Source: Pseudobutyrivibrio sp. ACV-2 (lineage in GTDB: Bacteria > Bacillota > Clostridia > Lachnospirales > Lachnospiraceae). From it: a DNA stretch of 64,000 bases. Positions within the stretch are counted from its first letter, which is position 1; each line of letters begins with the position of its first letter. The notes under the pieces were generated by a model. That model made no database searches. It saw only the letters and a program-made list of their open reading frames with translations, and was not told where the DNA came from. The translations under genes and the position numbers were made by a program. Shown piece after piece: positions 1 to 64,000 of the stretch. The stretch covers positions 1-64,000 of the forward strand of contig NZ_FNQZ01000004.1 of NCBI RefSeq assembly GCF_900107545.1. Reading direction: 5' to 3'.

Positions 1-1
1 T

Positions 2-385
2 GGGTATTTTACACTTGCTATAAAAACTATTCGTGTGAATGCGGATGTGTTTAGTAAAAATGTTAACAAAAAGATTGGTAGAGTTAGCGATTTGGATCAG
101 GAGAACAATACATATACATTATCTGCGTATCTAATTGCACAGCTTGGAAAGAATTATTCAGATAATATGAACGAAAAGATAGAAGGTAGACAATTGTTGC
201 AGGCTGCTGTAGAGACAATTAAGAAGTTGCAATATATGGCCGGAGGAACAGTTTGCTTTCTTGAAGCGGAAGAAAAACAAAAACTACTGGATTTTTACGA
301 GAAAGATAATTCATTTAAACGATTTGCTACTAGAGAATCTAAGAATGATGGACACAAGCTTATTCAGTTATTAAAAGTAATTTAG
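2..385 (+). CDS. GNAT-family N-acetyltransferase, C-terminal part (5' end outside window)
   Basis: The reading frame is open from the first bases of the window, so the gene starts upstream; a GTG at 35 is probably internal. The visible 127 residues fit the second half of a small GNAT acetyltransferase: a beta strand (GYFTLAIKTIRV), then YLIAQLGKNY, a helix with GRQLLQAAVETIK, then GGTVCFLEAEE and LLDFYEKDNSFKRF, ending in the LIQLLKVI tail common to a group of Clostridial acetyltransferases. Members of this group would transfer an acetyl group from acetyl-CoA to an amine; some relatives are toxins of toxin-antitoxin pairs. The N-terminal half with the acetyl-CoA loop is not in view, so substrate and toxin status cannot be judged. 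Confidence 0.7.
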   Translation, partial: GYFTLAIKTIRVNADVFSKNVNKKIGRVSDLDQENNTYTLSAYLIAQLGKNYSDNMNEKIEGRQLLQAAVETIKKLQYMAGGTVCFLEAEEKQKLLDFYEKDNSFKRFATRESKNDGHKLIQLLKVI

Positions 386-435
386 TGCTGGTATATAGAT
401 TACCTAGGTTTAATTAGAAAAAGGCTAAAGATTTA

Positions 436-448
436 GGTGCCTGACCCC
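436..448. repeat. Short GGTGCCTGACCCC motif in the gap before the C11 protease
   Basis: The 240-bp gap from 386 to 625 holds no gene. It contains GGTGCCTGACCCC, a motif of the kind found in short dispersed extragenic repeats of many bacteria, but no inverted partner is visible here, so this may be a remnant. The rest of the gap is A/T-rich and should hold the promoter of the downstream protease; a TAAAAT at 587-592 is a possible -10 box without a convincing -35. Confidence 0.25.
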
Positions 449-625
449 AATGTGGGTAACATAACGTCAACTTAGAATTGAATGATACATGCTTACAGAA
501 AAAGAGTATAAAATATAGCAAAAAGGACAAAAATAAAAACATAAGGTATTAATGACATAATTAACAAACTGTTCATAGTTGAATGCTAAAATGTGTGTAC
601 TTATCAAGTCACAGGGAGGCAGGCT

Positions 626-3600
626 ATGAACAGTTTTTTTAATGCGAAAAAAATAATTGCATCACTGATGGTAACAGCGATTATGTTATCATCAGTTTCG
701 AATACTGCATATGGAGCTCAGACCAAAAATTTGGCAACTACAACTATAGAGACTGCAGTATCCGTAGAGACGCTATCTATTCAGGAGAAACTAAAGCTAT
801 ATGTGGACACCACAAAAAAGCAGTATGAAAATTATATGCTGCTAAAAGACTATAGATTTTTTGATCCTGAAAAATATTTATTAAATAATCCGGATGTTAT
901 GGCTGCGGCAGAGCAGTTTAAAGCTAAGGATTTAAATTCTTTTGCTCTGACTCATTATTTGTACTTTGGTATATTTGAGGGCAGAAGTTCACAAACGCCA
1001 TTTGATCCAATAGTAGCACTTGTGTCTGATTCAGACATATTTAACAAGCTACTAATCTCCAAAATTTTTACTCCAGAAAATGTATTTACATACTATTTTG
1101 AAAAAACTGGCAAGGATTCTACACAAGGGTTAATTCTTACATTTGATGCTACTCATACTTTGTTGGCTATTCCTGATCCAAAACTGACTGCCAGTGCAGT
1201 TCAGTATGATGGTGGTTCATCAGGTGGAGGCTCTTCTAGTGGCAGCGGTTCCTCAGGTGGTTCACAATCAACACAGGGGTCATCACAAGCGTCTGATTCT
1301 ACCACATCGTCAGAGGCTGAAAATATAAATCAGATTATTCCTACTGGCAGAAATTATGAGCTGATAAATAGTAAAGCTGAAAAAATTAAGGGTTACACGC
1401 TTTCATCTAACGGTACTACAGCCGATTCAGCTCTTAAGGTAACATTTTATGATTCAAACTATTCCAAGGCAAGGAAGTTGGCAGAGGGAAAAAACTACAC
1501 ATTTATGATTTATATGTGCGGTACAGATCAGGAAAGAAATAATAATTATAAAAGAGTTACAGCCCAGATTATGAGCCTTCTCAAAGGCGATATGAGCAAT
1601 GTTAATGTACTTTTGTGCGTTGGTGGAACCACAAGTTATGCTAACAAATATTTGCAGAATGATGTCTCTGATTTAAGATGTGGAATCTATTATATCAATC
1701 CAGCTGGTGTCAGCACAGAAGGGAAGGAGGTATTGGATTCCTTTCAATTAGGAAATAGATCAACGTTATCAGCAAAATTTAATAAAGTAATTAACGAAAA
1801 TACGTTAATAAAGCTTGCAACAACCGGTGCTCCTATAGATATGGGTGACCCGGGATTATTGGCTGGATTTATAGATTTTGGAACAAATCTATTTCCAGCT
1901 GCAGATTATGGACTTAGCCTGTCAAATCATGGCGGTGGCCTTGAAACAGGTATTTGTTCATCAGATAGCCTGATTAAAAATGGCAGGATTGTCGTAAATG
2001 GTACCAGCATTACTACAAATGAACTTGAATCAGCTTTAGATTCTACCGATTTGTACATGGATGAAACAGCAAATGCTGATGGTAAACTGGGATTGCTGTT
2101 TATGGATGCATGTCTTGAGGGTTCTACAGAGCTTGCAAACAATCTGAGAGACTATTACAGATTTATGATTGCCTCAGAAGAAATTACTATGAATTGGACA
2201 GATTATGAATCTCTAATTAATAAACTAAACACTGCTGTTAAAAATAATAATAGTGACCAGAATATTGCCATTGCTATAGCAGAAGATTTTGGAAACACTC
2301 CTTGGCATCGAGGGAAAAATAATGGACAGATGAGCAGCATAGTAGCCTATTCTTCAGATGCTATTGCAGAATCCTATAGAAGAATAAATGCGCTTTCTGA
2401 CCAGCTATCAACCGTATTTACGAGCAACTACTATTCAAACCAGTTGAGGGAACAGCTATTTACTGAGCTTAGAAAATCCATACTTTCCTGTCATATTGCA
2501 GCAGGAACCTGCTATGAAGACAATCTAAAAAACATGATCTCTGGAAATTCCTATGTAGATATAGGCGAGTTCATGATATTTTTAAATAAAAATGTGGGTA
2601 ACTTACTTACATCCCAAGCAGGACTTACGGCGGCAGATATATCTGCACTTAACGAAATTTCAGCCAGCATTAATAATGTTTTAAACAGCGGATTTTTGGT
2701 ATATCTTTCAATAGATAATTTTAAGGGCGCCGGTGGCTACGAGTTTTCAAACAATGCGCCAGGTCAGATTATAACTATGGCCAATCTTTCGGAATACGCC
2801 CCAAGTGGCTGGACCAAAATCCGTGGTAATAATGATTATTTATATGGAAGCTCATTGTACATCCCATTTGGAATGTCTGAGTCTGAATTCCTGCAAGGAG
2901 AGTTTTACAAGTATTATCATGGTTCAGAGTTAAATCCATACGTGGATTTCGTGCACAACTATTTGAGTTATTACAATGATAGTGTAAATGGATATGCAAA
3001 AAAGAGAATAGCGCTGGCAAATGAGCTGAATGATAATTTTAGCAAGCTGGTTAAACCTGCATCAGATTTTATGACACTTGAAGATGAAAACGGCAATGTG
3101 ACTCGCAAATTTATTAGTTTTGATATCGCACCAAGCTATGAAGCAGCAGGCCTTGCAACACCAGCAAACTCTACGGGAAGTCCAATGCTTGATATTCTAG
3201 AGACCCAAGGCTCTATTCAGGTATCAGCTGTGCGTAAGGAGTATTTCCCAACTAAAGACAATCAGGGAACTGTAGTGGTTGATATGATATGTGCTGAGGA
3301 GGATGTAAGCAGATATTCATATGCACTTGACAGCAATCGCATATACTTTAATGTGTCAGATTTGGCAGATAGTGTTATCCACGGATATGCACTTTCAGGA
3401 ACATTATTTGATAAATCTACTGGAGAAATCAAAACCGATGAACGAGGTAAAAGTGTCACAGATTGGCAGTTTGTACTGAAATCTTCTGCTGAAAAAAATA
3501 TAGATAAAAAGGTAGAACTGCTTCGCTCGGCAGGGGCTGATTCAGAGAGTCTGACAACAGATTATATAACTGTTTTGGGTGGCACCATTGCAGAGAACAA

Positions 3601-4258
3601 CGAGGGAACAAGTTCAGAAGCCGACGCAGAATATATTAACACCTATCACATTTTCAAGACATATGATGACGAAACTTATACCTATTGGGCATCGGTAGGT
3701 GAGGATCAGACTATAGGCTATTACAAGATTGAAAATGTAGCTGGAATTTCAGTTTATCATTACATACTTGTGGAAGAAGATGTGGAAGGCAGCGATGAAA
3801 AAGTTTTGAATAAAAGATGCCTGGAAGCTTTTAAGGGTATTGATGACGGATATTTCAGCACTGAGAGAAGGATGGAAATATTTAGAGCTGTTGTAGCTGA
3901 ATCTCTTCAAGATGATTTGCGTTCAAGTGAAGGTAACGGTTACACACTGGATATAGGAGCTACAAATAAGGATTATTCAGCCATTGCAAAGGTTAATGAA
4001 ACTGTATACGAAGGTGCTGGAAACTCAGGAAATGGCCCATTGTTTGTTGATGATGCATCCAAGGTTGATGAAAGAATTCTAGAAAAAGACATTAAACCAG
4101 GTGATTATGAGGATGATGAAGGTGAGACTCCAGAAAAATATGAGGAAACTATAGATATCACAAATGATGAGGAATTAGACACTGTGACTGAGGCGGAATC
4201 TGAGTCAAAGCCAGAGGCAAAGGAAGACTTTGAACAAAAAGAGCAGGAGGTTATATAA
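626..4258 (+). CDS. Secreted clostripain-family (peptidase C11) cysteine protease
   Basis: A 1210-residue exported protease. The start at 626 is chosen because AGGGAGG sits 6 bases upstream; an in-frame start at 593 has no ribosome site. Residues 1-30 form a signal peptide ending near TAYGA. Residues 78-120 (FFDPEKYLLNNPDV ... HYLYFGIFEGR) match the NPDV/FGxxEGR repeat module found in cell-surface proteins. A Gly/Ser linker follows at 196-222. The C11 domain starts near 290 with FMIYMCGTD; the predicted catalytic dyad is His435 (SLSNHGGG) and Cys496 (FMDACLEGS). The family cleaves after Arg or Lys and is usually activated by self-cleavage. The C-terminus is acidic and has no sortase signal. 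The gene ends inside a terminator shared with the convergent MATE gene. Confidence 0.88.
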   Translation: MNSFFNAKKIIASLMVTAIMLSSVSNTAYGAQTKNLATTTIETAVSVETLSIQEKLKLYVDTTKKQYENYMLLKDYRFFDPEKYLLNNPDVMAAAEQFKAKDLNSFALTHYLYFGIFEGRSSQTPFDPIVALVSDSDIFNKLLISKIFTPENVFTYYFEKTGKDSTQGLILTFDATHTLLAIPDPKLTASAVQYDGGSSGGGSSSGSGSSGGSQSTQGSSQASDSTTSSEAENINQIIPTGRNYELINSKAEKIKGYTLSSNGTTADSALKVTFYDSNYSKARKLAEGKNYTFMIYMCGTDQERNNNYKRVTAQIMSLLKGDMSNVNVLLCVGGTTSYANKYLQNDVSDLRCGIYYINPAGVSTEGKEVLDSFQLGNRSTLSAKFNKVINENTLIKLATTGAPIDMGDPGLLAGFIDFGTNLFPAADYGLSLSNHGGGLETGICSSDSLIKNGRIVVNGTSITTNELESALDSTDLYMDETANADGKLGLLFMDACLEGSTELANNLRDYYRFMIASEEITMNWTDYESLINKLNTAVKNNNSDQNIAIAIAEDFGNTPWHRGKNNGQMSSIVAYSSDAIAESYRRINALSDQLSTVFTSNYYSNQLREQLFTELRKSILSCHIAAGTCYEDNLKNMISGNSYVDIGEFMIFLNKNVGNLLTSQAGLTAADISALNEISASINNVLNSGFLVYLSIDNFKGAGGYEFSNNAPGQIITMANLSEYAPSGWTKIRGNNDYLYGSSLYIPFGMSESEFLQGEFYKYYHGSELNPYVDFVHNYLSYYNDSVNGYAKKRIALANELNDNFSKLVKPASDFMTLEDENGNVTRKFISFDIAPSYEAAGLATPANSTGSPMLDILETQGSIQVSAVRKEYFPTKDNQGTVVVDMICAEEDVSRYSYALDSNRIYFNVSDLADSVIHGYALSGTLFDKSTGEIKTDERGKSVTDWQFVLKSSAEKNIDKKVELLRSAGADSESLTTDYITVLGGTIAENNEGTSSEADAEYINTYHIFKTYDDETYTYWASVGEDQTIGYYKIENVAGISVYHYILVEEDVEGSDEKVLNKRCLEAFKGIDDGYFSTERRMEIFRAVVAESLQDDLRSSEGNGYTLDIGATNKDYSAIAKVNETVYEGAGNSGNGPLFVDDASKVDERILEKDIKPGDYEDDEGETPEKYEETIDITNDEELDTVTEAESESKPEAKEDFEQKEQEVI

Positions 4259-4274
4259 CCTCTTGCTCTTTTTT
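4234..4274. terminator. Bidirectional terminator containing both convergent stop codons
   Basis: A near-perfect 28-base inverted repeat (GAGCAGGAGGTTAT / ATAACCTCTTGCTC) is flanked by A5 on the left and T6 on the right, so it can end transcription from both sides. The stop codons of the protease (4256-4258) and the MATE gene (4251-4253) lie in its centre, so the two coding regions overlap by 8 bases. Confidence 0.9.
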
Positions 4275-5621
4275 AAACATGGTCTTTACGGTTATTAGCA
4301 TAGTGATAAAGCAAGCCATTCCGCCCACCACGTTACTGATAGGCTCGGCGGCAAACACGCCATTTGTGCCCATGTTAAACAAGTATGGAAGGATGTAGGT
4401 CAGTGGAGCCACAATGACAATCTTTCTAAATAAAGAGAAGAAGATTGCATGGCCCTTTCGGCCTAAGGATTTAAATACAATCTGTCCGGAGTACTGGAAT
4501 ACCATAAATATAAAGGTTGAAAAGTACAGGTTAAACGCTGGAACTGCATCTACCAGGATGGTCTTATCATTTGTAAATATTCCAATGATTAAAGCTGGTG
4601 CAATTCTGATGATTGCCCAAACGCATACGGTGTAGGCCATGGTGATTGTAAACATGATGATTATAGATTTTTTAATCTTATCGAATTTTTTAGCACCGTA
4701 ATTGTAGCTGATTACAGGTGATGAACCTTCTGTGATGGCTACGATAGGTGTTTCCATCATCTGACGGGCACTGTTTACAATGGTCATTACTGATACGTAC
4801 ACATCGCCACCCACATTTGAAAGGACACTGTTGCAGGAAATCTGAACCACTGCATTTGTAAACTGTGTCATGAAGGAAGCAGTACCAAGTGTGATGATTT
4901 TTGCGGCAGTTGGTTTGCATTTTTTAAATTCTGATAAGCTCAATAATTTTAGTCTGCAATCGCATTTTTTACCAAATAAAAATCGCAGTACGTATAGAGC
5001 TGACATGCCTTGAGAAATAATGGTGGCTACAGCTGCACCCTGCACTCCCATGCCAAATGCAAAAATGAATATTGGGTCAAGAATAATATTTGCAGCAGCT
5101 CCTACAATAACGGTAGTCATACCCACAGTGGAAAAGCCTTGTGCTGTGATAAATGGATTCATTCCGGTGGCTATCATGGAAAATATGGTTCCTAAAAGAT
5201 AAATACGTAAATACGGTAATGCATATATCATAGAATTATCGGAAGCACCAAAGACTGAAAGAATTGGTCTACCGAAAATTTCTCCAATTAATATAAGGCA
5301 TATGCCGGTCAAGACCAGTAGAAAAAATGATGTGTTTTGAATTTTTTTTGCTTCCACGTCATTCTTTTGACCTCTTGCGATGGAGAAAAGTGGGGCTCCG
5401 CCACCACCGTACATATTCGTAAATGCAGTAATAAGTATTACAAGAGGAAAGCAAAGTCCAACCGCCCCAAGGGCTACGGTTCCAATTCGTGGGATTCTAG
5501 CGATGTAGATTCTATCTACAATGTTGTATAAAAGATTTAATATTTGTGCTACAAGCATTGGAAGTGCAGTAGCCATAATATTGGTAAGTGTTCGTCCGCT
5601 TTCAAAATCTACTTTTTTCAT
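4251..5621 (-). CDS. MATE-family multidrug/Na+-type efflux transporter
   Basis: A 456-residue inner membrane protein with the twelve-helix MATE pattern. The N-terminal half has the typical PMLVAQILNLLYNIVDRIYIARIP opening segment (first 20 residues: PMLVAQILNLLYNIVDRIYI) and GAAANIILDPIFIFAFGMGVQGAA; the C-terminal half has EGSSPVISYNYGA. These are family signatures of the MepA/DinF-like branch, which exports cationic drugs or metabolites using an Na+ or H+ gradient. It is divergent from a LysR regulator with a 120-bp shared promoter region, which suggests that regulator controls it. The last residues, EQEVI, are encoded inside the shared terminator. Substrate cannot be told from sequence. 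Confidence 0.9.
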   Translation of the reverse strand: MKKVDFESGRTLTNIMATALPMLVAQILNLLYNIVDRIYIARIPRIGTVALGAVGLCFPLVILITAFTNMYGGGGAPLFSIARGQKNDVEAKKIQNTSFFLLVLTGICLILIGEIFGRPILSVFGASDNSMIYALPYLRIYLLGTIFSMIATGMNPFITAQGFSTVGMTTVIVGAAANIILDPIFIFAFGMGVQGAAVATIISQGMSALYVLRFLFGKKCDCRLKLLSLSEFKKCKPTAAKIITLGTASFMTQFTNAVVQISCNSVLSNVGGDVYVSVMTIVNSARQMMETPIVAITEGSSPVISYNYGAKKFDKIKKSIIIMFTITMAYTVCVWAIIRIAPALIIGIFTNDKTILVDAVPAFNLYFSTFIFMVFQYSGQIVFKSLGRKGHAIFFSLFRKIVIVAPLTYILPYLFNMGTNGVFAAEPISNVVGGMACFITMLITVKTMFKKEQEVI

Positions 5622-5637
5622 TAAATTACTCCAAAAT

Positions 5638-5668
5638 GTCTAGTATTGCCTTAAACGACAGGTCTAGT
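5638..5668. promoter_or_regulatory. Direct repeat GTCTAGT in the MATE-LysR intergenic region
   Basis: GTCTAGT occurs at 5638-5644 and again at 5662-5668, 24 bp apart start to start, within the shared promoter region. It may be a regulator site for the LysR protein, but the motif is short and does not have the T-N11-A palindrome form, so this is a weak call. Confidence 0.25.
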
Positions 5669-5741
5669 TTATACTTGTTTTAGTTATATGTAAAATATAA
5701 ATAAAATAGAGAATGTATATATAGAATATATAGAGGCGATT

Positions 5742-6599
5742 ATGGACATAAAGCAGATGGAGTATTTTAAGACTATTGTCGATACAGGCAGTATCAATCA
5801 GGCTGCAAAGATTTTGCACATGACGCAGCCACCACTTTCCATGTCAATGAAAAAACTGGAAGATGAACTGAACACTTCATTATTTATCAGAGGAAGCAAG
5901 CACGTTGCATTAACTGAAGCTGGGGCTATTTTTTACCAGAGAGTGTGCAGAATTTTGGAGCTTACAAATAGCACCATAACTGAGGTATCAAAGGCAGGCC
6001 TTCACAAGACTTTTTCATTAGGACTTACCCCATCTACCATCCCGGTGGTTTCAGATACTCTTGCTAAATTTTCAGATGACAATCCAGAGGTGCATTTTCA
6101 GATTTATGACGGTTCCACTTTTGAGCTGCAGCATTTACTGGATACAAACGTAATCGATGCTGCATTTCTGCGCACCCCGTTTGCTTCAAAGGATTTCAAG
6201 AAAATAGAAATACAGACAGAACCTATGGTATGCGCTATACCAGATGCATTTATGGATAAATCCCTTAAAAATAAAAAATCTATTTCATTAAAGCAGCTGT
6301 CCACCTATCCGATTTCGACCTATAGAAGATACCAGAATTTGCTGACGGAGGCTTTCAAAGAAGATGGCTTGGAACCGGATTTTTTCAGTATATGCGATGA
6401 TACCCGCACCTCACTTCTATGGGCAAAAAATAACAAAGCGGTTGCCGTATTTCCAAGGTCTTTATCTGTGGAATGTAAGGATGATTTGACCATACTTCCA
6501 ATCCAGTCAACGCCACTGGAAACTACAATCCTGTTTGTATATAGCCCCGAAATATTAAAAAGCAATACCCTTCTAACAGAATTTCTGAATTATATTTAG
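5742..6599 (+). CDS. LysR-family transcriptional regulator
   Basis: A 285-residue regulator. Residues 1-60 are the winged helix-turn-helix (MEYFKTIVDTGSINQAAKIL, then TQPPLSMSMKKLEDEL and LFIRGSKHVALTEAG), the canonical LysR DNA-binding domain. Residues from about 85 form the substrate-binding-like effector domain (LGLTPSTIPVVSDTLAKF). It is transcribed away from the MATE exporter and is followed by a terminator, so it is probably a single gene that senses a compound and controls its neighbour. The effector is unknown. Confidence 0.9.
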   Translation: MDIKQMEYFKTIVDTGSINQAAKILHMTQPPLSMSMKKLEDELNTSLFIRGSKHVALTEAGAIFYQRVCRILELTNSTITEVSKAGLHKTFSLGLTPSTIPVVSDTLAKFSDDNPEVHFQIYDGSTFELQHLLDTNVIDAAFLRTPFASKDFKKIEIQTEPMVCAIPDAFMDKSLKNKKSISLKQLSTYPISTYRRYQNLLTEAFKEDGLEPDFFSICDDTRTSLLWAKNNKAVAVFPRSLSVECKDDLTILPIQSTPLETTILFVYSPEILKSNTLLTEFLNYI

Positions 6600-6612
6600 G
6601 ATTATTTGCCCA

Positions 6613-6644
6613 AAGACTGGCTGAAAAAAGCCGGTCTTATTTTA
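6613..6644 (+). terminator. Rho-independent terminator after the LysR gene
   Basis: Stem AAGACTGGCT / AGCCGGTCTT (one mismatch) with a GAAAAA loop, followed by ATTTTATG. It lies 14 bases after the LysR stop codon. Confidence 0.75.
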
Positions 6645-6738
6645 TGTCGTGTTTTCCAAAAAAGATGTCGGCTTATGCTACGTGAATAAGCAAAACAATC
6701 ATGATATAGTTTTCCTACAGAGAAGGAAGGTAGGTATT

Positions 6739-9174
6739 ATGAAGAGAGAAAATTATAATAAGGATTGGCTATTTTGGAACAGTAAGGATGCATTTGCTTT
6801 GGTATGGGATATACCAGAGGCTGCAAAAAAAATTACATTGCCACATGACGCAATGATTGAGACAAAAGGAAATCCAGAGTCTCTAAATGGAAGTAATACT
6901 GGATTTTTTGATGGTGGCTCATATACCTATGTGAAATTTTATGAGTCAAAGCCAGGAGATAGAAAAAGAAATATAATGCTTCAGTTTGATGGCGTTTACA
7001 TGAATACATTTGTTTATGTAAACGGGCAGCTGGCAGTAAATAGACCATATGGATATTCGCAGTTTTATGCCCCTATTTCACATTTGTTAAAGGAAGAAGG
7101 AACAAATGAAATTCGTGTGCAGGTGCGAAATGGAGCGATGGCAAACAGCCGCTGGTATTCAGGAAGTGGAATATATAGAGATGTGTATATGCTCACATCC
7201 GAGCCAACTTACATAAAAGAAGAAAGCCTTCAGGTGGTCACTGAAAATTGTGATGAGTCACAGGCAACTTTAAAAATAAAGGCCAAAATATGCAACAAAG
7301 AGTTTGAGGCTAAAGGACTAGAGATCCTATTTGAAATTTATGATGAAGAGAAAACTCTTGTAGCTAGTGACAAAAAATTCGTATATACGAATTCTAATGA
7401 TTGCCGTCAGGTTACAAGCAGAGTAAATATTTTAAATCCAAAGCTTTGGAGTGAGGATACACCAAGTCTTTATACCGTATATGCGAAGCTTTATATTGAA
7501 GGACAGGATGCGCCTATAGATGAAGACAGCACAACCTTTGGTATCAGAACACTCACACTTGACGTTGCACATGGCCTTAGAGTAAATGGAAAAGAAGTAA
7601 AGCTCAGAGGTGCCTGCATCCATCATGACAGTGGCATCCTTGGTTCAAAAACATATTATGAGGCAGAATACAGACGAGTAAAAATCTTAAAAGAGTCCGG
7701 ATTTAACGCTATCAGAATGTCGCATCATCCAGCAGCACCAGCGTTACTTAGAGCTTGTGATGAGCTTGGCATGTATGTCATGGATGAGACCTTTGATATG
7801 TGGACCAGAACAAAATCTGATTATGACTACAACCTTTATTTCATGGATTGGTGGAAAAAGGATGTGACCGCCATGGTAATGAAGGATTTAAACCATCCTT
7901 CAGTTATCCTTTATTCTATTGGAAATGAGATTCCAGAAATCGGAACAAATCAGGGAGCTCAGCTTGCAGCTGAAATCAGCGATTTATGCCATAGCCTTGA
8001 TAGCTCACGCTATACATTGGCATCGATTAATGGTGTGTTTGCAGCAGGTGATGATGTGCCTGAAATCACGGCTGACGTGGCAGGAGAGGTTGCTGCTACA
8101 GATGATTCTGTAAATGTTAATGATTTCATGACCATCATGGATAAATACATGGATAGAATCGTGGTACATAAGGCTATAACAGCCAGACTAAAAAAGGCAT
8201 GTGCTGCTACTGATATTGCAGGCTATAACTATATGACTGCAAGATATGCGTTGGATGCAAAGGAAGAACCAAACCGTGTTATGGTGGGAAGTGAAACCTA
8301 TCCGCCAGAGATTGCAACAAACTGGAGAGAGGTTATGAAATATCCTCAGGTAATAGGCGATTTCACTTGGACAGGATGGGATTATCTTGGTGAAGCAGGA
8401 GTTGGAATCCCTGCCTATAAATGGGGTGAAGGTGGCTTTGGTGCAAAATACCCAGCTCGACTTGCCTATACAGGAGATGTGGACATTACAGGCTTTAGAC
8501 GACCACTTTCATATTATAGACAGATAGTGTTTGGCCTGAGAAAGGCTCCATATATAGCAGTGCAAAATCCTGCTCACTATGGTGAAAATCTTATCAAAAC
8601 ACCTTGGGTGATGAGTGATGCCACATCAACATGGAACTTTGCAGGATATGAAAATAAGTCGGTTATCGTGGAGGTTTATTCAGATGCAGATGAGGTCGAG
8701 CTTTTCTGCAATGGAACATCAATTGGCAAAAAGGCCATTACTGATGCAGACAAATGTCGTGTATTATTTGAAACTACATATCAGCCAGGTACATTAAAAG
8801 CTGTAAGCTATGTGGCAGGAAAAAATACCGGAGAATATGAGCTTACTACAGCAGTAGGAAATGTTCGCCTCAGTGCACAGCTTGACGAAAACGTAAATGA
8901 AAAGTCTGATATTGTATTTGTTAATTTCACTCTTGAGGATGCTTCTGGAAACGTATTTACGGATTCTGATATGAAAATTAATCTAGAGCTTGAGGGAGAC
9001 GGAGAATTGCTAGGCTTCGGCTCAGCAGATCCAAAGGCTACAGAGCTTTATGGAAGCGGTGAGGCGTACACCTTCAACGGTAGAGCACTTGCTATCATCA
9101 AGCGCTCATCAACTGAAAAGCTTGTGCTTAAAGCTACTGCTGGTGAAGCAATCAAAACAGAGCTTACAATATAA
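6739..9174 (+). CDS. Glycoside hydrolase family 2 enzyme (beta-galactosidase-like)
   Basis: An 811-residue GH2 protein without signal peptide, so probably cytoplasmic. The start at 6739 has AAGGAAGG 8 bases upstream; the frame extends to 6649 without a ribosome site. The order is sugar-binding domain (1-170, with GFFDGGSYTYVKF and SGSGIYRDVY), immunoglobulin-like sandwich, TIM barrel (from about 280, HHDSGILGS and RMSHHPAAP), then C-terminal beta domains. The acid/base is Glu397 in YSIGNEIPEI and the likely nucleophile is Glu519 in VGSETYPP. GH2 enzymes remove terminal beta-galactose, glucuronic acid, mannose or arabinose; GDFTWTGWDYLGE is typical of the beta-galactosidase-like branch, but specificity is not settled. 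It has its own terminator and sits upstream of a symporter-GH3 unit. Confidence 0.88.
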   Translation: MKRENYNKDWLFWNSKDAFALVWDIPEAAKKITLPHDAMIETKGNPESLNGSNTGFFDGGSYTYVKFYESKPGDRKRNIMLQFDGVYMNTFVYVNGQLAVNRPYGYSQFYAPISHLLKEEGTNEIRVQVRNGAMANSRWYSGSGIYRDVYMLTSEPTYIKEESLQVVTENCDESQATLKIKAKICNKEFEAKGLEILFEIYDEEKTLVASDKKFVYTNSNDCRQVTSRVNILNPKLWSEDTPSLYTVYAKLYIEGQDAPIDEDSTTFGIRTLTLDVAHGLRVNGKEVKLRGACIHHDSGILGSKTYYEAEYRRVKILKESGFNAIRMSHHPAAPALLRACDELGMYVMDETFDMWTRTKSDYDYNLYFMDWWKKDVTAMVMKDLNHPSVILYSIGNEIPEIGTNQGAQLAAEISDLCHSLDSSRYTLASINGVFAAGDDVPEITADVAGEVAATDDSVNVNDFMTIMDKYMDRIVVHKAITARLKKACAATDIAGYNYMTARYALDAKEEPNRVMVGSETYPPEIATNWREVMKYPQVIGDFTWTGWDYLGEAGVGIPAYKWGEGGFGAKYPARLAYTGDVDITGFRRPLSYYRQIVFGLRKAPYIAVQNPAHYGENLIKTPWVMSDATSTWNFAGYENKSVIVEVYSDADEVELFCNGTSIGKKAITDADKCRVLFETTYQPGTLKAVSYVAGKNTGEYELTTAVGNVRLSAQLDENVNEKSDIVFVNFTLEDASGNVFTDSDMKINLELEGDGELLGFGSADPKATELYGSGEAYTFNGRALAIIKRSSTEKLVLKATAGEAIKTELTI

Positions 9175-9198
9175 TTAATAGAAATATTTATTATCGAA

Positions 9199-9230
9199 AT
9201 GGAGCAGAAGAAATTCTGCTTCATTTTTTT
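9199..9230 (+). terminator. Rho-independent terminator after the GH2 gene
   Basis: Stem AGCAGAA / TTCTGCT with flanking ATG/CAT pairing and a GAAA loop, followed by T7. It separates the GH2 gene from the downstream transporter unit. Confidence 0.85.
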
Positions 9231-9258
9231 AGACATAAATTTATCACATCTAAAAATA

Positions 9259-9313
9259 TGTAGGATTCTATAAAAAATATATCATTAAAAGCCTGTAGGA
9301 ATCATAATATAAT
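9259..9313. promoter_or_regulatory. Direct repeat TGTAGGAWTC and -10 box before the transporter unit
   Basis: TGTAGGATTC (9259) and TGTAGGAATC (9294) are 35 bp apart, and the second lies just before a TATAAT at 9308-9313. A further TGTAGGA appears on the opposite strand before the GH2 gene (6713-6719). These could be binding sites for the AraC-type regulator encoded at 12803-13939. The half-site is short, so the call is tentative. Confidence 0.35.
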
Positions 9314-9356
9314 CTTTACATAAGGTAGAAAGCTATAGAGGCTATGGAGGTAAAAA

Positions 9357-9536
9357 ATGTCGAGAATTAATTTATTTACGGTGATGCTTGTGTTTATGCA
9401 GGCGATGAATCTGATGACACTGTTTATTTCGGTGCCTGATTTTTCTGTGAGCCAGAATATCATTAAATTCTTTTGGCCCGGGGGACTTGCATTAATTGCT
9501 TTTATATTTGGCCAGTTGACAAAACCTAGAGCATAG
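9357..9536 (+). CDS. Small two-helix membrane protein, 59 residues
   Basis: A short gene with a perfect GGAGG 6 bases before its ATG, ending 31 bases before the symporter gene. The protein is almost entirely hydrophobic, with two predicted membrane helices (LFTVMLVFMQAMNLMTLFIS and FFWPGGLALIAFIFG) joined by a short polar loop (PDFSVSQNII) and ending in TKPRA. I do not recognise a family. Its position immediately ahead of a GPH symporter, behind the same promoter, suggests an accessory or assembly partner of the transporter, but that is inference. It is easily missed because of its size. Confidence 0.7.
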   Translation: MSRINLFTVMLVFMQAMNLMTLFISVPDFSVSQNIIKFFWPGGLALIAFIFGQLTKPRA

Positions 9537-9567
9537 AGGCTATAGTAAAAATGAAGGAGAAAAACTT

Positions 9568-11022
9568 ATGGGAAACACAAATCAAAAACCTGAAGTGACA
9601 AAGGCATTTACCTGGTTTCACGCTACTTCAGTAAACGGTGGCGCAATGGCAATCGCCGCTACAATTGCTACTTATTTTTCGTTGTATGTTCAGGAAACAA
9701 TCGGTATCACAGCAGCTCAGCTTGCAATTATCATGTTCATCTGCACTCTGTGGGATGCCATCAATGATCCAATCATGGGCGTTATCTGTGATTCTGTTAC
9801 TCCAAAGTGGGGCAGATATAGAACCTGGTTTACATTCACACCAGTTTTCTTATTAGTAGATATGTTTTTATTGTTCTCTAACCCAGGCTTTATTCAGGGT
9901 AGTGCAACAGCAAAATGTGTATACGTATGTATCACCTACATGTTCTACGGAATGATTGTTACAGCCTACACAATGCCACAGATGGCTATTCTTCCTGCAA
10001 TGACAAAAAATGATCAGGAAAGAAATGGCGTAATCGCAAAGGGTGCTGGTGTATGTGCTCTTATGTTTACAATCGCTTCTACATTCTCAACACAGCTTGT
10101 AGAAATCTTCGGAAGCTATCGTAGATTAATGTGCTTCTACGCTATATTTGCAGTTATTTCTTTCTGGGGATTGTACAAGACTTCAGAGGAGAGATATGTA
10201 CTTCCAAAGGATCCAAACACAACTGGTATCAAACAGCTTGGATATGTATTCCGTCACAAGGAAGTTTGGCCAGTAATGCTTTGCTGGTGCCTTGCATCCA
10301 TCTCTTATGGATTTATGTTTACATCATCAGTATATTATGCACAGTACATTCTTGCAGCTGACAAGATTAACGCAGGACTTGCAACAGGTGCATATCAGTC
10401 AGAAGAGGAAATCGGTGCTTTTATTGGAAGCACTATCGGTTCAACAATTTCAACCTATATGGGATTCATTTCAGTGGGTGCGTTACTTTCAATGGTTGTA
10501 CTCATGCCTATATTCTTAAGAACCTTTAAGACAGGCTGGAAGACACTTTTGGTTTCACAGATTGGAACAGTTATCTGCTATGTGATTTTATTCTTCACAG
10601 GAAGATTCAATTTCTGGTATTGCTGCATCCTTTCTCTTGTAGCTACAGTAATTGGAGCTATGGTAAATGCAGTTGTAAATGTACTTGTAAATGACACAAT
10701 AGACTTCATCCTGCTTAAAGAAGGTAAGCAGCTTTCAGGTGTTGTTTCATCTGTAAAGGGCTTTGCTCAGAAGTGTGGTAACACTGTAACAAATTCTGGA
10801 ATGCTTGCAATATTAGCACTTTGTGGATTTGATGCACAAAACGGTCCTCTAGGCCAGGTGCCATCTGCAATTATTGGAACAAATGTAGTACGTTTCCTTG
10901 TACCTGCAATTGTTTCAGGAATTATCATCGTACTTATGGTGTTCTACCCAATTAGAAAATACTTCCCAGAAATCGAGGCTATGAAGGCCAAGATGCATGC
11001 TACTGGTGAACAGGAGGCTTAA
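9568..11022 (+). CDS. GPH-family (MelB-like) sugar:cation symporter
   Basis: A 484-residue, twelve-helix membrane protein of the glycoside-pentoside-hexuronide:cation symporter family. The family signature is seen at LWDAINDPIMGVICD with SVTPKWGRYRTWF, the loop between helices 2 and 3 that includes the cation-site aspartates. A second part has VNVLVNDTIDFILLKEGKQ, the matching C-terminal signature. It would import a disaccharide or glycoside with Na+ or H+. The GH3 gene starts 6 bases downstream, so the two are co-transcribed and the imported glycoside is probably cleaved inside the cell. Confidence 0.9.
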   Translation: MGNTNQKPEVTKAFTWFHATSVNGGAMAIAATIATYFSLYVQETIGITAAQLAIIMFICTLWDAINDPIMGVICDSVTPKWGRYRTWFTFTPVFLLVDMFLLFSNPGFIQGSATAKCVYVCITYMFYGMIVTAYTMPQMAILPAMTKNDQERNGVIAKGAGVCALMFTIASTFSTQLVEIFGSYRRLMCFYAIFAVISFWGLYKTSEERYVLPKDPNTTGIKQLGYVFRHKEVWPVMLCWCLASISYGFMFTSSVYYAQYILAADKINAGLATGAYQSEEEIGAFIGSTIGSTISTYMGFISVGALLSMVVLMPIFLRTFKTGWKTLLVSQIGTVICYVILFFTGRFNFWYCCILSLVATVIGAMVNAVVNVLVNDTIDFILLKEGKQLSGVVSSVKGFAQKCGNTVTNSGMLAILALCGFDAQNGPLGQVPSAIIGTNVVRFLVPAIVSGIIIVLMVFYPIRKYFPEIEAMKAKMHATGEQEA

Positions 11023-11028
11023 AATAAA

Positions 11029-12747
11029 ATGTTAGATTTGGCAATGCTGAAAAAAACTCCATTTAATCTGAATGATAAGCAGGTGTCATGGGTAACGGAT
11101 ACCCTTGAATCAATGAGTCAGGAAGAAAAAATAGGTCAGATTTTTTGCCCGATTTGTGGCGAAACAGAACCTGAAAAAATCAATCAATTCGTAAATACAT
11201 ATAATCCAGGAGGTGTACTTTATCGCCCTATGGAGTCAAAGGTAATCAAAGGCTGTCACAAAGCTTTTCAGGATAGCTCAAGAATACCTATGCTGCTTGC
11301 GGCAAACCTGGAGTCAGGTGGAGTAGGCATTGCCAGCGACGGCACATATTTTTCACGCCCAATGGGAGTGGCTGCTACTGGAAACAAGGAAAATGCCTAC
11401 CGTCTGGGATATATATCAGGCAAGGAGGCGGCAGCAGTAGGCTGTAACTGGTCCTTTGCTCCTATCTGTGATTTGGACAAAAATTTTATGAATCCTATTA
11501 TGAATGTCCGTACCTTTGGAGATAACGTAAATACGGTAATCGGCTTTGTAAAGGAACAGCTACGTGGCCTGGACGAGTTTGGTGTAGCAGCAGCCCCAAA
11601 GCATTTTCCAGGAGATGGCGTGGATTTTAGAGATCAGCATCTTGTTTCATCAGTGAACAGTCTTTCTGTGGAGGAGTATGATGAAAGTTATGGAAAAATT
11701 TGGCGTGAAGTAATAGATACAGGGGTGCTTTCTGTGATGGTAGGGCACATCCTGCAGCCTGCTTATAGCAAGCTTTTAAATCCATCACTTAAGGATGAGG
11801 ATATTATGCCAGCAACTTTGGCAACTGAAATTCTTCAGGGATTATTAAGAGATAAACTTGGCTTTAATGGAGTGATAGTCACCGACGCGACACCAATGAT
11901 TGGATTTACAACAGCTATGAAGCGAAGTGATGCTTTGCCTGCATGTATTATGGCAGGCTGCGACATGATTCTTTTCAATAAAAATATAGACGAGGATTAT
12001 GAGTTTATTAGAGCTGCACTTTCAGATGGACGATTAAGCGAAGAGCGTCTTGAGGAAGCGGCAATCAGAATTCTTGCCATGAAGGCTGCTATGGGATTGC
12101 CAGAAAAGAAGGCTAAGGGTACGTTGGTTCCAGAAGAAGCTTATCTTACAGATATAGACTGCAAGGAGCATAGAGACTGGACTAAGCAGTGCGCCGATGA
12201 AGCAGTTACTCTGGTAAAGGATACACAGCATCTGCTTCCAATTTCTCCAGACAAGTACAAAAAAATCAGACTCTATTTTCTTGAGGACAGAGTAGGCGGC
12301 GGCTTCAAGGACGGGGAAAGTGAAATCTATAGAATAAAGGCACTGCTTGAAAAAGAAGGCTTTGAGGTGAGCGTATATGATTACGCCAAGCCTGATTTTT
12401 ATGAGATGTTTGAAACGGGAGTAGGCTATGCCAAGGAAAAATTCGACCTGGCAATTTACGTGGCCTGCATCGATACAGCCAGCAATCAATCGGTACGAAG
12501 AATTGACTGGGTACATCTTATGGCTGCAGATGCACCATGGTTTGTGAATGATATTCCTACAATGTTTATATCTCTTGCAAATCCATATCATCTTGTGGAT
12601 GCGCCAATGGTCAAAACCTTTATCAATGCCTATACACCTACAAAGGAAGTGTGCGAAGCGGTGGTAGAAAAAATAATGGGCCGCTCCCAATTTAAGGGAA
12701 TCAGCCCGGTTGATCCATTCTGTGGAGTATGGGGTAGTAAATTCTAA
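11029..12747 (+). CDS. Glycoside hydrolase family 3 enzyme, NagZ-like
   Basis: A 572-residue cytoplasmic GH3 enzyme. The catalytic loop KHFPGDGVDFRDQH (191-204) has the Asp-His pair (Asp202, His204) that serves as acid/base in beta-N-acetylglucosaminidases of the NagZ type, instead of the glutamate of ordinary GH3 beta-glucosidases. The nucleophile is Asp286 in GVIVTDATP. After the TIM barrel, residues 380-570 form the second alpha/beta domain. The start at 11029 uses AGGAGG inside the end of the symporter gene (11 bases away); Met6 is an alternative. Together with the symporter it suggests use of an amino-sugar-containing glycoside, though some NagZ-like enzymes also cleave glucosides. Confidence 0.82.
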   Translation: MLDLAMLKKTPFNLNDKQVSWVTDTLESMSQEEKIGQIFCPICGETEPEKINQFVNTYNPGGVLYRPMESKVIKGCHKAFQDSSRIPMLLAANLESGGVGIASDGTYFSRPMGVAATGNKENAYRLGYISGKEAAAVGCNWSFAPICDLDKNFMNPIMNVRTFGDNVNTVIGFVKEQLRGLDEFGVAAAPKHFPGDGVDFRDQHLVSSVNSLSVEEYDESYGKIWREVIDTGVLSVMVGHILQPAYSKLLNPSLKDEDIMPATLATEILQGLLRDKLGFNGVIVTDATPMIGFTTAMKRSDALPACIMAGCDMILFNKNIDEDYEFIRAALSDGRLSEERLEEAAIRILAMKAAMGLPEKKAKGTLVPEEAYLTDIDCKEHRDWTKQCADEAVTLVKDTQHLLPISPDKYKKIRLYFLEDRVGGGFKDGESEIYRIKALLEKEGFEVSVYDYAKPDFYEMFETGVGYAKEKFDLAIYVACIDTASNQSVRRIDWVHLMAADAPWFVNDIPTMFISLANPYHLVDAPMVKTFINAYTPTKEVCEAVVEKIMGRSQFKGISPVDPFCGVWGSKF

Positions 12748-12802
12748 TAACTTTTTGCGGACTGCATAATAAAACAGTCCACAAGAACCTATAAATAAAA
12801 GC

Positions 12803-13939
12803 TTAGGCTTCTTCATCGTCTTCAACTGAGAAGGGGATGAAGGGGCTATCTTTTTTATTTAGCTTTCTGAATTCTGCTGGTGACATTCCATATGTCTGAC
12901 GGAAAACTCTTGAAAAATGGTCGGCGCTGTTATAGCCAATCTGTTCCGCAATTTCATTTATCTTTTGATTTGTATTTATCAAAAGATTCTTAGCGTCACG
13001 AAGGCGCAAATTCTTTATTAAATCCGTATAGTTTTTTCCAGTGTTTTGTTTAATTAAAGTACATAAATGTGGCTCACTGTAATGGAAAAATTCAGCCAGG
13101 GACGCCAGTGTCAGATTCTGATAATTATGCTGGATATACTGAAGCACAAGTGAGAAATCTGAGCCTAATTCATAGTTGTAAAAGGCGATTGTCTTACTGT
13201 AATTCCTAAGCAGGTTTGTGAAAAACAGATTGATAAGGTCTATGCAGCAGGCGTTGCTGTATTCGTCTGGATGAGATGACTCAAGCAGCAGCTTCCTTAA
13301 AAAGATGCGGCACTCCATATTGTTTCCAGTGAAAAGTCTTAAATAGTTAGCACGCTCTTCATCCCTAAGTATCTGACGGAAAAATCCCGATAACAAATCC
13401 TCGTGGCTCATCAGAGATGTAAAGGTGGACTCAAAGGTGCTTTTTCTGATGCAAATCGTATATACGATACTAGAGTCATCATTTATGACGAAATCATGAG
13501 TGGAGCCTGGTGCAATAATACATACTTCGCCCTCATGTAGTACATGCTCTGTTTCTTCAAAATAAAATGTACCCTCACCCTTTACCACAAAGTTCATCTC
13601 AAAATAGTTGTGTCTATGAGATTGATGCCTTGTGAAACGAGGATGGCGAATGGTAAACACATCCTGAAACTGGGGTATCATTTTGTCTTCAAAAATTTCT
13701 CTATTGGTGGCATTCTCAAAATTAACAGAGATGCTGATAGAATCGACGATTTTATCAAATTCCTCGTCCGAAATGGCCATTGCGTCTTCTGGAATTCTTA
13801 TATGAACCGGATGAGAATCCATGAGATTTTTTGCCAGCATACGCTGAATCATCTCCATAAACTGAAGCCTTGATTCGGTACGGTGAAAATAGGTGTTCAT
13901 CTCTTCTTGAAATTTGCCATAGGTTGTGTATACGTACAT
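12803..13939 (-). CDS. AraC-family regulator with cupin sensor domain
   Basis: A 378-residue regulator. Residues 1-100 are a poorly conserved N-terminal region; about 105-190 are a cupin-type sugar-sensing domain (QSHRHNYFEMNFVVKGEGTF, then LHEGEVCIIAPGSTHDF); about 270-365 hold two helix-turn-helices of the AraC type (LASLAEFFHYSEPHLCTLIK and INEIAEQIGYNSADHFSRVF). Such proteins activate sugar-use operons when the sugar binds. It is convergent with the GH3 gene, 55 bp apart, and is the obvious regulator of the GH2/symporter/GH3 locus. The start has a GAGG site 10 bases upstream. Confidence 0.88.
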   Translation of the reverse strand: MYVYTTYGKFQEEMNTYFHRTESRLQFMEMIQRMLAKNLMDSHPVHIRIPEDAMAISDEEFDKIVDSISISVNFENATNREIFEDKMIPQFQDVFTIRHPRFTRHQSHRHNYFEMNFVVKGEGTFYFEETEHVLHEGEVCIIAPGSTHDFVINDDSSIVYTICIRKSTFESTFTSLMSHEDLLSGFFRQILRDEERANYLRLFTGNNMECRIFLRKLLLESSHPDEYSNACCIDLINLFFTNLLRNYSKTIAFYNYELGSDFSLVLQYIQHNYQNLTLASLAEFFHYSEPHLCTLIKQNTGKNYTDLIKNLRLRDAKNLLINTNQKINEIAEQIGYNSADHFSRVFRQTYGMSPAEFRKLNKKDSPFIPFSVEDDEEA

Positions 13940-14066
13940 AATCTATATTTCCTCAATATTGCTGTGAATAAATACTAGATAATAATACCATTTTTTAAGG
14001 TGCTTGGCACGATAGCAGATTTTAATCCACAGATTGATACACGTATATTTTAATTTGGGGCATAAG

Positions 14067-14095
14067 TTGAGGAAATCATAGATAAATGCTACAAT
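14067..14095 (+). promoter_or_regulatory. Predicted promoter of the moxR operon
   Basis: TTGAGG (14067-14072), a 17-base spacer and TACAAT (14090-14095) form a good sigma-A-type promoter 37 bases before the MoxR start. An inverted repeat with arms ATAGATAA / TTATCTAT (14078-14102) overlaps the -10 box and could be an operator or a 5' hairpin. TTGAGGAAAT at 14067 is the exact reverse complement of the sequence at 13947-13956 in the leader of the divergent AraC gene. Confidence 0.6.
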
Positions 14096-14131
14096 TATCT
14101 ATAATGTTGGGTGTTTATTGTGGGGGATATT

Positions 14132-15067
14132 ATGTTAGAGAAGGTTCAGATTTTACGTCAGAGTATTGAAAAACGAATTGTGGGAAAAGGGGAGCTGATA
14201 GATAGAGTGATTGCGGCCCTTCTTGCAGATGGTCATGTGCTTTTGGAGGATGTACCGGGAGTGGGCAAAACCTCACTTGCTAAAGCGTTGGCTGACTCAC
14301 TATCCTTGTCTTTTGCCAGAATTCAATGCACACCAGATACCACACCTTCTGATATTACAGGTGTTTCTATTTATAATTCTAAAGAGCAGGTTTTTACAGT
14401 TATGCCTGGACCTGTAGTTAATAATATTGTGCTGGTGGACGAATTAAACCGCACATCCCCAAAGACTCAGTCAGCCTTGCTTGAAGTAATGGCGGAAAAT
14501 AAAGTTACTATTGATGGAAAAGAAATTCCTGTGCCAAAGCCTTTTATGGTAATCGGCACTCAAAATCCTGCTGATATGGCAGGCACTTATCCATTGCCTG
14601 AATCTCAGCTAGATAGATTCATGCTAAAGCTTTCTGTAGGCTATCCTGACAAGGCCGCTTCAATAGATATGGCCTCAAGATTTTTAGATGGCAGCCTGCA
14701 CGAGGTAACAACAGCGGTTCTAAGTGCAACTGATATTGAGGCTATGCGTTTAGAGGTGAGTGCTGTCACAATAAAGAAAAATCTCAGAGAGTATGCAGTG
14801 GCAATCGTAGAGGCCACAAGAAACAATGCAGATATAGCCTGTGGTGTGTCTCCAAGAGGACTGCTTGCTATGCTTCGTTATGCTCAGGCGTTGGCTTTTA
14901 TGGAGCAACGAAATTACTGTGTTCCAGAGGATATTGTAAAGTCTGCAGAGTTGACTCTGCCCCATAGACTTATACTTACGACAGATGCCAAAATCAACGG
15001 TAATACAAAAGAATATATAATGAAAAAGATTCTTGAACAGGTTAGATGTGTTGATCCTATACTGTGA
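14132..15067 (+). CDS. MoxR-family AAA+ ATPase
   Basis: A 311-residue AAA+ ATPase. Walker A is VPGVGKTS (residues 41-48), Walker B is VLVDELNRTSPKTQSALLE, and sensor-type FMVIGTQNP follows; the order is that of MoxR proteins, which act as chaperones in maturing other complexes. The start at 14132 is preferred over a GTG at 14111 because the protein then begins as its family does (LEKVQILRQ...IVGK). It is followed 6 bases later by a DUF58 protein and then a membrane transglutaminase-like protein, a widely conserved trio. The exact client is unknown. Confidence 0.9.
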   Translation: MLEKVQILRQSIEKRIVGKGELIDRVIAALLADGHVLLEDVPGVGKTSLAKALADSLSLSFARIQCTPDTTPSDITGVSIYNSKEQVFTVMPGPVVNNIVLVDELNRTSPKTQSALLEVMAENKVTIDGKEIPVPKPFMVIGTQNPADMAGTYPLPESQLDRFMLKLSVGYPDKAASIDMASRFLDGSLHEVTTAVLSATDIEAMRLEVSAVTIKKNLREYAVAIVEATRNNADIACGVSPRGLLAMLRYAQALAFMEQRNYCVPEDIVKSAELTLPHRLILTTDAKINGNTKEYIMKKILEQVRCVDPIL

Positions 15068-15073
15068 GATGCT

Positions 15074-16144
15074 ATGACTGTTACCATTCAAAAGAGGGGA
15101 GTAATTTTATATCTACTTATTCTAGTGGGGAGCCTTGGGTTTGCCAGCTTTTATGGTGGGCCTGTGGCCTACGTGTGGCTTTATGCCATTTTTCTTTTAA
15201 TTCCTGTTTCTATTTTATATTCCATTTTAAATTATCAATGCCTGAGGATTTATCAGGAAATCGAAGTTCATAAGGTTACAAGGGGAGAGGTCCATACATA
15301 TCGCACCACCATAGAAAATGCCGGACTTTTGCCAATTTATAGAATGGGCATTTTTTTGTTTACTGAAAGGTGTCAGCTTACTGATATAAAAGATGGCATG
15401 CCAATTTCTCTATATGGGTTTGAAAAGCAGGAGATTACCTCTGGGATAATTTGCAGATATGCAGGAGCCTACAATGTGGGCATAGAAAAAATATCTCTTG
15501 CTGATCCATTTCATTTGTATGAGGTGATGATAGAAATTCCTTATACCTTTAAGGCAGTGGTAAATCCCCCAGTTACTGACAAGGCTTTTGCAGCTCTTGA
15601 AATAGAAAATCTGGTGAACAGTACAGGCCTAAAAAGTGACATTAGCTATGAGGACATTTTAGGCAATGATGTGCGGGCTTATGAAATGGGAGATGCCTTT
15701 AAAAGTATTAATTGGAAGGTGTCTGCAAAGCTTTCAAAGTTAATGGTGCGTACTCCGGATAAAATGGAAAAATCTAAGGTGACCATGCTGCTTTTGGCGG
15801 CAAAGGACCCTGCCAGCAAACAGGATTTGGAATATCTAAAAAGACGAGATTTTTTCCTTGAATTTATTATTTCAGCGGCATGGCATTTTGGAAGTCAAGG
15901 CGTGCCGGTGCAGATTATTTATCCTTCTGGACAAATTGTAAAAGCAACAGTAAATTCCTATGAAACTTTTATGAGCTTTTATGACATTGTGGCTGATGGA
16001 ATATTTTATAGTACAGATAGAATCTATGATGAGCTAAGGACTATGGCGGCAGAATACAGAGGTAGTGGTTATGAAAATTCTACATGGATTATCATTAACG
16101 AAAATCCTGAATCTGATGAAGAGTTCTACACAATTTGTGACTGA
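15074..16144 (+). CDS. DUF58 domain protein with N-terminal membrane anchor
   Basis: A 356-residue protein. Two membrane helices lie at the N-terminus (about 9-48: GVILYLLILVGSLGFASFYG and VWLYAIFLLIPVSILYSIL). The middle has an immunoglobulin-like stretch, and residues about 190-235 carry the DUF58 signature (LGNDVRAYEMGDAFKSINWK, then SAKLSKLMVRT). DUF58 proteins resemble von Willebrand type A folds and always pair with MoxR ATPases. The gene starts 6 bases after moxR and overlaps the next gene, so all three are translated together. A role in cell-envelope assembly is a family-level guess. Confidence 0.85.
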   Translation: MTVTIQKRGVILYLLILVGSLGFASFYGGPVAYVWLYAIFLLIPVSILYSILNYQCLRIYQEIEVHKVTRGEVHTYRTTIENAGLLPIYRMGIFLFTERCQLTDIKDGMPISLYGFEKQEITSGIICRYAGAYNVGIEKISLADPFHLYEVMIEIPYTFKAVVNPPVTDKAFAALEIENLVNSTGLKSDISYEDILGNDVRAYEMGDAFKSINWKVSAKLSKLMVRTPDKMEKSKVTMLLLAAKDPASKQDLEYLKRRDFFLEFIISAAWHFGSQGVPVQIIYPSGQIVKATVNSYETFMSFYDIVADGIFYSTDRIYDELRTMAAEYRGSGYENSTWIIINENPESDEEFYTICD

Positions 16145-18332
16145 AAAGAAAATAGGGCTATATTCCTATGCCCTTTTGGCGATAGGTCTGGAGATATTTA
16201 CACTTGTAAATGCCAGGGCTGATATTAACAAAAATCAGTTTTTGATTGTTTCAGTTGGATGTCTGGGATTTTATTTATTACTTGAATATGCAATTAGATT
16301 TTTCGTAAATACGAATTGGACAGCGGTGCTTTCTGTCATTCCTGGACTATTATTATTTTTACGTTTACATCATCAATCTAGCGACTCCATGGTTATCTAT
16401 GGAATCTTAATTGGCGCAATTCTTAGATTATTTTTTTCTTATGTACCTTTTCGAGAAAGGGTGCTTCTGCTTGGTTGTTTTCCTTTAGATGGAATAGTTT
16501 TATATCTATGGTTTTTCCAGGATAGCTTTAGAGAAAATATTTTTGCAGATAAGCTGTTACTTTTATGCCTGGTGTTGCTTACCCTAGCCGCAGTGCAGCA
16601 GGTTTTATATGAGAAAAATCAGGGGGCATACCCATTTCATTTTTTCCTGTTGATTGGAATGGTGATTATTTTTATTCCAGTCAGGGAAAAGCCCATAGAT
16701 TGGACGCCTGTAGAAAAAGCCTTTGTGAAGGTGGCAGATACAACAAAGCATATTTATTTTTATCTGGAGGATATGTTTGATTCCAACACCTATACCACAG
16801 GCTACAGCTCCCTTGATGTAACAGGTGGACGACTGGATAAATCAGAAAAGCCTCAGCTGATTTTGACCACAAATGAAAAACCATACTTCGTATATACGGA
16901 TTATGAAAACCACATGAAAAAGAAAATACGAAGGAATGTTTATTTAGAAGGGGGCAGGGGCGTCGATAAAACCCAGATGGTAAAATTTATAAATTTCTTG
17001 TATCAGAACAATTTAGATGCTGAAGCTGTAAAGGTATTTTCCCAGCCCTCAAAGCTAAAGCTTGAGTACGTTTATTTGAATACAGCCGATGAAATCGCTC
17101 CTGCAAATTCAGTGCTCCTTTCAAATGAAGCGGGTCAAGTAACTGCTGGAGTGAGCCCAAACATACATGAAAAGGGCTACAGCATCCAGTCTGCTTACAT
17201 TGATATAGACTATGGAAGTCCTTATTTTATGGGTCTGCTAAATGATTCAGCTGCACTTGATAGTAGAAATATTCCGGATTATCAAACTATGGCTTCCTAT
17301 GTGGATGATATCTACAGTCTTAAATTCTCAGATATTGTGACAGAGCAGGAATATAATACAATCCTTACAGAGCAGGTGGATAACAGTAAATATCTTGATG
17401 ATGGAAAGGCTTCGAAGAGGCTTAAGGAACTGGCGTTGGATATAACAGCAGATGCCACGGGAAGCTATGATGCGGCAAAACGCATAGAGGCTTATTTAAG
17501 GCAATACCCGTATAGCACCAAGACACTAGGTGGTTATGATAAGAGCTCTACCATGGCAACAGCTGATGGCATGGCAGATATTGCAGATAGATTTTTATTT
17601 GATTCAAAAGAGGGGTACTGCGTTCATTTTACATCCGCCATGGTAACGCTGCTTCGCCTTTCTGGAATTCCAGCCAGAGCTGCCATTGGCTATAGATACG
17701 TGTATCCATTTGATGAGCAGGATAGCTATGTGGTTATAGGTAGCTGTGCCCATGTATGGCCAGAGGCCTACATAGAAAATGTTGGGTGGATTCCATTTGA
17801 ACCAACAGCTGCATATTCTACTGCGGCTGCATACACCTGGCATAGAAGCCAGTCAGAGGACATAAAGGAGTCAACTGAAAGCAAATACGAAACCCCATAT
17901 TCTGCTGGTGTACCTATAGTAGCTGGGGCAGGTTTGACCAAAAGCAAGGAAAGGGGTGATGGAGTCCAGGTAATTAAGCTTGTGGCTCTTGTAGTCATTA
18001 GCATTCTGTTCCTACTTTGTCTTTTGATTTTGGGAAATATCCTCTTTAGAAAAATCAGATATAAAATTGCCAGCCCTAACAGGCGGCTGTATCTTGATGT
18101 GGCAGAAATAAAAGAAATATTAATAAAAAACAATGACATTACAATTACTGACAGGGGCATACTGACAGACTATGTGAAACTGGCCCCAGAAGAGCTGAAA
18201 TCTCAAATACAGGCTGTGATTAATCTATATTATAGAATGGAGTACAGCGAAGCTACAGAAGCAGTTATATCAGAAGCGGAAAGCAATTTCGTAAAAAATA
18301 TTAGAGAAGAGCTGAAAAAATATTCTAATTAA
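16116..18332 (+). CDS. Membrane transglutaminase-like protein (TgpA/DUF3488 type)
   Basis: A 738-residue protein with several N-terminal membrane helices, an extracytoplasmic transglutaminase-like domain and a C-terminal membrane helix (about 615-640) with a cytoplasmic tail. The transglutaminase core contains Cys502 (KEGYCVHFTSAM), RLSGIPARAAIGYRY, His546 (CAHVWPEAYI) and WIPFEPTAAY; the acidic triad position is Glu where many homologues have Asp. The start is uncertain: 16116 gives a 29-base overlap with the DUF58 gene, while ATG 16071, 8 bases after GAGG, would give a 74-base overlap. It completes the MoxR-DUF58-transglutaminase operon and may cross-link or cleave cell-surface proteins. 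Confidence 0.85.
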   Translation: MKSSTQFVTEKKIGLYSYALLAIGLEIFTLVNARADINKNQFLIVSVGCLGFYLLLEYAIRFFVNTNWTAVLSVIPGLLLFLRLHHQSSDSMVIYGILIGAILRLFFSYVPFRERVLLLGCFPLDGIVLYLWFFQDSFRENIFADKLLLLCLVLLTLAAVQQVLYEKNQGAYPFHFFLLIGMVIIFIPVREKPIDWTPVEKAFVKVADTTKHIYFYLEDMFDSNTYTTGYSSLDVTGGRLDKSEKPQLILTTNEKPYFVYTDYENHMKKKIRRNVYLEGGRGVDKTQMVKFINFLYQNNLDAEAVKVFSQPSKLKLEYVYLNTADEIAPANSVLLSNEAGQVTAGVSPNIHEKGYSIQSAYIDIDYGSPYFMGLLNDSAALDSRNIPDYQTMASYVDDIYSLKFSDIVTEQEYNTILTEQVDNSKYLDDGKASKRLKELALDITADATGSYDAAKRIEAYLRQYPYSTKTLGGYDKSSTMATADGMADIADRFLFDSKEGYCVHFTSAMVTLLRLSGIPARAAIGYRYVYPFDEQDSYVVIGSCAHVWPEAYIENVGWIPFEPTAAYSTAAAYTWHRSQSEDIKESTESKYETPYSAGVPIVAGAGLTKSKERGDGVQVIKLVALVVISILFLLCLLILGNILFRKIRYKIASPNRRLYLDVAEIKEILIKNNDITITDRGILTDYVKLAPEELKSQIQAVINLYYRMEYSEATEAVISEAESNFVKNIREELKKYSN

Positions 18333-18446
18333 TTAAAAATATTTGGATAAAGTCAGATAATAAGAGGAAAGTTCAGATAAAAAACATAAATTATTATATT
18401 TTATATTGTAAAATGAAGGTTAAAGGGGTGTAGGAAGGAGGATGTA

Positions 18447-20441
18447 ATGTCATTGGCGGAAAATACTAAAAAAAGAGGGTCTATAAAATTAAATCTGTTA
18501 ATCATAATCATTCCTATAGTTACGATTATGATGCTTATTTTAGTGTTGAGTTCGTATCAGATTTCTTCTAAAAGCTTAAGAGGCGAAGCAGAGGAACTAC
18601 TAAAAACCTCTATCAGAAGTCAAAAGAGTGATATTGAATCTTGGATGAAGGACAATTTGGACTCCTTTAAAATTGTAAAAAATACCATCGAAAGCTCAAA
18701 TCCAGATGAGGCAACCTTAAAGGCGATTTTGGATGGTACTGTTGGTTACAACACTTCGTTTGAGGATGGCTTTTATATAGGAAAAAATGATGGACAGTTC
18801 ATTACCGGTGCAGGCTCTAAAAAAACAGAAAGTAATGTATTAGCCTCAAACTGGTATTTAGAGGGTTCAACAAGAATCAACATGGCCTTCGGTGATCCAT
18901 ATGTTAATAATGATGGAAAAAAGGTTATAAGTGCCACCGGAATGCTTAAAAATGATCCTGACGGTATAAGTGTAATTGGCGCTGACGTTACACTGGATAA
19001 AATAAGTGTAATCGTAAACTCAAATGTTGAGATGGAAAAAGCCGAGACATTTCTTGTTGAAGCAGCAACTGGAACTATCATTAGTAATAGAGATTCCTCA
19101 AAGGTTGGAGCCAACATCGCAGACTATAGTACCGACGAATTTTACAGTGGTGTAGCAAATGCCCTCTCTACATCTGATTATTCTACAAAAGAAATCGCCG
19201 GAAATATGACAGCCTTTTGCGAAGTAAGCGGAACTGACTGGGTATTAGTATCCTTCATCCCTTCAAATATTATTCTAAGTGATGTATATAAGCTTGGAAA
19301 AGTAATGGCAGGTCTCGCAGTTGCTGGTGTATTGATTTTAATTGTTTTAATTGAAAGAACAGTACATATCTTAATCAAGCCTGTAAATAAACTTTCAGGA
19401 GTAATCAATACCATGACAAATGGCGATTTCACCATGGAGATTGAAGTTGAAGGTAACAACGAAATTACTTCAATGTCTGAAGGAATCAGAGATTTCGCAG
19501 GCACAATGCATGGCTTGATTAGTAAGATTGGAAATATTGCTGTCAACCTGAATCAGCAGGCTGATGAAAGTAATACAGTTTCCAGAGAAATGTATGACGC
19601 CTCTAAGATGCAAGAGGATTCAATGCAGGGCTTAAATGAAACGGTAGATGGTCTTGCAAGCTCTATTAATGAAATAGCAAACAGTGCAACAACCCTTGCT
19701 TTGGTTGTTACAGACACCAGAAACAATGGTGAAAGTGTAAGCCAGCAAATGTCTGAAACAGTAAATGTTGCCAATAAGGGTCACAAGGATATGGAGAAGG
19801 TAAGCGATGCAATGAGCAATATCATTTCATCAATTACTGAACTCCAGACTGCAATCAATGATGTAGGAGTTGCATCAAATGAGATTACAGAAATTGTTAA
19901 ACTGATAGGCACCATTGCAGAAGAGACAAACCTGTTATCATTAAATGCATCAATCGAAGCAGCAAGAGCAGGCGAGACAGGAAAAGGCTTTGCTGTTGTT
20001 GCAAATGAGATTGGTAAATTGGCTCAGACCAGTACAAATTCTGTACAGCAGATTACAGAGCTTGTGTATGGAATTGATAATTTAGTTAAGGATGCAGAAA
20101 AGAAGGCAGAGGACAGCGTTAGAAGTATTGATGAAAGTAGTGAATACATCACAAATGCTGTAGATACATTCGGATTAATCTACAAGAACATTCAGCAGAC
20201 CAACGAGATGGTTGCTGAGATGATTGAAAAGGTAGGCGAAGTAGATGCGGTTGCAACTGATGTAGCAGCTATTTCAGAGCAGCAGGCAGCAAGCGCAGAA
20301 ATCATTTTAACTACATCAGAAGAAATAGTTAAACAGTCTGCCAAGCTAACTAATAATAGCGAGAAGGTTGCAAAGGAATCTGAAATGTTGGCATCAACTT
20401 CAGTAGAATTAGACAGACAGGTACATCAGTTTAAGATTTAA
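18447..20441 (+). CDS. Methyl-accepting chemotaxis protein with dCache sensor
   Basis: A 664-residue chemoreceptor. A membrane helix lies at about 17-40 ([20 protein letters not shown]), an extracellular double-Cache domain to about 280, a second helix near 285-310 ([18 protein letters not shown]), a HAMP linker, and a coiled-coil signalling domain. The hairpin tip is conserved ([20 protein letters not shown], about 490-510), the part that contacts CheA/CheW. A strong AAGGAGG lies upstream of the start. A substrate-binding lipoprotein gene follows after 14 bases, so the receptor may sense a bound sugar indirectly. No other chemotaxis gene is in view. Confidence 0.9.
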
Positions 20442-20455
20442 AGGAGTTAATCGAG

Positions 20456-21442
20456 ATGAGAAGGAAAATATTAGCACTAATGTTATTAGTAACAATGTCA
20501 ATCTCTGGTTGTGGATTATCTTCTTCTAAAAATACTTCATCAGGTGGCAATGGTGTAAAGGTGCTGTTTACATATTCACAGGAAGAAGGAAATACATTCA
20601 GAGATACTTTAGCCGAAGGTGCGCAGGAGTATGCAGCAAGTGTAGGGGCAACTGTAGAATGTGTTTATCCAGAGCATTCTTTAGATATGCAGATCGAACA
20701 AATAAAGTCTGCACAGAGTGAAGGCTACGGCGCAATAATGTGTATACCTGAGGACGCATCTACCGCAAGACAGCTGGAGGCTGCAGCAGGTGATTTGCCA
20801 ATCATTTTCTGCAACAATGCACCAGATGACGCGACACTAAAGGAAGACAAATATATATACTGCGCTTCAGATGAGGGTGTGGCAGGAAAGCTACAGGCAG
20901 AATATATACTAAATTTATTCGCATCAAAGAATGAAATTAATGTATTATTATTAAAGGGTCTTGATGGACATTCAGCTACAATAGGCAGAACAAAGACATT
21001 AAAGGAAGACTTAAATGCCAGTGGAAAAAAGATAAATTATGTCTTTGAAGATTTTGCAGATTTTGATACAGGTAAAGCAAGAGAAGCAGTTAATTTTGCA
21101 ATAAGCAAAGGAATAAATTTTGACGTAATAGTATGTAATAATGACGCTATGTCACGAGGTGCTATCCAGGCATGCCAGGACAATAATATCAATCTCAAGG
21201 ATATGCCTATTTTAGGTGTAGATGCCACAGCAGATGGCTGCGAGGCAATTCTTGCTGGAGAAATGGTATTTACAGTATATCAGCCAGCTGGACCACAGGG
21301 AGCAGAGGCTGCAAAGGCTGCAATAGAATTGGCAAAGGGTGGAACAGTTACAGGATTTGAAACAATCTCAGAGGATAAATTACATCTATGGGTTCCATTT
21401 GAAGGTGTAGATGCTTCAAATGCTAAGAATTACTTAAATTAA
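20456..21442 (+). CDS. Sugar-binding lipoprotein (type I periplasmic binding protein)
   Basis: A 328-residue lipoprotein. The signal ends in a lipobox SISGC with lipidated Cys19. The rest is a Peripla_BP_4 (RbsB-like) fold: VKVLFTYSQEEGNTFRDTL, then repeated alpha/beta units with VIVCNNDAMSRGAIQAC and ILGVDATADG, the hinge and ligand-cleft motifs of ribose/galactose-type binding proteins. No permease or ATPase gene is next to it; instead it follows a chemoreceptor by 14 bases. It may therefore deliver ligand to the receptor, or serve a transporter encoded elsewhere. The ligand is probably a sugar, by family. Confidence 0.87.
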   Translation: MRRKILALMLLVTMSISGCGLSSSKNTSSGGNGVKVLFTYSQEEGNTFRDTLAEGAQEYAASVGATVECVYPEHSLDMQIEQIKSAQSEGYGAIMCIPEDASTARQLEAAAGDLPIIFCNNAPDDATLKEDKYIYCASDEGVAGKLQAEYILNLFASKNEINVLLLKGLDGHSATIGRTKTLKEDLNASGKKINYVFEDFADFDTGKAREAVNFAISKGINFDVIVCNNDAMSRGAIQACQDNNINLKDMPILGVDATADGCEAILAGEMVFTVYQPAGPQGAEAAKAAIELAKGGTVTGFETISEDKLHLWVPFEGVDASNAKNYLN

Positions 21443-21469
21443 AATTAAATACAACATCGAGGAGGAAAA

Positions 21470-22216
21470 ATGAAAAAAAAGGTTTTAGTATTAATCTTGA
21501 CAGCTGCGTTGCTTGCGATGGTGGGCTGTGGAAATCAGGGAAACACTCAGTCAGAGAATGGTACAGACGCAACAGAACAAAAGGTTGATAAGACTAAAGT
21601 AGAGGAGGCGTCTACCGACACAAAAGCAGAAGAAACAGCAGATGCTGAGGAAGAAAAGACACCTGCTGAGGATCCTGACGACATAGATGTAGAGTCAGAA
21701 TTTCTAAACGATGGAACAGGAATTGCGCCAGATATCGACATTTCTGGATGTGATACCTTTACCCAGATTGTAGACAGAAAGTTAGAGCCTGGAATGGGTT
21801 ATGCCAATGCCAAAATCGGCGATGAGGATGTACTTTTAGTTGCAAGTGGTTGCTATGATTGGGGCGGCGGACAGATGGTTGCCATTGATGCTACTATCTT
21901 TAGATATGACAAAGACGGTGCAATCGAAGAGGTGGCCAAGGTTACCTGTGGCGGTACAGCCTATCCACTTACCTTAAACAATGACATCCTTTACTGTGGC
22001 GCTAATCATTGGATGGTAAAGGACACCATCAAAGACGGTAAGCTTTCCATGGTAGAGCAGGTAAATGTAGAGTACGGAGAAGGTGAGGCTACCTACTACT
22101 ACACTGAAGCAGGCTTGGAGCCAATAGTTTGTGAGGATGACTCTGAATTCAATCAGCTTTACACAGAGTTGGAGGACGCCACTGTTATAGAATTCTCGGT
22201 AGTTGGGGATGTTTAA
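21470..22216 (+). CDS. Lipoprotein of unknown function
   Basis: A 248-residue predicted lipoprotein with signal peptide and lipobox AMVGC (Cys20). Residues 21-80 are low-complexity and acidic (Glu, Asp, Ala, Thr), a surface tether. The remaining globular domain has beta-rich, pairwise segments (DVLLVASGCYDWGGGQMVAI and VTCGGTAYPLTLNNDILYC). I do not recognise the family. It lies 27 bases after the binding-protein gene with a good GAGGAGG site and is followed by a terminator, so chemoreceptor, binding protein and this lipoprotein probably form one transcript. Confidence 0.75.
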   Translation: MKKKVLVLILTAALLAMVGCGNQGNTQSENGTDATEQKVDKTKVEEASTDTKAEETADAEEEKTPAEDPDDIDVESEFLNDGTGIAPDIDISGCDTFTQIVDRKLEPGMGYANAKIGDEDVLLVASGCYDWGGGQMVAIDATIFRYDKDGAIEEVAKVTCGGTAYPLTLNNDILYCGANHWMVKDTIKDGKLSMVEQVNVEYGEGEATYYYTEAGLEPIVCEDDSEFNQLYTELEDATVIEFSVVGDV

Positions 22217-22233
22217 AACAGTAGAATCATAAT

Positions 22234-22275
22234 AAAAAGACTGGTTTATCAAATTAACGATAGACCAGTCTTTTT
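22234..22275 (+). terminator. Rho-independent terminator after the lipoprotein gene
   Basis: Stem AAAAGACTGGT / ACCAGTCTTTT extended by TATC/GATA pairing, then a run of T. It isolates the chemoreceptor unit from the fatty acid operon. Confidence 0.9.
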
Positions 22276-22316
22276 TTGTCTATTTTCCTACTGAGGACAA
22301 TTACCCAAACGTCTAA

Positions 22317-22400
22317 TATCTAAAAATTTTTAACTAGTACCTTGACATTGAATAAAAGATGGGTATTATATAACTCAGTTAGTTAAAAAGTTTTAACTAA
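22317..22400 (+). promoter_or_regulatory. acpP/fab operon promoter flanked by two operator palindromes
   Basis: The promoter is TTGACA (22342-22347), 16-base spacer, TATTAT (22364-22369). Just downstream lies a perfect inverted repeat with 10-bp arms TTAGTTAAAA / TTTTAACTAA and a 2-bp centre (22379-22400), which would cover the transcription start. A second copy, TATCTAAAA / TTTTAACTA (two mismatches), lies upstream of -35 (22317-22336). This arrangement suits repression. The best candidate binder is the MarR-family protein encoded last in the same operon (32091-32597), by analogy with FabT of other Firmicutes. Confidence 0.7.
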
Positions 22401-22454
22401 AAACATTTAGCTAACAGAAAATATTTATCAACAAGCAAATAAAGGAGAAAATTT

Positions 22455-22679
22455 ATGTTTGAAGTAGTAAAGGAAGTAATTATCGATACACTTAGCTGTG
22501 CAGCAGAGAAGGTTACACTTGAGGCTAACCTTTTTGATGACCTTGGTGCAGATTCACTTGACGCAGTAGAGCTTTCTCTTGCAGTTGAGGAAAAGACAGG
22601 CATCACAATCGATGAGGATGCAATGGCAGAAATTAAGACAGTAGCAGATATCGTAAATTATCTTGAGGCACATAAATAA
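22455..22679 (+). CDS. acpP: Acyl carrier protein
   Basis: A 74-residue acidic carrier protein. The phosphopantetheine attachment site is Ser34 in DLGADSLDAVEL, the invariant motif. It carries growing acyl chains as thioesters between the Fab enzymes. It is the first gene of the operon, with AAAGGAG 8 bases before the start, and the next gene begins 2 bases after its stop. Confidence 0.96.
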   Translation: MFEVVKEVIIDTLSCAAEKVTLEANLFDDLGADSLDAVELSLAVEEKTGITIDEDAMAEIKTVADIVNYLEAHK

Positions 22680-22681
22680 TC

Positions 22682-23161
22682 ATGGACGTTAAAGAAATAA
22701 AAGAGCTGCTTAAGGCTTTTGATGAAAGCGACAGTTCGTATTTACGAATTAAACAGGATGGTGTGGATATCAGACTTAGAAAGCCTGACGATGTAAAGCA
22801 GGTGGTTGTAGCAGCACCACAGACATCAGTGGTTAATCCTGCTGCAGTTCAGGTTGAGGCTGCAGCAGCTGAGCCAGTATCCACATCAGAGTCATCTGTA
22901 GAGGAAAAGCAGCAGCCAGTTGATGGTGAGATAGTAAAGGCACCACTTGTAGGTGTGTTCTATTCAGCTCCATCACCAGAGGAAAAGCCATACGTTCAGG
23001 TAGGGGATTCGGTTAAGGAAGGCCAGGTGCTTTGCCTTATCGAAGCCATGAAGATGATGAGTGAAATCACTTCACCTAAGGACGGTGTGGTAAAAGAAAT
23101 ATATGCAAAAAATCAGGATATTGTCGAGTTTGAACAAAATCTATTTTGCATAGGAGAGTAG
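22682..23161 (+). CDS. accB: Biotin carboxyl carrier protein of acetyl-CoA carboxylase
   Basis: A 159-residue BCCP. The N-terminal helix region (1-35) is followed by an Ala/Pro/Val/Glu-rich flexible linker (about 42-85) and the biotinyl domain, with the biotinylated Lys124 in IEAMKMMSE. It carries carboxybiotin from AccC to the AccA/AccD transferase. Positions 22737-22746 encode one copy of the dispersed palindrome CGTATTTACG. Confidence 0.95.
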   Translation: MDVKEIKELLKAFDESDSSYLRIKQDGVDIRLRKPDDVKQVVVAAPQTSVVNPAAVQVEAAAAEPVSTSESSVEEKQQPVDGEIVKAPLVGVFYSAPSPEEKPYVQVGDSVKEGQVLCLIEAMKMMSEITSPKDGVVKEIYAKNQDIVEFEQNLFCIGE

Positions 23162-23163
23162 TT

Positions 23164-24546
23164 ATGTTTAACAGAATATTGATTGCCAATCGTGGTGAGA
23201 TTGCTGTTCGAATTATCAGGGCATGTATGGAAATGAATATTGAGGCAGTTGCAATTTATTCTACTGCTGATAAGGATTCACTTCATGTGAAGCTTGCGAC
23301 TAAAAGCGTTTGCATCGGCCCTGCCAGAGCGGCAGATAGCTACCTGAACATGGATGCTATTATTACAGCAGCTAAAGTGACAGGATGCGATGCTATTCAT
23401 CCAGGCTTTGGTTTCCTTTCAGAGAATTCCGATTTCGTTCGTAAATGCGAAGTAGAGGGAATTACATTTATAGGCCCTACAGCAGATGCCATGGATGCAC
23501 TTGGAAACAAGGCCACAGCCAGAAAGATTATGATGAAGGCAGGCGTTCCTGTTGTACCAGGCTCAGATGGTCCTGTTGAGGATTACAAGAAGCTTGAAAA
23601 AATAGCAAAAAAGATTGGCTATCCGGTTTTAATAAAAGCAAGTGCCGGTGGCGGTGGACGCGGAATGCGCCGTGTTTATCAGCCAGAGGATTTGAAAAAG
23701 CTTTATGAAGAAGCAAAGGCAGAAACAAGAGCCTGCTTTAACGACGATGAAATGTATGTTGAAAAGCTGATTTTAAATCCACGACATATCGAATTTCAGG
23801 TATTAGCAGATGAGCACGGAAATGTAATCCATTTAGGAGAGCGTGATTGTTCTATTCAGCGTAAAAATCAAAAGCTGATAGAGGAAAGCCCATGTATGTT
23901 TATAGATGATGATTTGCGTAAATCTATGGGAAAGGCCGCAGTGCTGGCAGCAAAGGCAGCAGGTTATACTAACGCGGGAACTGTTGAATTCGTGTTAGAT
24001 GAAAGAAATCACTATTATTTCATCGAGATGAACACAAGAATTCAGGTGGAGCATGGCGTCACTGAAGCGGTTACTGGAATAGATTTGATAAAACAGCAAA
24101 TCAGGATTGCCTTTGGCGAACCACTAAAGATTAGACAGCGTGATGTAAAGCTAAAGGGTCATGCAATCGAATGCAGAATCAATGCGGAGGATCCTGCAAA
24201 GGGATTTATGGCAAACACAGGAAAAATCAGTTTCTTGAATGTTCCTGGAGGCCCTGGTGTAAGAGTGGATACATTGCTTTACACAGGGTACGAAACCAGC
24301 CCATTTTATGATTCCATGATGGCAAAAATCATCGTTCATGCTGAGACCAGACTAGAGGCCATCAGACGAATGAGAAGAGCATTGCTTGAACTTGTTACCG
24401 ATGGAATTATTACAAATGGAGATTTTGATTACCTGCTTTTACATCATCCTGATTTCATTAAAGGAAATTACAACGTAGGCTTCATCGAGGAACACGTAGA
24501 AGAAATCCTAAATTGGGATAAGGCGGCTGAAGAAGCCGATGCCTAA
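23164..24546 (+). CDS. accC: Biotin carboxylase subunit of acetyl-CoA carboxylase
   Basis: A 460-residue biotin carboxylase. It starts at 23164, two bases after accB, with GGAGAG upstream; an in-frame start at 23146 would overlap accB and add residues not seen in the family. The N-terminal domain opens with FNRILIANRGEIAVRII; the ATP-grasp domain has KASAGGGGRGMR; the catalytic region has EMNTRIQVEHGVTE. It uses ATP and bicarbonate to carboxylate biotin on AccB. Confidence 0.96.
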   Translation: MFNRILIANRGEIAVRIIRACMEMNIEAVAIYSTADKDSLHVKLATKSVCIGPARAADSYLNMDAIITAAKVTGCDAIHPGFGFLSENSDFVRKCEVEGITFIGPTADAMDALGNKATARKIMMKAGVPVVPGSDGPVEDYKKLEKIAKKIGYPVLIKASAGGGGRGMRRVYQPEDLKKLYEEAKAETRACFNDDEMYVEKLILNPRHIEFQVLADEHGNVIHLGERDCSIQRKNQKLIEESPCMFIDDDLRKSMGKAAVLAAKAAGYTNAGTVEFVLDERNHYYFIEMNTRIQVEHGVTEAVTGIDLIKQQIRIAFGEPLKIRQRDVKLKGHAIECRINAEDPAKGFMANTGKISFLNVPGGPGVRVDTLLYTGYETSPFYDSMMAKIIVHAETRLEAIRRMRRALLELVTDGIITNGDFDYLLLHHPDFIKGNYNVGFIEEHVEEILNWDKAAEEADA

Positions 24547-24572
24547 AATTTCAATTAGGCTTAAGAGGTGTT

Positions 24573-25349
24573 ATGAACGCAAACGCAGTAAATGAAAGAA
24601 AAGAAAAATTCAATAGATATAAGATGCTCAGGGAAAATCCTGAAGAGCTGTTAAGCCCAGTGATTAAACCCGCTAAGTCTTATTCAGCAAGAGACCGTAT
24701 CTTAGATACAGTCGATGCAGAAACCTTTGAGGAATTTACATTTGATTTTCCAGAGACAAATCCTCTTGAATTTGAAGGATATGTTGAGAAAAAGGAAGAG
24801 TTGAGAGAAGAGCTTTCCATTCACGATGCAATCATTGCAGGTACATGTGAAATAGAAGGCCACGGGGCAGTGATAGTGGTTATGGACAAGCATTTTATGA
24901 TGGCATCCATGGGAATGGAGCTTGGAGAAATAGTTTGCCAAAGCGCTGAGTATGCATCAGAGCATAAGCTGCCACTCATTATTTTTACAGCCAGCGGCGG
25001 TGCCAGAATGCAGGAGGGAATCCTAAGCCTTATGCAAATGGCAAAAACCAGTGCAGTAATTGAGCGCTTTAAAAATGAAGGTGGGTTATATATTGCGGTT
25101 TTGACCCATCCAACAACTGGTGGTGTAAGTGCTAGTTTTGCAACATTAGGCGACATCACCATAGCTGAAAAGGGAGCGCTAGTTGGCTTTGCGGGCCCTA
25201 GAGTAATCGAGCAGACCATAGGCCAAAAGCTTCCTGAAGGCTTTCAGCGAGCCGAGTTTTTAGAGGAGCATGGATTTGTGGATGCAGTAGTAGAAAGAGA
25301 CGAAGTAAGAACTACACTTGCCAGAATTTTAAAATTACATGTGAACTAG
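24573..25349 (+). CDS. accD: Acetyl-CoA carboxylase carboxyltransferase beta subunit, lacking the zinc ribbon
   Basis: A 258-residue carboxyltransferase subunit with the crotonase-like core (FTASGGARMQEGILSLMQMA, then HPTTGGVSASFATLGD and GFAGPRVIEQT). AccD normally has an N-terminal four-cysteine zinc ribbon. Here the matching stretch (about residues 10-45, ending in SYSARDRIL) contains no cysteine at all, while the sequence on its C-terminal side aligns normally. The upstream gene stops 26 bases earlier, so a missed start cannot supply the ribbon. With AccA it transfers carboxyl from biotin to acetyl-CoA. The zinc-free form is an oddity. Confidence 0.93.
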   Translation: MNANAVNERKEKFNRYKMLRENPEELLSPVIKPAKSYSARDRILDTVDAETFEEFTFDFPETNPLEFEGYVEKKEELREELSIHDAIIAGTCEIEGHGAVIVVMDKHFMMASMGMELGEIVCQSAEYASEHKLPLIIFTASGGARMQEGILSLMQMAKTSAVIERFKNEGGLYIAVLTHPTTGGVSASFATLGDITIAEKGALVGFAGPRVIEQTIGQKLPEGFQRAEFLEEHGFVDAVVERDEVRTTLARILKLHVN

Positions 25350-25410
25350 GCAGCCCCAGTGGCTGGCTGAAACCGTTGGCCATAATGGCTGATGCAAAAG
25401 AGGTGTATTT

Positions 25411-26262
25411 ATGAAAGCAATAGACAGAGTTCTAGCAGCTCGCGACAAAGACAGACCGAAAATCACTGATTACATCGATAACGTATTTACGGATTTCTTT
25501 GAGCAAAAGGGAGATATGCTTGGTAAGGAAGATGCAAGTATCTATGGAGGTATCGCACTCTTTCACGGCAAGCCGGTGACTGTACTGGGCCATCGTAAGG
25601 GAAATGATGTTAATGAAAATGTACTCTGCAATTTCGGCATGCCAGGACCGGAAGGCTACCGAAAAGCGCTTCGCATAATGAAGCAGGCTGAAAAGTTTTC
25701 AAGACCTATCATTACATTTGTGGATACTCCAGGTGCGTACCCTGGCCTTGAGGCAGAAATGTATGGAATATCTCAGGCAATTTCTGGAAATCTTGCAGCA
25801 ATGAGTTCACTTAAAGTTCCAGTAATCACAATTGTAACCGGGGAAGGAAGCAGTGGCGGAGCTCTTGGAATAGCAGTGGCAAACAGAGTATATATGCTTG
25901 AAAATGCAGTTTATTCTGTTTTATCACCAGAGGGCTTTGCATCTATATTATGGCACGACAGCGCCAGACGCGATGAGGCTGCAGAGGCTATGAAGCTTAC
26001 AGCAACAGATTTGCTTGAGTTTGGCGTGATAGATGGAATCATTTCTGAGCGAGGCGTAGGTCTTTCAGTGGTAGATGAGGATTCTGCCACAGGAGCATAT
26101 GATAGATTATTTGCCAGGGTAGACAAGCAGATTTCTAAGGCTCTAAAGGAGCTTGAGGGAAAATCAGGCGATACTTTGGCTAAGGAACGTTTTGAAAAAT
26201 TTAGAAGCTTTGACGAGGCATTTTTAAAGGTAGATTCGTCAGCTAGATTGGAAAATTTATAA
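25411..26262 (+). CDS. accA: Acetyl-CoA carboxylase carboxyltransferase alpha subunit
   Basis: A 283-residue subunit, partner of AccD. Family motifs include FHGKPVTVLGHRKGNDVNEN, FVDTPGAYPGLEAE, and GEGSSGGALGIAVANRVYML with the oxyanion-hole glycines; SPEGFASILWHD is also typical. It is shorter at both ends than the E. coli protein. A 61-bp gap before it has short GGCTG hairpins. Its stop codon is directly followed by the ATG of fabH. Confidence 0.95.
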   Translation: MKAIDRVLAARDKDRPKITDYIDNVFTDFFEQKGDMLGKEDASIYGGIALFHGKPVTVLGHRKGNDVNENVLCNFGMPGPEGYRKALRIMKQAEKFSRPIITFVDTPGAYPGLEAEMYGISQAISGNLAAMSSLKVPVITIVTGEGSSGGALGIAVANRVYMLENAVYSVLSPEGFASILWHDSARRDEAAEAMKLTATDLLEFGVIDGIISERGVGLSVVDEDSATGAYDRLFARVDKQISKALKELEGKSGDTLAKERFEKFRSFDEAFLKVDSSARLENL

Positions 26263-27192
26263 ATGACAGGAATAAAGATTTTAGCAACCGGAGCCTGCAC
26301 ACCAAGCAAGGTTGTCACAAATGATGACCTTGCAAAAATCGTTGAGACAAGCGATGAGTGGATCAGCCAGCGAACAGGTATGAAGGAGCGCCACTATGTA
26401 CAGGGCGATGAGAATCATACTTACCTTGCAGAAATGGCGGCAAAGCAGGCAATAGAAAATTCAGGAATACCTAAAGAAGAAATTGGAGTAGTAATCGTTT
26501 GTACAGTCTCGGCTGATTATTTTTCTCCATCAGCAGCCTGTCTTGTACAGGGGCGCCTAGGACTTTCAAAGGACATAATAGCCCTTGATGTAGGGGCAGG
26601 ATGCTCAGGATTTATTTTTGGACTAGAAACAATTCGAGCACTTATGATGGCTCGAAACTCTAAATATGGACTTATCATCGGTGCTGAAGTGCTATCACAA
26701 AAAATGGATATGACAGATAGAAGCACCTGCGTATTATTTGGTGATGGAGCTGCAGCAGCAGTGGTAACACTTTCAGATTCACTTTACAGTTCTGTTATTG
26801 GCGTAGATGGTGATGAGGAAATGATCAACATCAAATCCCCAAATGGATTTATTCATATGGACGGCCAGGGCACCTACAAATTTGCAGTAGCAACAGTGCC
26901 AAAGGTTATAGAACAGGCTGTAAATAAGGCGGGGCTTACCTACGACGAGATTGATCATTTTGTACTTCATCAGGCAAATCTTCGCATCATAGAATCCATT
27001 GCAAAAAAAGTAAAACAATCTATGGATAAGTTTGTCGTAAATATAGATAAATATGGCAACACATCGGCAGCCAGCGTAGGCCTCGCCTTAGACGAAGCCT
27101 TCAAATCTGGCAAAATCCGTAAAGGCGATAAAGTACTCCTGTGTGCCTTCGGCGCAGGCCGCACCTGGGGAGCTATCGTATTAGAGATGTAA
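26263..27192 (+). CDS. fabH: 3-oxoacyl-ACP synthase III
   Basis: A 309-residue initiating condensing enzyme, joining acetyl-CoA to malonyl-ACP. The catalytic triad is Cys114 (DVGAGCSGFIFG), His236 (FVLHQANLRI) and Asn266 (KYGNTSAAS). It starts at the base after the accA stop. About the last 46 codons lean towards A- or C-ending codons (35 of 46), just ahead of the structured element in the 173-bp gap before fabK. Confidence 0.96.
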   Translation: MTGIKILATGACTPSKVVTNDDLAKIVETSDEWISQRTGMKERHYVQGDENHTYLAEMAAKQAIENSGIPKEEIGVVIVCTVSADYFSPSAACLVQGRLGLSKDIIALDVGAGCSGFIFGLETIRALMMARNSKYGLIIGAEVLSQKMDMTDRSTCVLFGDGAAAAVVTLSDSLYSSVIGVDGDEEMINIKSPNGFIHMDGQGTYKFAVATVPKVIEQAVNKAGLTYDEIDHFVLHQANLRIIESIAKKVKQSMDKFVVNIDKYGNTSAASVGLALDEAFKSGKIRKGDKVLLCAFGAGRTWGAIVLEM

Positions 27193-27193
27193 A

Positions 27194-27345
27194 ACATTTA
27201 GATAACAAATCAGCTTGAAAAACATGGTAAGCGCGAGCAGGAGGGCCCCATGCCAAGTAAGGAGGGACCCCTTGGGGAGGATTCCTTGCTTGAGTATGGG
27301 AGGTGGCCTGCGGGAGCATGAAGAACTAGGAGGCTGATTTGTTTC
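27194..27345 (+). repeat. Structured intercistronic element A (fabH-fabK gap)
   Basis: A divergent member of the element family described in the findings. The 5' box is CATTTAGAT (27195-27203) and the 3' box GAACTAGG (27323-27330). An outer 11-bp perfect stem, AACAAATCAGC (27204-27214) / GCTGATTTGTT (27333-27343), encloses a long imperfect hairpin built from GCAGG/CCTGC, CCCAT/ATGGG, CAAG/CTTG, AAGGA/TCCTT and CCCC-TT-GGGG. In this copy the 3' box lies inside the outer stem, unlike the other three. Confidence 0.65.
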
Positions 27346-27365
27346 AAGAAGTAGAGGATTAAGCT

Positions 27366-28301
27366 ATGAAATTAAATGATTTAACAGGAACTAAATATCC
27401 TATTATTCAGGGTGGCATGGCAAACATCGCCACAGGTGCATTTGCAGCTGCAGTAAGCAATGCGGGAGCCCTTGGTCTTGTTGCTTCGGGCGGAATGAAT
27501 GCCGAGGCTTTGCGTGAGCAAATTAGAATTTGCAAAAGCAAAACCGACAAGCCATTTGGTGTAAATTTAATGCTGATGAATCCTGATGTAGATAACATCG
27601 CTCAGATGCTCATTGAGGAAAAGGTGCAGTTCATCACAACAGGTGCAGGTAACCCTGGAAAATATATGGCAGGCTGGAAAGCCATGGGTGCAAAGGTATT
27701 TCCAGTAGTTGCATCCGTTGCACTTGCAAAAATGATGGTAAGAGCTGGTGCTGATGCAGTAATCGCAGAGGGCGGTGAGTCAGGCGGTCATGTAGGCGAT
27801 ATGACTACAATGACACTGCTTCCACAGGTGGTTGCAGCAGTAGATGTACCTGTTATTGCAGCAGGCGGTATCGCCACAGGCGAGCAGATGGCAGCAGCTC
27901 TTCTTATGGGTGCCTGTGGCGTTCAGATTGGAACATGCTTACTTGTATCAGAAGAATGCCCAATCCACGAAAATTACAAAGCTGCCCTCATCAAGGCAAA
28001 AGATAACGCTACCACAGTAACAGGCCGCAGCCAGGGTGCACCAGTGCGTATCATCAAAAACGAAATGGCCCGCGAATACCTAAAGCTGGAAGCCGAAGGT
28101 GCCGGCCGAGAAGAACTTGAAAAAATCACACTAGGCGGCCTCCGCCGCGCCGTAGTTGACGGCGACATGATCCGCGGCTCCGTAATGGCCGGCCAAGTCT
28201 GCGGCCAACTCACAGCCATTCGTCCAGCATCATCGATTCTCGATGATATTTACGTAAATGCGAAGCGTACGTTAGAAAACGCTGTTAATATTGCAATTTA
28301 A
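27366..28301 (+). CDS. fabK: Enoyl-ACP reductase II (FMN-dependent)
   Basis: A 311-residue TIM-barrel flavoprotein that performs the last reduction of each elongation cycle. Motifs: YPIIQGGMANIATG at the N-terminus, GGESGGHVG (general acid/base region with His), and the FMN phosphate-binding stretch VPVIAAGGIATGEQ plus GACGVQIGT. It is the FabK type, not FabI, so it would be insensitive to triclosan as in other FabK organisms. From about 27957 the codons become rich in A/C third bases (71 of 90), then revert for the last 24 codons. Confidence 0.95.
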   Translation: MKLNDLTGTKYPIIQGGMANIATGAFAAAVSNAGALGLVASGGMNAEALREQIRICKSKTDKPFGVNLMLMNPDVDNIAQMLIEEKVQFITTGAGNPGKYMAGWKAMGAKVFPVVASVALAKMMVRAGADAVIAEGGESGGHVGDMTTMTLLPQVVAAVDVPVIAAGGIATGEQMAAALLMGACGVQIGTCLLVSEECPIHENYKAALIKAKDNATTVTGRSQGAPVRIIKNEMAREYLKLEAEGAGREELEKITLGGLRRAVVDGDMIRGSVMAGQVCGQLTAIRPASSILDDIYVNAKRTLENAVNIAI

Positions 28302-28303
28302 AA

Positions 28304-28474
28304 GATTTAGATGAGCCCTGCGGGTGGACACACGCAGCTTTGCAATGAGCCCGTAAAGCAACGTCGGCACTTAGCGAGTGGCTTGCCACGAGCTTAGTAC
28401 CGCTACGTTGCGACAAGAGCGAAAGCGCGGCGAATGCAAAGCTGTGTGTGGCCGCCTGCAGGGCGGACTAGGGG
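28304..28474 (+). repeat. Structured intercistronic element B (fabK-fabD gap)
   Basis: 5' box GATTTAGATGAGC (28304-28316), 3' box GCGGACTAGG (28463-28472). Nested stems: GCCCTGC (28315-28321) / GCAGGGC (28458-28464); ACACACGCAGCTTTGCA (28328-28344) / TGCAAAGCTGTGTGTG; GCAACGT (28358-28364) / ACGTTGC (28405-28411); then a GTGGC-TT-GCCAC tip and a separate GC-GAAA-GC hairpin. The final AGGGG serves as the ribosome site of fabD, 6 bases before its ATG. Confidence 0.75.
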
Positions 28475-28480
28475 TAAAAC

Positions 28481-29434
28481 ATGAAACTAGGATTTATATA
28501 CGCTGGCCAAGGTACACAAAAGGTAGGTATGGGCCAGGATTTCTACGATAAATACGAAGATTTTAGGGAGACTATTGACAACGCCACAGCCTCAGTTAAA
28601 AGCGTCACTGACATGGACGTTGCCAAACTTTCATTTGAGGGCCCAATCGAGCAGCTCTCAGACACAAGATACACTCAGCCAGCCATGGTAGCCTTCGCAA
28701 TTGGCGTAACAAAGCTTTTGCATAAGAAGGGCCTTAAGTCTGACTATACCTGTGGCCTTAGTCTGGGTGAGTATTCAGCACTTTACGAAGCAGGTGTTAT
28801 TGACGAGAGCACAATTATGGAGCTTATCGCAAAAAGAGGAAAATACATGTCAGAGACAGCTTCTGATAGAACTGTAAAGATGTGTGCAGTACTTGGGGCA
28901 GACCGAGAGGTTGTTCAGGAAACCTGCGATTATGTAAATAATTTTTACAATGGTGAATTTGTAGTTCAGCCTGCAAATTATAACTGCCCTGGACAGATTG
29001 TAATTTCCGGAGATGCACTTGCTATTGATAAGGCTAGTGCATGTCTGAAGGAAGCAGGAGCAAAGCGCATTTTACCTTTAAAGGTGAGCGGTCCATTCCA
29101 TACAAAGCTTATGAAGCCAGCTGGTGATAAGCTTGCAGAGGAATTTAAAAATGTAGATTTCAATCAGCCAAATTCCAAGGTGGTATTTAATTGCCTTGGC
29201 AAAGAAAAGTCAGAGGATGATAGTGTGGCAAAGCTTCTTGAGAAGCAGGTGCAGTCATCAGTTTATCTGGAGGATTCTATCAAATATATGGCTGATGAGG
29301 GTGTAGATACTATTATCGAAATCGGACCAGGCAAAGCCATCAGTAAGTTTATTAACAAGACAGTAGATGGCGTAAAGGTATATTCAATCGATACTGTAGA
29401 GGACTTTGAAAATATCGTGGAGGAATTGGCATGA
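28481..29434 (+). CDS. fabD: Malonyl-CoA:ACP transacylase
   Basis: A 317-residue enzyme that loads malonyl groups on ACP. The nucleophile is Ser94 in the CGLSLGEYSALYEAG motif, with YAGQGTQKVGMG near the N-terminus and a catalytic histidine in SGPFHTKLM. Its ribosome site comes from the end of element B. The stop overlaps the fabG start by 4 bases (ATGA). Confidence 0.96.
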   Translation: MKLGFIYAGQGTQKVGMGQDFYDKYEDFRETIDNATASVKSVTDMDVAKLSFEGPIEQLSDTRYTQPAMVAFAIGVTKLLHKKGLKSDYTCGLSLGEYSALYEAGVIDESTIMELIAKRGKYMSETASDRTVKMCAVLGADREVVQETCDYVNNFYNGEFVVQPANYNCPGQIVISGDALAIDKASACLKEAGAKRILPLKVSGPFHTKLMKPAGDKLAEEFKNVDFNQPNSKVVFNCLGKEKSEDDSVAKLLEKQVQSSVYLEDSIKYMADEGVDTIIEIGPGKAISKFINKTVDGVKVYSIDTVEDFENIVEELA

Positions 29435-30156
29435 GTGTTGCACTTGTAACAGGCGGAAGCCGAGGTATAGGAAAAGTTATTTCGTTGAATCTTGCTAAAG
29501 CAGGCTTTGATGTGGCTATCTGCTATTCAGGAAATGAAGCTGCAGTACTAGAGACAGTGACTGAGTGTAAGGAACAGGGCGTGCAGGCTATCAGTGTTAA
29601 GGCTGATGTAAGCAATATCGATGATGTAAATGCCATGTTCGAGGAAGTTAAGTCTTCGCTTGGTGCTGTAGAGGTGCTTGTAAATAATGCAGGGATTACA
29701 AAGGATGGCCTTTTAATCCGCATGAGTGAAGCTGATTTTGATTCAGTTATCGATATAAATTTGAAGGGAACCTTCCTGTGCACAAAGGCTGCTATAAAGG
29801 ATATGATGAAGGCCAGACATGGACGTATCATCAATATCACTTCAATAGTAGGTGTGGAAGGAAATCCTGGACAGGCAAATTATTGCGCAAGTAAGGCAGG
29901 AATTATCGGATTTACGAAGTCAGTTGCAAAGGAGTATGGCGCAAAGGGGATTACCGTAAATGCGGTAGCTCCAGGATTTATTCAGACAGCAATGACAGAT
30001 AAGCTTCCTGACAATGTGAAGGAAGCATATTTAAAGCAGATTCCAGTTGGCCGTTTTGGACAGCCAGAGGATATTGCAAATGTAGTTGAATTTTTAGCAT
30101 CAGAAAAGGCAGCTTATGTCACAGGACAGGTTGTTGAAGTTACTGGAGGTATGTAA
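29431..30156 (+). CDS. fabG: 3-oxoacyl-ACP reductase
   Basis: A 241-residue short-chain dehydrogenase. NADPH-binding TGGSRGIGK at 7-15, NNAG at 85-88, and the catalytic Ser138, Tyr151 and Lys155 (YCASKAG). It reduces 3-oxoacyl-ACP. The stop overlaps the fabF start by one base (TAATG), a translational coupling. Its codon use at the 3' end is ordinary (22 of the last 51 third bases are A or C), a useful contrast with fabF. Confidence 0.96.
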   Translation: MSVALVTGGSRGIGKVISLNLAKAGFDVAICYSGNEAAVLETVTECKEQGVQAISVKADVSNIDDVNAMFEEVKSSLGAVEVLVNNAGITKDGLLIRMSEADFDSVIDINLKGTFLCTKAAIKDMMKARHGRIINITSIVGVEGNPGQANYCASKAGIIGFTKSVAKEYGAKGITVNAVAPGFIQTAMTDKLPDNVKEAYLKQIPVGRFGQPEDIANVVEFLASEKAAYVTGQVVEVTGGM

Positions 30157-31388
30157 TGAGAAGAGTAGTGATTACTGGAATGGGTACAGTCAATCCACTT
30201 GCAAATAGTGTCGAGGCTACCTGGGATGCAGTTAAGGAAGGCAAATGTGGTATTGCACCAATAACACGTTTCGATACAACAGATTTTAAGGTAAAGCTTG
30301 CCGGTGAGGTAAAGAACTTCGACCCTACAGAAGTGCTTGATCCAAAGGAAGCAAAGCGAATGGATGTATATAGCCAGTATGCCTGCGCAGCAGCCAAAGA
30401 AGCAATGGCAGATTCCGGCCTTGAAATGGAAAAGGAAAATGCAGATAGAGTAGGTTGTATCGTATCATCAGGAATCGGTGGACTTTCAACAATCGCTGAG
30501 GAGCATACAAAGGGAGAGACAAAGGGCTATAACAGAATTTCTCCTTTCTTTATTCCTATGTCTATCAGCAACATGGCAGCAGGTCAGATTGCTATCATGT
30601 TTGGACTTAAGGGTATCTGCACATCGGTAGTAACAGCCTGCGCCAGCTCAAACAATGCCATTGGCGATTCCTTCCATAGAATACGTGATGGCTATGAAGA
30701 TGTAATGGTTTGTGGCGGTGCAGAAGGTGTGGTTATGCCACTTGCCATCGGAGGCTTCCAGTCAATGAAAGCACTTTGCACCAGTGAGGACCCAAATCGT
30801 GCATCTATCCCATTTGATAAAGAAAGACATGGTTTTGTACTTGGCGAAGGTGCAGGAATTCTTGTTATAGAAGAGCTTGAGCATGCCAAGGCTCGTGGCG
30901 CAAAAATCTATGCAGAAATCGTAGGCTACGGAACAAACTGCGATGCATATCATATCACAGCTCCAAACCCAGAAGGGGAAGGCGGCGCAAAGTGTATGAC
31001 ACTTGCCGTAAAGGATGCAGGTCTTGAAATGACTGACGTAGACTACATCAATGCACATGGAACCAGCACAAGCCTTAACGATGCAGGTGAAACCCTTGCA
31101 ATCAAAAAGGCTTTTGGCGACCACGCATACAAACTCATGGTAAGCTCAACCAAATCCATGACAGGCCACTTACTTGGTGCAGCAGGAGCAGTAGAAGCAA
31201 TCATCACAACCCTTGCCCTCAAAAACAGCTTCGTCCCAGCTACAATCAACTATCGCGAAAAAGACGAAGCCTGCGACTTAGACATCGTTCCAAACCAAGG
31301 CCGCAACGCCGACATCAACGTAGCGTTATCAAACGCACTTGGTTTCGGAGGCCACAACGCGTCAATCGTATTTAAGAAGTATGCGTAA
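30156..31388 (+). CDS. fabF: 3-oxoacyl-ACP synthase II
   Basis: A 410-residue elongation condensing enzyme. Catalytic Cys162 (VVTACASSNNAIG), His301 (NAHGTSTSLND) and His338 (KSMTGHLLGAAGAVE). No FabA/FabB or FabM-type isomerase lies in the cluster, so how unsaturated acids are made is not shown here. The last 89 codons have A or C in third position in 72 cases, directly ahead of element C. Confidence 0.96.
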   Translation: MRRVVITGMGTVNPLANSVEATWDAVKEGKCGIAPITRFDTTDFKVKLAGEVKNFDPTEVLDPKEAKRMDVYSQYACAAAKEAMADSGLEMEKENADRVGCIVSSGIGGLSTIAEEHTKGETKGYNRISPFFIPMSISNMAAGQIAIMFGLKGICTSVVTACASSNNAIGDSFHRIRDGYEDVMVCGGAEGVVMPLAIGGFQSMKALCTSEDPNRASIPFDKERHGFVLGEGAGILVIEELEHAKARGAKIYAEIVGYGTNCDAYHITAPNPEGEGGAKCMTLAVKDAGLEMTDVDYINAHGTSTSLNDAGETLAIKKAFGDHAYKLMVSSTKSMTGHLLGAAGAVEAIITTLALKNSFVPATINYREKDEACDLDIVPNQGRNADINVALSNALGFGGHNASIVFKKYA

Positions 31389-31433
31389 CTAATCCAATAC
31401 GTAGAGGTACAAGGATTTAATTGAAACTGAAAT

Positions 31434-31655
31434 CATTTAGATGAGCTGATGTTACACAGGCTCAAAAACTGTAGCCAATTTATTTAAGAAGAAGTTTTCA
31501 TCTTTAACACTACAGTGAGCCAGTAGCTGTCAAGAATGTGTACCTATTTTTGAGGAGTATAGCGAAAGCGATCTCAAAAATAGGTACACATTCTTGATAG
31601 CGTAACTGGCGGGCTAAAGGTATTCGCAGCCTGTGTAATATCAGCGGACTAGGAG
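31434..31655 (+). repeat. Structured intercistronic element C (fabF-fabZ gap)
   Basis: 5' box CATTTAGATGAGC (31434-31446), 3' box GCGGACTAGG (31644-31653). Outer stem GCTGAT-TTACACAGGCT near 31445-31462 pairs with AGCCTGTGTAA-ATCAGC ending at 31645. An inner arm is a very long hairpin: CCAGT and TCAAGAATGTGTACCTATTT (from about 31530) pair with AAATAGGTACACATTCTTGA and ACTGG; its loop carries AGCGAAAGCG. The terminal AGGAG is the ribosome site of fabZ. No open frame of useful length is present. Confidence 0.75.
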
Positions 31656-31660
31656 CATAT

Positions 31661-32089
31661 ATGCAGTTAAGTAATAAAGAAATACAAGAAATCCTACCAC
31701 ACCGTTATCCGTTCTTGCTGGTAGATAAAGTCACAGAGTGTGAGCCAGGTTCATACGCCAAGGGAATTAAATGCGTCACCGCAAACGAAATGCACTTCCT
31801 CGGCCACTTCCCAGGTCACCCTGTAATGCCAGGTGTACTTATTATAGAAGCTTTAGCTCAGGTAGGTGCAGTGGCTCTTTTAACAGAAGAGGAAAATAAG
31901 GGCAAGCTTGCCTTCTTCGGCGGAATCAAAAATGCCAGATTTAAAAAGCAGGTGGAGCCAGGTGATGTTTTAGAGCTTGAATGCAAACTTACAAGTAGAA
32001 AAGGACCAGTAGGTTTTGGCGAGGCAGTGGCATACGTGGACGGTCAGGTTGCGGCTAAAGCTGAAATTTCCTTTGCCATAGGAGAGTAA
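31661..32089 (+). CDS. fabZ: 3-hydroxyacyl-ACP dehydratase
   Basis: A 142-residue hot-dog-fold dehydratase. The active site is His49 ([13 protein letters not shown]) and Glu63 ([10 protein letters not shown]), with [11 protein letters not shown] at the N-terminus. It removes water from 3-hydroxyacyl-ACP in each cycle. Its ribosome site AGGAG is the end of element C. The MarR gene starts one base after its stop. Confidence 0.96.
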
Positions 32090-32090
32090 T

Positions 32091-32597
32091 TTGAGTATTA
32101 TGTTTCCAGGGGAGATAAATTTTAAGAAGGAACAGGTACTAAAAATGTTAGAACAAACACTTTCCGAGGTGTACACCAAGTTTAAGATTCATTTTTATCA
32201 GGAGATGTTTAAAAAGCTTAATTCCAGGGAAACTTCATTGACCACAGTAGAGCTCTTTTGCGTAGAGATTATACATGCCCTCAAAAATCCTACAGTAGCA
32301 GAATTCGCAAACTTTATTAATGTATCATCGCCAAACGCTGCCTACAAGGTAAACAGTTTGATACAAAAGGGCTATATTGAAAAGGTTCAATCAGAAACAG
32401 ATAGAAGAGAATATCATCTTCATGTGACAGATAAATATTATAACTATTTCAACCTTTCTCAGAAATATGTCAGCACAGTTGTAGAGCGTGCTAAAAAACA
32501 TTTTTCGCCTGAGCAGGTAGAGATATTAGATGGCATTCTTAATGATATGTCACATGAACTTATGAAGGAAGTAATTATTCCACCAGTAGAAGTATAA
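32091..32597 (+). CDS. MarR-family regulator, probably FabT-like repressor of the fab operon
   Basis: A winged helix-turn-helix protein of 168 residues if started at TTG 32091, which has GGAGAG 4 bases upstream; ATG 32100 and ATG 32145 are alternatives. The DNA-binding part is PTVAEFANFINVSSPNAAYK, then VNSLIQKGYIEKVQSETDRR with the MarR beta-wing. Being the last gene of the fatty acid operon matches the role of FabT, a MarR repressor that senses long-chain acyl-ACP in lactic acid bacteria. Here it probably binds the palindromes at the acpP promoter. A terminator follows. Confidence 0.83.
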   Translation: MSIMFPGEINFKKEQVLKMLEQTLSEVYTKFKIHFYQEMFKKLNSRETSLTTVELFCVEIIHALKNPTVAEFANFINVSSPNAAYKVNSLIQKGYIEKVQSETDRREYHLHVTDKYYNYFNLSQKYVSTVVERAKKHFSPEQVEILDGILNDMSHELMKEVIIPPVEV

Positions 32598-32601
32598 ACA
32601 A

Positions 32602-32650
32602 AAGATTCAGTATCTATCAGCAGATAGAAACTGAATCTTTTTTTATTTTT
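32602..32650 (+). terminator. Rho-independent terminator ending the fab operon
   Basis: Stem AAAGATTCAGT / ACTGAATCTTT with an inner CTATC-AGCA-GATAG arm, followed by T7. Confidence 0.92.
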
Positions 32651-32714
32651 GTGAAATTTTACAAAATGTTATATTGTATAATGTTTTCCGAAAAGGGATA
32701 TTTTAGGAGTATAG

Positions 32715-34247
32715 ATGAAACTTTCACAGTTATTAGAATTTGATAATATTATAGTTCAGTGCCATAATACACCAGATGCTGATGCCATAGCATCAGGTAT
32801 GGCATTGACTAAATATTTAAAAGATAAAGGTAAAAACGTTTGCTTCGTATATGGCGGCAATTTTGAAATCACAAAAAGCAATCTTAAGCTTATGATTTCA
32901 GATTTGGGCGTGGATATTCATTATGTAAATCATCAGGCTCAGCTTTCACAGCTTCTTGGCATACGTGAGCAGGAGCTTCCAGATTTATTAATTACAGTTG
33001 ACAGCCAGTATGGTGAGGGCAACATTCGCAAATTCAAAGCGAAAAACATAGCCATCATTGATCATCATCAGGTTTCCAGTCCTCTGCCTCAGCTGTCTGA
33101 GGTCAGGTCCTTCCTCGCCAGCTGCTCCACATTGATTTGGGATATGTTTCGCGAAGCTCACTACGATATTTCAGAGGATATTAATCTTTCTACAGCCCTT
33201 TATTATGGATTGCTGACGGACAGTAACAATTTCGCTGAAATCAATCACCCGCTTGATATGGATATGCGTGATGATTTGCAGTATAGTGCTGCGGAAATCA
33301 CCAAATTTAAAAATTCAAACATTTCCCAGGAGGAGCTTCGCATAGCTGGAATAGCCCTTCTTGGTTCTGAATATTACAAGGACAATCATTATTCTATCGT
33401 AAAGGCGGACCCATGTGATCCAAACATCCTTGGAATCATTGCCGACATGCTTTTAGAGGTTGAAGATGTAGACTGTTGTCTGGCATACACAGTACATGAG
33501 GGTGGTATCAAAATCTCCATTCGAAGCTGTGTAAAGGAAGTAAAAGCAGATGAGCTTGCACGCTATATTTGCGCAGGTGTAGGCAATGGAGGAGGACACA
33601 CCATAAAGGCGGGCGGTTCAATCACACGCTCCCTGCTAGAACAGGCCGAAATGGATTACAATGCGTCAACCATCCAACAGTTCTTCCGTGAGCGTATGCA
33701 GGATTACTTCAACGACAATGAAATTATCTATGCAGCCGATTACCAGGTCAATATTGACGAGATGGAAACATATCACAACAGACAGGTCCAGTTTGGATAT
33801 ATTAAGGCCTCTGATATCATGCCAGTGGGCACAAAAACTACCATCCGTGCACTTCAGGGTGATATAGATTTGACCATAGAAGAAGATACATACCTTGTCA
33901 TAGGAATAAAGGGTGAGATTTACGTCACCACTAAAAACTCCTTTGAAAAATATCACAGAGTTGTTGATGGGGAATATAACTATCCCGGCGATTATGAGCC
34001 TGTCATTCGAGTTCAAAATAAAGAACACATCCGAAGCCTTTTGCCATACATCAAAAGCTGCATTTATATAGGCGATGGAGATGTTTATGCAAAAGAGCTC
34101 AACAAACGTACAAAGATATTCACAAGGGCATATCCTGACAACTATACCTTAGGTCGCCCTGGGGACTTCTTTGTCGTTTCGAAACGTGAACCAACTAATA
34201 TGTTTATTTTAGATAGAGAACTATTTTGCAAAACATATGAAAAATAG
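32715..34247 (+). CDS. DHH/DHHA1 phosphoesterase with C-terminal extension
   Basis: A 510-residue protein. The first 320 residues are a DHH phosphoesterase of the NrnA/GdpP-like type: HNTPDADAIASG (17-28, metal ligands), VDSQYGEGN, IIDHHQVSS (Asp116, His117, His118), and the DHHA1 substrate loop with GNGGGHTIKAGGSI. Such enzymes degrade short oligonucleotides, pAp or cyclic dinucleotides. About 190 extra residues at the C-terminus are not part of the usual 310-340-residue NrnA; I do not recognise this domain. It is transcribed alone between the fab terminator and the ribU riboswitch. Confidence 0.85.
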   Translation: MKLSQLLEFDNIIVQCHNTPDADAIASGMALTKYLKDKGKNVCFVYGGNFEITKSNLKLMISDLGVDIHYVNHQAQLSQLLGIREQELPDLLITVDSQYGEGNIRKFKAKNIAIIDHHQVSSPLPQLSEVRSFLASCSTLIWDMFREAHYDISEDINLSTALYYGLLTDSNNFAEINHPLDMDMRDDLQYSAAEITKFKNSNISQEELRIAGIALLGSEYYKDNHYSIVKADPCDPNILGIIADMLLEVEDVDCCLAYTVHEGGIKISIRSCVKEVKADELARYICAGVGNGGGHTIKAGGSITRSLLEQAEMDYNASTIQQFFRERMQDYFNDNEIIYAADYQVNIDEMETYHNRQVQFGYIKASDIMPVGTKTTIRALQGDIDLTIEEDTYLVIGIKGEIYVTTKNSFEKYHRVVDGEYNYPGDYEPVIRVQNKEHIRSLLPYIKSCIYIGDGDVYAKELNKRTKIFTRAYPDNYTLGRPGDFFVVSKREPTNMFILDRELFCKTYEK

Positions 34248-34276
34248 TTGATTAGTTGCGCGCAATGTAATATAAT
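34247..34276 (+). promoter_or_regulatory. Predicted promoter of the FMN riboswitch-ribU transcript
   Basis: TTGATT (34247-34252), 18-base spacer, perfect TATAAT (34271-34276). It begins at the stop codon of the DHH gene and lies 20 bases before the aptamer. Confidence 0.65.
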
Positions 34277-34295
34277 CTATATGAATTAAATAGGA

Positions 34296-34404
34296 AATCT
34301 TCAGGGCAGGGTGTGAGTCCCTACCGGTGGTATAGCCCACGAGCCGCAAGGCATGATTCGGTGTGATTCCGAAGCCGACAGTATAGTCTGGATGGAAGAA
34401 GATG
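34296..34404 (+). ncRNA. FMN riboswitch (RFN element)
   Basis: The conserved RFN landmarks appear in order: ATCTTCAGGGCAGGGTG, TCCCTACCGGTGGTA, AGCCCACGAGCCGC, GATTCGGTGTGATTCCGAAG, GCCGACAGT and the closing GGATGGAAGAAGAT. It binds flavin mononucleotide. A terminator hairpin follows, and its 5' arm (GCCCTGA, 34427-34433) can also pair with TCAGGGC at 34301-34307 inside the aptamer, an obvious antiterminator. So FMN should shut off the downstream riboflavin importer. Confidence 0.96.
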
Positions 34405-34426
34405 TACAGTTATTTTAGTACTTGAT

Positions 34427-34452
34427 GCCCTGAGTTTATCTCAGGGCTTTTT
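34427..34452 (+). terminator. Terminator of the FMN riboswitch
   Basis: Stem GCCCTGAG / CTCAGGGC with loop TTTAT, followed by T5. It is the expression platform of the RFN element. Confidence 0.93.
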
Positions 34453-34554
34453 GTTACCCTTAAAGCCTTCCCCCTCTGGGGGAAGGTGCCCGGAGGGAAG
34501 AGATAATGCTTTAGCATTATCTGCCACCCCGGCGAGGGGCGGATGAGGGCTAAC
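34453..34554 (+). repeat. Hairpin repeat R1 (CTTCCCCC family) between riboswitch and ribU
   Basis: Three hairpins in a row: CCTTCCCCC-TCT-GGGGGAAGG (34466-34486), GATAATGC-TTTA-GCATTATC (34502-34521), and CCCC-GGCGA-GGGG, then GCGGATGAGGG (34539-34549). GTTA/TAAC pairing closes the unit. It belongs with copies R2 (42757) and R3 (45121). It lies in the ribU leader after the riboswitch terminator. Confidence 0.75.
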
Positions 34555-34623
34555 AAATTATAACAAACCGAAGACTTCCTACTTAAATAGAACCAATAAA
34601 TTTATTATTAAGGGAGGTCCAAA

Positions 34624-35259
34624 ATGGATACAACACAATTTACAGGAACAGCGTCACAGACGAAACCAGCAAAAAGAGTAAACGTAAGAAACATGACAGT
34701 AACTGCAATGCTTTCAGCAATCGCATTTGTCCTTATGTTTTTAGACACAGCAGTGCCTATCATGCCTAGCTTCATCAAGCTCGATGTGTCAGAGCTTCCA
34801 GCACTTGTAGCATCATTTGCACTAGGCCCAGTATATGGCGTTATCGTATGCCTTATCAAAAACATTCTTCATCTGTTCATTACACAGACAGGTGGCGTAG
34901 GAGAGCTTTCCAACTTTATCCTTGGTGTAGGCTTTGTTCTTCCAGCAGGACTTATCTACTACCACAAAAAGACAAAGAGAAACGCAATCCTTGGAGCAGT
35001 GGTTGGTGCATTTATCATGGCAGCCATCAGCTTCCCATCAAACTTATTTATCGTATATCCGGTATACTACAACTTCATGCCAAAGGATGTAATCGTTGCA
35101 GCATACCAGGCAGTAGCACCATTCGCTCACATCCATTCAATCGAGCAGTGCCTGTTACTTTTCAACGTACCATTTACATTTGTAAAGGGACTTATTTCAG
35201 CAATCATCACAATGCTTATTTACCAGCCACTTCGTCCATTGCTTAAGGGAAATAAGTAA
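34624..35259 (+). CDS. ribU: Riboflavin ECF transporter substrate-binding subunit
   Basis: A 211-residue membrane protein of the ECF S-component type with about six helices. The segment MTVTAMLSAIAFVLMFLDTA, then PSFIKLDVSELPALVASFAL and GPVYGVIVCLIKN, is characteristic of RibU. It captures riboflavin and works with a shared EcfA/EcfT energizing module encoded elsewhere. The FMN riboswitch upstream independently supports riboflavin as substrate. AAGGGAGG precedes the start. Its stop codon abuts the stop of the convergent AraC gene. Confidence 0.95.
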   Translation: MDTTQFTGTASQTKPAKRVNVRNMTVTAMLSAIAFVLMFLDTAVPIMPSFIKLDVSELPALVASFALGPVYGVIVCLIKNILHLFITQTGGVGELSNFILGVGFVLPAGLIYYHKKTKRNAILGAVVGAFIMAAISFPSNLFIVYPVYYNFMPKDVIVAAYQAVAPFAHIHSIEQCLLLFNVPFTFVKGLISAIITMLIYQPLRPLLKGNK

Positions 35260-36240
35260 TCAAGACTTTTTATTCATTATATGAGTAGAACCACGATAAT
35301 CCTTTGGGGATTGTCCATATTTGGCTTCGAAGATTCTGTAGAAATATGCAGAATTTTCGTAGCCAATTTTTTTTATGATTTTTTCAGTTGTAAGAGTTGT
35401 GCTTTCCAGCAGATATGCCGCCTCCTGAAGACGGCGCTGCTGTAATAGCTGTTTGAAATTAAGGCCGGTGTTCTGCTTTAGCAGGCGGCTTAAATATGCT
35501 GTGGAATAGCCAGTAAGGCTTGCAAGCTCATCAAGTGTAGCATCAGCAAAATGAGTATCGATATATTCTAGTGCCTGAATAGTGGTGGAGTTACTGCCAC
35601 GGCTCATATCTGTCAGGCTGTCTGATGAAAGAGTGCACAGATTCATCAGCAACAAATCCATGGTGGACATAGCGATAGTGTTCATATCATTCTTGTGATA
35701 GATAAGTGTCCATATTAGATTTTCAATGAGATTTTCCACAGTAAGGATTCCCTTGGCATGATACAAAATATAATCATTGTAATTTTGTTTATCTGATAAA
35801 GAGGTTACGATAAAGTCTCTTAAAATATCATTTCTATCGTAAAAAATCTGAGTACGGGAGAAAAACTCTGGAAGAATGATAAAGTTAATAGCTATATCAT
35901 CCTTGCCACAAGGCTCTATGTCATGGCGGGCATGACGATTTAAAAGGAGTATATCTCCAGCCTTAAGTGTCAAAGTTTCTCCATCCACAAAATGGGTGGT
36001 AAGCTCACCCTTTAAGATGCAGACCATTTCTATGTAGTTATGTCTGTGGGTAGGGAAATAGGCAAATCTGGTGTGAGGTCTGATATCGATTAGTTTGCCC
36101 TGGGCCAAAAGCTTACTGGAGTCTACGACAAAGTCATCCTCTGAGGTGTAGAGCTCTTTTTTTATGTCTGAATCCCCTTCCAAAATCTTTTTTTCTTCAT
36201 CTGTAATTGTATTTAACAGTTCATAAATATCATTTCTCAT
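35260..36240 (-). CDS. AraC-family regulator, probable activator of the 6-deoxysugar operon
   Basis: A 326-residue regulator with an N-terminal cupin sensing domain (FPTHRHNYIEMVCILKGELT, then LKAGDILLLNRHARHD) and a C-terminal AraC DNA-binding domain (about 220-318: LDELASLTGYSTAYLSRLLK and TEKIIKKIGYENSAYFYRIF). It is divergent from the isomerase-rhaD-rhaB operon, which it probably controls. Its start codon overlaps the first of two direct repeats that look like its own binding sites, so self-regulation is likely. Confidence 0.9.
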   Translation of the reverse strand: MRNDIYELLNTITDEEKKILEGDSDIKKELYTSEDDFVVDSSKLLAQGKLIDIRPHTRFAYFPTHRHNYIEMVCILKGELTTHFVDGETLTLKAGDILLLNRHARHDIEPCGKDDIAINFIILPEFFSRTQIFYDRNDILRDFIVTSLSDKQNYNDYILYHAKGILTVENLIENLIWTLIYHKNDMNTIAMSTMDLLLMNLCTLSSDSLTDMSRGSNSTTIQALEYIDTHFADATLDELASLTGYSTAYLSRLLKQNTGLNFKQLLQQRRLQEAAYLLESTTLTTEKIIKKIGYENSAYFYRIFEAKYGQSPKDYRGSTHIMNKKS

Positions 36241-36269
36241 AATGTCAAATAAGGTCCCATAATGTGAAA
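36238..36269. promoter_or_regulatory. AraC-type operator: direct repeat at the divergent promoter
   Basis: CATAATGTCAAA (36238-36249) and CATAATGTGAAA (36258-36269) are two same-strand copies with 11 of 12 identical bases, 20 bp apart start to start, which is about two helix turns. AraC-family proteins bind such direct repeats with their two helix-turn-helices or as dimers. They lie between the regulator and the operon at 36350. Confidence 0.6.
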
Positions 36270-36349
36270 GCTATTGTTCTAGTTTCTTGATTAAAACCAT
36301 TATATTATAGGCATACATAAAGAGCAAATAAAGTTCTAGGAGGGTTCAC

Positions 36350-37771
36350 ATGTTAATCGAGACAAAAGCAAGAGTGGGTATATTTTCAATTGCCCTTGGA
36401 GCATATTTACCACAGTTTCCATCGCTGGTTCCAGAGTTTGAGAAGCAGTACGAGGATTTCAAAAAATCAATTCCAGATACAGTAGAGCTTGTGGATGGAG
36501 GCGTAGTTACAACAAAGGAGCAGTCACAGGCAGCTGGAGATAAATTCAGAGCAGCAGACGTAGATTTAGTATTCATGCAGCTGCTTACATATGCAACAAG
36601 CTACAACATGCTTCCAGCAGTAAAGGATTTGGATGTGCCTGTAGTACTTGTAAATGTTCAAAAGCTTAAAGCCCTTGATTACGATACAGCAGGCACAGCA
36701 GAGTGGCTTGGTGAAGGATATGCCTGCGGAGCCGTTGGTGAAATGGTGGCTGATCTTAATCGCTACGGAAAGCGTAGCGCTGTAATCACAGGCGTTGTAG
36801 AAGGTGGCGATGCAAATGTTGCAAATGAAATCGCTGAGTGGTGCAAGGCTGCAAACTGCCGCAGACGTTTTAGAGATACAAATATAGCTCAGATTGGTCG
36901 TCCATATCCAGGTATGATGGATTTATACATCGACGAATCAAATCTTTACAGAAGAATGGGACTTTACACAAAGCAGTTTGACTGGGAAAAGATTTGGGCT
37001 ATAGCAGATGATATTACAGATGAGGCTGTGATAAAGGCAAAGGCTGAGGACATCTTGGAGACCTTTGATATTGTCGGTGGCGGCGATATTGAAAAGGTTT
37101 GGGAGATGGCAAAATACGTTGTTGCCTTTGAACAGTGGGTAAAGGACGAGAAGCTTGGCCTTGTGGCTTCCCACTATGATGGATTTGCAAAGGGAATAGC
37201 CGGCAAGGTAGATAGTCTATTAATCCCTGCATTTTCAATGCTTATCAAGCAGGGTACTGCATGTGCAGTTGAAGGTGATATGAAGGTTGCAATGGCAATG
37301 AGCATTTTAAAGACCATCTCTGGTACAGGCCAGCTTGCAGAGATGTACACTATCGATTTCAACGATGATGTTGCTTTAATCGGTCACTCTGGTTCAGGTG
37401 ATGCTGCAATTTCTCAGGCTAAAAAGCCTACAATGAAGATGATGGATGTATTCCACGGAAAGACCGGCGGCGGATACTTAACACAGTTTTATCCACCTGT
37501 TGGCCCTATTACATATCTTGCAATCACACAGGATGGCGAGGGACACTTCAAGTTTGTAGTAGCAGAGGGCATCAACGAAGAAGGAAAGATTCTTCAGAAT
37601 GGCGACACTATGATGCGTACAAGATTTTCATGCAGTGCATCAGAGTTTGTAACCAGATGGAGCGAGACAGGCCCTACTCACCACTTTGGCGCAGCAGTAG
37701 GAAATCATATAGAGACTATCAAAAAGGTAGCAAAAATTTTCAATGTACCAGTAGAAGTAGTTGTTAGATAA
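36350..37771 (+). CDS. L-fucose/L-arabinose isomerase-family protein (probable 6-deoxysugar isomerase)
   Basis: A 473-residue protein of the fucose/arabinose isomerase fold (RVGIFSIALGAYLPQFP at the start, VDLVFMQLLTYATSYNMLP, and a C-terminal barrel with VGPITYLAITQDGEG). It is the first gene of an operon with RhaD and RhaB, just where a rhamnose isomerase is expected, but it is not of the canonical RhaA family. The best inference is that it converts L-rhamnose (or a related 6-deoxyhexose) to the ketose. The specificity cannot be read from sequence. GGAGGG precedes the start. Confidence 0.75.
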   Translation: MLIETKARVGIFSIALGAYLPQFPSLVPEFEKQYEDFKKSIPDTVELVDGGVVTTKEQSQAAGDKFRAADVDLVFMQLLTYATSYNMLPAVKDLDVPVVLVNVQKLKALDYDTAGTAEWLGEGYACGAVGEMVADLNRYGKRSAVITGVVEGGDANVANEIAEWCKAANCRRRFRDTNIAQIGRPYPGMMDLYIDESNLYRRMGLYTKQFDWEKIWAIADDITDEAVIKAKAEDILETFDIVGGGDIEKVWEMAKYVVAFEQWVKDEKLGLVASHYDGFAKGIAGKVDSLLIPAFSMLIKQGTACAVEGDMKVAMAMSILKTISGTGQLAEMYTIDFNDDVALIGHSGSGDAAISQAKKPTMKMMDVFHGKTGGGYLTQFYPPVGPITYLAITQDGEGHFKFVVAEGINEEGKILQNGDTMMRTRFSCSASEFVTRWSETGPTHHFGAAVGNHIETIKKVAKIFNVPVEVVVR

Positions 37772-37783
37772 AGGAGAAATAAA

Positions 37784-38629
37784 ATGAAAGTATTAGAAGC
37801 AAAATTTGTAGAAGGTTTTATGAGAATGGCTGATGATGGCTGGAATCAGGGCTGGCATGAGCGCAACGGTGGAAACCTTTCTTATAGAATTAAGCCAGAG
37901 GAAGTTGAAAGTGTAAAAGAAGAGTTCAATGCTGGTGAGTGGAGAGAAATCGGAACAACAGTTGCTGATTTAGCAGGAGAGTATTTCCTTGTAACAGGTT
38001 CAGGAAAATATTTTAGAAATGTTGCTATTGATCCTACAGATTCTATCGGAATCATTGAGGTTGATGAGACAGGTAGCAAATACAGAATCCTTTGGGGCTT
38101 TGTAAACGGTGGCAAACCTACATCTGAATTACCATCACATCTTATGAACCTTGAAGTGTGCAAGAAAAGAGATGCTGAAATCCGCGTAGTATATCATTGC
38201 CATCCAACAAACATTATTGCACTTACTTATGTTCTTCCTCTTTCAGACGAAATTTTCACAAGAGAAATCTGGGAGATGGCAACAGAGTGCCCTATCGTAT
38301 TCTCTCAGGGTATCGGCGTAGTGCCATGGATGGTTCCAGGCGGAAGAGATATTGCAGTAGCAACATCAGAAATCATGGCTACAAAGGACGTTGCTGTATG
38401 GGCTCACCATGGAATGTTTGTATGTGGTACTGATTTTGATATTGCATTTGGTCTTATGCACACAGTTGAAAAGGCTGCAGAGGTACTTGTAAAGGTATTG
38501 TCTATGACAAATAAGAAGCGTCAGACTATCCAGCCAGACGAATTCAGAGCATTAAATGAGCCATTCAACGTTCACATCAACGAAGAATGCTTATATGAAA
38601 AGAGCAGCGATATTATTGGAGAAAAATAA
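37784..38629 (+). CDS. rhaD: Rhamnulose-1-phosphate aldolase
   Basis: A 281-residue class II aldolase. RhaD motifs: GWHERNGGNLSYR near the N-terminus, LVTGSGKYFRN, FVNGGKPTSELPSHL with the catalytic glutamate, and zinc-site histidines in VVYHCHPTN and VWAHHGMFVCG. It splits L-rhamnulose 1-phosphate into dihydroxyacetone phosphate and L-lactaldehyde. It lies 12 bases after the isomerase gene and shares a TAATG junction with rhaB. Confidence 0.93.
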   Translation: MKVLEAKFVEGFMRMADDGWNQGWHERNGGNLSYRIKPEEVESVKEEFNAGEWREIGTTVADLAGEYFLVTGSGKYFRNVAIDPTDSIGIIEVDETGSKYRILWGFVNGGKPTSELPSHLMNLEVCKKRDAEIRVVYHCHPTNIIALTYVLPLSDEIFTREIWEMATECPIVFSQGIGVVPWMVPGGRDIAVATSEIMATKDVAVWAHHGMFVCGTDFDIAFGLMHTVEKAAEVLVKVLSMTNKKRQTIQPDEFRALNEPFNVHINEECLYEKSSDIIGEK

Positions 38630-40005
38630 TGTTTAATTACTATTTAGCAGTAGATATTGGGGCATCTTCGGGCAGGCATATGCTTGCCCATATGGAAGAT
38701 GGCAAAGTGGTTTTAGAGGAAATACACCGTTTTTCAAATGGAATGGTCGAGGTGGATGGCCACAAAAGATGGGATATAGATGAACTGTTTAGGCAGATTA
38801 TCATTGGCCTGAAAAAATGTAAGGAGCTTGGTAAAATTCCTACCTCCATGGGAATTGATACCTGGGCTGTGGACTATGTTCTTTTAGATGAAAATGATAA
38901 TGTAGTTCGTCCATGCTTTGGATACCGTGATAGCAGAACAGCAGGGGCTGATAGTCTGGTTTATCAGGTGATTCCAGAGGAGGTTCTTTACCATCGCACT
39001 GGTATTCAAAAGGCCATTTTCAACACAATCTATCAGCTCATGGCAGATAAAAGGGATGGGTATCTATCTGATGCTAAAAGCTTTCTTATGGTTCCTGATT
39101 TCTTACATTTCCTGTTAACAGGTGTTAAATCAAATGAGTATACCAATTGTTCTACAACTCAGCTGTTAAACCCTGCTACAAAAACATGGGACTATGGGCT
39201 AATTGAAATGCTTGGCTTCAACAAGGATTTATTTGGTGAGATTAAGCAGCCGGGCACTTACATTGGTAATTTTTCAGAAAATGTTAGGGAAGAAGTAGGC
39301 TTTGATTGCAAGGTGGTTATTCCTCCTACCCATGACACCGCATCTGCAGTTTTTGCAGTGCCAAACACATCTGACAATGTGCTTTATATTTCATCAGGCA
39401 CCTGGTCATTGCTTGGCAGTGAAAACATGGAAGCCATCTGTACAAAGGGGGCTATGGAAGCAAACTTTACCAACGAAGGTGGATACGAAGGTCGTTTCCG
39501 TTTCCTTAAAAATATCATGGGTCTTTGGATGATTCAGTCTGTTAGAAATGAGCTGCTTGCAAGGGGTGAGGAATATTCTTTTGCAGAGCTTTGCACACTT
39601 GCAGAACAGGCAGATATTGAATCTATAGTTGATGCCAATGATGAATGCTTCCTTGCACCAGCTTCTATGATTGAAGCGGTAAAGGATTATTGTAGAAATC
39701 ACGGTGAGACAGTACCAAATACACCAGGAGAGATTGCAAAGGTAATCTACCATTCACTTGCTGTATGCTACAAAAAGGCTTGCGAGGAAGTAGAGAATAT
39801 CACCGGCAAAAGCTTTGATACTATAAATATTGTGGGCGGCGGTTCAAAGGCAGAATACCTAAATAAGCTCACAGCAGAAATTACAGGAAAAAAGGTCCAT
39901 GCAGGCCCTTCAGAGGCCACAGCTCTTGGCAATATAGGTTGCCAGATGGTGGCTGCAGGGGAAGTAGCCGGACTAAAGGATTTTAGAAACATAATGTCTT
40001 TATAG
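38629..40005 (+). CDS. rhaB: Rhamnulokinase
   Basis: A 458-residue FGGY-family sugar kinase. YYLAVDIGASSGRHMLAHME is the N-terminal ATP-binding motif of RhaB, followed by RFSNGMVEVDGHKRWDIDEL and MGIDTWAVDYVLLD with the catalytic Asp. The second domain has HDTASAVFAVP and INIVGGGSKAEYLN. It phosphorylates L-rhamnulose. No transporter or lactaldehyde reductase is in this operon, so those are encoded elsewhere. Confidence 0.93.
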   Translation: MFNYYLAVDIGASSGRHMLAHMEDGKVVLEEIHRFSNGMVEVDGHKRWDIDELFRQIIIGLKKCKELGKIPTSMGIDTWAVDYVLLDENDNVVRPCFGYRDSRTAGADSLVYQVIPEEVLYHRTGIQKAIFNTIYQLMADKRDGYLSDAKSFLMVPDFLHFLLTGVKSNEYTNCSTTQLLNPATKTWDYGLIEMLGFNKDLFGEIKQPGTYIGNFSENVREEVGFDCKVVIPPTHDTASAVFAVPNTSDNVLYISSGTWSLLGSENMEAICTKGAMEANFTNEGGYEGRFRFLKNIMGLWMIQSVRNELLARGEEYSFAELCTLAEQADIESIVDANDECFLAPASMIEAVKDYCRNHGETVPNTPGEIAKVIYHSLAVCYKKACEEVENITGKSFDTINIVGGGSKAEYLNKLTAEITGKKVHAGPSEATALGNIGCQMVAAGEVAGLKDFRNIMSL

Positions 40006-40064
40006 AAGCAATTATTCTTTGACTTTTTTCTGACCAAACAAAGAAATAGTCAGCAAGAATCATG

Positions 40065-40093
40065 TAGAACTTTACCTTCTTTTTCTATATAAT
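40065..40093 (+). promoter_or_regulatory. Predicted promoter of the SPFH protein gene
   Basis: TAGAAC, 17-base spacer, TATAAT (40088-40093). Weak -35 but perfect -10; 37 bases before the start codon. Confidence 0.45.
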
Positions 40094-40129
40094 TAAGCCA
40101 TAGAAAAATAAATTTGAGGAGGTAATGTT

Positions 40130-41146
40130 ATGCCATTTTTAATCGTGTTACTGGTTATTCTTGTAGTATGCATAGGCTTTGGCATTAGAATTGTCCCACA
40201 GGGCTATGTATTCGTTATCGAGTTTTTAGGAAAATATCATGCAACCTGGCAGGCAGGCTTTCATGTTATGATTCCTTTCCTTCAGAGAGTATCTAAGAGG
40301 GTATCTCTCAAGGAGCAGGTGGCAGATTTCCCACCACAGGACGTTATCACAAAGGATAACGTTATCATGAAAATCGACACTGTAGTTTATTTCAAGGTTG
40401 CAGACCCTAAGCTTTATGCTTACGGTGCTGAGCGTCCAATTCTTGCTCTTGAAAATCTTACAGCTACCACTCTTCGTAACCTGGTAGGTGAGCTTGAGCT
40501 TGATCAGACTCTCACATCCCGTGATTCTATCAACGCAAAAATGCGTGTGATTCTTGATGAAGCTACAGATCCTTGGGGAATCAAGGTGGGCCGTGTTGAG
40601 CTTAAGAATATCATCCCACCAGAAGAAATCCAACGTTCAATGGAAAAGCAGATGAAGGCTGAGCGTGACCGCCGTGAGACACTTCTTGAGGCAGAGGGAC
40701 ACAAGCAGGCATCCATCACCAGAGCAGAAGGTGATAAGCAGGCACTTGTACTTAAGGCTGAGGCTGAAAGAGATGCAGCTATTGCAAGAGCTACAGGTCA
40801 GGCTGAATCTATCCGCCTTGTATATGAGGCAGAGGCAAAGGGTATTGAGCTTCTTAAGAATGCCAATATCGATGAGCGTGTTCTTCAGATTAAAAAGCTT
40901 GAAGCACTTGAAAAGATGGGCGATGGTAGAGCAACCAAAATCGTGGTTCCTACAGATTTGGCTCAGGCTGCATCAGACCTTACCTTTAAGACGGAGATGC
41001 TTGGCTTTGGAAACAACACTCCAGTAGACACATCAGCTTCAAAGAAGGTACAGCAGAAAGCAGCAGATCCTTGCTGTAGCGATGCTGATAAAGGCGAAAC
41101 TACAAAGCATTTTGCTACACAGCAGCATGTAGATTTTGAAGGATAA
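40130..41146 (+). CDS. SPFH/Band 7 membrane protein (stomatin/QmcA-like)
   Basis: A 338-residue protein anchored by one N-terminal helix (FLIVLLVILVVCIGFGI). The Band 7 domain follows (RIVPQGYVFVIEFLGKYHAT, then LKEQVADFPPQDVITKDNV and LRNLVGELELDQTL), and then a long charged coiled coil (ERDRRETLLEAEGHKQASIT...) typical of this family. Such proteins form oligomeric membrane scaffolds and often regulate proteases; no NfeD-type partner is adjacent. A terminator follows. Confidence 0.9.
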   Translation: MPFLIVLLVILVVCIGFGIRIVPQGYVFVIEFLGKYHATWQAGFHVMIPFLQRVSKRVSLKEQVADFPPQDVITKDNVIMKIDTVVYFKVADPKLYAYGAERPILALENLTATTLRNLVGELELDQTLTSRDSINAKMRVILDEATDPWGIKVGRVELKNIIPPEEIQRSMEKQMKAERDRRETLLEAEGHKQASITRAEGDKQALVLKAEAERDAAIARATGQAESIRLVYEAEAKGIELLKNANIDERVLQIKKLEALEKMGDGRATKIVVPTDLAQAASDLTFKTEMLGFGNNTPVDTSASKKVQQKAADPCCSDADKGETTKHFATQQHVDFEG

Positions 41147-41175
41147 TTAGATCTAACAGATAAATAAAACATTAC

Positions 41176-41217
41176 AGAAATCCGTTTGCAGTCCTTTGCA
41201 GGCGGATTTCTTTTTTT
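41176..41217 (+). terminator. Rho-independent terminator after the SPFH gene
   Basis: Stem AGAAATCCG / CGGATTTCT with further inner pairing (TTTGCA region), then T7. Confidence 0.9.
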
Positions 41218-41307
41218 GATTGTATTAACACCCGCGGACAAATGTCGGTGTGACGCAAACTTTTTGTTGTAATATGAGAAAAACTATAGTATAGTATCAG
41301 AGGTAAT

Positions 41308-41387
41308 CACTTTAGCGGATTAAAGTGAAACTTCTGGTACTATTCTTATTGAGTTTTATTTTAAAAATAGAACATTTGTGCTATACT
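41308..41387 (+). promoter_or_regulatory. rarA upstream region: inverted repeat and -10 box
   Basis: The 284-bp gap before rarA has no gene. It contains an inverted repeat CACTTTA / TAAAGTG with a 6-base spacer (41308-41327) and a TATACT (41382-41387) that is a likely -10 box. The -35 is not clear. No structured RNA is evident otherwise. Confidence 0.35.
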
Positions 41388-41430
41388 GTTAATGCAATTT
41401 TCAGTAACGTAAGAATTAGGAAGGTATCAC

Positions 41431-42753
41431 ATGGACCTATTTGATTACATGAGACAGGAAGCAAAGAAAAAGGAGTCGCCACTTGCGGCCAGACTTCGTC
41501 CTACCACACTTGATGAGGTAGTAGGTCAGCAGCATATCATCGGCAAGGACAAGCTCCTATATCGCGCCATCAAGGCGGACAAGCTTTCTTCTATTATATT
41601 TTACGGGCCGCCTGGCACAGGTAAAACCACACTTGCTCAGGTCATCGCCCATACAACAGCAGCGGAATTTACATCTATAAACGCCACCACCTCTGGAAAA
41701 AAGGACATGGAAGCGGTGGTTGAAGCCGCTAAGCAAATGCTCGGAGCTTACGGCAAAAAGACCATCCTGTTTATAGATGAGATTCATAGATTCAACAAGG
41801 GGCAGCAGGATTATCTGCTCCCATTTGTTGAAGATGGCACCATCATTCTTATCGGTGCCACCACTGAGAACCCATATTTTGAGGTAAATGGAGCTCTTCT
41901 TTCAAGGTCTATCATATTTGAACTAAAGCCTCTAGAGGCGGCAGACATTAAGACTTTGATTATGCGAGCAATCACCGACGAAGCCAAGGGTCTTGGCAGC
42001 TACAATGCAGTCATAGATGATGACGCCCTTGAATTCCTTGCAGATATCGCAAACGGTGATGCCAGGTCGGCTCTTACAGCTATCGAGCTTGGCGTGCTCA
42101 CTACAGACAGAGCAGAAGACGGAAAAATTCATATCACTATAGATGTAGCCAGCGAATGTATCCAGCGCCGTGTTATCAAATACGACAAGGATGGCGATAA
42201 TCACTATGACACCATCTCAGCCTTCATCAAAAGTATGAGAGGCTCAGATCCGGATGCAGCAGTTTACTACCTGGCTCGTATGCTATACGCAGGAGAGGAT
42301 CCAAAATTCATCGCCAGACGTATATGTATCTGCGCCTCAGAGGATGTAGGCAATGCAGACCCTATGGCTCTTGTGGTAGCCACCAATGCATTCCTTGCAG
42401 TAGAGCGCATCGGTATGCCGGAATCAAGGATTATCCTTTCCCATGCAGCCACCTATGTAGCCTGCGCACCAAAGTCAAATTCAGCCTACGGAGCTATAGA
42501 TTTGGCTATGGCAGAGGTGAGAAATAACACCACGCGACCAATACCAACTCACCTTCAGGATGCACACTACAAATCAGCAGGAAAGCTTGGCCATGGTGTT
42601 GGATACGAATATGCTCATGATTTTCCTAATCATTTCTCTCACCAGAGATATTTACCGGAAGGACTTGAAATCGGAGATTTCTATCGTCCAGGAAATCTGG
42701 GTTATGAACAGACAATCAATGAATACCTGGATAAGGTACGAAATGATAAATAA
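41431..42753 (+). CDS. rarA: Replication-associated recombination protein A (AAA+ ATPase)
   Basis: A 440-residue ATPase of the RarA/MgsA/WRNIP1 family, related to clamp loaders. AARLRPTTLDEVVGQQHIIG precedes Walker A YGPPGTGKTT (58-67) and Walker B ILFIDEIHRFNKGQQD; the arginine-finger region is LLSRSIIFELKPL. The C-terminal part with MRGSDPDAAVYYLARML, then SEDVGNADPMAL, is the tetramerization domain. It acts at stalled replication forks. Confidence 0.95.
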   Translation: MDLFDYMRQEAKKKESPLAARLRPTTLDEVVGQQHIIGKDKLLYRAIKADKLSSIIFYGPPGTGKTTLAQVIAHTTAAEFTSINATTSGKKDMEAVVEAAKQMLGAYGKKTILFIDEIHRFNKGQQDYLLPFVEDGTIILIGATTENPYFEVNGALLSRSIIFELKPLEAADIKTLIMRAITDEAKGLGSYNAVIDDDALEFLADIANGDARSALTAIELGVLTTDRAEDGKIHITIDVASECIQRRVIKYDKDGDNHYDTISAFIKSMRGSDPDAAVYYLARMLYAGEDPKFIARRICICASEDVGNADPMALVVATNAFLAVERIGMPESRIILSHAATYVACAPKSNSAYGAIDLAMAEVRNNTTRPIPTHLQDAHYKSAGKLGHGVGYEYAHDFPNHFSHQRYLPEGLEIGDFYRPGNLGYEQTINEYLDKVRNDK

Positions 42754-42756
42754 AAA

Positions 42757-42800
42757 CGTTAGCCTTCCCCTTGAGGGTAGGGGCCCAGAGGGCGGATGAG
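42757..42800 (+). repeat. Hairpin repeat R2 (CTTCCCCC family), short form
   Basis: CCTTCCCCTTGAGGGTAGGGG is an imperfect version of the first hairpin, followed by GGGCGGATGAG (42790-42800). The TTTA-loop hairpin seen in R1 and R3 is missing. It fills most of the gap between rarA and the aminotransferase gene. Confidence 0.55.
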
Positions 42801-42843
42801 ATGTCCTTGGGGCATAAGTATTTTAAAAGGAAGGAAATACTCA

Positions 42844-44133
42844 ATGAAAAAGTACAGCGAAATGTCACCAGAGGAATTAGCAGCAGAGAAGGAGCAGCTC
42901 TCAAACCAGTACAAGGCTTGGCAGGCAAAGGGCTTAAAGCTTGATATGAGCCGTGGTAAGCCATCAGTAGAGCAGCTTAATCTTTCAATGCCACTTTTTG
43001 ATATCCTTGACGGAAAGTCACTTATGAAGTGCATGAATGGAGTTGAGACCAGAAACTACGGTCAGCTTGAGGGTATCGTAGAGGCACAGCATCTTATGGC
43101 TGAAATCATGGATTGCCAGCCAGAGCAGGTTATCGTAGGAGGAAACTCTTCACTCAACCTTATGTTTGATGCGGTAGCTCGCGGATACATGTTCGGTTTT
43201 GATGGATGCACACCATGGTGCAAGCTTGAGAGAGTAAAATGGCTCTGCCCAGTACCTGGTTATGACAGACACTTCGCTATTACACAGCACTTTGGATTTG
43301 ATATGATAAACATCCCTATGAAAGAGGATGGCCCTGATATGGATGTAGTCGAAGGACTTGTAGCAGCTGACGACAGCATCAAGGGTATGTGGTGTGTACC
43401 AAAGTACTCTAATCCACAGGGTATTGTATATTCAGACGAGGTTGTTCGCAGAATCGCTAACCTCAAGCCAGCAGCAAAGGACTTCAGAGTATTCTGGGAC
43501 AATGCATATGCTGTACATCACCTCTACAAGGAAAAGAGCAAAATCTTAAATATTCTTCACGAGTGTGAGGAAGCAGACAATCCAAATCTTGTATTTGAGT
43601 TTGCATCTACTTCAAAGATTACATTTGCAGGTGGCGGTATCGCAGCTATTGCATGTAATCACAAGAACCGTGAGGAACTCAAGAAGACTCTTACAGTTCA
43701 GACTATCGGCTTCGACAAAATCAACATGCTTCGTCATGCCAGATATTTTGCAGATGTTGAGTCTGTCAGCAAGCACATGGAAAAGCACGCAAAGATTCTC
43801 CGTCCAAAGTTTGAGCTTGTAATCAGAACAATGGAGAGAGATTTAGCAGAGCCAGGCTGTGGTAGCTGGATTTCACCAAAGGGTGGATACTTCATCACAT
43901 TCGAGGCTCCAAAGGGAACAGCTACTCGTATCGTAGATTTAGCAGCAGAGGCAGGCGTTAAGCTTACGCCAGCAGGAGCTCCATTCCCATATCACATGGA
44001 CCCTAACGACTCTATCATTCGTTTCGCTCCATCACTTCCTCCAATCGAGGAGCTTGAGCAGGCAGCTGAGGTATTCACAGTTTGCGCACGTATTGCATAT
44101 CTTGAAAAGCTCATCCTTGCAAAGGCAGAATAA
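42844..44133 (+). CDS. PLP-dependent aminotransferase (aspartate aminotransferase, AspT-type)
   Basis: A 429-residue enzyme. It starts at 42844 with AAGGAAGG upstream; an in-frame start at 42796 overlaps repeat R2 and lacks a ribosome site. The sequence matches the divergent aspartate aminotransferase subgroup (LKLDMSRGKPSVEQLNLSMP, then VIVGGNSSLNLMFDAVARG, CPVPGYDRHFAI), with PLP-binding lysine in FASTSKITFAGGG and arginine in the C-terminal IIRFAPSLPP. It would exchange amino groups between aspartate and 2-oxoglutarate, though the family has also been annotated as transcriptional-regulator-like. Confidence 0.85.
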   Translation: MKKYSEMSPEELAAEKEQLSNQYKAWQAKGLKLDMSRGKPSVEQLNLSMPLFDILDGKSLMKCMNGVETRNYGQLEGIVEAQHLMAEIMDCQPEQVIVGGNSSLNLMFDAVARGYMFGFDGCTPWCKLERVKWLCPVPGYDRHFAITQHFGFDMINIPMKEDGPDMDVVEGLVAADDSIKGMWCVPKYSNPQGIVYSDEVVRRIANLKPAAKDFRVFWDNAYAVHHLYKEKSKILNILHECEEADNPNLVFEFASTSKITFAGGGIAAIACNHKNREELKKTLTVQTIGFDKINMLRHARYFADVESVSKHMEKHAKILRPKFELVIRTMERDLAEPGCGSWISPKGGYFITFEAPKGTATRIVDLAAEAGVKLTPAGAPFPYHMDPNDSIIRFAPSLPPIEELEQAAEVFTVCARIAYLEKLILAKAE

Positions 44134-44152
44134 TTAAATACTTTTGTTAATC

Positions 44153-44183
44153 AGGCGCTCTCTAATTTTAGAGGGCGCTTTTA
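44153..44183 (+). terminator. Rho-independent terminator after the aminotransferase gene
   Basis: Stem AGGCGCTCTCTAA / TTAGAGGGCGCT (one mismatch), then T4. Confidence 0.85.
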
Positions 44184-44251
44184 TAAAATAAAAAATAGCA
44201 TTTATAATTTATTATGTGGATAAAAACAGTGAGTTAAGGTTTCAAGTGTAC

Positions 44252-44299
44252 AAAAAAGTCCGAAGATGGTAAACTTATTGTAATATTTTGGGACTTTTT
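44252..44299 (+). promoter_or_regulatory. Inverted repeat in the proC leader
   Basis: AAAAAGTCC and GGACTTTTT are perfect inverse copies about 30 bases apart, 26 bases before proC. The right arm ends in T5, so it resembles a weak attenuator or terminator with a long loop. No T-box or known riboswitch core was seen. Confidence 0.35.
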
Positions 44300-44324
44300 G
44301 TTGTAGGAACTGGAGGTTATACAA

Positions 44325-45119
44325 ATGAAAATTGGTTTTATTGGAACTGGTAACATGGGTTCAGCTATGATTGGTGGTATTATTTCTTCTGGTATTGTTG
44401 ATGCAGAAGATGTAATGGCAAGCGATATTTTCCAGGCTGCCCTTGATAAAGTGAATGAACAGTTTGGTGTAAACACAAGTATTAGCAACAGAGACGTCGT
44501 GGATTTTGCGGATATTATTTTTCTGGCTGTTAAGCCACAGTATCTTCCTAGTGCTATAGATGGCATCAAGGATATGGATTTCTCTGACAAGGTTGTGGTC
44601 AGCATTGCAGCAGGGCAGTCGCTTAAGAGATTGTCAGAGTTATTCGGAAAAGAGTTAAAGCTTATCAGAGTAATGCCAAACACACCAGCTCTTGTAGGTG
44701 AAGGCATGAGCGCACTAAGTCCAAATGAGCTTGTAACAGATGAGGAATCAGAGACAGTTATGGAGCTTTTTGAGTCCTTCGGAAAGGCAGAGCTTGTTCC
44801 TGAGAGATTGCAGGATGCAGTGGTTGGTGTCAGCGGTTCATCACCTGCATATGTATACATGTTTATCGAAGCGCTTGCAGATGGTGCTGTTGCAGAGGGG
44901 ATGCCTAGAGCACAGGCCTACAAATTTGCGGCGCAGGCAGTTCTTGGCTCAGCTAAAATGGTACTTGAAACAGGGGAGCACCCAGGCGTACTAAAAGACA
45001 ACGTCTGTTCACCAGGAGGCACCACCATCGAAGCAGTAGCAGCCCTCGAAGCCCTAGGCTTCAGAAACGCAGTAATAGAAGCCGAGCGCGTCTGCATCGA
45101 AAAATCAAGAGAATTATAA
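44325..45119 (+). CDS. proC: Pyrroline-5-carboxylate reductase
   Basis: A 264-residue enzyme, the last step of proline synthesis. KIGFIGTGNMGSAMIGG is the NADPH-binding Rossmann motif; VMPNTPALVGEGM and the C-terminal DNVCSPGGTTIEAV are ProC signatures. The final 44 codons are striking: 42 end in A or C, while the preceding codons use all four bases. Repeat R3 begins right after the stop. CTGGAGG precedes the start. Confidence 0.95.
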   Translation: MKIGFIGTGNMGSAMIGGIISSGIVDAEDVMASDIFQAALDKVNEQFGVNTSISNRDVVDFADIIFLAVKPQYLPSAIDGIKDMDFSDKVVVSIAAGQSLKRLSELFGKELKLIRVMPNTPALVGEGMSALSPNELVTDEESETVMELFESFGKAELVPERLQDAVVGVSGSSPAYVYMFIEALADGAVAEGMPRAQAYKFAAQAVLGSAKMVLETGEHPGVLKDNVCSPGGTTIEAVAALEALGFRNAVIEAERVCIEKSREL

Positions 45120-45120
45120 A

Positions 45121-45168
45121 GGCTTCCCCCTTGGGGGAAGCTGTCAGCTTTAGCTGACTGATGAGGGG
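45121..45168 (+). repeat. Hairpin repeat R3 (CTTCCCCC family) after proC
   Basis: Two perfect hairpins, GCTTCCCCC-TT-GGGGGAAGC (45122-45141) and GTCAGC-TTTA-GCTGAC (45143-45158), followed by TGATGAGGGG. The layout equals R1 although the second stem has a different sequence, so the pairing and the TTTA loop are kept while the bases change. Confidence 0.75.
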
Positions 45169-45206
45169 TTGTAGGTAACGCAATTTAAACAACCCACCTA
45201 AATACC

Positions 45207-45240
45207 AGCACCTTCTCTTCCCAAAAGAGAAGGTGCTTTA
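45207..45240 (+). terminator. Strong hairpin before the permease gene
   Basis: Stem AGCACCTTCTCTT / AAGAGAAGGTGCT, loop CCCA, followed only by TTAAAA. It may end proC transcripts. It overlaps the region just before ATG 45243, which favours the permease start at 45255. Confidence 0.6.
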
Positions 45241-45254
45241 AAATGGAGATAAAC

Positions 45255-46370
45255 ATGAAAAGTATTAAGCATTTTATTCAAAATGAAATAGTTTTAGTAG
45301 TAGCCTTTATTCTAGCTCTGATATCCAGCTTTATAGTCCACCCCGATTCCATGTACCCAGGCTACATTGATTTTAGAACACTAAGTATCCTGCTGGCATT
45401 GATGATTACCATGGCAGGCCTACAGCGTCTTCAGGTTTTTCGTCAAATCGGAGAACTACTTGTTGCAAAAATGAGCTCTATAAGAGGCGTAGTGCTGGTG
45501 CTTATTGCACTTTGTTTTTTCTCAGCAATGTTCATTACAAATGATGTGGCACTTCTTACCTTTGTACCATTTTCAATAGTTACCTTATCCATTTCCAACC
45601 GCAGGGACCTTTACATCATAGTAATAGTATTAGAAACTATAGCCGCCAACTTGGGCAGTATGCTCACACCGCTAGGCAATCCTCAAAACTTATACCTGTA
45701 TTCATTAGCTGGAATGAGCCTTGGAGCCTTCATCAAATTGATGCTTCCATATAGTGTAGTGGCACTGTTGCTTCTTGTCGTATGTGGCTATGCATTTGTA
45801 AAGGCAGCGCCTTGTACTCTTACAGAAAAACATAAATACGAGCGCACCAAAAGAGACAGGAAAATGATTGGTATGTACGTATTTACGTTTTTGGTATCTA
45901 TCCTTGTCGTAGCCAGAGTTTTAGATTATAGAATAGGACTATTAATAGTTTTCGCCCTCACACTGATTTTTGACAGAAGAGTACTGAGAAAGCCAGATTA
46001 TTCACTTTTATTTACATTCATCTTTCTATTTATTTTTATAGGAAACATCAAGCGCATTCCAGAACTGAGCTCGGCCATTAACAGTATGGTTCAAATAAAC
46101 GAGGTGGCAGTTTCCATTATACTTAGTCAGTTTATCAGCAATGTGCCAGCAGCAATTCTGTGTTCAGGCTTTACAGATAAAATAGATAAGCTGATAATAG
46201 GAACTAACTTAGGTGGACTTGGCACATTGATTGCATCAATGGCCAGTCTTATTTCTTTCAAGCAGTACAGCTATATAGACGGCGCTGATAAAAAGAAATA
46301 TATCGGTGTTTTCACATTGGCAAACATCGCATTTTTAATTGTAATGTGTGCTATGGCTGCCATATTTTAA
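45255..46370 (+). CDS. Anion permease of the ion-transporter (ArsB/NhaD/CitM) superfamily
   Basis: A 371-residue membrane protein with about ten helices. The start at 45255 has GGAG 6 bases upstream; ATG 45243 would itself contain that ribosome site. The segment MFITNDVALLTFVPFSIVTL, then NLGSMLTPLGNPQNLYLYSL, is typical of the SLC13/ArsB-like superfamily, with a matching C-terminal half (ISNVPAAILCSGFTD). The substrate may be a dicarboxylate, citrate or another anion; sequence does not decide. The radical SAM gene starts 31 bases later. Confidence 0.85.
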   Translation: MKSIKHFIQNEIVLVVAFILALISSFIVHPDSMYPGYIDFRTLSILLALMITMAGLQRLQVFRQIGELLVAKMSSIRGVVLVLIALCFFSAMFITNDVALLTFVPFSIVTLSISNRRDLYIIVIVLETIAANLGSMLTPLGNPQNLYLYSLAGMSLGAFIKLMLPYSVVALLLLVVCGYAFVKAAPCTLTEKHKYERTKRDRKMIGMYVFTFLVSILVVARVLDYRIGLLIVFALTLIFDRRVLRKPDYSLLFTFIFLFIFIGNIKRIPELSSAINSMVQINEVAVSIILSQFISNVPAAILCSGFTDKIDKLIIGTNLGGLGTLIASMASLISFKQYSYIDGADKKKYIGVFTLANIAFLIVMCAMAAIF

Positions 46371-46400
46371 TGAAATTGAGATTATAGAAAATGGAATCAT

Positions 46401-47300
46401 ATGGAATACATTAGCTTATCAGATTATCTAAAAGAAAAATACAACACAAAGGTCTACAAACTTTCACTCACCAGTGGATGCACCTGCCCAAATAGAGATG
46501 GCACCATCTCTACTGGTGGGTGTATTTTTTGTTCTGAAGGTGGCTCAGGAGATTTTGCAGCCAAGGGCTTAAGCATTGAAAAACAGATAGCAGATGCCAA
46601 GTCACTTGTAGACAGTAAAATATCCTCTAAAATCCCTCCAGAGGAGAGAAAGTATATAGCATATTTTCAGTCTTTCACTAATACCTATGGTGATCAAGAG
46701 CGCCTGATTAAGTTGTTTGATGAAGTGTTAAGCTTTAAAGAGATAGTGGGACTTTCAATAGGAACCAGACCAGATTGTCTGACAGATGAAATGGTAAATT
46801 ACCTGAGCTTGGCCAATAAAAATAAAGAAATATGGGTAGAACTGGGGCTGCAGACAATTCATGAAAATACAGCAAGACTTATCAACCGCGGCTACGAGCT
46901 GAATGTATTTGAGGATGCCTACAAAAGACTGACAGATGCAGGCCTGAAGGTAGTAGTACACATAATACTTGGCCTGCCAGGTGAAACAGAAGATGATATG
47001 CTTGCTACAGTAAAATATCTGGCAACCTTTAACCCGACACTTTTTGGAGTAAAGCTTCAGCTTCTACATGTATTAAAAGGAACAAAGCTTTCAGAAATGT
47101 ATGAAGAAAATCCATTTCATATATTTGAACTAGAGGAATATTGTAATCTGGTTGTGAAGTGCCTAAAGCTTCTGCCAAGGGAAACTATAATCCACCGTCT
47201 CACAGGCGATGGCCCTAAAAAGCTACTCATAGCACCTATGTGGAGTGGAAATAAAAAGCTAGTGCTAAATACTATGAGGAAAATTGTGGCTAAGTCATAG
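46401..47300 (+). CDS. Radical SAM protein of the TIGR01212/YhcC family
   Basis: A 299-residue radical SAM enzyme with the unusual spacing of this family: SGCTCPNRDGTISTGGCIFC, where Cys29, Cys41 and Cys44 should bind the iron-sulfur cluster. ELGLQTIHENTARLINRGY and HIILGLPGETEDDM are shared with the MiaB/HemN-like barrel. The biochemical role of the family is not firmly known. It lies just downstream of the permease gene and upstream of the queuosine operon leader. Confidence 0.88.
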   Translation: MEYISLSDYLKEKYNTKVYKLSLTSGCTCPNRDGTISTGGCIFCSEGGSGDFAAKGLSIEKQIADAKSLVDSKISSKIPPEERKYIAYFQSFTNTYGDQERLIKLFDEVLSFKEIVGLSIGTRPDCLTDEMVNYLSLANKNKEIWVELGLQTIHENTARLINRGYELNVFEDAYKRLTDAGLKVVVHIILGLPGETEDDMLATVKYLATFNPTLFGVKLQLLHVLKGTKLSEMYEENPFHIFELEEYCNLVVKCLKLLPRETIIHRLTGDGPKKLLIAPMWSGNKKLVLNTMRKIVAKS

Positions 47301-47398
47301 GATGCGTTTACCTAGAAAATACAATTCTCTTGCATTTTCTTATTTCAGGGAGTATTATAATCAAGCAATTTAACAATTAATTTCACCTATCGTGGTGA

Positions 47399-47446
47399 GG
47401 GACAGTTCGTTTGTACCATCCTGTCCATAAACAAAACCAGGACTAA
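47399..47446 (+). ncRNA. Probable preQ1 riboswitch aptamer (class I-like)
   Basis: A small hairpin, GGACAG (47400-47405) / CTGTCC (47421-47426), with loop TTCGTTTGTACCAT, is followed by the A-rich tail AAACAAAACCAGGA. The tail closely resembles the AACAAAACAAGG tail of class I preQ1 aptamers, which folds back on the loop. It precedes five genes for making and using preQ1, and two terminators follow, so shut-off by preQ1 is the expected behaviour. The loop is longer than usual for class I, so the class is uncertain. Confidence 0.65.
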
Positions 47447-47505
47447 ACACACTCTTTTTGTGTGTTTTCCCGTCTCTGGAGGTTCTTAGAACCTCTTTTT
47501 ATTTT
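47445..47505 (+). terminator. Tandem terminators of the queuosine leader
   Basis: First hairpin AACACAC / GTGTGTT with TTTT after it (47446-47468). Second and stronger hairpin GAGGTTC-TTA-GAACCTC (47479-47495) followed by T5-A-T4. GGACTA (47440-47445) can pair with TAGTCC (47515-47520), enclosing both, a possible alternative fold. Confidence 0.85.
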
Positions 47506-47538
47506 GGGAATTTCTAGTCCTATTTCGAGGAGATTTCA

Positions 47539-47961
47539 ATGTATTATTTAACTGCAGAGGCTTCATTTGATGGAGCTCATTTTTTGGCTGGCTATGAGGG
47601 TAAATGCTCTAATTTGCATGGCCATCGCTGGAGAGTAATTTTAAAAATAAAAACTGATTCATTGCAGAGCGAGGGGCAACAGCGTGGAATGGTTGTAGAT
47701 TTTGGCGATATAAAAACCGTTCTAAAAAAAGAAACAGACTATTTTGATCATACATTTATATATGAGGAGGGCTCACTGAAGGAGGCAACTGTGGTAGCTC
47801 TTAAATCAGAGAATTTCTTGATGAGAGTGGTTCCGTTCAGACCTACAGCTGAAAATTTCTCAAAATATTTTTATGAAAAGTTCACAGGATATGGATTCAA
47901 TGTTGCAGAGGTAACAGTTTATGAAACACCTAACAACTGCGCAAGTTATATGGAGGATTAG
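47539..47961 (+). CDS. queD: 6-carboxytetrahydropterin synthase
   Basis: A 140-residue enzyme of the PTPS fold. Zinc histidines His14, His27 and His29 (DGAHFLAGYEGKCSNLHGHR) and catalytic Cys23. It converts dihydroneopterin triphosphate, the product of FolE, to 6-carboxytetrahydropterin in the first dedicated step of queuosine synthesis. First gene of the operon; CGAGGAG lies upstream. Confidence 0.95.
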   Translation: MYYLTAEASFDGAHFLAGYEGKCSNLHGHRWRVILKIKTDSLQSEGQQRGMVVDFGDIKTVLKKETDYFDHTFIYEEGSLKEATVVALKSENFLMRVVPFRPTAENFSKYFYEKFTGYGFNVAEVTVYETPNNCASYMED

Positions 47962-47963
47962 TC

Positions 47964-48632
47964 ATGGCAGTATTTTATGTGGTAGAGAAATTTGTCAGCA
48001 TAAATGGCGAGGGGCAGCATGCAGGTGAACTAGCGGTGTTTATAAGACTCAGAGGCTGCAATCTAAATTGTAGCTACTGCGACACCAGGTGGGCCGGCTC
48101 TTACGATGCGCCTGCTGAAGCTATGACAGAAGAAGAGATAATTGAATATATAAAATCCACTGGAGTCAAACGCGTCACTATTACAGGCGGTGAGCCTTTA
48201 AAGGCCAGAGATATAAAGGATTTACTCAGAGCACTTGCAGCAGAGCATAAACTTAAGGTGGAGATTGAAACCAATGGTAGCGTATCCATTCTTGAATATG
48301 CAGCTATTCACAATGCTCCGGCGTTTACCTTGGATTACAAGCTACCTGGCTCTGGAATGGAAGATAAAATGGATTTGTCAAACTTCACATTTCTGCAGCC
48401 AAAGGACACAGTGAAGTTTGTTGTTTCAGAGGTAAGCGAGCTTGATAGGGTATGTTCATTGGTTGATACCTATGGTCTTTCGGATAAATGTACAGTTTTA
48501 ATAAGCCCTGTCTTTGGGCGAATAGAGCCAGCAGATATGGTGAATTACCTGATTGAGCACAAACGCAATGACATTCGTTTACAGCTTCAGCTTCATAAAT
48601 TTATCTGGGACCCAAATAAGCGCGGAGTCTAG
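47964..48632 (+). CDS. queE: 7-carboxy-7-deazaguanine synthase (radical SAM)
   Basis: A 222-residue radical SAM enzyme with the cluster motif GCNLNCSYC (Cys32, Cys36, Cys39), preceded by the family NGEGQHAGELAVFIR stretch and followed by TITGGEPL. It rearranges 6-carboxytetrahydropterin to 7-carboxy-7-deazaguanine. It starts 2 bases after queD. Confidence 0.95.
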   Translation: MAVFYVVEKFVSINGEGQHAGELAVFIRLRGCNLNCSYCDTRWAGSYDAPAEAMTEEEIIEYIKSTGVKRVTITGGEPLKARDIKDLLRALAAEHKLKVEIETNGSVSILEYAAIHNAPAFTLDYKLPGSGMEDKMDLSNFTFLQPKDTVKFVVSEVSELDRVCSLVDTYGLSDKCTVLISPVFGRIEPADMVNYLIEHKRNDIRLQLQLHKFIWDPNKRGV

Positions 48633-48644
48633 AGAGGAATTAAT

Positions 48645-49217
48645 ATGGCAATCAACAAAGAATTAATTAAAGAAAGCATCAGAAATATTATTATTGCACT
48701 TGGGGATGATCCTGAGCGCCCAGGCCTCATAGAGACTCCGGACAGAGTGGCTCGCATGTATGAAGAGGTTTTCGAGGGAATGAACTACAGCAATCAGGAG
48801 ATTGCAGATATGTTCAACAAGACCTTTGATGAGGATTACTACGATGCAGACAGCCAGGATTTGGTGTTTGTAAAGGATATTGAAGTGTTCAGCTACTGCG
48901 AGCATCACCTTGCCCTTATGTATGATATGAAGGTCAGCGTGGCTTACATTCCAAATGGCAAGGTTATCGGACTTAGCAAAATCGCCCGCATAGCAGATAT
49001 GGCTGCAAAGCGTCTTCAGCTTCAGGAGCGCATCGGAAATGATATTGCAGAAATAATCCAGCTTGTTACTGGCTCTGAGGATGTGGCTGTATTTATTGAG
49101 GCCAGCCATTCCTGCATGACAGCAAGAGGCATTAAAAATGCAGGGGCTAGGACCCATACACAGACACTGCGTGGAAAGTTCAAGACAGATAGAGATTTGT
49201 TGGGACGATTATTATAG
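48645..49217 (+). CDS. folE: GTP cyclohydrolase I
   Basis: A 190-residue enzyme with zinc ligands Cys85, His88 ([10 protein letters not shown]) and Cys157 ([11 protein letters not shown]). It makes dihydroneopterin triphosphate from GTP, the entry point for both queuosine and folate. Its place inside the que operon shows the queuosine role, and it may also feed folate synthesis (folC lies at the window's end). Confidence 0.96.
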
Positions 49218-49282
49218 ACACCATCATCTGTCGACGAGTTGCCACTCTTTAAAAGGAGATAAGGCCGAAAAAGGAGAACAAC

Positions 49283-49969
49283 ATGAAAGCATTAGTTTTA
49301 GTTAGTGGTGGTGTGGATTCCACTACTTGTCTTGGAATGGCTGTAAAGGAATACGGAAATGAAAATGTGGTAGCACTTTCTATTTTTTATGGTCAGAGAC
49401 ACGATAAAGAAATAAAGGCAGCAGATGCAGTATGCGAGCATTACAACGTTGAGCACATCACACTTGATTTATCAACAATGTTCCAGTTTAGTGACTGTAC
49501 ATTGCTTCAGCATTCTGATGGAGAAATCCCTGAAGAATCCTATGCAAAGCAGCTTGAAAAAACAGACGGTAAACCAGTGAGCACCTACGTGCCATTTAGA
49601 AACGGACTTTTCCTTTCAAGTGCAAGCGCCATTGCACTTTCTAAGGGCTGTTCAAAGATTTATTATGGTGCACACAGTGATGATGCAGCAGGTTCTGCAT
49701 ATCCTGACTGCTCAGAGGCATTTAATAATGCTATGAATACAGCAATCTACGAGGGTAGCGGAAAGCAGCTTGAGATTGTAGCACCATTCATCAACCTCAC
49801 AAAATCTCAGGTAGTGAAGAAGGGATTGGAACTAGGCGTTCCTTATGAATTAACCTGGAGCTGCTACGAAGGCCACGACAAGGCTTGCGGAAAATGTGGT
49901 ACCTGTATCGACAGAAAGGCTGCATTTGAATTGAATGGTGTTTCGGACCCTATTGAATATGAAATATAA
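49283..49969 (+). CDS. queC: 7-cyano-7-deazaguanine synthase
   Basis: A 228-residue enzyme with the PP-loop LVSGGVDSTTC (6-16) for adenylation, and a C-terminal zinc site made of cysteines in SCYEGHDKACGKCGTC. It converts the carboxyl group of 7-carboxy-7-deazaguanine to a nitrile (preQ0) using ATP and ammonia. AAAGGAG precedes the start. Confidence 0.96.
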   Translation: MKALVLVSGGVDSTTCLGMAVKEYGNENVVALSIFYGQRHDKEIKAADAVCEHYNVEHITLDLSTMFQFSDCTLLQHSDGEIPEESYAKQLEKTDGKPVSTYVPFRNGLFLSSASAIALSKGCSKIYYGAHSDDAAGSAYPDCSEAFNNAMNTAIYEGSGKQLEIVAPFINLTKSQVVKKGLELGVPYELTWSCYEGHDKACGKCGTCIDRKAAFELNGVSDPIEYEI

Positions 49970-49973
49970 TTAT

Positions 49974-49983
49974 CGTATATACG
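49974..49983. repeat. Dispersed palindrome CGTATATACG in the queC-queF gap
   Basis: One of 13 copies of CGTAWWTACG in the window, one of only two outside genes. It lies 6 bases before the ribosome site of queF. Confidence 0.7.
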
Positions 49984-49999
49984 AATTGGAGGACTGATT

Positions 50000-50491
50000 A
50001 TGTCAGATAGAAAAGACGAGGGTACTTTAACCCTGCTTGGAAATAAAAATAATAAATATCCAGATAATTACGCACCAGAGATGCTTCAAACATTTATAAA
50101 TAAGCATCCAGAAAATGATTATTTTGTAAAATTTAACTGCCCTGAATTTACATCCCTTTGTCCTATTACAGGTCAGCCTGATTTTGCAAATATCATTATT
50201 TCTTATGTACCAGGTGAAAAAATGGTAGAGAGCAAATCATTAAAGCTTTATTTATTCAGCTTCAGAAACCACGGTGATTTCCATGAAGATTGTGTAAACA
50301 TCATCATGAAGGATTTGATTAAGCTGATGGATCCAAAGTACATTGAGGTTTGGGGAAAGTTCACTCCAAGAGGGGGCATTTCCATCGATCCCTACTGCAA
50401 CTATGGCAAGCCTGGTACAAAATGGGAAGAGGTAGCATTTAACCGCCTTGCAAACCACGACATGTATCCTGAAAAAGTGGATAACCGATAA
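50000..50491 (+). CDS. queF: NADPH-dependent 7-cyano-7-deazaguanine reductase (type I QueF)
   Basis: A 163-residue single-domain nitrile reductase. Active-site Cys54 ([17 protein letters not shown]) and Asp61 match the B. subtilis type. It reduces preQ0 to preQ1, the ligand expected to act on the leader of this operon. Last gene of the operon; a terminator follows. Confidence 0.95.
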
Positions 50492-50533
50492 AAAAGAAGG
50501 ATGAGATGTTTATAAATCGTCTCATCTTTCTTT
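50492..50533 (+). terminator. Rho-independent terminator after queF
   Basis: Stem AAGATGAGA-like: GATGAGA (50500-50506) / TCTCATC (50520-50526), extended by flanking AAGAAG/CTTTCTT pairing, ending in TTTCTTT. Confidence 0.8.
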
Positions 50534-50550
50534 ATGTTTAATCTGCCCAT

Positions 50551-52077
50551 TTATTCACTTTTTTCTGAGGAGTTGTTTGATTTTCCAGCAGGCTTGTCAG
50601 CGGGTTTTTCACCATTTCCATTTCCATCTGCTGGAGGCTCTTTTCCATCACCTGGCTTTCCTGAAGGAGCGTCCCCGGAAGGGGCACCATCTGGGGCTTC
50701 ACCATCAGGCTTTTCACCTGGCGCACCACCTTCTGGCATGCCATCTATCGTACCAGAGCTTGGACTGGTTAACTCGATGGCCTCACCATCTGAGGCAGTT
50801 CCTTCTGAATATTCTTCTCCATTTACATAGAGTGTATAACCATTTAAATCGATACTATCTGCGTCGCATGTGAGTGAAGTGATATATGAGTCGCCTGTCA
50901 ATGTCCAGGTAGCTCCGTTTGTAAGGGAAACGTAAACATCCCCTGCCTGTCCATCAGAATTAATTGCTCCGGTGTATCTGGAGCCAGTCTGTAGATAAAG
51001 GTTTAAAGCTGACACATCATCAACGATAATATCTCCATCGATTGTCTGCTGTGTAGCATACAAATCTGCCTGACCACCATTGCTTCCTTCATTGCCCCAG
51101 CCTGCAGCCGCAGCTCTTAAGAATACGCCATCACCATTATTTGTGATATCTACATTTGCAAGGTCAATAGTTGCTACAGTGTTTGTGATAAAGAAGATAT
51201 CCTCGTTTTCATTTGTCAGGCTGCCATCTGTCATTGTAAAGCTGGCAACACCGTCATCTGCATCACCAGACATAGACTGGTAAATCATAACAGACTGGTA
51301 GTAATCTGATTTATCGCTGTTTTTAGTGTTGTTGTCAGCGTTCAATGTCACGTTGTTTAGGGTTACTGAGTTGTTACCCTCCACTACAACGCCCTGTGAT
51401 GCTGTTGAGGTCAGAAGTGCATCATTTACAGTAATATCTGCTGTCGAGTAGATAGCAGGTGAGCCTGTGCCTGAGGTAGAATAGCTGCCACCATCAACTG
51501 TAACAGTACCGCCGCCTCGATCAGATCTGATTGCAGCAGAAGAATTTCCGCTTGTTTCGATAGTTAGATTTGAAGCGTTCATAGTGCCGCCACCTGTTGT
51601 CATAAGACCGCCTGAGCAGTTGCCAGCTGTTGTGATGTATGAGTCAGAAATATTGACAGTAGTTCCTTCACCATAGCTGTACACTGCGTTGGCGTGAGTT
51701 CCGTTGGTATCCACCACAATCTCTGAGAGATTTAAAGTGGCTCCATCAGTAGCGAAAACTGCAGCGTTTTCACCATAGAAGTCAGCTTCATCCCCATCGG
51801 CCTCGCCGGTTTTAATAACCTCCACATTGCTGTAGGATTGCTCCTCACCGGAAGCCTCGATTGCGTGCTCCCCGTCAGCATCATTTTCAATAGTTTCATT
51901 TATTGTAATATCATCTCTGGTGAGATAAGCTGTACTTCCTGTCTGGGTAGTAGCCTCGCTTTCTGCAGTGGCTTCAACCTCTGTGGTTGTTTCTTCCGTG
52001 GTTGAACCACATCCCACAAAAAGCATCGAACCTGCAATTGTGCAAGCCATAAGTCTGGATAAATATTTTGATTTCAT
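50551..52077 (-). CDS. Surface lipoprotein with beta-helix repeats and Pro/Gly/Asp-rich tail
   Basis: A 508-residue lipoprotein. The start at 52077 has AAGGAGG directly upstream; the frame extends to 52095 but that start contains the ribosome site. Lipobox LFVGC gives Cys23. Residues about 60-420 are short beta-strand repeats rich in Thr, Asn, Ser and Gly (for example TINETIENDADG, VTVDGGSYSTSGTG, VTLNNVTLNADNN), the look of a right-handed parallel beta-helix. Residues about 440-508 form a low-complexity tail of Gly, Pro, Asp, Glu and Lys that could span the cell wall. No catalytic motif is visible; a role in adhesion or glycan binding is only a guess. Confidence 0.82.
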   Translation of the reverse strand: MKSKYLSRLMACTIAGSMLFVGCGSTTEETTTEVEATAESEATTQTGSTAYLTRDDITINETIENDADGEHAIEASGEEQSYSNVEVIKTGEADGDEADFYGENAAVFATDGATLNLSEIVVDTNGTHANAVYSYGEGTTVNISDSYITTAGNCSGGLMTTGGGTMNASNLTIETSGNSSAAIRSDRGGGTVTVDGGSYSTSGTGSPAIYSTADITVNDALLTSTASQGVVVEGNNSVTLNNVTLNADNNTKNSDKSDYYQSVMIYQSMSGDADDGVASFTMTDGSLTNENEDIFFITNTVATIDLANVDITNNGDGVFLRAAAAGWGNEGSNGGQADLYATQQTIDGDIIVDDVSALNLYLQTGSRYTGAINSDGQAGDVYVSLTNGATWTLTGDSYITSLTCDADSIDLNGYTLYVNGEEYSEGTASDGEAIELTSPSSGTIDGMPEGGAPGEKPDGEAPDGAPSGDAPSGKPGDGKEPPADGNGNGEKPADKPAGKSNNSSEKSE

Positions 52078-52207
52078 TTTTTCCTCCTTGTTCATATCTT
52101 TCGATGGGATAAAGTTATCATTCCTTTTTGAAGAACAGGTGAAGGAAAATAAAAGGTTGGGTGAGGGGAAATGGGATTTTTTGGTATAATGATTTCAGAG
52201 GTTTAGT

Positions 52208-53446
52208 ATGAGTGATAAATTGATTTTTCATATTGATGTTAATAGTGCATTTGTTTCCTGGTCAGCCGTAGAGATGTTGAAAAAAGGCGGGCCTGATTTG
52301 CGTGAGGTTCCTTCTATTGTTGGTGGAGACCCATCTTCACGAAGAAGTATTGTGGCAGCCAAATCAATACCTGCCAAAAAATATGGAATTGTAACAGGGG
52401 AGCCTGTAGCTCTTGCCCTTAGGAAATGTCCTGATCTTGTGATAGTGCCTTCCAACTTTGACTGGTATGTGAGATGCTCCAGGGCTTTTAAGGCTATCTG
52501 CCAGGAGTACACTCCTACAATGCAATCATTTTCCATTGATGAGGTGTTCCTTGATATGTCGGGAATGCATTTGATATATCCTAATCCTATTGCGACAGCC
52601 CACGAGATAAAGGACAGAATATATAGAGAGCTTGGATTTACTGTAAATGTAGGGATTGCTTCCAACAAGCTGTGTGCAAAAATGGCTTCAGATTTTGAAA
52701 AGCCTAACAAGGTACACACACTTTTTACGGATGAAATTCAGGCTAAAATGTGGCCGCTTCCGGTAGGAGAATTATTTTCCTGCGGCAAGTCCACAACAGC
52801 AAGGCTTAAAAGTGTGGGGATAAACACCATAGGGGAACTGGCACAGACACCTGTAAGTCAGCTTTCACTAATACTTGGAGAGCGTGCTGCTAACCATTTT
52901 CATAATTATGCCAATGGAATAGACAACTCGCCAGTAGTGGACGAACCAGAGGATGCCAAAGGCTATTCTGCTGAGAACACCGTGGAGGATGATTTGGTGG
53001 ATTTGGAATCCATCAACAGGCTACTTTTGGCTCAGGCAGATGTGGTGGCAGCCAGAATGAGAGCAGACGATGGCAAATGCCGCTGTGTCGGTGTGACCTA
53101 TCGAACACTTGATTTTACAAACAGATCCCATCAGGTTAAGCTATCAGAGCCAACAGATGTTACAGAAATTATCTATCAAACCGCAAAAAAGCTGATGAAG
53201 GAAAGCTGGCATGGCGAGCCACTGCGCCTAATCGGCCTTTCAATCAGTGACATCGACAGAGGCGGCTTCGAGCAGATGACCTTATTTGTAGACGAAAATA
53301 AAGAAAAGCGAAAAGCCTTAGACGGCGCTCTGGATTCCATCCGAGGTAAATTTGGCAACGGCTCAGTTCAACGCGCCAGCACAATGGATACCAGCAGATA
53401 TGTTAACAGGAAATTTAAGGCTGAGAATGAGATTGATAGGAAATAA
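52208..53446 (+). CDS. dinB: DNA polymerase IV (Y-family)
   Basis: A 412-residue translesion polymerase. Catalytic Asp10 (FHIDVNSAFVSW) and Asp111-Glu112 (FSIDEVFLDMSG) bind the metal ions; GIASNKLCAKMASDFEKP is the palm/finger motif, and the little-finger domain follows. The gene has a TATAAT 18 bases before the start. No LexA box was seen, so damage induction is not shown. Confidence 0.94.
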   Translation: MSDKLIFHIDVNSAFVSWSAVEMLKKGGPDLREVPSIVGGDPSSRRSIVAAKSIPAKKYGIVTGEPVALALRKCPDLVIVPSNFDWYVRCSRAFKAICQEYTPTMQSFSIDEVFLDMSGMHLIYPNPIATAHEIKDRIYRELGFTVNVGIASNKLCAKMASDFEKPNKVHTLFTDEIQAKMWPLPVGELFSCGKSTTARLKSVGINTIGELAQTPVSQLSLILGERAANHFHNYANGIDNSPVVDEPEDAKGYSAENTVEDDLVDLESINRLLLAQADVVAARMRADDGKCRCVGVTYRTLDFTNRSHQVKLSEPTDVTEIIYQTAKKLMKESWHGEPLRLIGLSISDIDRGGFEQMTLFVDENKEKRKALDGALDSIRGKFGNGSVQRASTMDTSRYVNRKFKAENEIDRK

Positions 53447-53480
53447 AAATGGGGCTCCTGCGGGAGCCCCTAAGCATTTT
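53441..53480 (-). terminator. Terminator between dinB and mscL, best for the minus strand
   Basis: Stem GGGGCTCC / GGAGCCCC with a TGCG loop. Read on the minus strand it is followed by ATTTTTATTT, a good terminator for mscL; on the plus strand only TAAGCATTTT follows, so it may also act weakly for dinB. Confidence 0.82.
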
Positions 53481-53492
53481 GGTGGGTGAAAT

Positions 53493-53939
53493 TTATAGCT
53501 GCGCTGTGCAGTGTGGACAGCGGGTAGCTTTGATGTTGATTTTGCTGTAGCAGTATGGGCAATCCTTTTCTGTAGGTGTGGCTGCTTCAGCCTCTTCTTT
53601 GTTTTTCTTTACAAGTGCAGCAGCTTTTTCTGATGCATGGTTAAGTCCCTTAATGATGCAGAAAATAACAAGTGCTGTGATGAGGAAGTTGATTACTGCT
53701 GTGATGAAATTTCCATAGGTAAGTGTTGGAGCAAGCTCGCCAGTGCCAAGTGTAACCTTAAGTTCTGAGAAATCTGTGCCACCAAAAATACCAAGAATAG
53801 GTGAAAGAATGTCTTCGTTCAGTGATGTAACGATTGCTGTAAAAGCACCACCTACGATAACACCGACTGCCATATCCATTACGTTTCCGCGCATGATGAA
53901 TTCTTTAAATTCGCCGATAAAACCCTTTTTGTCGCTCAT
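53493..53939 (-). CDS. mscL: Large-conductance mechanosensitive channel with zinc ribbon tail
   Basis: A 148-residue MscL. The start at 53939 has AGGGAGG upstream; the frame extends to 53993. It has the N-terminal helix (FIGEFKEFIMRGNVMDMAVG), helix 1 (VIVGGAFTAIVTSL) lining the pore, helix 2 (FITAVINFLITALVIFCII) and a charged cytoplasmic helix. After that, Cys127, Cys130, Cys141 and Cys144 (CPYC ... CPHC) form a zinc ribbon absent from E. coli MscL. It releases solutes on osmotic downshock. Confidence 0.95.
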   Translation of the reverse strand: MSDKKGFIGEFKEFIMRGNVMDMAVGVIVGGAFTAIVTSLNEDILSPILGIFGGTDFSELKVTLGTGELAPTLTYGNFITAVINFLITALVIFCIIKGLNHASEKAAALVKKNKEEAEAATPTEKDCPYCYSKINIKATRCPHCTAQL

Positions 53940-54152
53940 AATGACCTCCCTATAAACAGTTTGATTAATTATTGTAAATAACGTTTGAGTCAATTATACA
54001 ACAATTTGAGCGAGGTGGGTGTTTTTTTTATCCTTTATATGAGATATAATGATTGTACTGTCAAATACCATAGGGTTTTTTCCTTCATATAAACTAGGAA
54101 ACGGACATAGATTATTATGGCAGATAAATGAATTTTATTAGGAGATTTTGTT

Positions 54153-55412
54153 ATGGGTTTATTTAAGAAAAAAGAAGAAAATATCGCAGTAGAAGACACA
54201 GATGTAACTGCCACAGTTGATGCTGGCAGACGCTTCTCTGTAATCATAGAGGGCATCACTACAATGCTCGATGGCAATGGAAGTATCATCACAGGTCAGC
54301 TCTTTGGAAAAATCCTTAAGGGTGACAAGGTATATGTATACATGGCTACAGCAAAGGCTATCGAGTGCGAGGTACAGGCTGTAGAAGCAACTATCGATGG
54401 CAGAAGCGCCATCGTAGATGAAGCAGAGGATACAACAGTTTCACTTCAGCTCACACTTCCAGATGATGCCAATATCAAAAAATATGCAATCATTTCTAAC
54501 ATTGCACCTCAGGAAAAGCTCGATCCTAGAGTGTCTATTGAAAATCCAGCCCTTGCAGGTATTATCAATGGAATGACTGCCCACGGCACAGACAACACAT
54601 TCCACGCTACAGTTGCTTACTGGGCTAGCCATGCACGTTTCATCACACCTATCAAAATGGACCAAGAGCCACAGATAAATGAGAATGGTATGGCCGTAAT
54701 TCCAAAGGACACAAAAATCGGTTTCTACATGCTTAAATCAGCAGTGAAGCTTACAGGTACACCAGAGGATAAGGACAGCATGGTGCTTCCACTTTTCACA
54801 GACTGGACAGCTCTTCGCCGTTGGGAAGGCCTTGCAAAGGATGGTCAGAAGATTCACACACAGGTGCTTACATTCCAGGATGTTTATGCAATGATTAAGC
54901 GTGGTGATGTGTACGCTGGTATCGCTATCAATCCTTTCAACAAAATTCCATGTACTCTTCCTGTACCTTATCTTGATACCATCACAGGTACACCAGGCTA
55001 TCAGGCAGAGTTTGGCAAAAAGGATACAAATGCACCACAGGAAAATGTTCAGGAGCAGAAGATTCCAGCAGGAAAGAAGATTCTCCTTGGTGTTCCAGTA
55101 GAAAATGAAGAAAATGCAACTATCCGTACAAAGCTTACAGAATACGGACAGACACACGAGGATATTAAGTCTATCAGCTTCCTTACAAAGGTAGAGGAGG
55201 ATACAAAAATCGTTCGTCACCTTGTAGTACTTGAGTTCCCAACAGACTTCACAAAGGATCAGATGAAGGAACACATGGAAGCAATTTACCAGACACTTAA
55301 ACCATTTGCCCACGAAATCAACCAAATCGAATACGCCCTAAAAGGCGCCATTCCAGCCGTGGACGACGTAGTAAAACAGCACGAAGAAAAGATGCTCATT
55401 TACACAGCGTAA
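54153..55412 (+). CDS. SseB-family protein with N-terminal EF-Tu domain 2-like barrel
   Basis: A 419-residue protein. Residues about 25-115 (RRFSVIIEGITTMLDGNGSI, then ITGQLFGKILKGDKVYVYMA) look like the second beta-barrel domain of translation GTPases, but no GTPase domain precedes it. Residues about 150-285 match SseB N-terminal domains (VAYWASHARFITPI, MVLPLFTDWTALRRWEG, AMIKRGDVYAGIAINPFN); about 310-405 match the SseB C-terminal domain (PAGKKILLGVPVENEENATI, VVLEFPTDF). SseB function is poorly known. The last 36 codons favour A/C third bases (28 of 36). Confidence 0.8.
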   Translation: MGLFKKKEENIAVEDTDVTATVDAGRRFSVIIEGITTMLDGNGSIITGQLFGKILKGDKVYVYMATAKAIECEVQAVEATIDGRSAIVDEAEDTTVSLQLTLPDDANIKKYAIISNIAPQEKLDPRVSIENPALAGIINGMTAHGTDNTFHATVAYWASHARFITPIKMDQEPQINENGMAVIPKDTKIGFYMLKSAVKLTGTPEDKDSMVLPLFTDWTALRRWEGLAKDGQKIHTQVLTFQDVYAMIKRGDVYAGIAINPFNKIPCTLPVPYLDTITGTPGYQAEFGKKDTNAPQENVQEQKIPAGKKILLGVPVENEENATIRTKLTEYGQTHEDIKSISFLTKVEEDTKIVRHLVVLEFPTDFTKDQMKEHMEAIYQTLKPFAHEINQIEYALKGAIPAVDDVVKQHEEKMLIYTA

Positions 55413-55414
55413 TC

Positions 55415-55478
55415 CGTAAATACGAATATTTGTGAACACGCACCCGTAAATCCGTAAATGCAAATTTACGCATTTACG
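55415..55478. repeat. Palindrome-rich gap: CGTAAATACG and a GTAAATGC hairpin
   Basis: Directly after the SseB gene lies CGTAAATACG (55415-55424), then ACCCGTAAATCCG and a hairpin with arms CGTAAATGC (55453-55461) / GCATTTACG (55470-55478) and an 8-base loop. All share the CGTAAAT core. The hairpin lacks a T-run, so it is not a clear terminator. Confidence 0.55.
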
Positions 55479-55517
55479 TACTTATCCAGTAAATTGGATT
55501 GGCAAGAACATCATAAG

Positions 55518-55622
55518 CATCTAGATGAGCTGGTAGGTAACAATGATTAGGTCTCTTAAGGGAGACATTCTAAGTCGACCGTAGAGACCTAATCATTGTT
55601 ACCGTAACCGGCGGACTATAGG
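55518..55622 (+). repeat. Structured element D, upstream of the MFS gene
   Basis: 5' box CATCTAGATGAGC (55518-55530), 3' box GCGGACTATAGG (55611-55622). Outer stem GCTGGT / ACCGGC and a perfect 20-bp inner stem GGTAACAATGATTAGGTCTC / GAGACCTAATCATTGTTACC, loop about 28 bases. The boxes match elements B and C in the fab operon while the stem sequence is unrelated. Here the downstream start codon is 45 bases away with its own GGGGGAG. Confidence 0.75.
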
Positions 55623-55666
55623 CTAGCCACTTTTTAGCCAATAGACTTGGGGGAGTCAAATCATTT

Positions 55667-56998
55667 ATGAAATTAGACATTAAGAGAACCGTGCAGATGG
55701 GCTTCGGTTTCTTAAGCATCTGCGCATTTTGGCAAATGTACAACGCCATCATTCCTTTGGTGCTCACCAACACCTTTCACTTAGCAGAAACTTATTCAGG
55801 TATAATTATGGCTATGGATAATGTCCTGGCCTTGTTTTTGTTGCCATTTTTTGGCGCAATATCAGATAAATGCAAAAACAAGATGGGCCGTCGCAAGCCT
55901 TTCTTTTTATATGGAACCATAGCAGCCGTGTTGCTGATGCTGCTACTTCCTCTAATTGATAACAGCTATTACGCAAATCCTACCACTTCCAAAGAGATTA
56001 TTTTCATTGGAATTTTGGGCGCTCTTTTGGTAGCTATGGGGACCTATAGAAGCCCTACAGTTGCGCTGGTAGCAGATTGCACCATCAAGCCACTTCGTTC
56101 CAGAGCAAATGCCATCATCAATCTGATGGGCGCATTGGGAGGTGTGGTATATCTGATTGTTGCTGCTATATTTTATCCAGCTTCAAAGGTGAGCTCCCTT
56201 GACCATGTGAACTACATGCTTTTGTTTATGGTAGTGGCAGGGATAATGCTTATCTCCCTTGGCATTGTGATGTTGGGGATAGATGAGGTGAATTTAAGCA
56301 AAAATGTGGAAAACTATGAGAGCCTTCATCCAGAGGAAAACTTAAGCGTAAAGGATGAAAATGGAAATGAGGTGCTACCAAAAGAGGTTAAGCGTTCACT
56401 TACATTTCTTTTGATGTCAGTGTCCCTTTGGTTTATTGCATATAACGGCATGGAAACCTGGTTTACAACCTATGCGGTGAAAATGTGGAGCATGGCATTG
56501 GGGGATGCCAGTGTTTGCATGCTTTTAGCATCTGTTGGAGCCATTGCCTTTTTTATTCCATCAGGTATGCTAGCTGCAAAAATCGGCCGTAAGAAAACCA
56601 TTCTTTTAGGAGTTATTTTATTAGGGGGAAGTTTTTTTGCTGGATTCGTATTTACGTTATTATCCGATACATTTTCACCAGTATGCTATCTGATATTTGC
56701 ATGCATGGGGGCAGGCTGGGCTTTCATAAATGTTAATTCATTACCTATGGTTCTTGAAATGTGCAGTGATTCAGACAGCGGCAAATTCACAGGATATTAT
56801 TATACATTTTCAATGTCAGCTCAGATTGTTACACCAATTGTGGCTGGATGGCTTTTGTCCCATGTGGGTTACATGACATTGTTTCCATATGCTACTCTTT
56901 TTGCAGCGTTGGCTTTTGTGACAATGCTGTTTGTTCAACATGGAGATGTACACGTAGAGGCTAAAACAGGTTTAGAGGCCTTTGAAGATTTAGACTAA
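55667..56998 (+). CDS. MFS transporter (sugar-type)
   Basis: A 443-residue, twelve-helix major facilitator. The loop after helix 2 has the MFS signature GAISDKCKNKMGRRKPFFLY, and the second half has a related GMLAAKIGRKKTILLG. The general pattern resembles SLC45-like glycoside/sugar symporters. It leads a possible operon with a glycerophosphodiester phosphodiesterase, a lipase-like hydrolase and a ClpX-type ATPase. The substrate is unknown; import of a glycerol-phosphate ester or a sugar is possible from context. Confidence 0.82.
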   Translation: MKLDIKRTVQMGFGFLSICAFWQMYNAIIPLVLTNTFHLAETYSGIIMAMDNVLALFLLPFFGAISDKCKNKMGRRKPFFLYGTIAAVLLMLLLPLIDNSYYANPTTSKEIIFIGILGALLVAMGTYRSPTVALVADCTIKPLRSRANAIINLMGALGGVVYLIVAAIFYPASKVSSLDHVNYMLLFMVVAGIMLISLGIVMLGIDEVNLSKNVENYESLHPEENLSVKDENGNEVLPKEVKRSLTFLLMSVSLWFIAYNGMETWFTTYAVKMWSMALGDASVCMLLASVGAIAFFIPSGMLAAKIGRKKTILLGVILLGGSFFAGFVFTLLSDTFSPVCYLIFACMGAGWAFINVNSLPMVLEMCSDSDSGKFTGYYYTFSMSAQIVTPIVAGWLLSHVGYMTLFPYATLFAALAFVTMLFVQHGDVHVEAKTGLEAFEDLD

Positions 56999-57092
56999 AA
57001 TGAAACAGAGATTTTACAGAACAAGATTATTATTAAAACAAATCAGGGTACGCTATTACAACAGAATAGGTATCAGAAAACGAGGAAAGAAA

Positions 57093-57827
57093 ATGAACAG
57101 ACCGTTGGTTTGGGCACATAGAGGTGCCAGTGGATATCTTCCAGAGAACACCCTTCCTGCTTTTGAAAGGGCAATTGAGATGGGGGCAGATGGAATCGAA
57201 CTTGATATCCATAAAACAAAGGATGGTCAACTAGTGGTCATCCACGACGAAAAAATCGACAGGACTTCAAATGGCAAGGGGCAGATTCAGGATTATACGC
57301 TAAAGGAGCTTAGGAGATTTAACTACAATGCAACTAAGCCAGAGTGTACACATGCTGATATACCTACTATGCGCCAGGTGTTTGAGCTTATTAAGCCTAC
57401 CGATTTGCAGATTAATATCGAATTGAAGACAGGTATTGTATTTTACGAGGGGATTGAGGCTGATATCCTTGCCATGACAAAGGAATTTGGCATGGAAGAC
57501 AGGGTTATCTATTCATCCTTTAATCACTATAGCATTATGAAAATCAAAGAGCTCGACCCTACAGCCCGTACAGGATTTTTGTACATGGATGGCACCCTAA
57601 ATATGCCAGAATACGGACATGATCACGGTGTTGAGGCACTGCATCCAGCATTTTACAATGTGCAGTATCCTAATTTCGTGGAGCGGTCTCATGAGCTTGG
57701 GTTAAAGATTAACAGCTGGACTATAAATTCAAAGCAGTATATGAAGATGGCCTGCGATATGGGTTTGGATGGCATCATCACAAACTATCCGGACGTAGCG
57801 CTTCAAATCGTTAATGGTCAGATATAA
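57093..57827 (+). CDS. Glycerophosphodiester phosphodiesterase
   Basis: A 244-residue TIM-barrel enzyme. The start at 57093 has CGAGGAAAG upstream; the frame opens at 57000 with a Lys/Arg-rich stretch that is unlikely to be translated. Catalytic and metal residues: His9-Arg10 (WAHRGASGYLPENT), Glu36 and Asp38 (IELDIHKTKDG), and His51 (VIHDEKIDRTSNG). It releases glycerol 3-phosphate from deacylated phospholipids. No signal peptide, so cytoplasmic. Confidence 0.93.
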   Translation: MNRPLVWAHRGASGYLPENTLPAFERAIEMGADGIELDIHKTKDGQLVVIHDEKIDRTSNGKGQIQDYTLKELRRFNYNATKPECTHADIPTMRQVFELIKPTDLQINIELKTGIVFYEGIEADILAMTKEFGMEDRVIYSSFNHYSIMKIKELDPTARTGFLYMDGTLNMPEYGHDHGVEALHPAFYNVQYPNFVERSHELGLKINSWTINSKQYMKMACDMGLDGIITNYPDVALQIVNGQI

Positions 57828-57851
57828 TATTTTGATGAGGGGCTAGATATT

Positions 57852-58814
57852 ATGACATTCGAAGATTTATTTATAAAAGATCAGGATTTTTCCAAAGAAT
57901 TGGAAAATAAACTTCTTCCATTCATGGAAGAAACAGCAACAGACGGCTATTTGGAAAGTAACGATGGGTTAAAGCTACATTATCAGTATTTTTTAAATCC
58001 AAAGGAAAGAGCAGCAATTGTCATTTCACATGGATTCTGTGAGTTCATTTCTAAATATGCAGAGACTATCTATTATTTTTATCAGATGGGTTATTCTGTA
58101 TTTATGATTGAGCATAGAGGACATGGATTCTCTGACCGTCAGGTTTCAGGTTTTTCCATGGTTCATGTAAATCGTTTTGAAGACTATGTGGATGATTTTA
58201 ATCTTTTTATAGAAAAAGTGGTAATTCCACAGAGCTTGACTGAGCGTTTATATTTGTTTGCACATTCTATGGGTGGTGGAATAGGCTCACTTTATTTGGA
58301 GGCTCACCCTGAGGTATTCAAAAAAGCTGTGCTTTCATCACCACTTATGGAGCTTAACATGGGCTCAACCAACAAATTTTTGATTTGGTTGGTATGCATG
58401 CTTTCTTATATTCCATTCATTGGAACAAAATATATTCCAGGTCATCACGATTATGACCACAAATATAAATATCCTCATTGTTCAACCATGTCCAAAGCCA
58501 GATATAACTTTGTATACAACGAGCGTGAGGAGGAGCCTCATTATCAGTCAAATGGTGCTAGCTTCAGATGGGGCAGAGAAGCTATTAATGTTTCTAAAAA
58601 AATTCTAAAAAATGCCCATTTAGTAAAAATTCCTGTTATACTTATGCAAGCATCCTTGGATGATTTGGTTACTCCTACTGCGCATAAGGAGTTCGAAAGC
58701 AAGGCTGCTGATTGCAAGTTGATTCGTTATGAGGATTGTAAGCATGAAATCTTCAATGCCACAGACGACATCATCTTTGACTATTACAAAAAAATAATGG
58801 ATTTTTATGAGTAA
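57852..58814 (+). CDS. Alpha/beta hydrolase (monoacylglycerol lipase-like)
   Basis: A 320-residue hydrolase. Oxyanion motif SHGFCEF (59-65), nucleophile Ser139 in FAHSMGGGIGSLYLEAHP, acid in VILMQASLDDLVTP, and catalytic histidine in YEDCKHEIFNA. The fold and motifs are those of lysophospholipase/monoacylglycerol lipases (serine aminopeptidase S33-like). Together with the neighbouring glycerophosphodiesterase it suggests lipid turnover. The next gene's ribosome site lies 50 bases downstream. Confidence 0.88.
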   Translation: MTFEDLFIKDQDFSKELENKLLPFMEETATDGYLESNDGLKLHYQYFLNPKERAAIVISHGFCEFISKYAETIYYFYQMGYSVFMIEHRGHGFSDRQVSGFSMVHVNRFEDYVDDFNLFIEKVVIPQSLTERLYLFAHSMGGGIGSLYLEAHPEVFKKAVLSSPLMELNMGSTNKFLIWLVCMLSYIPFIGTKYIPGHHDYDHKYKYPHCSTMSKARYNFVYNEREEEPHYQSNGASFRWGREAINVSKKILKNAHLVKIPVILMQASLDDLVTPTAHKEFESKAADCKLIRYEDCKHEIFNATDDIIFDYYKKIMDFYE

Positions 58815-58875
58815 AAAGCCTGGGATTCCTGATTTAAGATTGATTTCGTCAGGGCAGGCAAAGAGGAGAAATATT

Positions 58876-60384
58876 ATGTCAAATCAGGATTTCAGAGAAT
58901 TTGACCCTAACGAAACAGAGATAGCTGATATCTCAGATGATGTAATTGAAGAAGTTACAGGCAAAGATAATAAAGAAGATAAAAAGGACAATCAGGATAA
59001 GAAGCCTACAGAGTTCTGTTATATGTGCCGCAGACCAGACAACATCTGTGGTCCACTTATCAAAATGGCTCCAGGAATGGGAGTCTGCAACGAATGTATG
59101 CAGCGCACTTTCGATTCAATGGGCAACTTTGGTTTTGGCGGCGGTGACAATTCTAAAAGCAATATGGATATGTCAAAAATGCCAAATATCAGCTTCTTGA
59201 ATCTTGGAAATCTGTTTGGTGAAGGTCCAAAGGTTAAAAATGCCCATGGTGCATCTACAGCAAAGGCAGAAGAGGATAGACCGGCACCAGCTATTGATAT
59301 CAACAATATCATCCCACCTCACAAAATCAAGGCAATGCTTGACGAATATGTGGTAGGTCAGGATTATGCAAAAAAGGTTATGTCCGTAGCTGTTTACAAT
59401 CACTACAAGCGTGTAGCGACAGGCACTATGGATGATATCGAAATTGAAAAGTCAAATATGCTTATGCTTGGACCAACAGGTTCAGGAAAGACATATCTTG
59501 TCCGTACTTTAGCTCGACTTCTGGATGTACCTCTTGCTATCACAGATGCTACATCCCTTACAGAGGCAGGCTACATTGGTGACGATATTGAATCCGTTGT
59601 CAGCAAGCTTCTTGCAGCAGCGGGAAACGATGTTGAACGTTGCCAGCAGGGTATTATCTTCATAGATGAAATAGATAAGCTGGCTAAAAAGAAAAACACA
59701 AATCAGCGTGATGTAAGTGGTGAGTCAGTTCAGCAGGGAATGCTTAAGCTTCTTGAGGGAGCTGATGTGGAGGTGCCAATCGGTGCATCCAGCAAAAATG
59801 CCATGGTTCCAACCACTACTATCAATACAAGAAACATTCTGTTCATCTGCGGTGGTGCATTCCCTGCAATGGACGAAATTATAAAGGCCAGACTCAACAA
59901 GCATTCATCAATGGGCTTTATGGCTGACCTCAAGGACAAGTACGATAATGATAAAAACATTCTTCAGAAGGTTACTGTTGAGGATTTAAGAGAGTTTGGT
60001 ATGATTCCAGAATTTATTGGACGTCTGCCAATCGTGTTTGCCACAGAGATGCTGGATGAGGATATGTTAGTGCGTATCCTTAAGGAACCTAAAAATGCCA
60101 TTATCAAGCAATATGCAAAGCTTCTAGAGCTTGATGAGGTTAAGCTTGAATTCGAGGAGGAAGCACTTCATGCTATAGCAAGAAAAGCTCTCGATAAAAA
60201 GCTCGGTGCCAGAGGACTTCGTTCTATTATTGAAGAGTTTATGCTTGATATCATGTATGAGATTCCAAAGGATGATAATATCGGTCAGGTAATTATCACT
60301 GGAGATTACATTGAAAAGAAGGGTGGCCCAAAGATTCTTGTACGTGCCGCTGGAATGATTTCAGATAAAGCGGCAGCTCAATAA
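58876..60384 (+). CDS. clpX: ClpX-type AAA+ unfoldase, long variant
   Basis: A 502-residue ATPase. The start at 58876 has AGAGGAG upstream. After an acidic N-terminal extension of 45 residues comes the ClpX zinc-binding domain (Cys48-Cys51, Cys71-Cys74), a Gly-rich linker, then the AAA+ module: Walker A GPTGSGKT (199-206), pore loop GYIG (232-235) where most ClpX have GYVG, Walker B IIFIDEIDKLAKK, and the ClpP-contact loop reads MGF instead of IGF. It unfolds tagged proteins for ClpP, or acts alone. No clpP or tig is next to it, so it may be a second, diverged ClpX. Confidence 0.88.
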   Translation: MSNQDFREFDPNETEIADISDDVIEEVTGKDNKEDKKDNQDKKPTEFCYMCRRPDNICGPLIKMAPGMGVCNECMQRTFDSMGNFGFGGGDNSKSNMDMSKMPNISFLNLGNLFGEGPKVKNAHGASTAKAEEDRPAPAIDINNIIPPHKIKAMLDEYVVGQDYAKKVMSVAVYNHYKRVATGTMDDIEIEKSNMLMLGPTGSGKTYLVRTLARLLDVPLAITDATSLTEAGYIGDDIESVVSKLLAAAGNDVERCQQGIIFIDEIDKLAKKKNTNQRDVSGESVQQGMLKLLEGADVEVPIGASSKNAMVPTTTINTRNILFICGGAFPAMDEIIKARLNKHSSMGFMADLKDKYDNDKNILQKVTVEDLREFGMIPEFIGRLPIVFATEMLDEDMLVRILKEPKNAIIKQYAKLLELDEVKLEFEEEALHAIARKALDKKLGARGLRSIIEEFMLDIMYEIPKDDNIGQVIITGDYIEKKGGPKILVRAAGMISDKAAAQ

Positions 60385-60512
60385 AAATATTCTTACAATA
60401 GATTTGCCTAAAAAATGCTGTACCTCAACGTTATAAAATTCGGATGACATGTTATTTTTATTAATTATGAGTAACAATTGGTAAAAAATGTATAAAAAAA
60501 TCCGTCAATTCC

Positions 60513-60541
60513 TTTACTTTGCTATTCGGTTTTGCTAAACT
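60513..60541 (+). promoter_or_regulatory. Predicted cspA promoter
   Basis: TTTACT (60513-60518), 17-base spacer, TAAACT (60536-60541). The leader would be only about 45 bases, shorter than in E. coli cspA. The rest of the 208-bp gap (60385-60592) shows nothing else notable. Confidence 0.55.
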
Positions 60542-60592
60542 AAACATAGTCAAGCAGGAGCTTGGCAAGTAATATATTGGAGGTACTTTAGC

Positions 60593-60796
60593 ATGAGCAA
60601 AGGTACAGTAAAGTGGTTCAACAACTCAAAGGGCTACGGATTTATCTCAGACGAAGCTGGAAACGATGTATTCGTTCACTTCAGCGGCATTAACTCAGAG
60701 GGTTTCAAGACTCTTGAAGAAGGTGCTACAGTTGAGTATGAAGTAACTGATGGGGCAAAGGGACCACAGGCTGTTAACGTAACAGTTGTACGTTAA
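60593..60796 (+). CDS. cspA: Cold shock protein
   Basis: A 67-residue single cold shock domain. The RNA-binding motifs KGYGFI (RNP1) and DVFVHF (RNP2) are intact, with the standard [11 protein letters not shown] opening. It binds single-stranded RNA and prevents unwanted structure. Codon use is strongly biased, which fits high expression. TTGGAGG precedes the start and a terminator follows. Confidence 0.96.
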
Positions 60797-60885
60797 TCAA
60801 ATTCATTAATCATATGTTTGGGATACCTTTGGTTGTGTTATGAAAAACAGGCTTTAGGCAATACAAAGATGATTAAGGGGAGAGA

Positions 60886-60921
60886 GGCAGTGTAATTTTA
60901 TATTACACTGCCACTTTTTTT
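60886..60921 (+). terminator. Rho-independent terminator after cspA
   Basis: Stem GGCAGTGTAAT / ATTACACTGCC, loop TTTAT, followed by ACT and T7. Confidence 0.95.
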
Positions 60922-60933
60922 AGGAGGAACTTT

Positions 60934-62079
60934 TTGAAAAAATTTATAAGTTTTCTAATCAATACCATTATCCTACTGGCGTTAATTACGGGAGCTATTT
61001 ATTTAGGAACCTACGTCCTTAAATATTTTAAGGGTTCTAAAGGTCCAATAGTTCCAATAATAGCCGAGCCTAAGGTTGTAGAGAGTGTCTCTTATGACCG
61101 TTATGCCTACCAGCAGCTTGATGAGGAAGCCCAAACGATTTATGATCAGGTCTATAACTGTATCATTGAATATAATGATAAAGTGTCATTATCTACAAAG
61201 GATAGTGAAGTTTTACAGCTGGCCTTTGAAGCAGTTATGTCAGATTATGGCGATTTGTTTTGGGTAAATGGCTATCAGTATAATACCTACTCATCTGGTA
61301 GTGAAGTGGTAGGCATTGAGTTCTTGCCCAAATATACTATCAACAAGGAACAAAGGGATGTATACCAGGCTACAATAGAGGCTAAAGCAGATGAGTGGCT
61401 TTCTGGTATTAGTGATTCTGCCAGTGATTTTGACAAGGCCTTATATGTATTTGAAACGCTGATCAATAATGTAGATTACAATCCGGAAAGTGATGAAAAT
61501 CAAAACATACTCAGCGTATTTTTATATCAATCTACAGTATGTCAAGGTTATGCAGATGCTGCCTGGTATTTGTTAGACCGGTTGGACATAAATAGTACCA
61601 TTATAGCGGGGACAGCTAATGGTGAGAATCATGCCTGGAATTTGGTTTATCTGGATGGTGCTTATTACTACATGGACATTACATGGGGAAACAGCAAATA
61701 TCTGGATAGTAACAATGATACAACAAAGCGAGTTAACTACGCATATTTGGCTATGACCAGCGAGGAACTACTTCAGAATCATGTAATTACATCCAGCTTT
61801 GAAGTACCGGAATGCCTGTCGAACCAGGATAATTACTACGTACATCAGGGACTTTATTATGATCAGTTTGCTCCAGAAGCTATAGGCTCTCAGCTTAAAC
61901 AGTCCTACGAATCTGGCGAGGCAGAAATCTCTTTGAAATTTAGTGATTCTGACCTGTTTTCTCAGGTTATGACTTATTTTATAGACGAAAATCACTTATC
62001 AGAGTATTGCAGAGGCCTCAAGTCAGTGTATTATCTGAAGGATGAAAGTGTCAATGTTCTTACTATTCAGTGGAATTAA
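60934..62079 (+). CDS. Membrane-anchored transglutaminase-like protein
   Basis: A 381-residue protein starting with TTG (AGGAGG 6 bases upstream). One membrane helix (SFLINTIILLALITGAIYLG) anchors it; the rest is outside. The transglutaminase-like core has Cys203 (STVCQGYADAAWYLLDRL), His233 (GENHAWNLVYLDG) and Asp248 (YYYMDITWG), the complete Cys-His-Asp triad in the usual spacing. Such proteins act as surface proteases or cross-linkers; substrates are unknown. It is distinct from the larger protein at 16116. Confidence 0.87.
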   Translation: MKKFISFLINTIILLALITGAIYLGTYVLKYFKGSKGPIVPIIAEPKVVESVSYDRYAYQQLDEEAQTIYDQVYNCIIEYNDKVSLSTKDSEVLQLAFEAVMSDYGDLFWVNGYQYNTYSSGSEVVGIEFLPKYTINKEQRDVYQATIEAKADEWLSGISDSASDFDKALYVFETLINNVDYNPESDENQNILSVFLYQSTVCQGYADAAWYLLDRLDINSTIIAGTANGENHAWNLVYLDGAYYYMDITWGNSKYLDSNNDTTKRVNYAYLAMTSEELLQNHVITSSFEVPECLSNQDNYYVHQGLYYDQFAPEAIGSQLKQSYESGEAEISLKFSDSDLFSQVMTYFIDENHLSEYCRGLKSVYYLKDESVNVLTIQWN

Positions 62080-62160
62080 AGGGGATTCTTGGAATGATGG
62101 ACATATGAGAATAAATACACATGTAGTTTTAAAAACCACATGTTGAATTAATAAAAACTA

Positions 62161-62189
62161 TTTACGTGGAAATACCCTAGTGCTATAAT
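62161..62189 (+). promoter_or_regulatory. Predicted degV-like gene promoter
   Basis: TTTACG (62161-62166), 17-base spacer, and an extended -10, TGCTATAAT (62181-62189), 32 bases before the start. Upstream, ACATGTAGTTTT and AAAACCACATGT (about 62119-62145) form a hairpin without T-run. Confidence 0.6.
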
Positions 62190-62220
62190 CTCTGTTGAAG
62201 AAGATTATCGGAGGATTACC

Positions 62221-63057
62221 ATGTACAAAATTATTTTAGATAGCTGTGGGGAGCTTACAGAAGAGATGAAGGCAGATGGACGTTTTGTAAACGTTCCACT
62301 TACTCTAGAAATTGACGGCGAGCATATTATTGATGACGAGACCTTTGACCAGGCTGACTTTATTAAAAAAGTTAAAGAAAGCCCAAATGCTCCTAAATCA
62401 GCATGTCCATCACCTCATGCATATATGGCGGAAATGGAGTGCGACGCAGATAATATCTACGTGGTTACATTATCAGGAGAGCTTTCAGGCTCATATAATA
62501 GCGCATGCCTTGGCAAGGATCTTTACGAGGAAGAGGATACCTCAAAAAATATCCATGTTTTCAATTCTAAGTCAGCATCCATCGGTGAAACTCTGATCGC
62601 CATGAAAATAGCTGAGTGTGAAGAAGCTGGCATGTCATTTGAGCAGGTTATTGAGGCTGTAGATGCCTATATCGAAAACCAGCATACATTCTTTGTACTT
62701 GAGACACTTGAGACCTTCAGAAAATCCGGTCGTCTTTCAGGACTTAAGGCTGCCATTGCAGAAACACTTAATATCAAGGTTGTAATGGGTTCTACAGATA
62801 CAGGATATATTCAGCAGCTTGCAAAGGGACGCGGCATGGCCCAGACAGTCGACAAGATGACAAAGTGCGTCATGGATGTTACCACGGGTTGTGAAGATAA
62901 AATTTTGGCAATTTCTCATTGCAACTGCCCAGAACGTGCTCTATCATTAAAGAAAAAAATGGAGTCGTTGGCCAATTTTAAGGACATCTTTATTGTGGAC
63001 ATGAGAGGCGTCAGCACTATGTACGCAAATGATGGTGGAGTTATTTTGGTCGTATAA
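62221..63057 (+). CDS. DegV-family fatty-acid-binding protein
   Basis: A 278-residue DegV protein (YKIILDSCGELTEEMKADG at the start, SACPSPHAYMAEME for the ligand site, VVTLSGELSGSYNSA, FFVLETLETFRKSGRLSG). DegV proteins (FakB-like) bind a fatty acid and can present it to a fatty acid kinase; no kinase gene is adjacent. Good GGAGG site 5 bases before ATG. The folC gene starts 6 bases after its stop, so the two may be co-transcribed. Confidence 0.92.
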   Translation: MYKIILDSCGELTEEMKADGRFVNVPLTLEIDGEHIIDDETFDQADFIKKVKESPNAPKSACPSPHAYMAEMECDADNIYVVTLSGELSGSYNSACLGKDLYEEEDTSKNIHVFNSKSASIGETLIAMKIAECEEAGMSFEQVIEAVDAYIENQHTFFVLETLETFRKSGRLSGLKAAIAETLNIKVVMGSTDTGYIQQLAKGRGMAQTVDKMTKCVMDVTTGCEDKILAISHCNCPERALSLKKKMESLANFKDIFIVDMRGVSTMYANDGGVILVV

Positions 63058-63063
63058 TTAACT

Positions 63064-64000
63064 ATGACATATGATCAGGTAGTAAATACAATTGATAATA
63101 AACGCCGTTTTGGTAAGGCTTGTGGGCGAGATGTTACAAAAGAATTTATGGAGGTCCTAGGACATCCTGAGCTTGGAAAACATATTATTCACATAGCTGG
63201 TACCAATGGCAAAGGATCAGTAGCAGCTTTTGTGAGTAGTATCTTGCAGGCTGCTTCTTTTTCGTCTAAAACGTCCTTTAAGGTAGGACTTTTTACATCA
63301 CCACATCTAATCGATTACACTGAGCGCATCCAGGTGGATGGCAAGCAAATCTCAAGAGAAGATGTGAGAAGACTTGGGGAAATGCTTCTTTCAATGAATC
63401 TTGAGCTTGAAGCTACCATGTTTGACTACTGGCTTGCTATGGCACTTTTATATTTCAAGGAGCAGGAAGTAGACTATATAGTTCTTGAGACTGGCCTTGG
63501 TGGTGCAAAGGATTCTACTAATGGATTAAGCCAGGTTCCTAAGGTCTGTGCCATTACATCTATAGGCTTAGAGCACACCCAGTATCTTGGGGATACACTT
63601 GAAGCTATAGCAGGAGAAAAAGCCGGGATTATAAAGGCGAATATTCCTGTTGTAATAGGACAGATGGATAACGAGGCTGCAGCAGTAATTGAGACCCGTG
63701 CTAAGGACTTAGGTTGTGCACTTACCAAAGCGGACGAGGTGGATAAGTCACTTAAACTTGGTCTGTTTGGTGAATATCAACGGAAAAATGCTGCAGTTGC
63801 GGTGGAAATCATCAAGAGTCTGAGCCTTACTGTGGATAATCAGACGATAGAAAAAGGACTTGCAAATGCAGTCTGGCCAGGAAGAATGCAAATCATTAAC
63901 GAGGCGCCTTTTGTTATGGTAGATGGTGCCCACAATCCCGCTGGAGTAAGAGCATTGTATGAAAGTTTGGTGTCCGAATTTCCATCAGAGAGATTTTCAT
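63064..64000 (+). CDS. folC: Folylpolyglutamate/dihydrofolate synthase, N-terminal part (3' end outside window)
   Basis: The frame is open from ATG 63064 to the window end (312 codons). HIAGTNGKGSVAAFV is the ATP-binding P-loop of FolC; VGLFTSPHLIDYTERIQVDG follows as expected; LETGLGGAKDSTN and MVDGAHNPAGV are Mur-ligase-type catalytic motifs. It adds glutamate to folates, and perhaps to dihydropteroate. No strong ribosome site precedes the start, so it may depend on translation of the upstream DegV gene. Confidence 0.93.
   Translation, partial: MTYDQVVNTIDNKRRFGKACGRDVTKEFMEVLGHPELGKHIIHIAGTNGKGSVAAFVSSILQAASFSSKTSFKVGLFTSPHLIDYTERIQVDGKQISREDVRRLGEMLLSMNLELEATMFDYWLAMALLYFKEQEVDYIVLETGLGGAKDSTNGLSQVPKVCAITSIGLEHTQYLGDTLEAIAGEKAGIIKANIPVVIGQMDNEAAAVIETRAKDLGCALTKADEVDKSLKLGLFGEYQRKNAAVAVEIIKSLSLTVDNQTIEKGLANAVWPGRMQIINEAPFVMVDGAHNPAGVRALYESLVSEFPSERFS

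Follow-up and report, generated by a model that had tools for sequence, protein, structure and literature searches.

Hairpin elements in the fab operon gaps of Pseudobutyrivibrio resemble composite interspersed repeats

The three long gaps of the acc–fab operon in the 64-kb window (the whole stretch of DNA analysed here) each contain a strongly folded element, and these elements are probably undescribed interspersed repeats of the BOX/Correia type: composite, mobile and with a transcribed hairpin under selection. They look like small mobile elements residing in mRNA rather than a dedicated fab switch. Like repeats of the BOX/Correia kind, they occur as many dispersed, short, non-coding copies with exchangeable modules and are variably present among close relatives. 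The original prediction proposed either an undescribed structured RNA or a miniature mobile element; in keeping with this, the copies are dispersed, covary, match no Rfam family and end at their boxes.

The elements of the window

Elements A, B and C (Table 1) lie in the fabH–fabK (27193–27365, 173 nt), fabK–fabD (28302–28480, 179 nt) and fabF–fabZ (31389–31660, 272 nt) gaps, respectively, with folding z-scores of −4.5, −7.5 and −11.1. Coordinates and folding thus confirm that three outsized fab gaps each hold an element, as first proposed. The remaining acc–fab gaps in the ORF list range from −4 to 61, with the exception of ORF 23146, whose listed start, a TTG further upstream, would make it overlap its neighbour. 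Ten of the 24 window gaps of at least 70 nt fold strongly (z below −4); four of these ten are family elements and the other six contain terminator-like hairpins by eye. Two of the six, at 41147 and 44134, each show one additional hairpin beyond the terminator-like one.

Exact copies of both boxes, TTTAGATGAGC and GCGGACTAGG, are found in the window in B and C only (zero mismatches). When up to two mismatches are allowed, the two patterns occur 35 and 19 times, compared with 27.7 (11 of 100 shuffles being as high) and 21.1 in shuffled sequence; neither exceeds the shuffles, and a box alone is therefore no evidence. Element A, correctly described as divergent, lacks the ATGAGC/GCGG collar and has another conserved core instead (27229–27318), which has its own inner stem and is enclosed by a private outer stem; the A-core pattern gives 52 matches in 17 of 29 genus genomes and the reversed pattern none. 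The B core forms a three-way junction in the predicted fold, and its covariance model (R2) matches 26 of 29 genus genomes; element B scores merely 19 bits with the R1 model described below. For fabD and fabZ the ribosome site does lie in the 3′ box, as proposed, but by eye few of the genome's 76 copies provide one in this way.

Table 1. Positions of the elements and their parts in the window
Feature	Location	Positions	Strand	Parts	Evidence
Element A	fabH–fabK gap	27196..27345	+	private outer stem 27204-27214 / 27333-27343; core AAGCGCGAGCAGGA 27229-27242 ... GGCCTGCGGGAGCA 27305-27318	fold, inverted repeat, core pattern
Element B	fabK–fabD gap	28306..28472	+	boxes 28306-28316 / 28463-28472; outer arms (30 nt) 28315-28344 / 28435-28464	boxes TTTAGATGAGC / GCGGACTAGG, inverted repeat, fold
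B core, ATGAGCCC ... GAGCGAAAGCG.GGCGAAT	element B	28335..28444	+		R2 109.9 bits (copy in R2 seed)
Element C, outer hairpin	fabF–fabZ gap	31436..31653	+	boxes 31436-31446 / 31644-31653; outer arms 31445-31462 / 31628-31645	boxes, inverted repeat, fold
Full second copy, type II cap GAGTATAGCGAAAGCGAT	nested within C	31510..31619	+	stem 31526-31554 / 31573-31601 (inverted repeat)	R1 69.8 bits, non-seed
Element D, type I cap CTTAAGGGAGACATTCTAAGTCGACCGTAG	outside operon	55519..55621	+		R1 109.8 bits (seed copy), fold

Family, architecture and covariation

The R1 covariance model was seeded with seven own-genome copies (five of 12 aligned copies were left out). It gives at least 72 matches in the own genome at E < 1e-6, the seven seeds included (best 150 of 668 candidates scored), and at least 112 at E ≤ 1e-4 in a second genome of the genus, G003 (best 150 of 742 candidates scored). 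The own-genome alignment comprises 76 distinct rows (84–158 nt); the G003 analyses used 79 distinct rows within the fetched loci, of the 112 matches. Searching relatives with such a model, as had been suggested, revealed further copies in 24 of 25 Pseudobutyrivibrio genomes, the genus being identified by FabF matches. In the family draw R1 matched none of 119 genera other than its own (best 33 candidates per genome scored). In the order draw it matched eight of 295, every one of them Pseudobutyrivibrio (best 13), and in the class draw one of 196, the own genome (best 20); the genus, family, order and class draws overlap and their counts are not summed. Like the structured RNAs in Rfam, the elements join conserved loops by variable stems, a pattern of cis-acting RNAs, but in scans by gathering score and by E-value no Rfam family reached its gathering score over them, the overlapping matches (for example mir-2208 and mir-236) being far below it; the initial failure to recognize a named RNA family is thus borne out. 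Our literature search returned nothing on a Pseudobutyrivibrio hairpin repeat family in the parts of the sources that it covered. In viral contigs, six stretches carry an exact match to a 15-base pattern, none with the element fold by eye, and the one in L348 lies in a different hairpin. We also considered counting YTAGATGAGC, which has 47 matches (reversed control two); many of these are coding by eye (LDEP, Walker-B-like), and the covariance model was therefore used instead.

An R1-type copy is a long hairpin whose foot is the box pair with an asymmetric AUGA/GGA loop, followed by another loop that is also conserved, A/GUA (from GUAG...CGUAAC). Each copy has a stem sequence of its own, topped by one of several interchangeable caps, in place of which related elements have A or B cores. 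The same boxes enclose exchangeable modules, namely the type I and type II caps, the B core in element B of the window and the A core in L045. The two loops are among the most conserved alignment columns. The arms pair at −16.9 kcal/mol with their own partner versus −4.3 kcal/mol across copies, and own-arm pairing beats 95% of cross pairs in 53 of 56 parsed copies (20 of the 76 elements, whose arms were not parsed, were left out), as expected from the original observation that stems differ yet stay self-complementary. Around the cores the arms are private in 32 of 33 cases for B and 11 of 16 for A, using R2 matches and longer arms; the first, poor anchors had given 4/16 (A outer), 8/16 (A inner) and 1/11 (B, with non-B stretches among the 11).

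Covariation, which had been singled out as a check, is strong in two genomes. The score is 0.686 in the own genome, compared with 0.165 (s.d. 0.011) when shuffled and 0.04–0.10 when slid, and 0.463 in G003, compared with 0.153 (s.d. 0.008) when shuffled. The predicted TTTAG–CTAGG pairing corresponds to the outer helix. In the two genomes 71% and 75% of its cells are paired, and all three of its pairs have changed on either side; no other helix is paired less in either genome. To our knowledge, what the copies of known interspersed hairpin repeats share is their sequence. In the Pseudobutyrivibrio repeats the stem sequence is free, the pairing is kept and only the loops are conserved, and each genome provides many natural replicates in which a single RNA architecture is built on differing stems.

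Ends, gap occupancy and transcript context

Copy identity stops at the boxes, which are the ends of the element. The two most similar copies share 95% identity across the element; for their 30-nt flanks the values are 0.30 and 0.33. Identity reaches at least 0.78 in 57 of 2850 own-genome pairs, and among the 14 listed the flanks are at 0.20–0.47 except for one tandem pair (0.60/0.73). Copies nested in one another occur in element C and in L072, L075, L076, L082, L084 and L192. Direct repeats of at least 8 nt flank 14 of the 76 copies (permuted mean 5.2, largest 13), with a mean length of 6.2 versus 5.7 permuted (largest permuted mean 6.6); relative to the permutations, the 76 copies show a weak excess of flanking direct repeats and no clear target duplication. 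Some of these repeats stem from tandem or nested copies.

Compared as had been proposed, the fab operons of near relatives show patchy presence and absence. On a 24-row tree (a quick one, with SH-aLRT support only, from which L110 and L116 were left out for missing genes), occupancy, taken as a gap of at least 50 nt and not element by element, has changed at least eight, six and seven times at fabH–fabK, fabK–fabD and fabF–fabZ, respectively. Close relatives differ: the fabH–fabK gap is 170 nt in L095 versus 7 nt in L101, and the three gaps are 194/24/183 nt in L094 versus 29/15/17 nt in L104. In several species the fab gaps are merely 0–13 nt. Scars among the gaps of relatives were identified by eye.

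We then compared G·U pairs on the two strands by gene context (a simple ORF rule, at least 80 aa, rather than annotation). Where the downstream gene is co-oriented (117 elements), G·U pairs number 241 on the box strand versus 53 on the opposite strand, compared with 44 versus 33 in the 37 elements in other contexts (p = 1.4e-5 in Fisher's test and 4e-4 in an element-wise permutation; one of 155 elements, with no ORF on one side, was left out). Transcription-linked mutation could be an alternative cause of this asymmetry. Placement is mostly in sense, with ++57/--7 in the own genome, ++52/--11 in G003 and ++22/--6 for B cores. This bias is confounded with the replication strand, since only two of 63 co-directional G003 loci are informative and they split one each (the leading strand being assigned by whichever of 20 GC-skew samples lay closest). 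Stems are about equally stable in antisense (−46.5 kcal/mol) and ++ contexts (−46.3 kcal/mol), and selection on the transcript is thus not the sole keeper of pairing.

Competing explanations and known systems

The analysis does not support the original prediction that the elements set how much the fab genes yield relative to one another. A dedicated cis-regulatory RNA, acting through stability or ribosome-site access, would fit the filling of all three large gaps, the ribosome sites that B and C carry in their 3′ boxes and the often long gaps of relatives (at least 50 nt in 13, 10 and 11 of 24 rows). Yet the repeated changes of occupancy on the tree, seen even between close relatives, do not support a conserved fab-dosing role; moreover, species differ by eye in which cap or core a given gap contains, and most own-genome copies lie outside the fab operon. 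In another member of the genus, elements fill eight of the 11 listed gaps of a sugar/capsule-type operon. We therefore regard such a regulator as very unlikely. Structured operon gaps in Pseudobutyrivibrio, which are gut bacteria, need not be gene-specific regulators, and close relatives that have or lack an element in one and the same gap offer a ready-made test of how intergenic hairpins affect operon expression. A further candidate, although a doubtful one, is a nested element that seeks loops, its cores (A, B and others) inserting into the apical loops of pre-existing hairpins. Private stems would be inherited from the host hairpin, rods would grow like Russian dolls in mRNAs and transcript selection would keep the grown rods paired. 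The nested copies suggest this, as do the two B copies in L100 and in L109, which have the core and inner stem in common and different, self-complementary outer stems, and the comparison of L115 with L097, where the same outer hairpin lacks (L115) or contains (L097) a B core in the loop. ATATA flanks this core in L097; deletion of the core accounts for L115 equally well.

Two further readings, each improbable and to a similar degree, explain the pairing by a DNA-level structure or by processes other than selection. REP/BIME palindromes are imperfect intergenic hairpins present in many copies and served by REP-associated tyrosine transposases; the Pseudobutyrivibrio elements resemble them in shape, number and location, and could by analogy be foldback ends for a single-strand transposase (REP/IS200-605-like), with pairing needed in single-stranded DNA. 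Palindromes with conserved mismatches at fixed places, stable stems in antisense contexts and a G003 orientation that fits the leading strand as well as the genes are consistent with this. On the other hand, the G·U asymmetry is tied to transcription context, and the GNRA-like caps and the three-way junction look RNA-like. We searched the own genome for Y1_Tnp, the one transposase family tried, and neither of its two hits has an R1 match in its locus (5302 bases fetched), so no transposition machinery was found with this family and the R1 model; a REP/RAYT-type repeat-flanked transposase was rejected, the Y1_Tnp loci showing no link to R1 copies. Alternatively, pairing might be kept without selection, by template switching between arms or conversion between copies, as the persistence of stems in antisense contexts would allow. 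The orthologous pair L109/L117 differs by nine substitutions in 201 nt, three of them unpaired and the other six forming three compensatory pairs, which also speaks for the selected pairing favoured below; all three pairs fall within 4 bp, as from a single copying event. However, copying of arms would erase the AUGA/GGA and A/GUA loops, yet both are highly conserved, and such copying predicts no sense-linked G·U excess.

We therefore favour mobile, BOX/Correia-like repeats. Copies would spread as DNA, probably by a trans-acting route, and most lie between genes with a common reading direction, where they would be co-transcribed with the operon and fold into rods that selection on the transcript helps to keep paired. 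For the host, an element may separate tightly coupled genes or replace the ribosome site of the next one, and the rod is a putative double-stranded substrate for RNase III-type processing.

Among the closest known counterparts are the BOX elements, likewise composite interspersed repeats with end boxes and variable inner modules, which are predicted to form hairpins upon transcription and insert into each other (PMC3049150). BOX is nearly confined to Streptococcus pneumoniae and its near kin, with a related set in S. suis, and is judged parasitic (PMC3049150); the Pseudobutyrivibrio repeats share this narrow host range, being found here in one genus only. BOX elements are over-represented between convergent genes, 60.8% lying on the leading strand (PMC3049150), whereas most Pseudobutyrivibrio copies lie in sense between co-directional genes (counts without a gap-type background). 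Stem sequence private to each copy and strong covariation also set them apart from BOX as described there. Correia elements (CREE) of Neisseria comprise more than 120 inverted-repeat elements mostly at the same sites in two strains, the notable exceptions being taken as mobility (PMC2649163). CREE is an inverted repeat with a conserved core, while the Pseudobutyrivibrio arms are conserved in pairing and not in sequence. CREE can be bound by RNase III, with cleavage or protection as the outcome (PMC2649163), whereas the Pseudobutyrivibrio rod is a predicted substrate.

Structured elements of the acc–fab operon

The acc–fab operon is as compact as originally predicted, with gaps of -4 to 61 nt apart from three of 173, 179 and 272 nt, and each large gap holds a structured element (folding z-scores against shuffled sequence of -4.5, -7.5 and -11.1, respectively). 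Elements B and C, in the fabK–fabD and fabF–fabZ gaps, carry the exact boxes TTTAGATGAGC and GCGGACTAGG, the conserved ends at the foot of the hairpin; element A (fabH–fabK) carries neither in exact form and is indeed divergent. Element C also houses a second complete element, nested within it. By eye, terminator-like hairpins are present in six further strongly folded gaps of the window, two of which each contain an extra hairpin that none of our models matches. The window also holds an FMN riboswitch, with an ORF downstream that may, as a guess from sequence, encode a riboflavin-type transporter.

Alignments and predicted folds gave the anatomy of the repeat, which runs from the foot through the outer helix, the first loop, the second helix, the second loop and a private stem (paired arms with a sequence unique to each copy) to a cap. 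Other copies of the ACV-2 genome, L071, L176, L180 and L204 among them, have a second type of foot (AUAGC...GCGAGCCA..CCUA) in place of the AUGAGC/GCGGACUA foot. The AUGA loop recurs in the B core (whose predicted fold includes a three-way junction), here facing GAA.

Features of the window and parts of the boxed hairpin repeat
Feature	Window position	Motif or detail
Fourth copy of the repeat (R1 model)	55519-55621	
FMN riboswitch	34293-34407	Rfam RF00050, 112.2 bits
ORF downstream of riboswitch	34624-35259	
Terminator gap with extra hairpin	41147-41430	
Terminator gap with extra hairpin	44134-44324	
Outer helix		UAG/CUA
First loop		AUGA/GGA
Second helix		GCNNGU/ACNNGC
Second loop		A/GUA, from GUAG...CGUAAC
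Type I cap		UUAAGCGARRCAUUCYNAGYYGAGCGUAG; GA faces GA
Type II cap		GAGUAUAGCGAAAGCGAU; GNRA-like

Family size, distribution and pairing

A covariance model of the boxed hairpin (R1; 21 pairs), seeded with seven ACV-2 copies including the fourth window copy, found at least 72 matches in that genome at E<1e-6, seeds counted in. Among the 41 genomes searched, R1 occurs in 24 of 25 within the genus and in none of 16 outside it. Wider draws returned only the ACV-2 genome from the family (1/120, one genome per genus, best 33 candidates per genome scored) and from the class (1/196, best 20 scored), and eight of 295 genomes from the order (best 13 scored), all of the same genus. Assignment of R1-bearing genomes to Pseudobutyrivibrio rests on FabF matches, with 81–92% identity to Pseudobutyrivibrio records and 87% to one Butyrivibrio fibrisolvens 16/4 record. 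Two other conserved cores accompany the family: the B core (model R2, built from seven seeds of which window B is one) was found in 26 of 29 genus genomes and the A core motif in 17 of 29 (52 matches, compared with none for the reversed pattern). No Rfam family reached its gathering score over any element, in line with the original prediction. The repeat family is real and large and, as far as our literature searches show, undescribed. R1 matches are few in G004, G007 and G021 (8, 1 and 0; about 2.3 Mb; 82, 86 and 83% complete), in contrast to 45 in G001 (2.2 Mb, 81% complete); one lineage of the genus may be poor in the family.

That the stems differ between copies yet stay self-complementary was confirmed by arm swapping: R1 arms pair with their own partners at a mean of -16.9 kcal/mol, compared with -4.3 for the partners of other copies, and own pairing lies beyond 95% of cross pairs in 53 of 56 parsed copies (76 in all). 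The corresponding values are -24.5 and -7.1 for the B core (32/33 copies) and -18.1 and -9.7 for the A core (11/16); for both cores, an earlier test with shorter or badly anchored arms had given a far weaker result. The pairs also covary. In the ACV-2 genome (76 distinct rows), 92.7% of cells are paired, compared with 64.6% after shuffling, both sides change at 21/21 model pairs and the covariation score is 0.686 (0.165 shuffled, 0.04–0.10 slid). In G003, a second genus member, the paired share of cells is 86.3% (68.8% shuffled), the score is 0.463 (0.153 shuffled, 0.02–0.11 slid) and both sides change at 17/21 pairs, a count reached in 2/500 shuffles. Aligning the copies to the structure makes these counts look better than they are, a fault from which the arm-swapping test is free. 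Between the fabK–fabD orthologs of L109 and L117, nine substitutions in 201 nt comprise three unpaired changes and six forming three compensatory pairs; their fabF–fabZ gaps show seven differences, including three unpaired and one C-G to U-G, the rest being paired. L109 and L100 differ at five fabK–fabD positions, all unpaired.

Nesting and mobility

One outer hairpin is common to L115 and L097 in the fabK–fabD gap; its loop contains a B core, with ATATA on either side, in L097 but not in L115. L100, and likewise L109, holds two B copies that agree in the core and in about 13 bp of stem, their outer stems being unlike and each self-complementary. Inverted matches between the flanks of ACV-2 copies average 6.4, in excess of permuted pairs (mean 5.5, largest permuted mean 5.9), and the longest mark outer hairpins that enclose a copy. 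This suggests that cores enter the loops of pre-existing hairpins, which would account for the private stems, although excision or recombination between copies may also lie behind the nesting. L251 carries two B cores in a back-to-back arrangement, one on the minus strand (2358-2470) and one on the plus strand (2518-2631), and in G006, G015 and G426 an A core motif and an opposite-strand B core are separated by about 60 bases.

Where copies at separate sites are nearly identical, the resemblance ends at the boxes (L061/L067: 95% identity within the element, compared with 0.30 and 0.33 for the flanks). The fabH–fabK, fabK–fabD and fabF–fabZ gaps are at least 50 nt long in 13, 10 and 11 of 24 rows, and the proposed comparison of near relatives showed patchy occupancy, with at least 8, 6 and 7 changes on the tree, counts that do not separate gains from losses. 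By eye, close relatives differ in occupancy, and apparent one-box scars are seen in L103, L104, L111, L095 and L101. No clear target duplication was found among the flanks of ACV-2 copies, nor any transposase link when R1 matches were sought in the loci of that genome's two Y1-type transposase matches; L215 (G000:C4:3195-3524, reverse strand) holds an open Y1-type transposase-like frame of 217 aa and no R1 match. In L029 (reverse strand), four hairpins stand head-to-tail over about 400 bases with short linkers, a tandem amplification.

Transcription and function

Gene contexts, scored in the element's own direction, are mostly co-directional: ++57, --7, +-6 and -+6 in the ACV-2 genome, ++52, --11, +-13 and -+2 in G003, and ++22, --6, +-3 and two without a call for the B core (n=33). 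This sense bias could stem from replication, since genes at 61 of 63 co-directional G003 loci lie on the leading strand, judged by the nearest GC-skew sample. Less exposed to this confounding is the asymmetry of G·U pairs: where the downstream gene is co-oriented, the box strand has 241 and the opposite strand 53, compared with 44 and 33 in other contexts (p 1.4e-5 by Fisher's test and 4e-4 by element-wise permutation). The direction is the same in both genomes (134:34 versus 18:15 in ACV-2; 107:19 versus 26:18 in G003). The asymmetry has a simple explanation in selection for paired RNA within the transcript, and transcription-linked mutation may also produce it; antisense-context stems are as stable as the others, which argues against transcript selection as the sole force.

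The original prediction that the elements may set the relative output of the fab genes is not supported. In a sugar/capsule-type operon of G019 (L248 1-18901, G019:C40; gene types from Pfam names for ten proteins), R1 or R2 occupies eight of the 11 gaps listed; these filled gaps and the patchy fab occupancy argue against gene-specific regulation. An inserted hairpin would be likely to separate coupled genes, alter the ribosome site of the next gene and undergo RNase III processing, by analogy with hairpins of this kind elsewhere, as reported for Correia elements (PMC2649163). The family would work in the same manner as BOX or Correia repeats but, unlike them, has sequence-free stems with pairing kept and a context-dependent G·U asymmetry. 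L247, L249, L250 and L253 each contain several R1 and R2 matches.

What the first reader, a model, noticed from the sequence alone, without database searches (positions are those of the whole stretch)
27194..31655. A family of boxed, variable-stem RNA-like elements fills every large gap in the fab operon
Seen: the acc-fab operon is very compact (gaps of -4 to 61 bp) except for three gaps of 173, 179 and 272 bp. Each holds an element with a 5' box near CATYTAGATGAGC and a 3' box near GCGGACTAGG. Between the boxes are long nested stems whose sequences differ completely from copy to copy but stay self-complementary. In elements B and C the 3' box itself supplies the ribosome site (AGGGG, AGGAG) of fabD and fabZ. 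Element A is divergent. The TTTAG of the 5' box can pair with CTAGG of the 3' box. Inference: this may be an undescribed structured RNA or miniature mobile element that sets the relative output of fab genes by processing, stability or ribosome-site access. I do not recognise a named RNA family.
Basis: partly seen in the sequence, partly recalled or inferred. Interest (0 to 1): 0.82.

Follow-up and report, generated by a model that had tools for sequence, protein, structure and literature searches.

The report
Repeated RNA hairpins between operon genes
The odd gaps in this fatty-acid gene cluster hold members of an apparently undescribed set of folded repeats that sits, in dozens of copies per genome, between neighbouring genes of one genus of gut bacteria, where the folds stay paired even as their letters change.

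Summary
The three fab-operon gaps hold three kinds of structured intergenic repeat: A is a type 3, B a type 2, and C an outer hairpin with a nested type 1. A fourth copy, D, lies at 55520-55618. Type 1 has 64 matches in this genome (Pseudobutyrivibrio) and occurs in 28 of 29 genus genomes. A less sensitive search found it in 0 of 297 other Lachnospiraceae. Pairing covaries strongly (95% of cells paired; 32-44% when partners are slid), and the sense strand folds. In 21 fab operons all 25 gaps over 100 nt at the three junctions hold an element. Near relatives differ in presence, so elements come and go. Yet in six orthologous groups the element is 93-100% identical, mostly more than its flanks, and at ilvD its outer stem changed pair by pair. 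No Rfam family matches at its gathering score. Y1 transposases and reverse transcriptases do not account for the spread. Best reading: a non-autonomous mobile repeat kept as an intercistronic RNA hairpin, like ERIC or BOX in kind but apparently a new family. Its effect on expression is inferred. Pairing of the two boxes is not supported.

The parts
27195..27343 (+). Element A: hairpin (outer arms 27204-27214 and 27333-27343) holding a type 3 module (27226-27322); fabH-fabK gap
   Evidence: Coordinates; pattern match 27231-27318; alignment A6 and fold
28306..28472 (+). Element B: box-framed type 2 element, core 28326-28452; fabK-fabD gap
   Evidence: Boxes; model R2 129.7 bits, (B is one of the 7 sequences R2 was built from)
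31436..31653 (+). Element C: outer box-framed hairpin with a nested type 1 copy; fabF-fabZ gap
   Evidence: Boxes; fold
31513..31616 (+). Type 1 copy nested inside element C
   Evidence: Model R1 53.8 bits
55520..55618 (+). Element D: canonical type 1 copy, 48 nt before a transporter-like gene
   Evidence: R1 100.2 bits, (D is in the alignment R1 was built from); inverted repeat

Best explanation
These are members of at least three families (types 1, 2, 3) of dispersed, structured intergenic repeats of Pseudobutyrivibrio. Shown by sequence: they are genus-wide; the strand read with the operon is the one that folds best; they lie mostly between co-directional genes, shortly before the next start codon; they are present or absent between near relatives and can be nested or in tandem; at shared sites they are nearly unchanged or changed pair by pair. 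Inferred: they spread as small non-autonomous mobile elements; once between two genes they part the cistrons, lie next to (and sometimes bring) the ribosome site of the next gene, and act in cis as a co-transcribed hairpin on stability or processing of the mRNA to either side. That general intercistronic role, not control of one pathway, is why the fold is held by selection.
For: Copy number and range. Covariation. Sense strand: outside helix 1, 146 G-T/T-G cells against 14 A-C/C-A in type 1; 48 against 9 in type 2. Orientation: 50 with and 6 against both neighbours. Fab gaps: 25 of 25 over 100 nt filled, all sense. Gain and loss. Nesting and tandem. Constraint at fixed sites. No common pathway downstream.
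Against: No transcript data. Nine of 38 elements in the polysaccharide operon are antisense by my reading of the map, and some recur antisense at one junction in more than one species, which argues against a strict need for sense orientation. No clean insertion ends, no target duplication, no mobiliser found. Near-identity at shared sites could also come from gene conversion or transfer within the genus. The fabZ orthologues are hardly more conserved than their flanks (93% against 90-92%). Model-fitted alignments favour the fitted structure.
Confidence: 0.5

Rival explanations
1. Purely selfish MITE-like DNA: the hairpin is needed only for movement, and resident copies have no effect that selection sees.
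For: High copy number, presence/absence between relatives (1 site shared of 9 in the G002/G003 stretches), nesting, tandem copies, mixed genes downstream. Pneumococcal BOX and RUP were judged parasitic by their authors (PMC3049150, passages).
Against: At orthologous sites the element changes less than its flanks in five of six groups, and the ilvD outer stem changed pair by pair.
Confidence: 0.25
2. A DNA-level hairpin site: one strand folds as single-stranded DNA and is bound by a recombinase or transposase, as with REP or attC sites.
For: Strand-polar pairing, cores inside other hairpins, and an almost invariant GTAG beside the type 1 stem that recalls REP (recalled).
Against: Y1 transposases in only 10 of 29 genomes, none in several high-copy ones; constraint after insertion. 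Orientation against replication was not tested.
Confidence: 0.12
3. A cis-regulatory leader of riboswitch or protein-bound type controlling a defined regulon.
For: Places shortly before starts (37 of 52 within 70 nt), sites shared across species, several branched-chain amino-acid genes among the targets.
Against: Targets mix GTPases, purine, pyrimidine, flagellar, hydrogenase, fatty-acid and polysaccharide genes; presence varies between near relatives.
Confidence: 0.08
4. Ordinary transcription terminators or attenuators.
For: Some cores lie in the loop of terminator-like stems followed by T runs (G024 and its G004 counterpart, G004 L321).
Against: No T run follows the 3' arm in the window elements or in most of the copies listed, by inspection.
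Confidence: 0.05

Closest known systems
ERIC / IRU (RU-1) of enterobacteria
   Same: 127-bp intergenic repeats with stem-loop transcripts, co-transcribed with neighbours, reported to affect mRNA stability in an orientation-dependent way (PMC2229807, passages)
   Different: ERIC has 7-bp terminal repeats and target duplications in that review's table, neither shown here; other bacteria; no sequence comparison was made
BOX, RUP and SPRITE of Streptococcus pneumoniae
   Same: Genus- or species-restricted, high-copy, strongly folded, modular (BOX), some terminator-like (SPRITE) (PMC3049150, passages)
   Different: BOX varies by modules and RUP has a proposed IS partner; here stems change pair by pair and cores nest in one another; no sequence comparison was made
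Correia / NEMIS of Neisseria
   Same: About 107-155 bp mobile repeats with stem-loop transcripts, seen as filled and empty sites (PMC2229807, passages)
   Different: 24-bp terminal inverted repeats and target duplications; none shown here
REP elements with RAYT (Y1) transposases
   Same: Small dispersed hairpins; a GTAG beside the stem (the REP motif is recalled)
   Different: Y1 proteins missing from many high-copy genomes

Membership tests
MITE | Small (<200 bp), non-coding, high-copy, folded | tested here: met
   Type 1 about 97 nt; up to 138 matches per genome
MITE | Presence/absence at orthologous sites | tested here: met
MITE | Terminal inverted repeats and target-site duplication | tested here: inconclusive
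   Ends TAG...CTA could pair but do not covary; insertion ends unclear and no duplication recognised by eye
MITE | Partner transposase with matching ends | not tested
   Only the Y1 and reverse-transcriptase protein families were searched; insertion-sequence ends were not
REP / RAYT | Y1 (RAYT-type) transposase in genomes with the repeat | tested here: not met
   PF01797 in 10 of 29 genomes; absent from G003, G004, G012, G022 and G026 with 68-102 type 1 matches
ERIC, BOX, RUP, Correia | Sequence homology to the published consensus | not tested
Any Rfam 15 family | Match at or above gathering score | tested here: met
   The test was run and came out negative for the elements: only an FMN riboswitch elsewhere in the window reached gathering score; below it nothing convincing, see the report
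Group II intron or retron type (reverse-transcribed) element | Resident reverse transcriptase | tested here: not met
   PF00078 in 14 of 29 genomes; absent from G003, G004, G007, G012 and G021 with 68-106 type 1 matches

The most novel reading that the evidence does not exclude
A genus-wide system of intercistronic RNA modules: three interchangeable hairpin families, read by a common trans-acting factor through their shared purine-rich (GA) internal loops, have been placed at operon junctions and kept there to set cistron-by-cistron output. It would be a mobile, modular post-transcriptional punctuation of operons rather than an inert repeat.
Probability: 0.2. Interest if true: 0.92.

Novelty: new variant of a known kind. 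Interest (0 to 1): 0.72.

Why it matters
Small interspersed repeats are usually treated as inert or parasitic. Here a set with dozens of copies per genome shows compensatory change and constraint at fixed sites, and it fills many junctions of some operons. Relatives are in hand with filled, empty and swapped states of the same junction, so the old question whether such repeats set expression of the genes around them becomes directly testable. It also appears to be an RNA family absent from Rfam, in a genus of rumen and gut bacteria.

Tried and rejected
Boxes alone as a search key: of little use, since by inspection 17 of 22 exact TTTAGATGAGC copies in the genome look coding, several of them the LDEP of ABC ATPases.

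Pairing of the 5' and 3' boxes: not supported as a covarying helix.

A phage source: 18 viral stretches match the type 1 pattern; none has the 6 or more base pairs next to the boxes that the genus copies have. Six match the type 3 pattern; on inspection none shares more than the pattern's ends with type 3.

REP/RAYT and reverse-transcriptase mobilisers: not supported. Other transposase families were not searched.

A GTAAC target duplication at the G024/G004 terminator: considered, but other copies do not carry GTAAC twice, so deletion between short repeats in G004 is as likely.

A kink-turn reading of the ATGA/GGA loop: considered from memory, does not fit well, not pursued.

Literature (held open-licence library only): Pseudobutyrivibrio with 'intergenic repeat' 0 papers and with 'miniature inverted' 0; Butyrivibrio with repeat element, hairpin and intergenic 0; Lachnospiraceae with structured RNA, covariation and motif 0. 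Ten papers hold Pseudobutyrivibrio and noncoding RNA; by titles and starts of abstracts none is about this. A search for MITE with compensatory mutations, RNA structure, operon and bacteria gave one paper, on Porphyromonas (listing only).
Full report
1. Check of the observation. The operon has gaps of 173 (27193-27365), 179 (28302-28480) and 272 nt (31389-31660). B and C carry both boxes exactly. A has TTTAGAT and GAACTAGGAGG but no true 3' box. Box matches alone are not above chance in the window.

2. More copies. The two boxes 61-121 nt apart occur 38 times in 18 of 29 genus genomes; the reversed control gives 0. Of 31 such matches that I had as loci or in the window, 30 fold as a hairpin closing on the boxes; the 78-nt one (L049) does not. 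Four of the 30 (L034, L039, L056, L058) have other inner modules. Of 131 matches in the fetched genome and viral loci, 13 have 6 or more base pairs next to the boxes. Ten of the 13 have titles shown, all Pseudobutyrivibrio; the other three (L164, L165, L168) carry the letters of genus copies L029, L036 and L044. So I take the window to be Pseudobutyrivibrio.

3. Type 1. From 26 copies (A2) I built model R1. It matches 28 of 29 genus genomes at E<=0.1, 0-138 matches each, 64 here (65 at E<=1). At most 142 candidates per genome were scored, and three of four tandem copies seen later are not among the 64, so these are lower bounds. In 299 family genomes only the 2 of this genus match, 0 of 297 others. 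That search scored only 13 candidates per genome (13 found here rather than 64), so it excludes strong copies, not all. On 114 copies (A3; 113 distinct; fitted to R1 and including its training copies), 33 pairs are 95.0% paired, with 956 cells changed on both sides against 255 shuffled; slid partners give 31.7-44.3%. Helix 1, the TAG/CTA of the boxes, is the exception at 82.3%. Outside helix 1 the table gives 146 G-T or T-G cells against 14 A-C or C-A, so the sense strand folds.

4. Types 2 and 3. Element B is type 2. Model R2, from 7 copies all out of fab operons (A4), matches 26 of 29 genus genomes at E<=1e-5, 0-15 each, 2 here. On 40 copies (including the 7), 39 pairs are 96.2% paired, score 0.703 against 0.175 shuffled; G-T/T-G 48 against A-C/C-A 9. 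Element A is type 3: an exact pattern finds 126 copies in 25 of 29 genomes, control 0. In 397 family genomes it hits 3: two of this genus, and one single match elsewhere that by eye shares only the pattern's ends. Covariation of type 3 is weak in my 8-copy alignment: 8 of 22 pairs with a double change, otherwise invariant or one-sided. C is a box-framed outer hairpin with a nested type 1 copy.

5. Rfam. In the window only an FMN riboswitch (34293-34407) reaches gathering score. With relaxed limits the fab stretch and five type 1 loci gave 7 matches, mostly eukaryotic families with E 0.4-5. The best, a microRNA precursor on the reverse strand of C's long stem (E 0.0006, 25.1 bits against a gathering score of 500), I take as chance.

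6. Where they sit. For the 64 copies here (simple ORF caller), both neighbours are co-directional with the element in 50 and opposed in 6 (two-sided binomial 1e-9); 5 are convergent, 2 divergent, 1 unresolved. Where the next gene is co-directional (52), the median distance to its start is 53.5 nt, and 37 of 52 lie within 70 nt. Of 53 downstream ORFs I gave 40 to NCBIfam; 31 had a match at E<=1e-20. Among them are SmpB, ObgE, Era, Der, NrdR, RF2, HydG, PurM, PyrF, HisH, UppP, acetolactate synthase, 2-isopropylmalate synthase and (cut short by the locus end, below cut-off) TypA: no common pathway.

7. The fab operon across the genus. FabD was found in 28 of 29 genomes; I fetched the operon from 20 of the 27 others. 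In these 21 operons the three junctions have 25 gaps over 100 nt: 9 fabH-fabK, 7 fabK-fabD, 9 fabF-fabZ. The fabH-fabK gap of G001 could not be measured. All 25 hold an element in sense orientation: 24 by R1 or R2 and A by the type 3 pattern. Seven of the 24 are R2's own training sequences. Elsewhere these junctions are short: fabF and fabZ overlap (-10 to -1) in 9 of 21. fabD-fabG (20 measured) and fabG-fabF (21) never exceed 42 nt. Some short gaps hold what look like remnants of the boxes.

8. Other operons. In four 20-kb stretches, chosen because R2 hits cluster there, a polysaccharide operon carries 8-11 elements of types 1 and 2 each, 38 in all. It holds glf, rmlA, rmlC and a LegC-type aminotransferase in G011 and rmlD and rmlB in G022; the other copies of these genes I matched by eye. 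Type 2 lies before rmlC, before the aminotransferase and after it in all four stretches. By my reading of the map 29 of 38 are sense and 9 antisense; antisense copies recur at rmlB-glf and beside rmlD in more than one species.

9. Gain, loss, nesting. In 200-kb stretches round fab of G002 and G003 (fabF 92% identical), R1 finds 4 and 6 copies at 60 bits or more; a 26-bit, 32-nt hit in G002 was dropped; one site is shared. I gave the best 26 of the 30 matches; for some, flanks were not found in the partner. At several sites the relative has abutting or nearly abutting genes; at others it has a different element or other sequence. In G024 a type 1 core lies inside a terminator-like stem whose G004 counterpart lacks it, and in G022 a copy lies in the loop of another. 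One locus here has four copies about 100 nt apart with different but paired stems. Insertion ends are unclear, and I saw no target duplication.

10. Constraint at fixed sites. Of 68 copies in other genomes, 54 have a co-directional ORF of 60 aa or more within 250 nt; 19 of the 54 share that gene with a copy here. A twentieth row, L035, hits only a related GTPase and was dropped. Six of the 19 come from stretches chosen around fab, three being fabZ. By rough arithmetic about one would be expected by chance. In 18 same-gene groups, pair comparisons run 846 same, 320 changed on both sides, 52 on one side with pairing kept, 52 broken; the more divergent of these may be old orthologues or replacements. 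In six groups the copies look plainly orthologous. The ilvD leader (named by eye) of four species is 94-98% identical in the element, against 78-90% upstream and 87-93% downstream. Its inner part is the same but for one position, while the outer two pairs read TA/TA, TG/CA and CT/AG. The other groups are 99%, 100%, 98%, 99% and 93% identical against flanks of 82-96%; the last, fabZ, barely exceeds its flanks (90-92%).

11. Mobiliser. Y1 transposases are in 10 of 29 genomes, reverse transcriptases in 14 of 29. G003, G004 and G012, with 73, 68 and 76 type 1 matches, have neither. Other families were not searched.

12. What it works like and what it is. In kind it is closest to ERIC, BOX, RUP and Correia elements (passages of PMC2229807, and PMC3049150). 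It shows the size, copy number, folding and polymorphism of MITEs, but terminal repeats, target duplications and a partner transposase are not shown, and REP/RAYT membership fails. I call it a new variant of a known kind. The preferred mechanism, a mobile repeat kept as an intercistronic hairpin acting on the mRNA in cis, is shown as far as fold, strand, place and constraint go; the effect on expression is inference, at even odds.

Noticed in passing
window 34293-34407 (+): FMN riboswitch, 112 bits.
   Followed up: no
window 55447-55484: Inverted repeat rich in CGTAAAT just before element D; similar ACGTA-rich stretches follow stop codons in some fab gaps of relatives.
   Followed up: no
genome C37:88330-93998: A Y1 transposase stretch and a reverse-transcriptase stretch, both with stop codons inside, lie within about 6 kb, next to a further reverse-transcriptase stretch without stops.
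   Followed up: no
L276 1269-1667: Four type 1 copies in tandem about 100 nt apart before an oxidase-like gene, with stems that differ but still pair.
   Followed up: partly
L371-L374: A rhamnose/polysaccharide operon with 8-11 type 1 and type 2 elements per 20 kb in four genomes, several at the same junction in all four.
   Followed up: partly
own copies listed, e.g. C23:56185-56279, C37:128307-128404: A second frame around type 1 cores, ATAGC ... GCGAGCCA followed by an ACCTA, in place of the two boxes of the finding.
   Followed up: no
L020 and the G024 stretch: Another intergenic repeat of the form GCCTTCNCCC...GGGNGAAGG...GGATGAGG.
   Followed up: no
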